Shown piece by piece: positions 1 to 35,792 of a DNA stretch of 35,792 bases. Within the stretch, counting starts at the first letter, position 1, and each line of letters starts with the position of its first letter. Source of the DNA: Sulfurimonas sp. endosymbiont of Alviniconcha boucheti (GTDB lineage: Bacteria; Campylobacterota; Campylobacteria; Campylobacterales; Sulfurimonadaceae); the NCBI GenBank assembly GCA_021766785.1, contig JAICBP010000083.1, forward strand, positions 33,161-68,952. The letters are read 5' to 3'. A program made the translations under genes and the position numbers. The notes below the pieces were generated by a model, which saw only the letters and a list, made by a program, of their open reading frames with translations, did no database searches and was not told where the DNA came from.

Positions 1-281
1 GATACATAATCAAAGTGAGGAGTCGCCCCACGAATAACTGTACCAAGAGCGCACACCGCATCATATTTTCCAGAGCTTAAAAGCTGGTCAACGACCATAG
101 GGAGTTCAAATGCACCAGGTACTAGTACATGGGTGAGATCATCTTCATCTCCACCATGACGATCAAATGCATCTTTTGCACCTTCTACTAATCTATCTAC
201 TATAAAATGATTCCAGCGTGTACTTACGATTGCTATTTTCTTGCCGTTTACTACTTTTAATTTACCTTCAATTAACTTCAT
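1..281 (-). CDS. ribH: 6,7-dimethyl-8-ribityllumazine synthase, 5' part only
   Basis: This is the penultimate enzyme of riboflavin synthesis. It condenses 5-amino-6-ribitylamino-uracil with dihydroxybutanone phosphate in the cytosol. About 93 N-terminal residues are visible and the gene runs off the left edge (family length is about 155). The translation starts MKLIEGKL and contains the family landmarks [21 protein letters not shown] and [14 protein letters not shown], which form the substrate pocket. The ATG at 281-279 is preceded by an AAGGA ribosome binding site. It lies 28 bp downstream of the kdsA stop on the same strand, so the two are probably cotranscribed, as is usual in Campylobacterota. 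Confidence 0.95.
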
Positions 282-309
282 CTTTTTTTCCTTTTTAACA
301 GTATTATCA

Positions 310-1104
310 CTAATAAATCTCCCTAATAAGTTTGATTTTTTCTATCACAACATTTAACTCTTCTAATCTTAGCATATTTGCTCCATCACTCAAAGCTACA
401 CTTGGATCAAAGTGTGTCTCAAAAAAGAGACCATCCACACCAACGGCTGCAGCAGCTTTAGCCAAGTAAGGCACCATTGAGCTATCACCACCAGTCTTTC
501 CATCTTGTGCTGTTGGCGTTTGAACTGAATGCGTTGCATCAAATATAACGGGTGCGAACTCTCTCATAATGACTAAGTTTCTCATATCTACAACCATATT
601 GCCATACCCAAAGCTATTCCCACGTTCACAAAGATAAACGCCATACTTTTGAGCATTTTCATATGTCGCTTCCAAACAACCTCTAGTCTGTAAAATTTTA
701 AGAAGTGGATACTTCATAGCATCTGCTGAGAGAAATTGCCCTTTTTTAATATTTACTTCACAAGATGTCTTTGCACATGCTACAAGTAGATCTGTTTGTC
801 GGCAGAGAAATGCAGGTATCTGGAGCATATCTGCAACTTCTGCAACCTGTTTAACTTGGATAGTTTCATGAACATCAGTAACTATTTTATAGCCAAAATC
901 ATCTTTTACTTTTTGTAAAATTCGCAACCCTTCATCAATTCCTAGTCCTCGAAAAGACTCAAGAGATGTGCGGTTTGCTTTATCAAAGCTAGATTTGAAG
1001 TAGAACTCTATAGTCTCATCATTATTATATTTTTCTAATGCTTTTGCAATCTTGAAGATATTTTCTTCACTCTCAATCACACAAGGTCCAGCTAAAAGTT
1101 TCAT
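310..1104 (-). CDS. kdsA: 3-deoxy-8-phosphooctulonate synthase (KDO-8-P synthase)
   Basis: KdsA condenses phosphoenolpyruvate with arabinose-5-phosphate to give KDO-8-phosphate, a precursor of the lipopolysaccharide inner core. The 264-residue length is typical of the family. Visible family motifs are GPCVIES (residues 6-12), [30 protein letters not shown] and FFETHFDP. The Cys at residue 8, with the His, Glu and Asp of the later motifs, matches the metal-dependent class of KdsA (Aquifex type) rather than the metal-independent E. coli type; this is inference from the Cys. It precedes ribH in an apparent kdsA-ribH operon. A TATAAT lies upstream near 1145 on the minus strand, and a purine-rich AGAAGAAG precedes the ATG. 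Confidence 0.96.
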
Positions 1105-1163
1105 ATTTTCTTCTTCTGTAAATTTATCTTTTTAATACAATTATAGCTAATTCTTTTTAATCC

Positions 1164-2069
1164 CTACTTAGCACGAGCAACCATTATCCCAGAAAAGATA
1201 ATAAGCACTATCCCAAATACTTTCCATATTGATGGAAGAGCATCCCCTAGCATCACACCTATTATTATGGAGAAGAGTATATTTGTATAGCTTATAGCTC
1301 CTACTACTCCTGCTTTTGTCTCTGCATAAGCTTTTGTCATAAGGACTTGAGAGAGAGTAGCAAAGAGTCCAATCGCAATTAAATAGAACCATACTTTACC
1401 CTCTGGAATAATAAACTTTCCAAAGAGAAAATCTAACTCAGTAGATGAGATAGAAGATGAGACAAAAAAGAGTATAGCTGGTGCAATAGTTCCCATAAGC
1501 ATAAAGGAGAGAACAATAGCACGAGTATCGTAGTAAAGCTTTAGTTCTCTAATAGAAGTATAAGCCAATGCAGCCCCTATTCCACTAAAGAGTCCTAAAA
1601 CATCATACTTACTCAACCCAATACTATTTGGTTCTGTAATAAAAATAATCCCGATAAAACCTATGAAAATAGCTATCCAACCCTTCATTGATAATTTTTC
1701 ATTTAGAAATAAAAAAGCAAATATAGCGGTAAAGATAGGACTTGTTTTTGAGTAAGTCATCGCATCGCCCAAAGGGATATGTGCGATATTGTAAAAAAAC
1801 GCAAGAAGTGCTAAAAAGCCCATAAATCCACGAAAAAAAAGTAAAAATGGTTTACCACCTTTGTGAGTTATAGGCTTGTTTAGTACAGTTAAACCAATAA
1901 TAATCACACCTGCAATATTTCTAAAAAAAACTACCTCAAGCGAGCTCATACTTTCACTTGCAAGTTTGGCAAATGCACCCATAATGGCAAAGCTAAAAGA
2001 GGCGATAAGCATATACTGTACACCCTTATTACTATCTATCTTCTGTTTCATAAATGCAATTATACCCAT
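1164..2069 (-). CDS. EamA/DMT-family permease
   Basis: This is an inner-membrane protein of 301 residues with about ten hydrophobic segments. It has the two-fold repeat typical of the drug/metabolite transporter (EamA) family, with motifs such as FRNIAGVIIIG, GDAMTYSKTSPIFTAIFAFLFLNE and YTNILFSIIIGVMLGD. The substrate cannot be told from sequence; relatives export amino acids, nucleobases or other metabolites. Two starts are possible: ATG at 2069, with an AAGAAG about 10 nt upstream, and an in-frame ATG at 2051 (MKQK). The first is preferred for its upstream purine stretch. It is divergent from the J-domain gene at 2117, and the short spacer holds TATAAT-like boxes for both directions. Confidence 0.88.
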   Translation of the reverse strand: MGIIAFMKQKIDSNKGVQYMLIASFSFAIMGAFAKLASESMSSLEVVFFRNIAGVIIIGLTVLNKPITHKGGKPFLLFFRGFMGFLALLAFFYNIAHIPLGDAMTYSKTSPIFTAIFAFLFLNEKLSMKGWIAIFIGFIGIIFITEPNSIGLSKYDVLGLFSGIGAALAYTSIRELKLYYDTRAIVLSFMLMGTIAPAILFFVSSSISSTELDFLFGKFIIPEGKVWFYLIAIGLFATLSQVLMTKAYAETKAGVVGAISYTNILFSIIIGVMLGDALPSIWKVFGIVLIIFSGIMVARAK

Positions 2070-2116
2070 CTATTTACTTCTTAAAATTATAATATCTTAA
2101 AAATCAAGGAATTTGT

Positions 2117-2878
2117 ATGATAAATATAATTGTTTTAACCATAGTAGGCTATGCTCTTTACTATATTTTTACAAGCTATGGACAATACGAAGCTTACTCA
2201 AAAAAAGCATTTAAAAAATTTTCACTCTCTTATGACTCCCTCAAAAATAGTGAACTTGGACTTTTTGTAGCACTTGTTGCTAAAGTTGCCAAAGCAGATG
2301 GTAGGGTTGATGCACTTGAGGCACAACTCATTAGCATTATGTTTGATGATATATCTGCTATCTTTCCAGAACCTAAAAGAACAAAAGATATATTAAAACA
2401 GATATTTAACGAAGAGAAAAATCGTAGTGATAACATAGAAACAGTTGCCTACTCTCTAGCACAAGCCATCAAAAAAAACAAAGCACAACAACAGCAATTT
2501 ATGGGGTTTTTAATCCAACTTGCATTTGTTGATGGTGAAGTAAGTAGTAGTGAAGAGAAAATTTTACAGATAATAGCTGAGGCATTAGAGTTTGATCCAA
2601 ATGCGTACCATACCATTTTTGATCAGTTTGAAAAGATGATGCAAAATATACAACCTAAAGCGACTCTTGAAGATGCGTATAAAATTTTAGGTGTCACCTC
2701 AAAAGATGATATGAAAGTAATAAAAAAAGCCTATAGAAAGCTTGTACATAAGTACCATCCAGATATTATTGCTTCACAAGGAAAGGGTGCGAAATATATG
2801 GAAGAAGCAACAGCTAAAACACAAGAGATAAATCAAGCCTATGAAATGATTAAAGAAGCCAGAGAACAAAAAGTATAA
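2117..2878 (+). CDS. TerB-domain/J-domain co-chaperone (DjlA-like)
   Basis: The 253-residue protein is built like DjlA. It has an N-terminal membrane anchor (residues 2-22, INIIVLTIVGYALYYIF), then a TerB-like helical acidic domain (about 50-165, with KADGRVDALEAQLI and FVDGEVSSSEEKIL), then a C-terminal J domain (about 183-250) carrying the HPD tripeptide in KYHPDI. The J domain should stimulate a DnaK ATPase at the membrane; this follows from the HPD motif. The partner process is unknown. The ATG is preceded by AAGGA. Its TAA stop (2876-2878) abuts the terminal TG of an IS relic at 2879, so the original downstream sequence has been displaced and a few C-terminal residues may have been altered. 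Confidence 0.85.
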   Translation: MINIIVLTIVGYALYYIFTSYGQYEAYSKKAFKKFSLSYDSLKNSELGLFVALVAKVAKADGRVDALEAQLISIMFDDISAIFPEPKRTKDILKQIFNEEKNRSDNIETVAYSLAQAIKKNKAQQQQFMGFLIQLAFVDGEVSSSEEKILQIIAEALEFDPNAYHTIFDQFEKMMQNIQPKATLEDAYKILGVTSKDDMKVIKKAYRKLVHKYHPDIIASQGKGAKYMEEATAKTQEINQAYEMIKEAREQKV

Positions 2879-3187
2879 TGCCCCTAAAATCTAAGACAGC
2901 AATTCAAGTAACTTCTCAATCACTTGGAACAAGTATCCTCAACCCAAAATATTCAACTCTGATCAGTGGAGCCAATACACGAGTTATGAACATACCAAAC
3001 TACTCAAAGATTTAAAAGAAGGAGTTAAGGCATATATGCACAAGTACAATTTTAAGAGATTTCATTCAAGTATAAACTATCAAAAACAGATGAATGTGTA
3101 TCTTAAATATCTAAAAATATAGCATAAGATAACAGGTTAGTATGAAATTAAATCTTTTCGAAAGTTGTCTTGATTTTTAGGTACTCA
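2879..3187 (+). mobile_element. Shrunken IS3-family element with both ends kept
   Basis: A roughly 309-bp remnant. The left end begins TGCCCCTAAAATCTAAGACA (2879-2898). The right end, read on the other strand from 3187, contains CCTAAAAATCAAGACAAC, which is an imperfect inverted copy of the left end. Between them lies an internally deleted transposase orfB. An intact IS3-family element is about 1.2-1.5 kb, so most of the interior is gone while the ends survive, like a non-autonomous miniature derivative. The left-end sequence recurs at about 12309-12345. The exact outer borders are judged by eye. Confidence 0.7.
2910..3122 (+). pseudogene. IS3-family transposase orfB remnant, catalytic core deleted
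   Basis: An open frame ending TAG at 3120-3122 encodes two pieces of an IS3 OrfB (rve integrase fold). The first is the region around the second catalytic Asp, reading KIFNSDQWSQYTS, where families normally have SDQGSQYTS. The second is the C-terminal tail, HKYNFKRFHSSINYQ, which matches the usual FYN-RR-HSSL-Y-P ending. The segment that should carry the catalytic Glu between these pieces is missing, as is everything N-terminal to the Asp. No functional transposase can be made. Confidence 0.75.
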
Positions 3188-3194
3188 CATCATC

Positions 3195-3226
3195 TTAACA
3201 TTTAGCTAACAAAAAAGCTATACAAT
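3195..3226 (+). promoter_or_regulatory. Regulator site plus -10 box in front of the cytochrome c/DUF2141 unit
   Basis: TTAACATTTAGCTAAC occupies 3195-3210, followed after exactly 10 bp by TACAAT (3221-3226). The element is a direct repeat of (T/C)TAAC spaced 11 bp apart and lies over the -35 position. The same element with the same spacing recurs at 4177 and 9748. The arrangement suits activation by an OmpR/PhoB-type regulator, and the candidate is the one encoded at 10598. Confidence 0.75.
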
Positions 3227-3257
3227 TAGACATCTAAAAAAACAGTGAGGATGGATT

Positions 3258-3632
3258 ATGAAAAAGGTTGTAGCAGTAGCGATTTTATGTAGCAGTGTTT
3301 TGTTTGCTCAAAGTGCGCAAGAACTTATAAAACAAAACGGATGTCTTAATTGTCATGCCATTGCAAGCAAAAAAGCGGCACCGGCATTTGCAGGTATAGC
3401 AAAAAAAAATATGCGGTTTGAGGGCAGTCGGGCAAAAGAGGTTATAATGAACTTCATTGCAAATGGTTCGCAAGGGAAGTATCCGATGTTTGCAGATAGC
3501 AAAATGCCATCTTTTAAAAATTTCTCTAACGAAGAGCTCTCAAGTATAGCAGATTATATCTTATCGCAGTCATCCAAAGCCAGATGCAATGCCAAAGGGC
3601 ATGGAATGGGAAAGGGCAGAGGAAAGCGGTAG
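3258..3632 (+). CDS. Small periplasmic mono-heme c-type cytochrome with Gly/His/Lys-rich tail
   Basis: The protein has 124 residues. An N-terminal signal peptide (about residues 1-18, ending LFAQSA) directs it to the periplasm. A single CLNCH heme site lies at residues 29-33, and M83 in SKMPSF is the likely sixth heme ligand, so this is a class I electron carrier. The C terminus is unusual: after the last helix comes a basic, glycine-rich tail, ARCNAKGHGMGKGRGKR, with extra Cys, His and Met that could bind metal (inference). The ATG follows GTGAGGA. The stop overlaps the GTG start of the DUF2141 gene, so the two are translationally coupled. It is first in its unit, behind the operator at 3195. 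The redox partner is unknown. Confidence 0.88.
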   Translation: MKKVVAVAILCSSVLFAQSAQELIKQNGCLNCHAIASKKAAPAFAGIAKKNMRFEGSRAKEVIMNFIANGSQGKYPMFADSKMPSFKNFSNEELSSIADYILSQSSKARCNAKGHGMGKGRGKR

Positions 3633-4057
3633 TGAATAAAGTTGTTTTGGTATTGTGTTTATTTTGTGGAAACTGTATTTTACAGGCATATGATTTGGTA
3701 GTAGCCGTAAATGGAATAAAAAATCAACAAGGCAAAATACAAATTTCCCTTTATAACAAAGATGGAACAATCCCAGATAAAGAGCTGAAAAACTACTACA
3801 AAACAAAACGAGTCAAGATAGATGAGGAAAAGACTAAAGTGGTCTTCTCCAACCTTCCTAAAGGAAGGTATGCCGTTAGTATCTTTCATGACCAAAACAA
3901 CAATCATAAGATAGATAAAGTTTTTTTTATACCAAAAGAGGGGGTCGGGCTTTCAAATTTTAAAACAGTCAATCTGTTTAATCTACCAAACTTCCAAAAA
4001 GCGAGTTTCCTACTTGAGAAAGACAAAACAGTTCAAATAAAACTCATCTATTTTTAG
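3632..4057 (+). CDS. DUF2141 domain exported protein
   Basis: The preferred start is GTG at 3632, overlapping the preceding TAG stop as TAGTG and preceded by AGAGGAAAG. It gives a 141-residue protein with a clear signal peptide (MNKVVLVLCLFCGNCILQA). An ATG at 3584 would add a non-signal-like stretch and is less likely. The mature part matches the DUF2141 pattern: a beta-rich domain with VVAVNGIKNQQGKIQISLYN, KGRYAVSIFHDQNNNHKIDK (a calcium-loop-like Asp/Asn motif) and a PKEGVGLSNF segment. The function of the family is unknown; members are periplasmic or outer-membrane-associated. Coupling to the cytochrome suggests a shared role. Confidence 0.82.
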   Translation: MNKVVLVLCLFCGNCILQAYDLVVAVNGIKNQQGKIQISLYNKDGTIPDKELKNYYKTKRVKIDEEKTKVVFSNLPKGRYAVSIFHDQNNNHKIDKVFFIPKEGVGLSNFKTVNLFNLPNFQKASFLLEKDKTVQIKLIYF

Positions 4058-4058
4058 T

Positions 4059-4094
4059 TTTACAGGAGGGATACTCCTGTAAATTGCATTTTTA
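4059..4094 (+). terminator. Intrinsic terminator after the DUF2141 gene
   Basis: A perfect 10-bp stem, TTTACAGGAG paired with CTCCTGTAAA, encloses a 5-nt loop (4069-4073). A short T-rich stretch follows within about 10 nt. It separates the cytochrome/DUF2141 unit from the efflux operon, which has its own promoter at 4203. Confidence 0.7.
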
Positions 4095-4158
4095 TGCGTA
4101 TGTAGAGAACCCATTTCATCTGCTGCATTATCGATTTTCTATCTAGCAGTATATGTTC

Positions 4159-4208
4159 GTTAGCTAAACATTAGCATTAACATTAAGCTAACATCAATAC
4201 GATACAAT
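4159..4208 (+). promoter_or_regulatory. Double regulator site plus -10 box in front of the efflux operon
   Basis: TTAACATTAAGCTAAC (4177-4192) lies exactly 10 bp before TACAAT (4203-4208), as in the other two cassette promoters. Immediately upstream, GTTAGCTAAACATTAG (4159-4174) is an inverted copy matching 13 of 16 positions. This promoter therefore carries two facing sites where the others carry one, which may give stronger or more cooperative control. Confidence 0.72.
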
Positions 4209-4245
4209 TTAGCCAATAAATTAAATTACAAGGATTTTGTCGTAT

Positions 4246-5574
4246 ATGAATAGAAAAATATTTTTTTCCCTTTTTCTTGCCCTCTCTTTAAACGCTATGA
4301 GCCTCGATGAGACAATAGAAAGAGCCCTAGCGCAAAATAACTCTTTAAAGAAGGTTATTTTGAGTAAAGATGAGGCTAAGCAGAACAAAGAGGCCAAAAA
4401 GTCTCAAAACTACGGTAGGATCGATCTAAAGGTTGATTATGATCACTTCAACAAAGCTCGTACACTCGCACCACTTACTCCAATGGACATCGTTTCTTCG
4501 CCGACCGGTGCTTACGAGATGCCGACAACAAACGACCTCGTTTCTGCCGGTATAGCTTACAATGTGGTGCTTTTTGATGGTTTTGCACAGCAAAACTCCT
4601 ACAAGATTTCCGATTTGGCATATAAAAACTCTACACTCAAGATCAAACTTGCCAAAGAGGAGCTGATTTACAATGTAAGAAGTCTTTATCTCTCTTTACT
4701 TGCTTTGCAAGAGCAACTTGATGCACAAATGAGGTATGTATCTTCGCAAAAAAAGCTTTACGAGTATGTTCAAAAAGAGTATGAGCTTCAAAGTAAATCT
4801 AAACTCGATCTTTTGGAGGCAAAAAACTCTTATGCTGAAGCAGTTTCAATAAGAGAGAAAATAGCAGCTAACATCGAGATTCTAAAAACCACCTTGGCAA
4901 AGATGATTGCATCGGATAGTTTCGATAAAGCTGAAAGGGTAGATGTGAACTTTGATGAAGCAAAAGAGAGTGGGATGGGAATCGAGGAGCTAAGCAGGTT
5001 CAAGCTGGCAGAGTTCTCCAAAACCATCGCACAAAAGAGACTCCAAAGTGTTAAGTCTCTTTACTATCCAAAGGTGAATCTCTCTGCCTACTACGGATAC
5101 AGTATTGGTCCAAATGCGACAACGAACATATTTCCTACAACTGGTAAAACATACTTAGAAGAAGGGGAGTTTAACTCCGAAAATATATGGCAGATTGGGG
5201 TGCATCTTAAATGGAATATCTATGACTTTGGAGTGAAAAGTTCAAGTGTTCAAAAAGAGAAAATTGCACTAAGAAGAGCGAAAATCGATATGGACGATAT
5301 AAAGCTAGAGCTTGTCAAGGGGCTTAAGATCGCAAAAAGCAAACTATCCCTTGCAAAAGCCGATTACGACTCATTAAAGAGTCAATATGAACTACTTTTA
5401 GAGATAGAAAAAGCACAAAGTATCAAGCAGAAGAGCAATGCACTCACATTGACGAGTCTGCTTGATACTAAAGCAAAAACAGCACTTGTGCATGCGAAGA
5501 TGATAAATGCAAAATATGAGTACCAAAAAGCGAAATACTATATAGACTATTTGTTGGAAAAGGGAGAGAAATAG
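4246..5574 (+). CDS. TolC-family outer-membrane efflux protein
   Basis: The protein has 442 residues from the ATG at 4246, preceded by AAGGA at a workable distance. A TTG at 4237 would sit almost on the ribosome binding site and is rejected. A signal peptide is followed by two long helical repeats rich in Lys, Glu, Leu and Ala, with beta-strand stretches between them. This is the outer-membrane factor layout: each monomer gives four strands to the barrel and long coiled coils to the periplasmic tunnel. Visible family features are AYNVVLFDGFAQQNSYKI and its repeat counterpart LKWNIYDFGVKSSSVQKEK. It is the first gene of the TolC-adaptor-RND operon, and its TAG directly abuts the next ATG. Confidence 0.9.
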   Translation: MNRKIFFSLFLALSLNAMSLDETIERALAQNNSLKKVILSKDEAKQNKEAKKSQNYGRIDLKVDYDHFNKARTLAPLTPMDIVSSPTGAYEMPTTNDLVSAGIAYNVVLFDGFAQQNSYKISDLAYKNSTLKIKLAKEELIYNVRSLYLSLLALQEQLDAQMRYVSSQKKLYEYVQKEYELQSKSKLDLLEAKNSYAEAVSIREKIAANIEILKTTLAKMIASDSFDKAERVDVNFDEAKESGMGIEELSRFKLAEFSKTIAQKRLQSVKSLYYPKVNLSAYYGYSIGPNATTNIFPTTGKTYLEEGEFNSENIWQIGVHLKWNIYDFGVKSSSVQKEKIALRRAKIDMDDIKLELVKGLKIAKSKLSLAKADYDSLKSQYELLLEIEKAQSIKQKSNALTLTSLLDTKAKTALVHAKMINAKYEYQKAKYYIDYLLEKGEK

Positions 5575-6648
5575 ATGAAAAAGATTATATTAACAGTGGT
5601 TGCCATACTAGTTATTGTGTCCGCAGGATTGTTTTTGAAAAAACAAAAAGAGAGTGTTGCAAATCTACCTACTGCAAAGGAGTATTCAAAAAGTATTGAT
5701 ATAACTTTGGCAAAAAAAGAGCAGCTTTCACAAAAAAAGGAGTTTTTGGCTCAGGTACTCTCCTCAAAGAGTGCCAATATTGCCACGAAGTTTGTTGCAC
5801 GGATAAAAAAGGTCTATGTTGAGGAGAATGACAAGGTTAAAAAGGATCAGTTGCTTGTCGCTTTAGACGACAGGGAGATACTCGCAACACTCTCCTCACT
5901 CAAAGAGCAAAAAAAATCCCTCCAGCTCGATGTAGCCAACGCAAAAGATGTTTTAGAGCGTAAGAAGAAGCTTTATGAGATAGAGGCGATCTCCAAAGAG
6001 GCTTTTAATACCTCAAGAGCAATCTATCAGACAAGACTCTCAGCACTCAAAGCGACTGAAGAGAAGATCAACCAGACAAAAGTACAGCTTCAGTACTTAA
6101 ATATTACAGCACCTTTTAATGGAGTTGTCGGCTCGAAGTTGCTTGATGCTGGCTCTTTAGCACCTGCTAGTAAAGTAATCCTTACTCTTAATTCAGATGA
6201 TCAAAAGCTTAACTTTATGTTCTCACAAAACGACAAGCCTATTGTTAAGGGTCAAAAGGTCTTTTTAGGTAAGAAAGAGATAGGAGAGGTCACAAAAATA
6301 TACGATGATGCAAGAAACACCCTTCTTGTAGCAGAAGTTAAACCAAGCCATCCCCTCCCTTTTGTCAATAAGTCGTATATAAATATAAAGGTGGAGATAG
6401 ACAACACAGATGGTTGCACGCTCCCTTTGAATGCTCTTTTGCATAAGCAAGAGGGGACTTTTATTATGGTTTACAAAGGTGGCAAGTTTCACCCCCTTAA
6501 AGTGGATGTGGTACTAGAAAACGACAAAAAAGCTGCTATTGCCCCTTGTCCAAAAGAGCCAGTGGCCTTGGCTTCAGAAGCGAAACTCTCCATCCTTCCG
6601 ACTTATGGAAAAATCATAGTAAATGAGCCATATAAGTATGAAAAATAG
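5575..6648 (+). CDS. RND/HlyD-type periplasmic adaptor (membrane fusion protein)
   Basis: The 357-residue protein links the inner-membrane pump to the outer-membrane channel. An N-terminal anchor (about residues 4-21) is followed by a split lipoyl half (residues 75-105, KVYVEENDKVKKDQLLVALDD), a coiled-coil hairpin rich in Lys and Glu (about 105-170), and the second lipoyl half, APFNGVVGSKLLDAGSL. A beta-barrel and a membrane-proximal domain complete the usual order. The start codon immediately follows the TolC stop, and the 3' end overlaps the RND gene, so the three proteins are made together. Confidence 0.9.
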   Translation: MKKIILTVVAILVIVSAGLFLKKQKESVANLPTAKEYSKSIDITLAKKEQLSQKKEFLAQVLSSKSANIATKFVARIKKVYVEENDKVKKDQLLVALDDREILATLSSLKEQKKSLQLDVANAKDVLERKKKLYEIEAISKEAFNTSRAIYQTRLSALKATEEKINQTKVQLQYLNITAPFNGVVGSKLLDAGSLAPASKVILTLNSDDQKLNFMFSQNDKPIVKGQKVFLGKKEIGEVTKIYDDARNTLLVAEVKPSHPLPFVNKSYINIKVEIDNTDGCTLPLNALLHKQEGTFIMVYKGGKFHPLKVDVVLENDKKAAIAPCPKEPVALASEAKLSILPTYGKIIVNEPYKYEK

Positions 6649-9600
6649 AAAATTTTCGATTGTCAACTTTTTGCTTGGCAGACCGTACTTTATCTTTTCG
6701 CTTTTAACACTTTTTTTGTTCCTTGGAGCAGTTGGATACAACTCGATAGAGAGAAAACTTTTTCCTGATTCTAACTATCCTACTATTGCTGTTGTTGTGG
6801 TTCAGCCTGGAGCTTCAGCAAAAAGTATAGCTACAAATGTTTCGATCCCCGTTGAGGAGGAACTTTATACATTGAGTAACATTAGAAGAGTGTTCTCGAC
6901 AACTATCGATGAAGTGAGTGTTGTCAATGCAGAGTTTGACTATGTCAAAGAGATTGATGCAGCAACAAGTGATGTCAGCAACGCACTTGAGAAGATCAAA
7001 TCAAAACTTCCAAGCTCGATTCTCCCACCGCAAATCATCAAAATCACAACTGCAACGGCACCCATAGTAACCTATGCCCTCACCTCTAAAGATGGTAGCA
7101 TACCGCTAGAGGATATTAGACAACTTGCTAAAACAAAGATCAAGCACGATCTTATACGACTTGACGGTATTGCAGATATTGATATATTTGGCGGATACGA
7201 TAAAGAGATAGAGGTGATTGTCGATAAGGAGAAGCTTGATAAATACAACCTTGATATAGCCATGGTTGTAGCTAAACTTAAAGCAAACAACAACGATTTT
7301 ACTATCGGTTTTATAACAAATGAAAAAAGTAGGTATCTGCTCAAATCCAAAGGGAAAAGAGATACGATTACAAAACTCAAATCACTTGCCATAACCAAAG
7401 ATATAACACTCAAAGAGATTGCAAAAGTCTATTTTGGGCATTATGAAAACTCTGCGGAATATTATGGTAACTCCAAACATGCTATAGCTTTGGCGGTGCA
7501 AAGAGCTGAGAATGCCGATGTAATCAAGAGTATCGATCTGGTGCAAAAAAAGATAGATACTCTTAAGCAAAAGTACAAAAATCTCGAGTTTACCATCACT
7601 AATACACAAAAAGACACCATAGTTCAAAGTACGAGTAATATGTTTGAATCTTTGAGAGATGCTATTTTGATGTCCACAATTGTAGTCTTTTTCTTTTTAG
7701 CATCATTTAGACAGGTTCTTGTTGTACTTGTAACAATTCCGCTTGTTTATGCTACGACTGTAGCTTTGATGTGGATCGTTGGGATTGAGTTTAATGTTGT
7801 TACTCTCACTGCTATTATTTTAGCACTTGGGCTTTTACTTGATGATGCGGTTGTAGTTATGGAGAATATAGAGCGGCACTATCGTGAACTACATGATGAG
7901 ATACACAAAGCAGTTTATGAGGGAACAAAGGAGATTATGTTTGCTGACTTGAGTGGAACGATCACAACCATGATAGCACTCTCTCCTATGCTCTTTGTTG
8001 GAGGATACCCACAAACAGTCTTCCAGCCTCTTGTTGGAACACTGTTGCTTGCACTTGCGGCATCATACATCATCTCCATCACCGCAGTTCCTTTGCTCTC
8101 ACTCAAGATCCTTACTATACGATCGCCTTTTATACTCAAGAGCGAAGCGATGTTTGAAAAGTTTGTTGGTGGATTTAGCAATGGCATCGCCAACTTTTTC
8201 TCCTCTGCTGTTTGGCTTGCTGTACGAAGAAAAAGTGTGGCTGTAGTTTATGTTCTTGCACTTGTCTTCTTGTTTATTACGAGTGTTAAGGGGGTTATGC
8301 CAACAGTAGGGAAAGAGTTGATGCCGCCTATGGATACTGGAGTAGTGAAGATAAATATAACTGTTGATCCCAACCTCTCCTTAGAAGCGAGCAAAAAGGT
8401 GATCAAAGAGGCAAACAAAATCATAAAAGAGCAAGGGGAGCTTGTTTATCTCTCAAGTGCTATAGGAAGTGAGGCTGGAGTGATGAGCATAGGGAGTGGT
8501 AGCGGAATAGATCACATAAGCATAACCGCAACCTATGTTGACAGATACCACCGAGATGAGACAATATGGGAGATAGAGAGAAAACTAAGAGAGAAACTCA
8601 ACAAAATCAAAAATATCGATACAGTTGATGTGTTTGATTACGGTGCGACAGCATTGGCAAGTTTAAGAGCAAACCTTGATGTTACCCTCTACAGCGATGA
8701 GCTTAGCAACCTTCAAGAAGCTGGGAATATAGTTGCCAAAGCGATGTATGAAACTGGAGGGATCGTCTCAGTTTCAAAAACATGGAATGACAACAAAAAG
8801 GTGTATGAATTTGAGATAGATGAGAAGAAAGCGGCATACTATGGACTAAGTAGCGAAGAGATCTCTAAGCAGTTGCAGATCTTCATCCGTGGTGCTAAAG
8901 CAACTTCTTTTTACTTGCAAAATAGTACTGATTTCGATATACGGATCTGGGTTGATAGGAAGAAACGAGAGAATATTGAGAGCCTACTCTCTTATCTTGT
9001 TACGACCAAAAGAGGGAAGATTCCTCTTAGTGATATCGTAAGCGTTAAGTTTGTCAAAGAGCCTACTATCATCACTCGTGAAGGGTTGAAGTATACACTC
9101 AATGTTTACGGTTTTAGAGAAGATGCGGCTATTTCACATATTATGGACAATTTCGAGAAAGCGTTTGAAGGGAAAGTTCTTCCTGATGGTGTAGAGATGG
9201 AGCAAACAGGTGATATAAAGCAGTTTAAAAGCTCAACTGCAAGGATGATAGGTGCTATCGCTTTTGCAGTTATACTGATACTTTTTACACTTATAGCACT
9301 TTTTAACTCTATAAAAATCTCTTTGATGATTATTTTCTCTATACCGTTGACGATTATTGGAGCATCTTGGATAATGCTTCTTATGCACTATCACACCTCG
9401 ATGCCGGCGATGATGGGGTTTATCCTTCTTAGTGGTATTATCGTAAACAACGCCATCTTACTGATACACTTTGCACTTGAGAAGATGCACTCGGGTATGA
9501 ACAATATTGAAGCGATGATAGAGAGTATAAAGATACGAACAAGACCGGTTCTGATGACCGCATTTGCCACTTCGGCAGGGATGCTGCCCGTAGCACTTGG

Positions 9601-9745
9601 TTCAGCAATAGGGCTTGAAAGACTTGCTCCTCTTGGAGCAGTGGCAATTGGTGGTTTGATAGTGGGAACATTTTTAACGCTGCTTTTTATACCACTTGTG
9701 TTTATATGGACCGTAAAAAAAGATGATGTAGAGGGAGCGATATAG
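6623..9745 (+). CDS. RND efflux permease (HAE1-like, AcrB-type)
   Basis: This is the proton-driven inner-membrane pump of the tripartite system, with 1040 residues. It has TM1 near residues 20-38, a large periplasmic loop, TM2-6 with the proton-relay motif LGLLLDDAVVVMENIER, a second periplasmic loop, and the C-terminal helices with LLSGIIVNNAILLIHFALEK. Counted from the ATG at 6623 the two Asp fall at residues 407-408, the AcrB numbering. The two consecutive Asp suggest a multidrug (HAE1) rather than a heavy-metal (CzcA-type) RND protein; the substrate is not readable. An in-frame ATG at 6638 is an alternative start. Both overlap the adaptor gene, and neither has a strong ribosome binding site. 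Confidence 0.93.
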   Translation: MSHISMKNRKFSIVNFLLGRPYFIFSLLTLFLFLGAVGYNSIERKLFPDSNYPTIAVVVVQPGASAKSIATNVSIPVEEELYTLSNIRRVFSTTIDEVSVVNAEFDYVKEIDAATSDVSNALEKIKSKLPSSILPPQIIKITTATAPIVTYALTSKDGSIPLEDIRQLAKTKIKHDLIRLDGIADIDIFGGYDKEIEVIVDKEKLDKYNLDIAMVVAKLKANNNDFTIGFITNEKSRYLLKSKGKRDTITKLKSLAITKDITLKEIAKVYFGHYENSAEYYGNSKHAIALAVQRAENADVIKSIDLVQKKIDTLKQKYKNLEFTITNTQKDTIVQSTSNMFESLRDAILMSTIVVFFFLASFRQVLVVLVTIPLVYATTVALMWIVGIEFNVVTLTAIILALGLLLDDAVVVMENIERHYRELHDEIHKAVYEGTKEIMFADLSGTITTMIALSPMLFVGGYPQTVFQPLVGTLLLALAASYIISITAVPLLSLKILTIRSPFILKSEAMFEKFVGGFSNGIANFFSSAVWLAVRRKSVAVVYVLALVFLFITSVKGVMPTVGKELMPPMDTGVVKINITVDPNLSLEASKKVIKEANKIIKEQGELVYLSSAIGSEAGVMSIGSGSGIDHISITATYVDRYHRDETIWEIERKLREKLNKIKNIDTVDVFDYGATALASLRANLDVTLYSDELSNLQEAGNIVAKAMYETGGIVSVSKTWNDNKKVYEFEIDEKKAAYYGLSSEEISKQLQIFIRGAKATSFYLQNSTDFDIRIWVDRKKRENIESLLSYLVTTKRGKIPLSDIVSVKFVKEPTIITREGLKYTLNVYGFREDAAISHIMDNFEKAFEGKVLPDGVEMEQTGDIKQFKSSTARMIGAIAFAVILILFTLIALFNSIKISLMIIFSIPLTIIGASWIMLLMHYHTSMPAMMGFILLSGIIVNNAILLIHFALEKMHSGMNNIEAMIESIKIRTRPVLMTAFATSAGMLPVALGSAIGLERLAPLGAVAIGGLIVGTFLTLLFIPLVFIWTVKKDDVEGAI

Positions 9746-9747
9746 TG

Positions 9748-9779
9748 TTAACATTTAGCTAACACTTTTTTCTTACAAT
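9748..9779 (+). promoter_or_regulatory. Regulator site plus -10 box in front of the DUF2202-two-component unit
   Basis: TTAACATTTAGCTAAC (9748-9763) is identical to the element at 3195 and again lies exactly 10 bp before TACAAT (9774-9779). It starts 2 bp after the RND stop codon. Because the response regulator and kinase genes lie in this unit, the site implies positive autoregulation if the encoded regulator binds it (inference). Confidence 0.75.
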
Positions 9780-9809
9780 ACGAATAGAAAAATAAATAGG
9801 AAATTTGAT

Positions 9810-10583
9810 ATGAAAAGTAAAATTATACTTTCTGCTGTAATGGCAGCGATAGTGTTGCTAGGATGTGGCAGAGACTCTGGTGCTTCAAACAGTGATAAAG
9901 GTTTTGAACTTTCTAACTATCCTGTGACACCGAATTTGTCTCAAGAGTTGAAAAATTCTCTTGCATATATGGGGAATGAAGAGCGGTTGGCATATGATGT
10001 GTATCTCAACCTGTATAATTATCATAGCAAAAACAGCAACATAGAGATAAAGCAGCTTTACAATATCGCTACAAACTCCGAGAGCCGACATATCTCTATA
10101 GTACAAGATATTGTAAAACGGTACAATCTAAATGTTTCCGATTTAAGCAATGTAGATGAAACAATTGTAAGTAAAAATAATATGTCCTCTGAAAATATGC
10201 CAAGCGGAGTATATGATATTCAAAAAATTCAAGAACTTTATGATACGCTTTACGCTAAAGGGACCGTCTCGCAACAAGATGCACTTGAAGTCGGTTGCAT
10301 GGTAGAGGTAACCGATGTTGACGATTTGGACAAATATATCACAAAAGCCGATAATGCAAATGCTATAGATATAGTAGCAGCGTTTAAGGTGCTTCGAAGC
10401 GGTAGTTACAACCACTACTGGGCATTCGATAAAGGGCTGAAAAATATAGGGGTAGCCAATGGTTGCTGTAGTTTGGGAGATACATATTGCCATAGCGAAT
10501 ACCCACAAAACAAGCAAGGTTCTCAAGAAGGTAAAAGACATAATGGAAATGGAAATGGAAATAGAAATAGAAATGGTTCGTAG
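9810..10583 (+). CDS. DUF2202 ferritin-like lipoprotein
   Basis: The protein has 257 residues. The N terminus is a lipoprotein signal with lipobox LLGC (Cys19), placing it on a membrane facing the periplasm. The main domain (about residues 50-205) has the DUF2202 pattern: GNEERLAYDVYLNLYNYH, then NIATNSESRHISIV, then two later helices. Paired Glu and His in such helices are typical of ferritin-like four-helix bundles, so metal binding is plausible but unproven. Later it has a Cys pair (GCCSLGDTYCH). The C terminus is an Asn/Gly/Arg low-complexity tail from a hexanucleotide repeat at 10544-10575. It is first in the unit that continues into the response regulator 14 bp downstream. Confidence 0.82.
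   Translation: MKSKIILSAVMAAIVLLGCGRDSGASNSDKGFELSNYPVTPNLSQELKNSLAYMGNEERLAYDVYLNLYNYHSKNSNIEIKQLYNIATNSESRHISIVQDIVKRYNLNVSDLSNVDETIVSKNNMSSENMPSGVYDIQKIQELYDTLYAKGTVSQQDALEVGCMVEVTDVDDLDKYITKADNANAIDIVAAFKVLRSGSYNHYWAFDKGLKNIGVANGCCSLGDTYCHSEYPQNKQGSQEGKRHNGNGNGNRNRNGS
10544..10575 (+). repeat. Hexanucleotide repeat (GGAAAT/AGAAAT) in the DUF2202 gene
   Basis: About five tandem units of GGAAAT or AGAAAT encode the alternating Asn-Gly/Asn-Arg tail. Six-base units keep the reading frame, so slippage would change tail length without shifting the frame. Confidence 0.75.
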
Positions 10584-10597
10584 ATAACTGGAGAGAC

Positions 10598-11251
10598 ATG
10601 CAAAAAATCTTACTTTTAGAAGATGATACTGTTTTAGCCGAGACTCTGTGCGAGCTTCTCAAAGGTGAGGGGCTCACGATTGTGCATACGACAAACGGTG
10701 AAGAAGCACTTGATGCAACTTTTAAAGAGTGTTTCGATCTGCTGCTTTTTGATGTTAACGTCGCCTATATAAACGGATTTGAGTTGCTTAAAAGTTTGCG
10801 TGAGAGTGGCGATACAACACCAGCTGTCTTCATAACCGCACTTGCCGATATAGGTTCCCTCTCATACAGTTTTTCTGTTGGAGCAGATGACTACATCAAA
10901 AAACCTTTTGATTTTGATGAACTTTTGGTGCGAATATTAGCACTCCTTCGCAAATCGTACAAAACCTACGAAAACGAGATCAAAGTGGATGGTTTTAGTT
11001 TCTCTATAGACAAGCAAGAGCTCTATAAAAACGGTGAGTTTATCCCTTTGGCACCTATGGAGCTAAAGATCACCAAACTTCTTTTTCAAAATCTCGATAA
11101 AACGGTAGAAAAAGAGGTGCTTTTGGAGTATTTGGCAGAGGGAAAGGAGATGAGCGAGGGGGCACTCCGAGTGCATATAAATAAACTGCGCAAAATTGAT
11201 CTACCGATTACAACGATCAAGGGGATAGGATACCGACTTGGAAAATCATGA
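10598..11251 (+). CDS. OmpR/PhoB-family response regulator
   Basis: The 217-residue protein has a receiver domain (1-115) and a C-terminal winged-helix DNA-binding domain (about 125-217). Receiver residues are in place: acidic pocket D9/D10, phospho-acceptor D52 in LLLFDVNV, T80 in FITA and K102 in KKPF. The DNA-binding part has APMELKITKLLF and the recognition-helix region EGALRVHINKLRK, ending TTIKGIGYRLGK as in the OmpR family. A GGAGAG site precedes the ATG. It overlaps the kinase gene by 14 nt. The natural inference is that it binds the (T/C)TAAC direct repeats in front of all three cassette units, since OmpR-type regulators use 10-11-bp-spaced direct repeats. Confidence 0.92.
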   Translation: MQKILLLEDDTVLAETLCELLKGEGLTIVHTTNGEEALDATFKECFDLLLFDVNVAYINGFELLKSLRESGDTTPAVFITALADIGSLSYSFSVGADDYIKKPFDFDELLVRILALLRKSYKTYENEIKVDGFSFSIDKQELYKNGEFIPLAPMELKITKLLFQNLDKTVEKEVLLEYLAEGKEMSEGALRVHINKLRKIDLPITTIKGIGYRLGKS

Positions 11252-12305
11252 GAAAAAAGCATTTTTAAAGTTTTTTATCACCTATTTTGTTAGTGTCGCA
11301 CTTCTTATTTTGGCAGTGGGTTTTTTCTATTTTTTACAAATGAAAGAGCATCTGCTTAAATCGCAAGAATTTTCGATGATCGAGTATGTTCGCCACATCA
11401 AGTTCGGTAAGAGTATCGTTCATTACGATCCAAAAATCTTTTCCCATAAATTTGTCCAGATCGATCAAAAACATATAGATATACGAAACTTTTTCGTTTT
11501 AAACGATCGGTTTATGAAGTATATTCCTACAAAAAAGGAGGGGTATTATCTGCAAGTGTTTAAAGATAAAAGGGAGTTTAGCTACAAACTTGCCTCTTTG
11601 AAGCACAAGATCATCTATTTCCAGCTTTTTTTGTTGTTGGTGTTTGCATACATCAGCTATATCCTTGCAAAAAATGCACTCAAGCCTCTCAAAGAGAGTA
11701 TCTCAACTCTTGATCGCTTTGCAAAAGACCTCATCCATGATCTTAACACGCCGGTTACTGCCATAGGGCTAAATATGAAGCTTCTATTGAAAGATCCAAA
11801 CTGCAAAAACAACACGGCACTCAAGCGGATAGGCAAAAGCGTAGAGACAATCTCCCAGTTACACAAAAACCTCACCGTTTTGCTCCAAGAGGAGACTTTT
11901 CAACTTTATTCGCTTGATATATGTAAAGCAGTCAAGGAACTTGTCCAAACCCAAAAGCAGCTCTGTCCCCATGTCCATTTTGAGATAGAGTGTGGCATGC
12001 TTGTAGCAAACCTTAATGAACACGCGATCAAACAGATACTCCAAAACCTCCTCTCAAACGCTTGCAAATACAACAAAAAAGAGGGATTTGTAAAGATTTT
12101 TGCCAAAAATAACGCTTTATACATCCAAAATAGTGGTCCTACGATAGAGCATCCTAAAGAGATATTTAAGCGATCTTATAGCGGAGATGCGAGCAGCAGT
12201 GGAATTGGTTTGGATATCGTCAAGAGACTGGCATTGGCAATGGGCATAGAGATAAAAGTGCAATCCAAAGAGGGGGTCAATACTTTCATTTTAACGATAC
12301 CTTAA
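11238..12305 (+). CDS. Membrane sensor histidine kinase
   Basis: The 355-residue kinase has TM1 (about 10-33), a periplasmic sensor loop of roughly 90 residues (34-123), TM2 (about 125-145), a very short linker with no obvious full HAMP, a dimerization helix with H167 in LIHDLNTPVTAI, and a HATPase domain with the N box LLSNACKYNKKEG (about 271-283) and G box SSGIGLDIVK (320-329). The usual DxGxG segment reads IQNSGPTI, so the conserved Asp is missing, as in some epsilonproteobacterial kinases. The only in-frame start that keeps TM1 is TTG at 11238, inside the end of the regulator gene, which suggests translational coupling. The sensed signal is unknown. Confidence 0.9.
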   Translation: MENHEKKAFLKFFITYFVSVALLILAVGFFYFLQMKEHLLKSQEFSMIEYVRHIKFGKSIVHYDPKIFSHKFVQIDQKHIDIRNFFVLNDRFMKYIPTKKEGYYLQVFKDKREFSYKLASLKHKIIYFQLFLLLVFAYISYILAKNALKPLKESISTLDRFAKDLIHDLNTPVTAIGLNMKLLLKDPNCKNNTALKRIGKSVETISQLHKNLTVLLQEETFQLYSLDICKAVKELVQTQKQLCPHVHFEIECGMLVANLNEHAIKQILQNLLSNACKYNKKEGFVKIFAKNNALYIQNSGPTIEHPKEIFKRSYSGDASSSGIGLDIVKRLALAMGIEIKVQSKEGVNTFILTIP

Positions 12306-12308
12306 TAT

Positions 12309-12345
12309 TATAATGTCCCTAAAAGCTAAGACAGCAATTCAGTAA
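12309..12345 (+). mobile_element. Isolated IS end, same as the left end at 2879
   Basis: TATAATGTCCCTAAAAGCTA and the following AGACAGCAATTCA match 2874-2907 except for two substitutions and a later indel, in the same orientation. No IS3-type transposase sequence follows; a short frame MTKIMEMMTSQLLLP after it is not recognisable. It lies 8 bp after the kinase stop, so the cassette 3188-12308 is bracketed by like-oriented copies of one IS end. Confidence 0.65.
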
Positions 12346-12432
12346 GATTTATATTCAAAAAAGCTAAAATGACAAAAATTATGGAGATGATGACAAGTCA
12401 ATTATTACTCCCCTAAAAAACAAACTCAAACA
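12346..12432. other. Non-coding stretch between the IS end and the IS630 relic
   Basis: This short AT-rich interval has no convincing gene. Together with the two IS relics it accounts for the long gap between the kinase stop (12305) and the NERD gene (12942). Confidence 0.5.
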
Positions 12433-12900
12433 TCAAGCTGCCGCATAAGCAATACTCGGATGATTAAAAAAGTTAGCGATCTTCTCCTCATTTTGTGAAA
12501 GTTCTATTATATATTTTTCAGTATTTTTTCTCAGTTGCACTTGAGTAAAAGGGATATTGTTTTTATTGGCATTACGTTTATAGTCCTGATTGAGATACTC
12601 ATCAGGATTAAACTCTCGATAGCATCCTCTTTTTTTGCTTGTTTCTTTATCTTGGGGTACTCTTCATTAAGCCATCTCTTTGTTTGTTCATCTTTTCGCT
12701 CATAAGCTCGTTTGATTGGTCTCTTACTTGTGAACTGCCATTTTTTTAAGATAGTGTCCTACTGTTGATATTGGCATATCAATATCTAAGTTATGTTTAA
12801 TTAGTTGTTTTACTGCTTCTCTTAACTTTATCGCTCTATTACATAAATACTGTAATGTCTTTTGGCCTACTTTTCTTGCATCATTTTTCTCTATTTTCAT
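12433..12900 (-). pseudogene. IS630-family transposase remnant with deleted catalytic core
   Basis: From the ATG at 12900 the minus strand encodes the N-terminal winged-helix part of an IS630 transposase: STVGHYLKKWQFTSKRPIKR, then ERKDEQTKRWLNEEYPKIKK. Near 12615-12630 the match jumps, in another frame, to the C-terminal tail REFNPDEYLNQDYKRNA, continuing to a TGA at 12433. The intervening DDE catalytic region (roughly 190 residues by comparison with family length) is absent, so this is an internally deleted dead copy. A 10-bp inverted repeat, AAGCTAAAAT at 12361-12370 and ATTTTAGCTT at 12917-12926, may mark the old ends, but this is weak. Confidence 0.8.
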
Positions 12901-12941
12901 GAAAACAGTTCAACATATTTTAGCTTAAATATTGATTTAGT

Positions 12942-13748
12942 TTATTGGTGAAGTAATAAGTCTAATTTTCTCGTGTATCTACATTTTGGATAGCTTTTGC
13001 ATCCGTAAAATTTGTTTCCGATATTTTGACCTTTTTTTGCAGCTCTTATAACCAAGTTATTTCCGCATCTAGGACAAACTAAATCTTTATTTTTATGTGG
13101 AGTCGAATCTTTAGAATTCTTCCTCTTCAAGTTATCTACATGTTCTCTATACGTTCTAAAACTTTTAGAGAACCTTGCATGTTCAATACTCTCAATAATA
13201 TTTTCCATCTTTCTTAAAGTAAATACAACTTTCTTATACGTTTTTATAAATTTTAATAAACCTCGCGGACGGACAACATTATCCGGCATATCAGTTTTAA
13301 ATGTACTCTCCCCAACAAATACAACAACAGAGAAAATTTTATCATCATCAAGATCTAAAAGCTTTTGTAGTGTTTTTGTATGTTTATAGTTTTGATGGAG
13401 TGGGTTTTGAAAAAAGTTTTTCTTACCATAGATGCTCTGTGTCCATCTTTTTTGATGTTCAGAGCCGAATATCCAACCTTTGTAGTTTTTTGTCTCTATA
13501 ACGAATATACCATACCTTGAGACTATAATATGATCTATCTGCGTAGTTCCATCTTCAGTGGGTAATGTCACATCTTTTAAAATCCTATACTCTTCTTTGT
13601 TAAGCGAGATGCCGAGAAAAGAGTTGAGCATACCTTCACCGACCATTCCTTTGCCGGTAGCTGATTTAAAAAACAGTACAACTGCAACTATAGGGATAAG
13701 CCACCACAACTGCAACAGAGGTGCTAAAATCATTGAAAGATCAAGCAT
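12942..13748 (-). CDS. Membrane-anchored NERD nuclease-like protein with topoisomerase-type zinc ribbon
   Basis: The protein has 268 residues. A hydrophobic N-terminal segment (about 7-27) anchors it. A NERD domain follows (about 35-150) with E38 in VGEGML, D72 in QIDHIIVSRYG, and E85/K87 in FVIETKNYKGWIFG. These are the positions expected for a PD-(D/E)xK-like nuclease fold, so a DNA-cleaving or DNA-binding activity is plausible. The C terminus is a four-cysteine zinc ribbon (C225, C228, C250, C256; CPRCG and GCKSYPKCRYTR) as found at the end of bacterial topoisomerase I, suggesting nucleic acid binding. It starts 3 bp after the stop of the 118-residue gene, so the two form an operon. The biological role is unknown; defence against foreign DNA is one possibility. 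Confidence 0.85.
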   Translation of the reverse strand: MLDLSMILAPLLQLWWLIPIVAVVLFFKSATGKGMVGEGMLNSFLGISLNKEEYRILKDVTLPTEDGTTQIDHIIVSRYGIFVIETKNYKGWIFGSEHQKRWTQSIYGKKNFFQNPLHQNYKHTKTLQKLLDLDDDKIFSVVVFVGESTFKTDMPDNVVRPRGLLKFIKTYKKVVFTLRKMENIIESIEHARFSKSFRTYREHVDNLKRKNSKDSTPHKNKDLVCPRCGNNLVIRAAKKGQNIGNKFYGCKSYPKCRYTRKLDLLLHQ

Positions 13749-13751
13749 ATT

Positions 13752-14108
13752 TTACTCATCATCTTTTTCAAGAATGCTATCTGTTATTTTTTCTGATAGT
13801 TTTTTCATTCTCTTATTGAATACATCTGAGAACTCATCATCGCAATATGCTTCATGGTTAACTAGACCAAGTTTTAGGAATTCATTTTGTTGATAAAGAA
13901 TTTTTAAATAACTCTCTATTATGCTTATCTTTGTAGTTTTCCTATTGATATCTTTTTTAAATTTCTCAATAAATCGTTTTATCTCTTGCTCATTATCACT
14001 TTCATTCGTCTCACAAAAATATCTCTTTGCAAATACAGGCTGAGATAAACCTAGTTTTTTTAACCAATCTTTGAGTTCTTGCTGCTTTCGTTTAATTTCA
14101 TTTTTCAT
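13752..14108 (-). CDS. Hypothetical helical protein, partner of the NERD gene
   Basis: This 118-residue protein is not recognised. It is highly charged (Lys/Glu rich) and predicted helical by composition. Residues about 10-80 (KDWLKKLGLSQPVFAKRYF, then EIKRFIEKFKKDINRKTTKI) recall a small helix-turn-helix-like arrangement, and the later part has many acidic residues. It could be a DNA-binding regulator, but no clear motif proves this. It precedes the NERD gene with a 3-bp gap and is divergent from the small-protein pair at 14193. The start codon ATG at 14108 has only a weak GGGAC-type ribosome site. Confidence 0.65.
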   Translation of the reverse strand: MKNEIKRKQQELKDWLKKLGLSQPVFAKRYFCETNESDNEQEIKRFIEKFKKDINRKTTKISIIESYLKILYQQNEFLKLGLVNHEAYCDDEFSDVFNKRMKKLSEKITDSILEKDDE

Positions 14109-14138
14109 ATTGTCCCTAAATGTCCCTTCAAGTTATTC

Positions 14139-14144
14139 TATAAT
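14139..14144 (+). promoter_or_regulatory. Putative -10 box for the small-protein pair
   Basis: TATAAT at 14139-14144 lies about 49 bp upstream of the ATG at 14193. No clear -35 hexamer is visible. A small inverted repeat, CCTAAA/TTTAGG, lies in the leader (about 14153-14170). Confidence 0.5.
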
Positions 14145-14192
14145 TCTACCAACCTAAACCTTTATTTAGGAATAAATCAAAAAGGAGCCATT

Positions 14193-14342
14193 ATGGCTAA
14201 AAGTACAAAAATGACAACATCGGCAGCTGCTAGAATTCAATCTGGTGCAGCTAAAGTAAATGGAGGCGGTGTACCAAAAGGGCACTTCGCAGGCAGAGCA
14301 CAAAGAGGTGCTGCACATAACTCAAACAAAGGAGGTAAATAA
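14193..14342 (+). CDS. Small SMP-like (seed maturation protein-like) protein
   Basis: The protein has 49 residues with an AAAGGAG site ideally placed before the ATG at 14193. It is rich in Ala, Gly, Lys and Asn and has no hydrophobic core. The pattern SAAARIQSGAAKVNGGGVPK, then FAGRAQRGAAHN, resembles the SMP repeat (Ala-Arg-Ile-Gln-Ser plus Ala-Gln-Ala-Ala-Asn) known from plant late-embryogenesis proteins and from short bacterial proteins. The family assignment is by eye and moderately sure. Such proteins are probably intrinsically disordered; a stress-protective role is inference. It is followed after 1 bp by a second tiny gene. Confidence 0.75.
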   Translation: MAKSTKMTTSAAARIQSGAAKVNGGGVPKGHFAGRAQRGAAHNSNKGGK

Positions 14343-14343
14343 A

Positions 14344-14436
14344 ATGGGAAGATCAGGCGGATGTACTCCTCCAAATGGACCAAGCACAACAGGTAATCCA
14401 TCAGGCGGTGGCAGAGGTAATTGCCCTAGTAAGTAA
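14344..14436 (+). CDS. 30-residue Gly/Pro/Ser-rich small protein
   Basis: This short gene begins MGRSGGCTPPNGPSTTGN and ends GRGNCPSK, with two Cys and many Gly, Pro and Ser. It starts 1 bp after the stop of the SMP-like gene. A near-perfect ribosome binding site, AAAGGAGGT (about 14330-14338), lies inside the end of that gene, which is the main evidence that it is translated. No function is known. The composition suggests a disordered peptide, possibly metal-binding or disulfide-forming. Confidence 0.62.
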   Translation: MGRSGGCTPPNGPSTTGNPSGGGRGNCPSK

Positions 14437-14442
14437 ACTTTT

Positions 14443-14466
14443 CAGTAGAGTGTTTTTACTCTACTG
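14443..14466. terminator. Shared terminator hairpin between convergent genes
   Basis: A perfect 9-bp stem, CAGTAGAGT with ACTCTACTG, has a GTTTTT loop. It sits between the 30-residue gene and the convergent 142-residue gene, overlaps the stop codon of the latter (14461-14463), and probably serves both directions. Confidence 0.65.
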
Positions 14467-14889
14467 ACACTGAGTAGCTTTTTGTTCAAATATATCTATA
14501 AACTTTTCTTGATCTTTTTTATACTCATCATAGTCTATAGTTTTCATTGTATTCGATAATGCACATACACATATTGCTTTTTTATTTTCTATTTGAACTC
14601 TATTTAAGGGTGCAGAATAAGAAGATATGCAACTATGTACAATAGAGTATTCAGTAGCTACAGGATACCTATCTTCACTATACATATGCTTTCCAATTTC
14701 ATATGCAGGTGCTACACCGAGAATAAACGCTGTTCCTGCACCCAGCACTTTTTTTGTTATCTTACTGTATCGCCATTTTATTAAGTCCTTTTTGCATTTT
14801 TTACATTTTATTTCAGAAGAAAGCTTGATTGTATTTTCTTCGTCACAATTTGGACAAATTATCTTTAGTTTAGATTTAGATGTTTCCAA
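14461..14889 (-). CDS. Zinc-ribbon single-pass membrane protein, unknown function
   Basis: The 142-residue protein starts at TTG (14889) behind AAAGGAAA; there is no upstream ATG. Residues 10-40 form a zinc ribbon (ICPNCDEENTIKL, then IKCKKCKKDLI), four cysteines as two CxxC knuckles. One hydrophobic helix follows (about 49-66, VLGAGTAFILGVAPAYEIG), then a polar domain with three more Cys (HSCISS, AICVCAL) and a final Cys. This gives a cytosolic zinc ribbon and a periplasmic, possibly disulfide-bonded domain; topology is inferred. It is convergent with the small-protein pair and shares a terminator with it. No family was recognised. Confidence 0.68.
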   Translation of the reverse strand: METSKSKLKIICPNCDEENTIKLSSEIKCKKCKKDLIKWRYSKITKKVLGAGTAFILGVAPAYEIGKHMYSEDRYPVATEYSIVHSCISSYSAPLNRVQIENKKAICVCALSNTMKTIDYDEYKKDQEKFIDIFEQKATQCQ

Positions 14890-15092
14890 TAAATATTTCC
14901 TTTAGAACCACTTGCAAATTCAAACTCACACAAGTGACTAATTTTTCCGCATAGTAATTTTTTAGATTCAAAAAATCTCGTACATTGTATATTCGCAACA
15001 TTTATCCCAATTTTGCTAAATTTCTATAAATTTTTCATTAAATCAGAATTCATCTTATTTCCTCTTTTTGATGTTAAATAAAAGCTTTTCCC

Positions 15093-15674
15093 TTAGACTG
15101 ACTTAGGGTTTTGAAACTTTTGCTCTTTTATGAGTTTTGCAAAAAGTTCTACATCATAAAAATTTCGTTTTACCTCTTCAGAAAAGATAATCTCTTCTAA
15201 CGCTATATTCCCCATAGATTTTGAATAAGCATCTTCGCTAAAACACTGTGCATAGCCAGTTGCTGTTTCATGAACTATGACTGAGTTTAGTTTAACTTCT
15301 TTTTCTCCATTTACTGTTGATGTGAGTTTGAGAAGTTTATCTATCATAACAAAGATCACTCGTGAGAACTGCTCTGCAGATGGAGAGACTGGTAGCTCCA
15401 CCCATCTATCTGAGTGGCGTTTCATATCTTCTATATAACTTGTATCATCTCCACTCCAGAGTGTTAGCGCATGGTCAAAGGACTCTACAAGGTCTTTCAT
15501 ATTTTGTTTCATAAGTCCAAAGTCATAAACCATCTGCCCATTGTCTAAGAAGTTAGATTCAAAAAGAAGTTCTACTCTGTAGGAGTGACCATGCAAGGAG
15601 CTACGGCATTTTATACTTGAACAACCTCTGACTACATGGGCATTTTCAAACTTAAACTCTTTTCTAATGATCAT
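15093..15674 (-). CDS. queD: 6-carboxytetrahydropterin synthase (QueD/PTPS family)
   Basis: QueD converts 7,8-dihydroneopterin triphosphate to 6-carboxytetrahydropterin in the pathway to 7-deazaguanine (queuosine) precursors. Zinc ligands are visible as H13 (FENAHVV) and H28/H30 (LHGHSYRV). Candidate catalytic Cys are C18 and C23 (RGCSSIKC). DHALTLW and a HETATGYAQ segment supply the remaining active-site His and Glu. At 193 residues it is longer than the usual 120-140, with extra sequence in the middle and at the C terminus. It follows queE by 21 bp, with AAAGGT before its ATG, in a moaA-queE-queD operon. Confidence 0.88.
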   Translation of the reverse strand: MIIRKEFKFENAHVVRGCSSIKCRSSLHGHSYRVELLFESNFLDNGQMVYDFGLMKQNMKDLVESFDHALTLWSGDDTSYIEDMKRHSDRWVELPVSPSAEQFSRVIFVMIDKLLKLTSTVNGEKEVKLNSVIVHETATGYAQCFSEDAYSKSMGNIALEEIIFSEEVKRNFYDVELFAKLIKEQKFQNPKSV

Positions 15675-15695
15675 ACTATACCTTTAAATATATCG

Positions 15696-16457
15696 TTATA
15701 CACCTTTGTTAGCATCCCAAATTCTAATGTGTAATCTATCGCTAAAATTATACCCTTTTGCTTTACAGAACTCTATAAGGGGTTTGCTGTTTTTCTCTAC
15801 TTCTTCTCGTGTTCCACCTACTGGCATACAGTAAACTTTTGTTTTTGGTGCATAAAGTAAAATCTCATTAAGTTCTTCTTCAAGCCCTAATGTAATAGAT
15901 GCAACATCTATACTAAACTTAAAAAAAGCGTCTTTGGCGTTTGTTGCGATATTGTAAATAGCAATACCTTGAACTCTTTTACTAAAAGGTTCACCAGAAT
16001 TACTTAGTTTCACAGAGAGAGCAAAATAGCACTCTTTATAAACGCCGTGCTTTTCAAAGTCGATATTTAAGGATCCATTTGTCTCAAATGTTATCTGATG
16101 TCCTCGTGCAACAAGAGTTTCTAAAAACTCTATAAAAATAGAATCACTAGCATAGATAAGTGGTTCACCACCTGTAAGGACTATATCTACTGCTTTTGGA
16201 AGTTCATAGAGCTCTAAAACTGCTAAAAGATCTTCTACCCTCTTTATAACTATCCAGCTATGAGAGAAGTGTTCTTTATTTACAGCATAAACAGTATCGC
16301 AACCTAAAACTTCTACACCATCTTCTGCTTTTTCTTTACAAGAGAATCCCTCGCATCTCATATTGCATCCACCAAAGCGAAAGAAAAGAGAAGGTGTCCC
16401 CACATACTTTCCCTCACCTTGAATAGAGTAAAAATGCTCAACTAGATAGATCAACAA
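15696..16457 (-). CDS. queE: 7-carboxy-7-deazaguanine synthase (radical SAM QueE)
   Basis: QueE rearranges 6-carboxytetrahydropterin to 7-carboxy-7-deazaguanine using S-adenosylmethionine and a [4Fe-4S] cluster. The 253-residue protein has YSIQGEGKYVGTPS, FRFGGCNMRC, LTGGEPLI and FETNGS, all QueE hallmarks. The cluster motif is unusual: after CNMRC the Cys-Asp-Thr that normally follows two residues later is displaced to LGCDTVYAV, 17 residues away, with an extra Cys in EGFSC. No ATG is available. The start is one of two consecutive TTG codons (16457 or 16454) directly after the moaA stop, with AGGTGG as ribosome site; spacing favours the second. The product feeds QueC and queuosine synthesis. 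Confidence 0.88.
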   Translation of the reverse strand: MLIYLVEHFYSIQGEGKYVGTPSLFFRFGGCNMRCEGFSCKEKAEDGVEVLGCDTVYAVNKEHFSHSWIVIKRVEDLLAVLELYELPKAVDIVLTGGEPLIYASDSIFIEFLETLVARGHQITFETNGSLNIDFEKHGVYKECYFALSVKLSNSGEPFSKRVQGIAIYNIATNAKDAFFKFSIDVASITLGLEEELNEILLYAPKTKVYCMPVGGTREEVEKNSKPLIEFCKAKGYNFSDRLHIRIWDANKGV

Positions 16458-17423
16458 TCAACCACCTGTTTCATAAAAAGCACGAGAAGAGACTGCATCA
16501 TCCTCCCCGCCCCAACGATTTTTTTCTGGCTTTGTACGGACTACTTCTTTGAGAACTGCTGCTGCACCCTTTATATCTCCATGCCTGATCTTTTCAGCGA
16601 TACTCATCGCCTCATCAAAATAGAGACAAGGGATAAGATGCCCCTCTGCACTAAGGCGTATGCGATTACATTTTGTACAAAAATCATCTGCGTATGGCTC
16701 GATAATACCAAATCTATAGCCATCCTCCATAGTATAGTAGTGAGAGGGTGAAGTACCATCAAAACCATCATCACTAAAGGTATATTTCTCTTTAAGTATT
16801 GCTAAGAGTTCTGAGGATTTTAAACCAGATATTCCCTCTTTAGCATACTTGTTTTCCATGTACTCTATAAAACGAACAGACATATTTTTACTTTTACAGT
16901 ACTCCAAGACATCTATAATCTCATTTGCATTTACACTATTCATTGGTACCATATTTACTTTGACTTTAAGACCAACTTTCAGTGCTTCATCTACACCATC
17001 AAGCACATGTTTTAGTACATCTTTGCCTGCTATCTCTTGTGCTACTTCAGGTTTAAGTGTATCTATACTTACATTAATTCGTTTTAATCCTGCATCTTTT
17101 AGTCTCTGTGCCGTTCCTTTAAGTAAAAAAGCATTTGTAGTCATCGCAAGATCTATACAAGGTTCATAATCATAAATCATCTTAATAAATTTATCTAAAT
17201 CTTCACGAAGTAGTGGTTCTCCACCTGTGATACGAATTTTTTTAATCCCTTCATCTATTGCTACTTTCATAAATTCAAAAAGCTCTTCAAAGGAGAGTAA
17301 ATTCTCTTTTGGCACCCAAGAGAAAGGTTTTTCTGGCATACAATAAGTACATCTAAAATTGCAACGTTCTGTAACTGATACCCGTAAGTAATCAACAACC
17401 CTGTTATAGCTATCAATAAGCAT
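16458..17423 (-). CDS. moaA: GTP 3',8-cyclase MoaA (molybdenum cofactor step 1)
   Basis: MoaA is a radical SAM enzyme that, with MoaC, turns GTP into cyclic pyranopterin monophosphate. From the ATG at 17423, which has AAAGGA at good spacing, it has 321 residues. An upstream in-frame ATG at 17444 overlaps the -10 box and is unlikely. The N-terminal cluster is [13 protein letters not shown] (CX3CX2C). The C-terminal cluster binding GTP is [19 protein letters not shown] (CX2CX13C). ITGGEPLLR binds SAM. It ends in the double glycine (ETGG) needed for activity in the family. The operon moaA-queE-queD places two radical SAM pterin-type pathways together. Confidence 0.95.
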
Positions 17424-17443
17424 AAATATATCCTTTAAATACA

Positions 17444-17480
17444 ATTATAGCACTAAGAGTTGAATATATTATTATATAAT
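17444..17480. promoter_or_regulatory. Divergent promoters for moaA and the RDD gene
   Basis: On the minus strand a TATAAT at 17449-17444 lies 21 bp before the moaA ATG. On the plus strand a TATAAT at 17475-17480 lies only 6 bp before the RDD ATG at 17487. The two -10 boxes are about 30 bp apart, so polymerases would compete. The plus-strand transcript would begin at or near the start codon. Confidence 0.6.
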
Positions 17481-17486
17481 ACATTT

Positions 17487-17948
17487 ATGAGATTTCGTAA
17501 ATTAAAACAGCAAAAAAAAGAGAACAAACCGAGAAAAGTCAAGATACTCTATGCGAGATATCCAGATAGAGTAAAAGCAGTTATAACCGATCTGTTTTTA
17601 ATCTATATGCCCATCATGTATGCAACTACATACCTTGTACTTGGAGGTAGAGAAGATCTACAAAACTCACAAGTAGCTCCAGCTATAGCGGTAGTTCTTT
17701 ATGGAGTTATATATGCACTTTTTTTAAGTAAAACAGGACAGACTCCTGGAAAAAAAGCATATGCTATTAAGGTTGTTGTTTATAAAACTCAAGAGAATCT
17801 TTCTCTATTTATGGCATTTGTAAGATTTTTTACATTTTTATTTACTGCAACTACAATTTTAGGGCTCTTTACACCTTTTTTGAGAAAAGACAATAAGATG
17901 CTACATGATCTGCTTTGTGGAACTATTGAGATAAAAGTGGAGAGGTAG
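17487..17948 (+). CDS. RDD-family inner-membrane protein
   Basis: The 153-residue protein has a basic N terminus (KQQKKENKPRKVK) followed by the RDD domain (about residues 27-150). The name-giving residues appear as YPDRVKAVITDLFLIYMPIM. Three hydrophobic helices follow, with GQTPGKKAYAIKVV and the DNKMLHDLLCGT ending typical of the family. RDD proteins are poorly understood; some act as Na+/H+ antiporters. The start was moved from a TTG at 17460 to the ATG at 17487 because TATAAT occupies 17475-17480. No ribosome binding site is visible, so a leaderless message is possible. It is convergent with petC. Confidence 0.82.
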   Translation: MRFRKLKQQKKENKPRKVKILYARYPDRVKAVITDLFLIYMPIMYATTYLVLGGREDLQNSQVAPAIAVVLYGVIYALFLSKTGQTPGKKAYAIKVVVYKTQENLSLFMAFVRFFTFLFTATTILGLFTPFLRKDNKMLHDLLCGTIEIKVER

Positions 17949-17962
17949 GAGAGAGAATTTTT

Positions 17963-17980
17963 GACACTCAAAAGAGTGCC
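17963..17980. terminator. Hairpin between convergent RDD and petC genes
   Basis: A 7-bp stem (GACACTC with GAGTGCC, one G-U pair in RNA) has an AAAA loop. It lies midway between two convergent stop codons. The flanking T runs are short, so efficiency is uncertain. Confidence 0.5.
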
Positions 17981-17990
17981 AAAAGTTTAG

Positions 17991-18938
17991 TTAGTGAAGA
18001 TCACGCCAAACCTGTTTTTTCCAAAGTAGTGCAAAGATTGCAAAGAATATAATGTAAATCATAACATTCCATCCGATAGAGTCACGTTCATGGCGTTTAG
18101 CATCACCTGAATCTTTAAGATACTCTATCACCTTCTCAGCAGCTTCTGCATTGAGACCTACACGAGGCATAGAAGTCCCTTCGAGATACTGTTGAGGATC
18201 TTCCATAAAAGTTTTTATATAATGTTCCCCACGAGAACGGATATAGATACTTAGATCTGGTGGTAATTTACCCATATATTTCTTTAATGAATCTTGATAA
18301 TCTAAAACATTTGTGTCAAATTCTAGCTCATCTTGCTTTCGTTTAAATGCTGGTTTTGTGCCTATCTGTGTCCACTTCTCATAGTGCATAGCATGACATC
18401 TACCACAAGCAGTTTCAAACGCCATCTTTGGAGTCAATTTATCTGGCTTCGGTGCAATAGAGCGTAAGTAAGCGATTATATCTGCTACTTCTTGATCTAT
18501 ATCTCCACCTGCTCCATAAAACGCTGGCATCGGGTGTATTTTGCCTGATTCTGGAGTGAACTTATGTTCTACTTTAAGTGCATGAGCAGGGTTTCTTATA
18601 TGTGTGTTTAAGAATCTTTCATCAAAAACTGCACCTACATCTGATAAATCAGGAGCATTTACACCATAAGCACTTACTGCGGTAACTGCATCCATAGGTG
18701 CTTCTAGACCTTGAGATGTTATTGAGTGACAACCCGTACAAGCGGCAGCACCCATAACTAACTCTTTACCACGAGTTACATCGCCCTTTTTTGTGATTTC
18801 TGGTAAATCACTATATGCAAAACCTTTACTCTCAAAATGTTCATGCATTTGTGAGTGTGCAAAAGGCTCAACTAAGTAGTATGTCACTAATGTAAAGAAG
18901 ACTACTACCGCTAATATTAATGGTTCTTTATTTTTCAT
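17991..18938 (-). CDS. petC: Di-heme cytochrome c subunit of the bc1-type complex
   Basis: The 315-residue protein is membrane-anchored at both ends (N-terminal helix about 6-24; C-terminal helix near 290-307, VMIYIIFFAIFALLW). Two heme c sites are visible: CTGCH at residues 67-71 and CGRCH at 178-182, each in its own cytochrome c fold. This replaces the single-heme cytochrome c1 of mitochondria and is the form known for epsilonproteobacterial bc complexes. It passes electrons from the Rieske centre to periplasmic cytochrome c. It is the last gene of petABC, 10 bp after the cytochrome b gene. Confidence 0.92.
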   Translation of the reverse strand: MKNKEPLILAVVVFFTLVTYYLVEPFAHSQMHEHFESKGFAYSDLPEITKKGDVTRGKELVMGAAACTGCHSITSQGLEAPMDAVTAVSAYGVNAPDLSDVGAVFDERFLNTHIRNPAHALKVEHKFTPESGKIHPMPAFYGAGGDIDQEVADIIAYLRSIAPKPDKLTPKMAFETACGRCHAMHYEKWTQIGTKPAFKRKQDELEFDTNVLDYQDSLKKYMGKLPPDLSIYIRSRGEHYIKTFMEDPQQYLEGTSMPRVGLNAEAAEKVIEYLKDSGDAKRHERDSIGWNVMIYIIFFAIFALLWKKQVWRDLH

Positions 18939-18948
18939 AATTATGCCC

Positions 18949-20163
18949 CTAAGCCTTTTTTTCTAACTTTGTGATAAATGGTAGTACTACCCATAAACCA
19001 ATAAATATAAGTGCTGCATATAGACCGATTGTCCCAAAAGGTTCAACTGGTGGTACTTTACCCATAGCCGTTAGTGCTATCATATCTATAAGCATAGCCC
19101 AAAACCAGTACTTAAAAAGACCTCTTCGAGAAGCAGGAATAGTATTTGGACTTCTATCTAAGAATGGAAGTGCCATAAAGATAACCTGTGCAAATGCAAA
19201 GGCGATCAGACCTATGTCTGTTGAGAACGGGCGTAAAATTTCATAAGACCATAAGAAATACCACTCAGGATAAATATGTTCTGGAGTTTTTAAACCATCT
19301 GCAGGGTCAAAGTTTACTGGATCCATCGCAAAGTCATAGTGAAAGAAAACAAGATAGAAAAAGAATACTAAATAGATAGCGACAACTAACATATCTTTAG
19401 ACATAAAATCGTTAGCAAATCTAATAACTTTACTTCCAGCTTTATCACCAGCTAAATATTTTTTACTCTCTTCATCAAAGTCAATCTCCTCACCATCTTG
19501 ATTGTTAACATGAGGAATACGAAGCGCACCAAAGTGTAAACCAATAAGACCAATAATAGCTAAAGGGACAAGAAGTACATGAAGCATAAAGAAACGGTTT
19601 AAGAATGCTTGAGCTGGAACATAATCTCCACGAATCCACTCAACTAAACCATCAGCATGCAGACTTCCACCACTAAAGAGATTTGTAATAACCATACCAG
19701 CCCAGTAAGACATTTGCCCCCATGGTAGCATATAACCAGAGAATGCTTCAGCAGAGAATGCAACAAAAAGAAGCATACCTGAGATCCAGATCATCTCGCG
19801 TCCCTTTTTGTATGAACCATAATAAATTGCTGTAAACATATGAATGTATATGATTAAAAATACAACAGATGCCGCAACACCATGTACATGTCTCCATAGC
19901 CAGCCAAAATCAACCTCACGCATAATTGTGTAGTTTACACTATCAAACGCTAAGTCAATATTTGGTTGATAATACATCAATAAAAAAATTCCAGAAACCA
20001 AGAGTAGTGCGAATGTAATGACTAAAACCATACCCATCGCCCACAAAAAGTTGATATTTTTTGGAATCCAATACTCGGATGCCATAACCTTTTCTACTTT
20101 TTCGATTGCTAAACGTTGGTTAAGCCAATCTTTTATACTTGTAGCTTTTGTAAAATGTGCCAT
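18949..20163 (-). CDS. petB: Cytochrome b subunit of the bc1-type complex
   Basis: This 404-residue integral membrane protein holds both b hemes and the quinol sites. Heme-ligand His pairs lie in WLWRHVHGVAAS with IIYIHMF and in the region FFMLHVLL with LIGLHFGALR. The quinol-oxidation motif appears as PEWYFLWSYEILR, and GYMLPWGQMSYWA is a conserved loop. The length and the fused C-terminal helices correspond to a one-piece cytochrome b, not the split b6/subunit IV. It oxidizes menaquinol, consistent with the MqnA-family gene in this window. It starts 14 bp downstream of petA. Confidence 0.95.
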   Translation of the reverse strand: MAHFTKATSIKDWLNQRLAIEKVEKVMASEYWIPKNINFLWAMGMVLVITFALLLVSGIFLLMYYQPNIDLAFDSVNYTIMREVDFGWLWRHVHGVAASVVFLIIYIHMFTAIYYGSYKKGREMIWISGMLLFVAFSAEAFSGYMLPWGQMSYWAGMVITNLFSGGSLHADGLVEWIRGDYVPAQAFLNRFFMLHVLLVPLAIIGLIGLHFGALRIPHVNNQDGEEIDFDEESKKYLAGDKAGSKVIRFANDFMSKDMLVVAIYLVFFFYLVFFHYDFAMDPVNFDPADGLKTPEHIYPEWYFLWSYEILRPFSTDIGLIAFAFAQVIFMALPFLDRSPNTIPASRRGLFKYWFWAMLIDMIALTAMGKVPPVEPFGTIGLYAALIFIGLWVVLPFITKLEKKA

Positions 20164-20177
20164 TTTTTCCCTTTATA

Positions 20178-20708
20178 TTAAAGCGTAACGCCAGTTTTTT
20201 TCATTTTTTTGTACTCTGGTCCCTCTTCACCTAAAACAAGAGTACTACCCTTGATCTTAAAGGGTGGGATATCTAATCCACGTGGAGGTGGAGCTTTTGT
20301 TACCGATGCAGTTGCATCATACATACCACCATGACATGCACAAAGAAAATCTTTTGTACTTTCTCTATACCCTGGAATACATCCAAGGTGAGTACAAAGA
20401 CCAATCGCAACCATATAGTATGAATCTCCAATTTTAATAAGCCTCTCAAGCTCTTGAATACTTTTTTTTGCAGTTTCTACCATGGAAACATCTTGTTTCA
20501 AAACAAAAATAGGCTTTCCTCTCCATTTTTCAGTTATGAGCTCATTATCATTATATGCACTCATATCCAATGTTGTAAAACCTGCTGCCTTTACACTTGG
20601 CAGTGGATCCCAAGATTTTTTCATTGCAAAAAGAGAAGCTACCGCTCCAACACCCGCAACAGCACCAAATGCCATTCCCATAAAACCTCTACGGCTCTTA
20701 TTTTCCAT
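20178..20708 (-). CDS. petA: Rieske iron-sulfur subunit of the bc1-type complex
   Basis: The 176-residue protein begins with a twin-arginine signal-anchor (SRRGFMGMAFG plus a hydrophobic stretch), consistent with Tat export after cluster insertion. The [2Fe-2S] cluster motifs are CTHLGC and CACHGGMYD, giving two Cys and two His ligands plus the disulfide Cys pair. The conserved PPPRGLDIP segment after the cluster is present. It is the first gene of petABC. It takes one electron from menaquinol and passes it to the di-heme cytochrome c. Confidence 0.95.
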   Translation of the reverse strand: MENKSRRGFMGMAFGAVAGVGAVASLFAMKKSWDPLPSVKAAGFTTLDMSAYNDNELITEKWRGKPIFVLKQDVSMVETAKKSIQELERLIKIGDSYYMVAIGLCTHLGCIPGYRESTKDFLCACHGGMYDATASVTKAPPPRGLDIPPFKIKGSTLVLGEEGPEYKKMKKTGVTL

Positions 20709-20742
20709 ATTTACTCACTTATAAATTATTTGCCATAATTGT

Positions 20743-20748
20743 ATTATA
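20743..20748 (-). promoter_or_regulatory. Putative -10 box for petABC
   Basis: TATAAT on the minus strand (20748-20743) lies 35 bp upstream of the petA ATG and just after the stop of the upstream PseG-like gene. It would give the bc1 operon its own promoter. Confidence 0.55.
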
Positions 20749-20763
20749 TATTGCTTGTATTAA

Positions 20764-21558
20764 TTATAAATTTAAGTTTTCTTTTATTAAATTAACTATT
20801 TTATTATCATTATGTGTAATTTTTACATATTTTCTACTATTTATTTTTTTTAGGAGTATATTTAATTGATCTTTGTCATAATTTTCAATGATCGGAATGT
20901 GTAATGACTTAAAAAGAGTATTCATATCTTGTGTGTAATCTTCTCGTTGTATATAAATAGGTTTCCCACCACTTGCAAGAGAATCTAAAACTGCTTGAGG
21001 AGAGCAAGTTATAAGTATATCTGTTTCAATAATCATCTTTTCATACTCTTCAAAATCGTAACAGTGATCAAATTTTTCTCTCAAAGCATCTTCATAATCT
21101 AAAAAATAGTAGAAGCCTAGTTGAAGATGAGGTTTTAAGTCTGCAATAAAATCTATATTTTTTTCTAAATCTTTTTCATAATCATCATCACCAAAGAAGT
21201 AAGTATATGCAACATTTTTTCTATTTTTAGCTTCTAAAAATTGCTTATCTATTGCAATAGTATCATTATGTAAATATATAAAACTAGAAAAATACTCTTT
21301 CATATCTTTTAGCATAATAGGATTTACTTCATCAGAATCCAAAATAATTTTATCTCCATTTTTAGCAATATGAGGAATATTTCTTACAACATCTATACCA
21401 ACTGCTTTCTTTATACCATACTTATGAGCTACCTGTGCAATTCTATAATCTGATGTAAGCAGAGTAATGTCAGCATCTAATTCCTTTAAAATTACAGAAG
21501 CTCTTCGGAATCTATCTAGTCCTATTCTGTGTCCTGTATGTACATAGTAGTAAATCAT
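20764..21558 (-). CDS. PseG-like/GT-B-fold sugar-nucleotide protein
   Basis: The 264-residue protein starts MIYYYVHTGHRIGLDRFRRA, a glycine-rich first loop like that of PseG (UDP-sugar hydrolase of pseudaminic acid synthesis) and other GT-B proteins. A later segment, DILITCSPQAVLDSLASGGK, followed by a Tyr-Ile-Gln-Arg strand, fits the nucleotide-sugar-binding half, where families read S-G-x-x-xxE-xxxxG-x-P. A conserved Glu is not obvious at that position. It may be a glycosyltransferase or hydrolase for a surface or flagellar sugar, but no partner genes are nearby. AGAGAGA precedes the ATG. Divergent from alr. Confidence 0.5.
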   Translation of the reverse strand: MIYYYVHTGHRIGLDRFRRASVILKELDADITLLTSDYRIAQVAHKYGIKKAVGIDVVRNIPHIAKNGDKIILDSDEVNPIMLKDMKEYFSSFIYLHNDTIAIDKQFLEAKNRKNVAYTYFFGDDDYEKDLEKNIDFIADLKPHLQLGFYYFLDYEDALREKFDHCYDFEEYEKMIIETDILITCSPQAVLDSLASGGKPIYIQREDYTQDMNTLFKSLHIPIIENYDKDQLNILLKKINSRKYVKITHNDNKIVNLIKENLNL

Positions 21559-21731
21559 ATTTTCTCTCTTTGCTTTTTGGTAAATATATCCTATTAAAGG
21601 ATTTCTTCTACTAGAAGTATAACATCAACTTTATAAATTTTTTTAAACCTCCCTAAGGTCTTGGGAACTTTTGTAACCAATTGTTTTATATAAAAATTAC
21701 TTCTTAATAGAATTTTGGTAAACTTGCAGTT

Positions 21732-21797
21732 ATGAATATGAAAAAAAGGAGAAAACATATCCTTTTTTTATTTATAAATCGCATAGAAGTTGAGTAA
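21732..21797 (+). CDS. Possible 21-codon leader ORF before alr
   Basis: An ATG at 21732 opens a frame of 21 codons, beginning MNMKKRRKHILFLF and ending TAA 1 bp before the alr ATG at 21799. It passes straight through the hairpin at 21741-21769. No clear ribosome binding site precedes it, so translation is uncertain. Confidence 0.3.
   Translation: MNMKKRRKHILFLFINRIEVE
21741..21769 (+). terminator. Terminator-like hairpin in the alr leader
   Basis: A perfect 10-bp inverted repeat, AAAAAAAGGA with TCCTTTTTTT, has a 9-nt loop and ends in seven T. No plus-strand gene lies upstream for it to terminate, so an attenuator for alr is possible. The stem is mostly A-T and may be weak. Confidence 0.45.
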
Positions 21798-21798
21798 A

Positions 21799-22791
21799 AT
21801 GCCACGGATAACATTAAATAAAGCAAACTTTTTCCATAATCTTGATGTTATAGTTAAGCAAGCAGGATCTAAAGAAAAAATTGCCCTTGTCCTTAAAGAT
21901 AATGCCTATGGACATGGACTCATAGAGATGGCGACATTGGCAAAAGAGTATGGTATTACAAAAGCTGTTGTACGTTTGGAGTCTGAAGCAAAAGCTATAG
22001 AGAAGCTTTTTGGATATATTTTAGTGCTTGGAGATACCCCAACTACTCCAGGTAAAAATTTCTTATATACTATTAACGATATAAACGCCATCAAAAAATT
22101 TCCAGCAGAAACAGAAGTAGAACTGAAAGTAAATACAGGTATGGGGCGAAATGGTATAAGTCTCTTAGAAGTAGATGAGGCGATCGATCTTATAAAAAAA
22201 CAGGGTTTGATTTTAAACGCTATCTTTACACACCATAGCTGTGCAGATGAGCTCAATGGTAACTATGAGTTACAAAAAAAACGTTTTGAGTTACTCAAAA
22301 AAAGACTTCCAAGCTCTTTGCATTTTCACTCATGTAACTCTGCGGCACTTTTTCGTGAAGAAGATTTTTGTGAAGATATGGCGAGGGTAGGCATCGCAGC
22401 TTATGGTTGTTTAGAAGTACCAAAAACATTTAATCAGTACTCTTTTAAGCCAGTACTCTCACTCTATGCAAGCAAAAATTCAACTCGAATGTTGGATAAA
22501 AACGATTGTGTTGGGTATGGTGCAACATTTTGTTGTAAAGAGGGTTGTGTAGTAAGTAACTATGACTTTGGATATGCCGATGGTTTTTTGCGCTCTTGTT
22601 CAAATCATTATCAAACGCCACAAGGTGTAGCAATCGCAGGGCGTATCTCTATGGATAATAGCTCTTTTTTAAGTGATGAAGAGGAGCTTCTTATCTTTCA
22701 TGATGCAAGAAGTGTGGCAAAATTTGCAAATACTATTAGCTATGAGATTCTTACCTCTTTAAAAGCACATCTACAACGTGAAATAGTTTAG
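21799..22791 (+). CDS. alr: Alanine racemase
   Basis: This PLP enzyme interconverts L- and D-alanine for peptidoglycan. From the ATG at 21799 it has 330 residues; a TTG at 21790 is an alternative that overlaps the leader ORF. The PLP lysine is in VLKDNAYGHG, the catalytic-Tyr motif reads CVGYGATF, and IAGRISMDN is the conserved C-terminal active-site segment. The length is slightly short for the family (about 350-370). The ribosome binding site is poor, which together with the hairpin upstream suggests regulated or coupled translation. Confidence 0.9.
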   Translation: MPRITLNKANFFHNLDVIVKQAGSKEKIALVLKDNAYGHGLIEMATLAKEYGITKAVVRLESEAKAIEKLFGYILVLGDTPTTPGKNFLYTINDINAIKKFPAETEVELKVNTGMGRNGISLLEVDEAIDLIKKQGLILNAIFTHHSCADELNGNYELQKKRFELLKKRLPSSLHFHSCNSAALFREEDFCEDMARVGIAAYGCLEVPKTFNQYSFKPVLSLYASKNSTRMLDKNDCVGYGATFCCKEGCVVSNYDFGYADGFLRSCSNHYQTPQGVAIAGRISMDNSSFLSDEEELLIFHDARSVAKFANTISYEILTSLKAHLQREIV

Positions 22792-22800
22792 AGGTACTTT

Positions 22801-23193
22801 TTAGTCAGTGATTTTAATAATGGCGTTTGCAAAGAGGAGACCATCTATACCAAGAAGTGCCATCTCTTCTATCTCCGACTCCTCTTCTATCTTGACAAGT
22901 ATTTTTGCATCAAACAGATAGGATTCTGCTATTTCTTGAGCTGTTTTTGCTATCTCTTTAGGCACTAAAATAAACTTTGCACCTAAAGCAGAAGCATAAA
23001 TAAGTTCTGTTGTGTTTTGTACATGCAGTATAAATTTGATGGCGTTTGTGTTTATATGCTCAATAATATCAAGATTTTCTTCACAAAAATGAAGATAAAG
23101 AGTAGAAGAAGGTGGTGTCTTTTCAATAGCACTGACAGAGTCTATATGGTAAAAATTTTCACTAGGAATAAATCTATGTCCAAAGAGTAGCAT
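22801..23193 (-). CDS. Conserved-looking hypothetical protein, 130 residues
   Basis: No family was recognised. The sequence alternates hydrophobic strands and acidic helices (STLYLHFCEENLDIIEHI, then AIKFILHVQNTTELIYASAL, then AKFILVPKEIAKTAQEIAES), as in a small alpha/beta or half-barrel fold. It ends IDGLLFANAIIKITD. It has no signal peptide or membrane helix, so it is probably cytosolic. It follows the PP0621-like gene by 3 bp on the same strand, so it belongs to the operon headed by rsmG or the small lipoprotein. Confidence 0.7.
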   Translation of the reverse strand: MLLFGHRFIPSENFYHIDSVSAIEKTPPSSTLYLHFCEENLDIIEHINTNAIKFILHVQNTTELIYASALGAKFILVPKEIAKTAQEIAESYLFDAKILVKIEEESEIEEMALLGIDGLLFANAIIKITD

Positions 23194-23196
23194 TAT

Positions 23197-23427
23197 CTAC
23201 ACCTTTGCATTAAGACACTCTCTTGAGCAGTAGTACTTTGTACCACTAAGGAGTGTCTCTTCTATCTCAATATAAACGCCACAATGTGTACACTCTACCA
23301 GTTCACTCACGGCTTGTGGTTTTTCTTCTGTCTCTTTTTCTCTTCTGCCTGGTGTTGGCTTTTTCTTAAAAAATAGAAAGTACACAGTGCTTATTACTCC
23401 AATAATAAGTAGTAGTTTTAGTATCAT
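23197..23427 (-). CDS. PP0621-family small membrane protein with zinc finger
   Basis: The 76-residue protein has an N-terminal membrane helix (about 2-20, [19 protein letters not shown]), a charged linker, and a four-Cys zinc finger ([10 protein letters not shown], then [12 protein letters not shown]). The layout matches the PP0621 family of short proteins of unknown function. It overlaps the end of rsmG by 4 bp (ATGA type), showing translational coupling. Confidence 0.82.
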
Positions 23428-24014
23428 AAATTTTCTCCTAAAAGTAGATAGTGTCTATTGTTTCTCTCTATGACTTTATAGTGCATATCTTGAACGCCAT
23501 CACGAACTTCATCAAAAACCTTTTCACCCTTATAGAAAAGTAACTTTGTCTTTTTATCTCGGAAATTTCTGCTAAGCTCTAAAAGCATTTTTGTATCAGT
23601 TACAGCACGAGAGGTAATAAGATCAAAAATAGATGGTTGCATTTGCTCTATTCGTTTTTTGATTACTGTGACATTACTAAGTTTTAAATCTGCTTTGATA
23701 AACTGTAAAAATGAAGCACGTTTCATAAGTGGCTCAACAAGGGTAACATCTGTATCAGGAAGTCCAAATGCAAGTATCATTCCTGGAAATCCAGCGCCTG
23801 TTCCTATATCCATCAATGAGTCAACTTTTGGTAAAAAGCTTATAGGAAAAATAGCATCATAGATAAATGAATCAAGAGTATTACTATCTTTTGCACCTGT
23901 AAGGTTATGAGTTTTGTTCCATCTGTGGAGATGCTCTTTATATCTTTGTACAAAAGTGAAAAAATTATCTGGTAGTGGTATCTTTTCTTGAAGGAGTTTT
24001 GTTTTTAAGTCCAT
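23424..24014 (-). CDS. rsmG: 16S rRNA (guanine527-N7) methyltransferase
   Basis: RsmG methylates G527 of 16S rRNA using S-adenosylmethionine; loss in other bacteria gives low-level streptomycin resistance. The 196-residue protein has [12 protein letters not shown] near the N terminus, the SAM motif [28 protein letters not shown] and TSRAVTD, all diagnostic of the family. Its ATG lies within the end of the upstream small lipoprotein gene (10-bp overlap), so the two may be coupled. No strong ribosome site precedes the ATG. Confidence 0.95.
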
Positions 24015-24187
24015 TGTATTAGTTCTTTTAGTTGTGCAACTGTTATAGTCAATTTAGTACTGTTGTGTTCACTACTTATCTTAGAGAAGATATTATCTAT
24101 TATATTTTTATTATCTCTATTATTACAGCCACTCATTCCTATTCCAGGAATAAAAAATATAACTAAAGATATCTGTTTGAAATTCAT
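24005..24187 (-). CDS. Putative small lipoprotein upstream of rsmG
   Basis: The 60-residue product has a basic start, a hydrophobic run and the lipobox-like GMSGC (Cys21), then a polar stretch ([16 protein letters not shown]). Support for it being real is an AGGA 8 nt before the ATG and a TATAAT at 24213-24208, about 21 bp upstream. It overlaps the rsmG start by 10 bp, so it may also serve to deliver ribosomes to rsmG. The middle of the signal has Pro and Gly, so the lipoprotein call is moderate. No family is known. Confidence 0.5.
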
Positions 24188-24207
24188 ATGTTATTCCTAA
24201 TTTATAA

Positions 24208-24213
24208 ATTATA
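24208..24213 (-). promoter_or_regulatory. Putative -10 box for the lipoprotein-rsmG operon
   Basis: TATAAT on the minus strand lies about 21 bp upstream of the lipoprotein ATG, giving a leader of roughly 14 nt with an AGGA site. Confidence 0.55.
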
Positions 24214-24251
24214 GCAACTTTAAATCTTAAATACCTATTATATCGAAAATT

Positions 24252-24267
24252 TCACAAGATTTTTTGT
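24252..24267 (-). terminator. Weak hairpin after the moaD-moaE-moeA unit
   Basis: The minus strand reads CACAA, a six-base loop, then TTGTG, followed by a short AT-rich AAATTTTC. It lies between the stop at 24275 and the next promoter. The five-pair stem is weak. Confidence 0.35.
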
Positions 24268-24274
24268 GCCTTTT

Positions 24275-24820
24275 TCATTTTATTGCATTCATAGCAAGTG
24301 TAGCCATTTTTTGCATATAGTTCATCACATCACTATCCATTTCCAAAGCTTTTTTTAACTCATTGATAAAGTACTCTTGTGTCTTCATATTTGCGATATT
24401 AAACGTGTACAGCACCCACTCGATGTTAAGTGCTATTTTTTCATTTTCTTTAATAACCTCGAAAGTTCTATAAAGATTTACATTAGTAGGTGCTAAAAGT
24501 TCTAAAGCAGTTTGATAAAAAAGAGGTATATCTTTAATAAGTAGAGAGGAGAGTTCCTCTTCTTTTATACTTGCATCTTTTTCTTCGACTCCTTCTCTGC
24601 CTATCACAAGAGCATTACCAAGAAGAAGTTGCTCTCCAATAAAGTAAGCTTTTGCACCATTAGAGAGTGCATTTGCATCTGTGTAAATAACATGTTTGTT
24701 AAGTGTTTCTAACTCATCTATCAAGATAGAGTCAAAGAAACTATAGATACTATTTGCTTGCATCTGTATATCTTGAGATTTTATTGTAAAATCCTCACTA
24801 TTTATGGTAAGTACTTGCAT
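24275..24820 (-). CDS. Hypothetical protein behind moeA
   Basis: This 181-residue protein is not recognised. It is probably cytosolic, with no signal or membrane helix, and acidic. The middle has a strand-turn segment (GAKAYFIGEQLLLGNALVIG), and the C-terminal half is helical (FNIANMKTQEYFINELKKAL). The ATG directly follows the moeA stop, so it is cotranscribed with and coupled to moeA. A role tied to the molybdenum cofactor or a molybdoenzyme is possible by position only. Confidence 0.7.
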   Translation of the reverse strand: MQVLTINSEDFTIKSQDIQMQANSIYSFFDSILIDELETLNKHVIYTDANALSNGAKAYFIGEQLLLGNALVIGREGVEEKDASIKEEELSSLLIKDIPLFYQTALELLAPTNVNLYRTFEVIKENEKIALNIEWVLYTFNIANMKTQEYFINELKKALEMDSDVMNYMQKMATLAMNAIK

Positions 24821-26032
24821 CTAAAATTTATCCAAAAGAAGTACATTGACATATGTTCCATCTTCTAAAAATTTATCCTCTTCACCTGCTATCATAAGTG
24901 CTGAGTTATGGAGCATATTTGTAAGAATAGCGGAACTTCCTACTTTTTTCTCCTTGAAGTTTACATAGTACTCCCCATCCTCTATAACAACATTACAAGC
25001 TGTAAACTCTGTAAAGCGACTACGTTTTTTGAACTCTCCTTGGAGTTTTGCGGCTACTATTTTATAAGGACTTTCCTTGCCAAGCATCTTTGCTACTAAT
25101 GGTAGTACATAGAGTATAGCCGTTACAGTTGATGAGTAAGCAAATCCAGGAAGAGCTAGTACAAATTTTTCTTCTTTTTGAGCCACTAAGATATGACGAC
25201 CTGGTTTGATCCCAACACCTTTAAAGATCACTTCAGCTCCTAAACGAGGAACTATATCCTTTACAAAGTCATAATCACCAACACTTACACCACCAGTGCT
25301 TACAAGTATATCAGCAGAAGTAAGTGCCGTCTCAAATGTTTTCATAATAGCATCTCTATCATCAGGGGCAGTTCCAAGTTGTATAACCTCTGCACCTGCC
25401 GACTCAAAAAGAGCTGCAAGTGTGTAGTTGTTTGAGCTACGGATTTGTGCTGGGTTGTCACTATTTTCACCGAGGTCTAAGATCTCACTTCCTGTAGCTA
25501 TAACGGCTACACGAGGGCGAATAGCTACTTTAACCATCACTTGATTGAGTCCTGCCATTACACCAATCTCAGCAAAACCTATCTCTGTTCCTTTCGTGAT
25601 AAGGATATCACCAGAGCGATACCCCTCACCTATAGGACGAACGGCATTACCTCTCTCTACACTTTCATTTATAGTAATCTTTGCATCTTTATAAGTGACA
25701 TTTTCTATCTGAATAAGAGTATCTGCACCGTGAGGCATCATAGAACCTGTAAAAGTTTTTATTGACTCCCCTTTTTGGAGGATTCTTACTTCATCATGTC
25801 CAGCGGGATTATCTCCTAAAACACTCAAAGTGCCAAGCGTTAGATCTTCGTGTCGTACGGCATAACCATCCATAGAAGCGGTTGCGAACTGAGGATCATT
25901 GAACTCTGCTACAATATCTACTGCTAAAACACGACCAAGTGAGTCACTTAAAGGTACTCTCTCGTAACGATCGCTATTTACTTGCAGTAACTCCAGCATA
26001 TGTTGACTTGTTTCATAGCTTAATAAATCCAT
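24821..26032 (-). CDS. moeA: Molybdopterin molybdenumtransferase
   Basis: MoeA inserts molybdate into adenylylated molybdopterin. The 403-residue protein has the DPQFATASMDGYAVR start region, GDILITKGTEIG, the MoCF-type motif STGGVSVGDYDFVK and LALPGFAYSS. The last segment normally reads LPGNPVSS, so the Asn-Pro-Val is replaced by Phe-Ala-Tyr here. It is the third gene of a moaD-moaE-moeA operon, 4 bp after moaE. Confidence 0.94.
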   Translation of the reverse strand: MDLLSYETSQHMLELLQVNSDRYERVPLSDSLGRVLAVDIVAEFNDPQFATASMDGYAVRHEDLTLGTLSVLGDNPAGHDEVRILQKGESIKTFTGSMMPHGADTLIQIENVTYKDAKITINESVERGNAVRPIGEGYRSGDILITKGTEIGFAEIGVMAGLNQVMVKVAIRPRVAVIATGSEILDLGENSDNPAQIRSSNNYTLAALFESAGAEVIQLGTAPDDRDAIMKTFETALTSADILVSTGGVSVGDYDFVKDIVPRLGAEVIFKGVGIKPGRHILVAQKEEKFVLALPGFAYSSTVTAILYVLPLVAKMLGKESPYKIVAAKLQGEFKKRSRFTEFTACNVVIEDGEYYVNFKEKKVGSSAILTNMLHNSALMIAGEEDKFLEDGTYVNVLLLDKF

Positions 26033-26036
26033 TCTT

Positions 26037-26480
26037 TTATCCTTTTGCTAAAAGCCCACTGCCACTTATAGCAGTAGATCTATCTTTTGCATATATGCGT
26101 TTGTTATCTTTGAGGTCATACTTCCAGATAGGAGCATTCGCCTTAAAATCTTCTACAAATTCATCTATAAGTTCTAATGCCACTCGGCGTTTAGGAGAAA
26201 AAACTGCTGCGATATAAGAAGATTCATGAAGCATTACATCACCTAAGGAGTGTGCCATCTTTATCTTTGCACCTAGTTTAATCGCCTTTTCTTCCCAATC
26301 ATGAAACCAACTATAAAGTATAGGTTCATAAAGATCAAAACTGAGTCCATCTATGCCATCTTCACTACGAACAGTTCCTACAAAAGAGATATAAGCACCA
26401 TAGTTACTACTATTTTCCTCTTTATACCACTCTTTTAAGATATGTGGTACTTTTAAGGCACCAGTATATATATTTAGCAT
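26037..26480 (-). CDS. moaE: Molybdopterin synthase catalytic subunit
   Basis: MoaE, with thiocarboxylated MoaD, converts cyclic pyranopterin monophosphate to molybdopterin. The 147-residue protein has AYISFVGTVRSEDGI, LSFDLYEPILYSWF, MAHSLGDVMLHES, AAVFSPKRRVALEL and APIWKYDLK, the order and spacing of MoaE. The canonical KKE near the C terminus reads KYDLKDNKR here. It starts 3 bp after moaD. Confidence 0.93.
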   Translation of the reverse strand: MLNIYTGALKVPHILKEWYKEENSSNYGAYISFVGTVRSEDGIDGLSFDLYEPILYSWFHDWEEKAIKLGAKIKMAHSLGDVMLHESSYIAAVFSPKRRVALELIDEFVEDFKANAPIWKYDLKDNKRIYAKDRSTAISGSGLLAKG

Positions 26481-26483
26481 AAT

Positions 26484-26705
26484 TCATCCACCGCAAACAG
26501 GTGGTAAGAGAGAGATTTTATCCCCATCTTTAAGAGGTGCTTCTAATGAGCTTACTAATGTGTCGTTGAGTGCTACAGCGCAAGACTCTAGCCAAATATT
26601 TACTTCAGCATCAGCTTGAAGAATAGCTGGAAGTTCATTGAGATTTGTTATCTCTAACTCTAATGTCGGTTTTTGTATTGGTCCTAAAAATTCTACTTTT
26701 ACCAA
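26484..26705 (-). CDS. moaD: Molybdopterin synthase sulfur-carrier subunit
   Basis: This 73-residue ubiquitin-fold protein ends in the diagnostic Gly-Gly (LLPPVCGG), which is adenylylated and then thiocarboxylated to carry sulfur into molybdopterin. VKVEFLGPI at the start and ALNDTLVSS in the middle fit the family. It is the first gene of moaD-moaE-moeA. The 87-bp spacer upstream is shared with the divergent mqnA-like gene. Confidence 0.93.
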   Translation of the reverse strand: MVKVEFLGPIQKPTLELEITNLNELPAILQADAEVNIWLESCAVALNDTLVSSLEAPLKDGDKISLLPPVCGG

Positions 26706-26781
26706 AATAGTTTCCTCTGTAAATGATTAGACTGCTTTTATAACTTAATACTAAATTATATCAGAGTTAAGCTAAGAGGTG

Positions 26782-26787
26782 TATAAT
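26782..26787 (+). promoter_or_regulatory. -10 box close to the mqnA-like start codon
   Basis: TATAAT ends only 5 bp before the ATG at 26793, so transcription would start at or just after the A of the start codon if this box is used. This resembles the spacing at 17475-17487. Confidence 0.5.
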
Positions 26788-26792
26788 TCCTT

Positions 26793-27437
26793 ATGATCTT
26801 TGGCAAAATCGAGTATCTTAATCTCCTCCCTTTTCATGTCTTTATGAAGCATTTTACAAAAAGCTCTAGTGTAAAAATAAGTATGGAGTACAAACGCAAC
26901 GTTCCTGCTAAGGTCAATAGAGCCTTTCATGCAAGAAGAGTAGATGCAGCATTTATCTCTAGTATCAGTGCTCGCCACTCTAGTTATGTAGGAGTAGGCA
27001 TTATCGCCAAAAGAAGTGTTAAAAGTGTGCTTGTCATTCCAAACAAAGCAAATAAAAAAGATAAAGAGTCTGCATCTTCTAATCTTCTTGCTTCCCTCTT
27101 AGGTGTTGAAGGTGAAATACTCATAGGTGATAAAGCACTGCGCTATGCACTTAAAAGTAGCAACTACATAGATCTTGCAGAACTTTGGAATAAGAGATAT
27201 AATCTTCCCTTTGTTTTTGCCTTGCTTTGTTATCACAAAGATAAAAAACTCTACAAAAAGATAGAGATAGAGTTCTTAAAGAGAGAAGTTTATATTCCTC
27301 AGTATATCTTAGAAGAAGCAGCAATAAGAACAAAAGTGAGCAAGAAAGAGATCTTAGAGTACCTCAAGCTCATATCATATAAGCTTGACGCCAAAGCCAA
27401 AAAAGGACTCAAGAAGTTTTATAAGTTAGTGAAGTAG
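26793..27437 (+). CDS. mqnA: MqnA-family protein (chorismate dehydratase-like)
   Basis: MqnA removes water from chorismate at the start of the futalosine route to menaquinone, the route used by Campylobacterota. The 214-residue protein opens with IFGKIEYLNLLPFHVF, matching the G-x-xxYLN-xP opening of MqnA/MqnD periplasmic-binding-protein-like folds. VDAAFISSISAR and LAELWNKRYNLPFVFALL match later conserved segments (in MqnA, DLG-W-TGLPFVFA). It is shorter than many MqnA proteins and ends in a Lys-rich helix. A related non-enzymatic paralogue is possible. It stands alone, divergent from the moa operon, without a visible ribosome binding site. Confidence 0.75.
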   Translation: MIFGKIEYLNLLPFHVFMKHFTKSSSVKISMEYKRNVPAKVNRAFHARRVDAAFISSISARHSSYVGVGIIAKRSVKSVLVIPNKANKKDKESASSNLLASLLGVEGEILIGDKALRYALKSSNYIDLAELWNKRYNLPFVFALLCYHKDKKLYKKIEIEFLKREVYIPQYILEEAAIRTKVSKKEILEYLKLISYKLDAKAKKGLKKFYKLVK

Positions 27438-27441
27438 TCCT

Positions 27442-27463
27442 ACTTAGATTTTACCATCTAAGT
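27442..27463. terminator. Hairpin between convergent mqnA-like and malic enzyme genes
   Basis: An 8-bp stem, ACTTAGAT with ATCTAAGT, has a 6-nt loop and straddles the stop codon region of the malic enzyme gene. It may act on both convergent transcripts. No long T run follows. Confidence 0.4.
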
Positions 27464-28736
27464 GGGCAGCTAAACGCTCTAGTTTTGCTTTGTATGTAGC
27501 AAGATCAAAATCTTTTACCCGTGCTACACCATCAGCCACAGCAGCCTCAGCTACAGCAGATGCAACATAAACAAGAACACGTCTATCAAATGGTGAGGGA
27601 ATAACATACTCACTACCAAACGCCATCTCTTCACGACCACTTGCTACTTTTACATGAGATGGAACATCCTCTTTTGCAAGTGCCGCAAGAGCCTTTGAAG
27701 CAGCTATTTTCATATTTTCAGTAATTTTTGTTGCACGAACATCGAGTGCACCTCTAAAGATTTGAGGGAAACCTAAAACATTATTTACTTGGTTAGGGTA
27801 GTCACTACGTCCCGTTCCTATGATGACATCAGGACGAGCTGCTTTTGCTAGTTCTGGTTTGATTTCAGGATTTGGATTTGCACAGGCAAAAACAATAGGA
27901 TGTATATCCGACATACTTTTTACCATTTCAGGAGTAATAATATCTGCTTGAGAGAGACCAAGAACCATATCTGCATTTTTCATAGCATCTTCAAGTGTTC
28001 TATCTTCAGTATCAAATGCAAAAGCTTGTTTATATTTGTTTAAATCATTACGCCCATTATGAATAACTCCTTTAGAATCAAGCATTGTAATATTTTGCAC
28101 ACCTATAGACTTATACATATTTGCACAAGCAATTCCAGAAGCACCAGCACCAATAATAACTACTTTAAGATCAGCAAGAACCTTTCCACTCATCTTGACG
28201 ACATTGATAAGACCAGCAGTAGTAATAACAGCTGTTCCATGTTGATCATCATGAAAAATAGGTACATTACAGATCTCTTTAAGGCGAGACTCTATTTCAA
28301 AACATCTAGGAGCTGATATATCTTCAAGGTTGATCCCACCAAAGCTATCAGCCATTGCAGCTACTATTTTGATGATTTCATCTGTATCTTTTGTGTTCAG
28401 TTCGATATCAACAGCATCTACATTTGCAAATGATTTAAAAAGAACAGCCTTACCCTCCATAACTGGCTTTGATGCAAGATGACCAATATCACCAAGACCT
28501 AAAACAGCAGTACCATCAGAAATAACTGCAACAAGGTTTCCCTTATTTGTGTACTCATAAGCTAAATCTACATCTTTTTCTATTTCAAGACAAGGAGTAG
28601 CAACACCAGGGCTATACGCTAAAGATAACTCCTTACTTGTACTGCAAGATTTCGTTAAAAGTGTTCCTATCTTTCCATTTGTGTCAAACTCATTTGCTGA
28701 TATATGATACTGAAGTGCTTCTTCTTTTAATGCCAT
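27444..28736 (-). CDS. maeB: NAD(P)-dependent malic enzyme
   Basis: The enzyme decarboxylates malate to pyruvate with reduction of NAD(P). The 430-residue protein has AYSPGVATPC, SDGTAVLGLGDIGHLASKP, FHDDQHGTAVI (the metal-binding Asp pair) and the dinucleotide loop VIIGAGASGIACANM, then FACANPNPEI and IGTGRSDYPNQVNN. It lacks the C-terminal phosphotransacetylase-like domain of E. coli MaeB, so it is the short bacterial form. GGAAGG precedes the ATG. The cofactor (NAD or NADP) cannot be settled by eye. Confidence 0.93.
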   Translation of the reverse strand: MALKEEALQYHISANEFDTNGKIGTLLTKSCSTSKELSLAYSPGVATPCLEIEKDVDLAYEYTNKGNLVAVISDGTAVLGLGDIGHLASKPVMEGKAVLFKSFANVDAVDIELNTKDTDEIIKIVAAMADSFGGINLEDISAPRCFEIESRLKEICNVPIFHDDQHGTAVITTAGLINVVKMSGKVLADLKVVIIGAGASGIACANMYKSIGVQNITMLDSKGVIHNGRNDLNKYKQAFAFDTEDRTLEDAMKNADMVLGLSQADIITPEMVKSMSDIHPIVFACANPNPEIKPELAKAARPDVIIGTGRSDYPNQVNNVLGFPQIFRGALDVRATKITENMKIAASKALAALAKEDVPSHVKVASGREEMAFGSEYVIPSPFDRRVLVYVASAVAEAAVADGVARVKDFDLATYKAKLERLAAHLDGKI

Positions 28737-28781
28737 TTTTTCCTTCCTTATCTTTTTTTTAAGATTATAACCTAAATAATT

Positions 28782-29972
28782 TTAATGATGCAATGATTGT
28801 AACCATTTTAGCATTTTTTCTTCATAACCAATATTTTTAAGCTCTACAAATCGGAGATCCTCTCCAAGATATTGTTGCTTTACATATCCACCAAAATCAT
28901 GGGGGTAGAGATAACCTTCATTTTGTTGAGTTATACTTTTTGGTATATTTAAAAGTACACCATCCTTTACAGCTTTGAGTGCGGCGTTTATTGCTAAATA
29001 AGAAGAGTTAGATTTCGGTGAAGCACAGAGATATATTACTGCTTGAGCTAAAATTATTCTTGCTTCTGGGTAGCCTATTTTACTTATAGAAGTAAGACAA
29101 GATGTTGTAAGTGTTAAGGCTTGAGGGTTTGCATTGCCCACATCTTCACTTGCTAAAATAACTAAACGCCGTGCTATAAAGTCTGCTGATTCTCCACCTT
29201 CTATAAGCCTTGCAAGATAATAAATAGCTGCATTTTCATCACTCCCTCGTATAGACTTGATAAGAGCAGAGATAAGATCATAATGGACTCCAGACTCACT
29301 GCTTCCTGTTTGTAAAGCATTTGGGCGTAAAGATTTAAGTATCATTAGTGTTATAGTAGTATCAAGATTAGAAGCGAATTCTAAGAGTTTTAGCATCGCT
29401 CTTGCATCACCTCCACTACTTACTATAAGATACTCTCTTGCATCCTCATCTAACTCTAAAGAAGCATATTTTATAGCCCGATCTAAAAGCTTAGCTAAGC
29501 TTTCGTTAGAGATATTTTTAAGTTCAAAAAGCATAGAACGTGATCGAATAGCCGAAGTAAGAGAGAAAAAAGGATTTTCAGTAGAAGCACCGATAACTAA
29601 AACGGAGTTATTTTCCATAACAGGGAGTAGAACCTCTTGCTGGTTTTTTGCTAAACGGTGGACTTCATCTATGAAAATAAGTGGTTTTTGTAAGGTGTTT
29701 TTGTACTGTTCAAATATCTTTCGGAGTTGATCTATTTTGAGACTTGTTGCGTTACATTCATAAAAAGGAAGCTCCATTACCTTGGCAATAATATGAGCGA
29801 TGGAGGTTTTCCCAGTTCCTGCTGGACCATAAAAGAAGCTATGCCCAAGAGCAAACTTTTCACAAAGCATACGAAGTGGTGCAGACTTAGCACTTAGATG
29901 CTCTTGTCCTACAAGTTCATCGAAGTTTTTTGCACGAAGAAGGTGTGTAAAGTCAGCCAAAAGAGTCTCCAC
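28782..29972 (-). CDS. rarA: Replication-associated recombination ATPase RarA
   Basis: RarA (MgsA) is an AAA+ clamp-loader-like ATPase acting at stalled replication forks. The 396-residue protein has Walker A FYGPAGTGKTS, Walker B IFIDEVHRL, sensor 1 VIGASTENPFF and the conserved LVGQEHL near the start. GSDENAAIYYLARLIEGGE and LVILASEDVGNANP are RarA-specific C-terminal motifs. The longest frame begins at GTG 29972 without a ribosome site. A TTG at 29960 (ahead of ADFTHLLR) has TGGAGA at proper distance and may be the real start. Confidence 0.93.
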   Translation of the reverse strand: METLLADFTHLLRAKNFDELVGQEHLSAKSAPLRMLCEKFALGHSFFYGPAGTGKTSIAHIIAKVMELPFYECNATSLKIDQLRKIFEQYKNTLQKPLIFIDEVHRLAKNQQEVLLPVMENNSVLVIGASTENPFFSLTSAIRSRSMLFELKNISNESLAKLLDRAIKYASLELDEDAREYLIVSSGGDARAMLKLLEFASNLDTTITLMILKSLRPNALQTGSSESGVHYDLISALIKSIRGSDENAAIYYLARLIEGGESADFIARRLVILASEDVGNANPQALTLTTSCLTSISKIGYPEARIILAQAVIYLCASPKSNSSYLAINAALKAVKDGVLLNIPKSITQQNEGYLYPHDFGGYVKQQYLGEDLRFVELKNIGYEEKMLKWLQSLHH

Positions 29973-30014
29973 AAATTTTAAATATATGGTATTTTAGCAT
30001 AACTCATATTTGGC

Positions 30015-31031
30015 TTAGTGAATATCTTGTGCTGGTGTTGTAGCTCTTCTTGTCGGAAGTACTGGATAGACTACTTTTGGCTTACGACCATCAAGTGCAC
30101 CTAAAAAAGTCTCTATAGAATCTGCATCTTTTTCTGAGATCTTCAGACCCAACTGAATACGTCCCATCTCTATGATAGCTTCTTTAAGAGTCTTGATTTG
30201 ACCATTGTGAAAGTATGGAGCAGTCTGTGTAATATTTCTAAGAGTTGCAACTTTTACCATACCATTTTTATTACCCTTAAAATCACCTACATTCATGTAC
30301 TTATACTTTGCTACAACACCAAGTTTATTCATAGAACCACCAAGCGCTATACCATTATGACAACTTGCGCAACCAACTTTTATAAATGTTTTTAGACCTG
30401 CTTTTTCTGCCTTAGTTAAGGCATTTTCTTTGCCATTTAAATACGCATCAAATGGTGCTGGTGTGACAAGAGTTCTTTCAAAGGTTCCTATACTTTTTGT
30501 AATAGTTTCATAATCAATTTTTACATTTTTACCATAAGCCTTTTGAAATCTTTCTACATATTCAGGCATAGAGTTTATAGTCGCCACAACATGCTCTTTT
30601 GTGTTTGCCATCTCTGGAGCTGCAAGGATTGGTCCTTGTGCCTGTGCTTCTAGGCTAGGAGCACGACCATCCCAAAACTGTGCATCAAAAAAGACTGCAT
30701 TATAAACTGTTGGTGATCCTAGATGGTGAGGATTTTGTGTCCATTTATGTCCTACTGCAACATCAAGTCCATCATCTCCACCTGTTGCAAGGTTGTGACA
30801 AGTATTACAGCTAATAAGTCCACTTTTAGATAAACGTGGCTCAAAGAAAAGCATCTCTCCTAATGCCACTTTCTCTGGAGTTATTGGGTTCATTTTGTCA
30901 TCAATTAGCTTCAAAAGTGCTGTTTTATTTGATGGTATAGCTATTAAGCCTGCATGTTTTGCTTCATCTTTAAGTGAAGATGCCATTAGTAGTGAAGATG
31001 TCACTAATCCTAGAAGTATTGATTTAAACAT
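30015..31031 (-). CDS. Di-heme cytochrome c peroxidase
   Basis: This periplasmic enzyme reduces hydrogen peroxide to water with electrons from cytochrome c. From the ATG at 31031, preceded by AAGGGG, the product has 338 residues with a signal peptide (MFKSILLGLVTSSLLMASS). An upstream frame extension is not signal-like and is rejected. Two heme sites are present: ISCNTCHNL (low-potential peroxidatic heme) and GCASCHNGIALGG. FWDGRAPSLEAQAQGPI and TAPYFHNGQIKTL are family hallmarks. It probably draws on the bc1/cytochrome c chain encoded at 17991-20708. It is the last core gene before the repetitive surface protein. Confidence 0.94.
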   Translation of the reverse strand: MFKSILLGLVTSSLLMASSLKDEAKHAGLIAIPSNKTALLKLIDDKMNPITPEKVALGEMLFFEPRLSKSGLISCNTCHNLATGGDDGLDVAVGHKWTQNPHHLGSPTVYNAVFFDAQFWDGRAPSLEAQAQGPILAAPEMANTKEHVVATINSMPEYVERFQKAYGKNVKIDYETITKSIGTFERTLVTPAPFDAYLNGKENALTKAEKAGLKTFIKVGCASCHNGIALGGSMNKLGVVAKYKYMNVGDFKGNKNGMVKVATLRNITQTAPYFHNGQIKTLKEAIIEMGRIQLGLKISEKDADSIETFLGALDGRKPKVVYPVLPTRRATTPAQDIH

Positions 31032-31206
31032 ATGTTGCCCCTTTTCTGTTTGTAATATATGAAAGTATAGAACTTTTTTACTTAGAGCCACTTACAGATT
31101 TTTAAAAAATCCACAATTTAAGCTAAAGTAAATTTATAAAAAAACCTTTAACCCAAATTATGCGAACTATTTAATAATAATCGAACAAGTTTGTATCTTT
31201 TCTTTG

Positions 31207-31240
31207 AAAAATTTGACTCCCCGCTTATCACAGGGAATCA
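31207..31240 (-). terminator. Terminator-like hairpin after the repetitive surface protein gene
   Basis: On the minus strand GATTCCC pairs with GGGAGTC (one G-U pair), followed by AAATTTTTC. It lies about 24 bp past the stop at 31264. Confidence 0.5.
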
Positions 31241-31263
31241 AAAAAATCAATAATACTATCGCG

Positions 31264-32940
31264 TTAGTCTTTTATACAACGGACGCTTCTTCCACCATCG
31301 CGATACCAGTTGCTAAACATAATATCAAAAAGGAATTTTGTGTACATTGCGCGGGAACCCATAGGTGTACTGCTCCAGTACACGCCCAACTCTCCTGCAT
31401 CGATTATTTGACCTGATTCCATACCAGCTGCAGGCAGTTTTAGAACATTTGGTGCAACAATCTTACTATCTGCTGAGCTCCAATGTTTTATCTCTTTAGT
31501 GAGTTTAAGATCTTCTGGCACTTTGTATCCTACAGGACAGACATTGTTTGGATTTGATTCGCTTGCCCATAGAGTGTCATCTTGGTTTACTCTCCAATCA
31601 TGACGTATATCTTCGCCCCAGATAAACAGTGGATTAGATGGTTCATCTGCTCTTATGCCTGTTCTGCCGTATTTTCTAGTTCCCTCAGTACTACTTATCC
31701 AGTTGATTAGCTCATGCCCATCTGCTTTTCTTCCCCATTGGAAACTTGAACCGTAAGCTTTGTAATCGTCAATCGCTGTAGCTTGTTGCGTGGGGTTAAA
31801 AGCAGAGTTGTTCATATCTGCATAGTCAGCTCCAAGGTTATTGTTTAGCCAAACTCTTCCCGTAACATGGCTGGTTACAGATGCATATATGAATTGATGC
31901 TGATATTCACCATTTGTCTGTACATTAAAGTTTCTGTCCAGTATTCCGGGTATGACTTTAAGTGTAACTGTACCGGTAGAGCCTGCGTCATCTGTCGGAT
32001 AGTTAAATGTAGCTACAGTTCTACCTGCTCTATCATCTTCTGCATCTAACTTTTTAGCATTGTATGTAGCACTTGTAGTAATGGTTGCATTAAATACACG
32101 ATCTTTTCCTACTTTAAGGTTTGATTGCTCTGACCAGCTGAATGTTGCAACTATATCTGCCACACCATCTTCTGTATCTGCTGCATCTATAGTGTATGTT
32201 GTACTATATGCCGGTAATGTTGTTGTGTTGTTTTCAACAGTGTATGGAATTTCTATAGTTACAGTGTTTGGACCGCTATCTATAACACCTTGAATATCTA
32301 TAGCAGGAGTGTATGGTGTGTTGTCATATATACTCACCACATTTGCTTCTAGACTTGTCCAATCAATCTTGATATTAGCAGGAAGAGAAGCATTTTCTTC
32401 CATTGTAAATTGTTTTATACAACGAACAGAGTATCCAAGCCCTCTGCCGCTAGTATCAAGTAAGCCCAAAGCGTTCCCGAAGTACATGTCACGCGCGTTA
32501 CTTACAGTACTATTATTACCGTCACTAGGGACGACTGAACCAGTCCAATAGATACCGTAACCCGGTGTCCACCAAGTAATAGCACCGCCAGATGTAAGGC
32601 CGCCAGCTGTAGTCAGTTTTAGATCACTTGACATAGAACCGTTAACATCTTTTGAATCCCAACTATTTAATTCTACAGCAAGCTCATTCTCAGCATCTAC
32701 TGCTCCATTTGGATTTAGTGGCAGCCTGTATCCTACCGGACAGACATTGTTTGGACTTGATTCATTTGCCCATAGAGTATCATCTGGAGTTACTCTCCAA
32801 TCACTATATTTCGTAATAAAGAGTGAATCAGATGGATTATCATTTGCTGTATCTGTTTCGCCGTATTTTCTAGTTCCTGCAGTAGCGCTTGTCCAATCCA
32901 TTAGCTCATGTCCATCTGCTTTTCTTCCCCATTGAAACAT
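31264..32940 (-). CDS. Repetitive FISUMP-domain surface protein, 3' part after a frameshift
   Basis: This is the downstream half of the large gene that enters from the right edge. The 558-residue frame starts inside the second FISUMP module (MFQWGRKADGHEL), which runs to SVRCIKQ. A beta-rich linker domain of about 170 residues follows (TPYTPAIDIQG, then LKVIPGILDRNFNVQTNG), then a full third FISUMP module (GRVWLNNNLGADYA to SVRCIKD) at the C terminus. The Met at 32940 is an internal residue, not a real start: removing 17 bp at 32975-32991 joins this frame exactly to the upstream one. FISUMP (Fibrobacter succinogenes major paralogous) domains occur in secreted or surface proteins; the function is unknown. 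Confidence 0.8.
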   Translation of the reverse strand: MFQWGRKADGHELMDWTSATAGTRKYGETDTANDNPSDSLFITKYSDWRVTPDDTLWANESSPNNVCPVGYRLPLNPNGAVDAENELAVELNSWDSKDVNGSMSSDLKLTTAGGLTSGGAITWWTPGYGIYWTGSVVPSDGNNSTVSNARDMYFGNALGLLDTSGRGLGYSVRCIKQFTMEENASLPANIKIDWTSLEANVVSIYDNTPYTPAIDIQGVIDSGPNTVTIEIPYTVENNTTTLPAYSTTYTIDAADTEDGVADIVATFSWSEQSNLKVGKDRVFNATITTSATYNAKKLDAEDDRAGRTVATFNYPTDDAGSTGTVTLKVIPGILDRNFNVQTNGEYQHQFIYASVTSHVTGRVWLNNNLGADYADMNNSAFNPTQQATAIDDYKAYGSSFQWGRKADGHELINWISSTEGTRKYGRTGIRADEPSNPLFIWGEDIRHDWRVNQDDTLWASESNPNNVCPVGYKVPEDLKLTKEIKHWSSADSKIVAPNVLKLPAAGMESGQIIDAGELGVYWSSTPMGSRAMYTKFLFDIMFSNWYRDGGRSVRCIKD

Positions 32941-32951
32941 TGAACCATAAG

Positions 32952-35792
32952 CTAGGTAGTCAGTACTTGCTGTCGCTTGTTGTGCAGGGTAGCTTGTTGT
33001 GCAGGGTTGAAGTTACCATTAGAGTTATTCGTATCTGCATACTCAGCTCCTAGGTTATTGTTTAGCCAAGTTCTTCCTGTAAGTTGGTTAGTTACAGGCA
33101 TATATATAAATCTATGCTCATATATACCATTTGTTTGTACATTAAAGTTTCTGTCTAGTATTCCAGGTATGACTTTAAGCGTAGCTGTACCGTTAGAGCC
33201 TGTGTTATCTGTCGGGTAGTTAAATGTAGCTACAACTTTACCCACCTTATCATCTTCTATATCTAGTTTTTTAGCATTGTATGTAGTACTTGTAGTAATG
33301 GTTGCATCAAACACACCATTTCCTACTCTAAGGTTTGGTTGCTCTGCCCAGCTCAATGTTGCAACTATATCTGCCACGCCATCTTCCGTATCTTCTGCAG
33401 CTATAGTAACTGTTTTACTATATGCCGGTAATGTTGTTGTGTTGTTTTCAACAGTGTATGGAATTCTTAGAGTTACAGTGTTTGAACCATCATCTACAAT
33501 ACCTTGAATATCTATAGCAGGATTGTATGGTGTGTCGTCATCTATGCTCACTATATTTGCTTCTACACTATCAATCGTGATATTAGCAGGAAGAGGATCA
33601 TTTTCTCCCATTGTGTTTTGTTTTATACAACGGACAGACATTCCATATGATCGGTCGGAAATGCCAACAAGGTTGACCTGTGAACCGAAGTATATATTAC
33701 GCGCTTTGACTCCAGCGACTGAACCACTCCATACATCGCTGTATTTTCCCGTATCAAACATTGAGCCGTTAGTGTTGCGTGCACCAGCCATAGGCAATTT
33801 TAGATCACTCGACATAGAACCGTTGGCATCTTTTGAATCCCAACTATTTAATTCTACGGCAAGCTCATTATTAGTATCATCTGCTCCATTTGGATCTAAT
33901 GGCAGTCTGTATCCTATCGGGCAGACATTGTTTGGGCTTGATTCATTTGCCCATAGAGTATCATCTTGGTTTACTCTCCAACCACCGTTTGATATAATAA
34001 AGAGTGAATTAGATGGATCATTAGATTTTGTAGATGTTATGCTGTATTTTCCAGCTCCTGCAGTACCACTTGTCCAGTTGATTAGCTCATGCCCATCTGC
34101 TCTTCTTCCCCATTGAAAGAGTGAACCGTAAGCTCTATGGTCAGTACTTGTTGTAGCTTGTTGCATGGGGTTGAAAGCAGAGCTGTTCATATTTGCATAA
34201 TCTGCTCCTAGGTTATTGTTTAACCAAACTTTTCCTGTAGTTGAATTTTTTATAGGCATATAGACAAATTTATGCTCATATACACCATTTGTTTGTACAT
34301 TAAAGTTTCTGTCCGGTATTCCAGGTATGACTTTAAGATTTAATGTCCCCACAGATGAATACTCATCTGTTGCATACAAAAATGAAGCGGCTGTATATCC
34401 ACTCGCATTTAGATTTAATTGTCTTGCATGGTAAGTATTACTATCACCGGTAAGCACGATCTTTGCATTAAAATAACCATCTCCTGCAGATAGAGTTATG
34501 CCACTCCATTTAAATACTACAACAACTCCGCTGTCATTATCACTTGTGTTACCGACATCAATAGTAAATTCAGAACTTGTAAAATCGTTAAGAGGTGTAT
34601 TGTTATCTGAATGATAAGGCACTCTAACCAACAGACCATTTGACGCTATCTTTCCATCTACATTTATACCATAAGAAGTATCAAGCATACTTACTAGAGT
34701 TGCCGTAAGTGTCGGTGCTGTAATGGTAACACCTGCCGGAAGTAAAGCAGGCAGACTATCTACTATGCTTTGAATAGTACTTGCTGAATTTACGGTTCCA
34801 CCTCCTGCAGTTGTTCTATGAAGTGCCACATTGACTGCATTTACACTACTTGCTGTTACTCCTGTTATACCTGCATCTAAGTAGTCTTGTAGTGTTGGTG
34901 CCGGTTTTGTGTTGTCATTTGCATATGTTGTGATTTTTGCTACTGCTATTGCTGCTTCTGCTGCTTTTGCTGCTGCTTCTGCTGCTGAATTTACCGAATT
35001 AATTACTCTTTGAACCTCTGCCGCTGTTGGCTTTGTCCTATCGACAAATGTTCCTGCATGTAGTGCTATTGAATAATTAACACCGTCAATCGCTCCGCTT
35101 ACACCGTCTATCGCATTGATTTCAGAAGCTGTTGCCGGTGTATGGTCTGCATTTCCTGCAATATCCTCCACAACCGCTGCAAATTCTCTTGCTATATTTA
35201 CTGCATCAATTACTGTTTGAATTTCTACTGCTGTTGGGTTTGTCCTATCGGCAAATGTTCCTGCCTGTAGTGCTGTTAAATAATCAACACCGTCAATCGC
35301 TCCACTTACACCGTCTATCGCATTGATTTCAGAAGCTGTTGCAGGTTTACCGTCTGCATTTCCTGCAATATCCTCCGCAACGGCTGCAATTTCATTTGCT
35401 GTATTTGCTACATCAATTACTGTTTGAATTTCTGCTGCTGTTGGCTTTGTCCTATCGACAAATGTTCCTGCATGTAGTGCTGTTGAATAATCAACACCCT
35501 CAATCGCTCCGCTTACACCATTAATCCCATTGATTTGAGAAGCTGTTGCAGGTTTACCATCTGCATTTCCTGCAATATCCTCCACAACCGCTGCAATTCT
35601 ATTTGCTGCATTTACTGCATTAACTATTGCTTGAATTTCTGCTGCTGTTGGGTTTGCTTTATCGGCAAATCTTCCTGCTTGTAGTGCCGCTGAATAATCA
35701 ACACCCTCAATCGCTCCACTGACACCGTCAATCGCATTGATTTCAGCGACTGTCATCGGTATCTTTTTAGGATCAGGATTTGGATTTGGATT
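32952..35792 (-). CDS. Repetitive FISUMP-domain surface protein, 5' part, open at the window edge
   Basis: The frame is open to 35792 (residues NPNPNPDPKKIP precede the first Met at 35756), so the true N terminus lies outside. In order there are: four 69-residue repeats (EINAIDGVSGAI plus GVDYS, then PTAAEIQ-VID-VN and EDIAGNADG); an Ala-rich helix; a further variant repeat; a beta-rich linker domain (about residues 340-500); a FISUMP module (about 505-714); a second linker (715-885); and the start of a second FISUMP module (GRTWLNNNLGAEYA). The frame then shifts at a 17-bp duplication and ends at a TAG at 32952 after LHNKRQQVLTT. Repair of the duplication gives one continuous protein of more than 1,500 residues in the window, probably a secreted adhesin-like or matrix protein (inference). 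Confidence 0.82.
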   Translation of the reverse strand, partial: NPNPNPDPKKIPMTVAEINAIDGVSGAIEGVDYSAALQAGRFADKANPTAAEIQAIVNAVNAANRIAAVVEDIAGNADGKPATASQINGINGVSGAIEGVDYSTALHAGTFVDRTKPTAAEIQTVIDVANTANEIAAVAEDIAGNADGKPATASEINAIDGVSGAIDGVDYLTALQAGTFADRTNPTAVEIQTVIDAVNIAREFAAVVEDIAGNADHTPATASEINAIDGVSGAIDGVNYSIALHAGTFVDRTKPTAAEVQRVINSVNSAAEAAAKAAEAAIAVAKITTYANDNTKPAPTLQDYLDAGITGVTASSVNAVNVALHRTTAGGGTVNSASTIQSIVDSLPALLPAGVTITAPTLTATLVSMLDTSYGINVDGKIASNGLLVRVPYHSDNNTPLNDFTSSEFTIDVGNTSDNDSGVVVVFKWSGITLSAGDGYFNAKIVLTGDSNTYHARQLNLNASGYTAASFLYATDEYSSVGTLNLKVIPGIPDRNFNVQTNGVYEHKFVYMPIKNSTTGKVWLNNNLGADYANMNSSAFNPMQQATTSTDHRAYGSLFQWGRRADGHELINWTSGTAGAGKYSITSTKSNDPSNSLFIISNGGWRVNQDDTLWANESSPNNVCPIGYRLPLDPNGADDTNNELAVELNSWDSKDANGSMSSDLKLPMAGARNTNGSMFDTGKYSDVWSGSVAGVKARNIYFGSQVNLVGISDRSYGMSVRCIKQNTMGENDPLPANITIDSVEANIVSIDDDTPYNPAIDIQGIVDDGSNTVTLRIPYTVENNTTTLPAYSKTVTIAAEDTEDGVADIVATLSWAEQPNLRVGNGVFDATITTSTTYNAKKLDIEDDKVGKVVATFNYPTDNTGSNGTATLKVIPGILDRNFNVQTNGIYEHRFIYMPVTNQLTGRTWLNNNLGAEYADTNNSNGNFNPAQQATLHNKRQQVLTT
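32975..33008. repeat. 17-bp tandem duplication that breaks the reading frame
   Basis: GCTTGTTGTGCAGGGTA (32975-32991) is followed at once by GCTTGTTGTGCAGGGTT (32992-33008). The equivalent places in FISUMP modules 1 and 3 have only one copy. Deleting one unit restores NPAQQATASTDYLAYGSMFQ, in full agreement with the sister modules. Confidence 0.88.
34929..35756 (-). repeat. Four tandem 207-bp coding repeats
   Basis: The marker CATTGA within each unit lies at 35735, 35528, 35321 and 35114, an exact 207-bp (69-codon) period. Units are highly alike at DNA level; the last one degenerates at its end into an Ala-rich segment. Near-identical in-frame repeats of this kind change copy number by recombination. 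Confidence 0.88.

Follow-up and report, generated by a model that had tools for sequence, protein, structure and literature searches.

A frame-breaking 17-bp repeat in a multi-module FISUMP lipoprotein gene of Sulfurimonas is probably an out-of-register junction of two module versions rather than a switch

A short direct repeat that throws a surface-protein gene out of frame raises the question of whether it serves as a reversible switch or arose by an accident. We examined such a repeat in a window (the whole stretch of DNA analyzed, 35,792 nucleotides; G000:C81:33161-68952) from a draft genome of 83 contigs and 2.24 Mb, for which the original prediction had proposed on/off control of the C-terminal third of the protein. 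The affected gene neighbors a cytochrome peroxidase gene whose named relatives are mostly from Sulfurimonas. It starts outside the window, at an ATG at L013:9394, and encodes a lipoprotein signal peptide, a Pro/Asp/Asn linker, approximately four Ala-rich repeats of about 207 bp, and three FISUMP/Fib_succ_major modules. A putative lipobox, LGIGMSGC, with its Cys near the N terminus as in bacterial lipoproteins, was read directly and by eye in MMNLQQKILAALLVLGIGMSGC. A 268-bp run of N lies inside the gene and begins at window-equivalent position 35793, the first base beyond the window. In the N-terminal half of the lipoprotein gene, positions 34983-35746 hold an in-frame tandem array of approximately 3.7 units of 207 bp (87% matches).

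When compared to the Fib_succ_major/FISUMP proteins (PF09603 and TIGR02145), the modules match both models, although the parts of the window gene itself score 21.7 to 29.5 bits, below the curated cut-offs of 33.9 and 41.65. A neighboring paralogue gene passes, with 53.9 bits against the TIGR02145 cut-off of 41.65. The present case differs from those proteins in the unusually large number of modules within one Sulfurimonas genome. Modules of the family align with one another at 52 to 62% identity. AlphaFold2 modeling of one module from a two-row alignment gave a pLDDT of 27, and a sequence search of the PDB found no credible relative.

As originally described, two adjacent 17-bp units occupy positions 32974-33007 and differ at a single base, C at 32974 and A at 32991 (Table 1). 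None of 60 simulated windows with the same dinucleotide composition contained an adjacent duplication of comparable quality, so the repeat is not explained by chance. It splits the minus-strand gene into parts of 1,093 and 558 amino acids in different frames. The gene is indeed knocked out of frame, and "C-terminal third" is an apt description, as the 558-aa frame makes up about one third of the protein. After the duplication, the upstream frame closes with a short out-of-frame tail, LHNKRQQVLTT. Judged from its reading frames, the gene as written would yield a truncated lipoprotein that retains the membrane anchor, the linker, and module 1 and lacks modules 2 and 3. The proposed recent date of the change agrees with the 558 downstream codons, which are open, and with the 3' end, where 1,189 bp are identical to the C79 paralogue. 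The open downstream frame itself shows only that the break is either recent or not real. Across 183 codons, module 2 and its C82 relative have 10 synonymous and 24 replacement-codon differences, counts that say little about constraint.

Table 1. Features of the multi-module lipoprotein gene and its 17-bp repeat, in window positions
Feature	Position	Strand	Description
Multi-module lipoprotein gene	31264..35792, continuing past window end	-	5' end at C81:69393 (window-equivalent 36233)
FISUMP module 1	33621..34325	-	Intact
FISUMP module 2	32413..33164	-	Split by duplication; domain pieces L013:5574-6149 and 6140-6325
FISUMP module 3	31270..31950	-	Intact
Adjacent 17-bp duplication	32974..33007	-	C+GCTTGTTGTGCAGGGT (32974-32990), A+GCTTGTTGTGCAGGGT (32991-33007); out of frame
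Upstream reading frame	32952..35792	-	1,093 aa from out-of-window start; stop at 32952; module 1 and first part of module 2
Downstream reading frame	31264..32940	-	558 aa, internal ATG, no evident ribosome-binding site; rest of module 2 and module 3
C82-like tract	32428..32984	-	94% identical to module L014:1936-2492; last 72 bp (32913-32984) exact
C79-like tract	32989..33068	-	80 bp identical to corresponding module site, L049 near 5940-6020
C79-identical 3' tract	31236..32424	-	1,189 bp, no difference from L049:6545-7733

Paralogous modules offer 50 homologous sites that could be measured in the fetched loci of this genome. The anchor-to-anchor spacing is 97 bp at 44 sites, 103 bp at five, and 120 bp (103 + 17) at the window site only. 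The 103-bp class corresponds to an in-frame insert of two codons, so that the frame is kept at 49 of the 50 sites and the window site is the sole departure from frame at this position. The 17-bp repeat is absent from all 49 other homologous sites measured in the genome. Removal of one unit had been said to restore perfect agreement with the sister modules in the window. It does not, because the broken module belongs to the 103-bp class, while the two sister modules belong to the 97-bp class. The search for the same site was extended to a genus sample of 135 genomes, in which G020 alone gave a match, at approximately 74% DNA identity. A contig search with the 558-aa part brought up no further isolate or near relative that has this site, and none of 35 loci fetched by synteny with the neighboring cytochrome peroxidase gene contained a FISUMP module.

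The two sides of the duplication resemble different paralogues. The C82 counterpart of the tract at 32428-32984 starts at a single-N join, and the C79 copy of the 1,189-bp tract stops precisely at an N run of 2,157 bp. Copy 1 has the C82 base (C) and copy 2 has the C79 base (A), each matching its own flank. Because the differing base is that of each paralogue, the copies can be read as two module versions; they look like one site in two paralogue versions, not like the outcome of slippage plus a chance mutation, and the single differing base probably did not arise at random. Slippage alone needs a later point mutation that coincidentally matches a paralogue, whereas a junction of versions, or a duplication with conversion of one side, needs no coincidence. 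If a slippage duplication had later undergone gene conversion on one side, the same pattern would be expected. Copy 1 also runs on into CAGGGT; this hexamer is absent from the C82 module, which is therefore not the exact source of copy 1.

On the sequence comparisons, the 17-bp repeat probably marks a faulty seam and not a switch. In this reading, a C82-like and a C79-like version of one FISUMP-module site were put together with an offset of 17 bp, so that the gene would hold the shared 16-bp stretch twice and lose its frame. The seam reading draws on the 94% identical C82 flank, the exact 80-bp C79 flank, the paralogue-specific bases, and the 49 of 50 sites without the repeat, as well as on the frame-breaking duplications and unmerged contig overlaps elsewhere in the assembly, its N runs, and the 268-bp N gap in the gene. 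Against it stand the lack of N at the seam itself and the CAGGGT of copy 1. In addition, the flanking exact tracts (72 and 80 bp) are shorter than most of the exact repeats that stopped the assembly, which mostly exceed 100 bp, and in one study duplications within one contig were seldom assembly errors and were usually supported by reads (PMC2864568). Directly visible in the sequence are the duplicated unit, the broken frame, the limits of the tracts, the bases specific to each paralogue, and the restriction of the repeat to one of 50 sites; that the join was an accident is an inference. A join made by the assembly is marginally likelier than one-off recombination or slippage in the cell.

False duplications from unmerged contigs (Kelley and Salzberg 2010, PMC2864568) are a close parallel. 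They share with the window site the adjacent near-identical copies and the flanks from two versions of one sequence, each copy here being a different version tied to its own flank. Unmerged overlaps at N joins are also seen elsewhere in the present assembly. The published cases differ in that they are whole-contig overlaps in diploid animals, in contrast to 17 bp without N here.

An assembly origin would mean that contig ends were joined without merging of their overlap, or that a gap closer wrote the seam, with the living gene one-copy and intact; we give this close to an even chance. Unmerged overlaps do occur at single-N joins in sister genes. In L021, an exact repeat of 188 bp lies flush on either side of a single N (5139-5326 and 5328-5515), and a similar unmerged overlap, with a 250-bp period around N, is found at L112:2104. 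Runs of N are 3.6-fold denser in the FISUMP family: the module loci (139 kb) contain 26 of them, and other sequence of the same genome (535 kb) contains 28. At the window gene, an N gap closes the identical C79 copy, and a single-N join marks where the C82 match begins. Other frame-breaking duplications contain no N: sister FISUMP genes carry out-of-frame adjacent duplications of 11 bp (L019:431-452) and 331 bp (L024:4678-5250). An adjacent duplication of 13 bp, again without N, splits an unrelated hydrolase-like lipoprotein gene (L107:1142-1168; C80, near 81,141) that is one intact frame of 451 to 457 aa in the relatives G018, G001, and G014.

Frame-breaking adjacent duplications number four in 139 kb of module loci, the N-linked 250-bp case included, and one in 535 kb elsewhere, a moderate excess (binomial p of approximately 0.008). 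None were found in 400 kb from two single-contig relatives, although the difference in counts from these relatives is not significant (0.10). The window site was counted by hand, as the automatic frame-break test missed it because of the stop close behind the repeat. An assembly origin is weakened by the seam being free of N, by the read support that short within-contig duplications usually had in one study (PMC2864568), and by the ability of ordinary reads to cover 34 bp. Assembly error, named from the outset as the main alternative, has thus gained ground from the gaps concentrated in the FISUMP family and the unmerged contig overlaps, short of proof.

The same seam could also be a real one-off loss-of-function mutation, produced by slippage or by out-of-register recombination between paralogues and leaving a recent pseudogene. 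This is a substantial possibility, though one with less than an even chance. The module loci contain 215 exact tracts of at least 60 bp common to copies that are otherwise mostly 75 to 85% identical, and because these copies are otherwise diverged, exchange between paralogue modules is probably common. Some of the tracts may themselves be products of the assembly. The downstream frame is still open, and a real break would therefore be recent. However, neither a second lesion nor an independent isolate accompanies the break, and the seams are concentrated in badly assembled loci.

A phase-variation switch, in which one or two copies of the 17-bp unit toggle the C-terminal modules, is unlikely. 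Surface lipoproteins are common targets of phase variation, and the perfect 16-bp direct repeat could in principle be removed by slippage or recombination. However, the repeat has only two copies with one mismatch, and it is missing from all other homologous sites. Moreover, the truncated product retains the anchor and first module and so does not amount to an off state of the whole protein. Like lesions also occur at unrelated positions in sister genes and in the hydrolase-like gene outside the FISUMP family. Together with the resemblance of the copies to two paralogue versions, this leaves the on/off switch of the original prediction unsupported. Contingency loci governed by tandem-repeat copy number likewise have an out-of-frame direct repeat in a surface-protein gene. 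They differ from the window repeat, which is limited to two copies at one of 50 homologous sites, appears mosaic in origin, and neither recurs nor varies among the paralogues compared. What looks like a switch can turn out to be a seam where paralogues meet. Tandem-array expansion was rejected as an origin, because the site has just two copies and the arrays of 18, 36, and 45 bp found elsewhere are in frame and separate from it.

A further reading, quite unlikely as a whole, takes the duplication as a true allele within a large FISUMP lipoprotein family whose members recombine, in a Sulfurimonas that may be animal-associated. Under it, out-of-register module exchange would repeatedly make and remove frame-breaking short duplications (17, 11, and 331 bp), and the displayed module set would vary between cells. 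Antigenic variation by paralogue recombination, as in the MgPa adhesin operon of Mycoplasma genitalium (PMC2169797), resembles the present family in its size and in the exact tracts common to divergent copies. In the present genome, by contrast, no silent cassettes with an expression site were recognized, and most copies look like full genes.

Programmed frameshifting or internal re-initiation that makes both parts functional products is very unlikely: the internal ATG at 32940 does open the 558-aa frame, but no Shine-Dalgarno-like sequence lies upstream of it, its position inside the module core means that the product would be mid-domain from the outset and devoid of an export signal, and slippery sites were looked for by eye only.

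Fib_succ_major is listed among the target domains of diversity-generating retroelements (DGRs) (PMC4159848). The likeness to DGR targets lies in the domain family; the difference is that the six reverse transcriptases found here are of the LINE type and lie on separate contigs. A DGR origin was rejected, since these are endonuclease-reverse transcriptase ORFs unconnected to the modules, and regions of approximately 3.5 kb around them gave no blastn match to the module loci that could represent a template repeat. The six ORFs, of the animal LINE type (endonuclease plus RVT_1), are on the N-rich contigs C1, C69, and C75 (L025-L030, L115, and L116). They suggest that eukaryotic, probably animal, DNA was left in the bacterial assembly and that the sample may have come from an animal-associated source. 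The assembly is reported as 99.99% complete and 0% contaminated despite these ORFs. Alviniconcha snails are hosts of Sulfurimonas-type symbionts (PMC6702916, PMC7580541).

The FISUMP family itself is a more rewarding lead than the repeat, with exact tracts shared by divergent copies and few or no members in most of the 135 genus genomes searched. It is very large: a single Sulfurimonas genome carries 50 or more module sites (e.g., in L013, L014, L020, L021, L022, L024, and L049), with mosaic exact tracts. With a model of the modules, this genome gave 20 matches that were scored (a first look had 113 candidates), G020 gave nine, and 19 further genomes of the genus gave one to six. G020, a genome of 1.3 Mb, is the only other member of the genus with close DNA matches to the family. 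A broken gene in this family should not be taken as biology unless reads bear it out. Elsewhere in the genome, two CRISPR-like arrays (L137:1212-3700 and L135:8203-8600) are built on a 36-bp repeat, GTTTCAATCCCCTTTAGTCGGGTCATAGTATTCAAT, and a 37- to 38-bp repeat, CTAACAAATTATACCTAATCTCTACTTAGTTTGAAAC.
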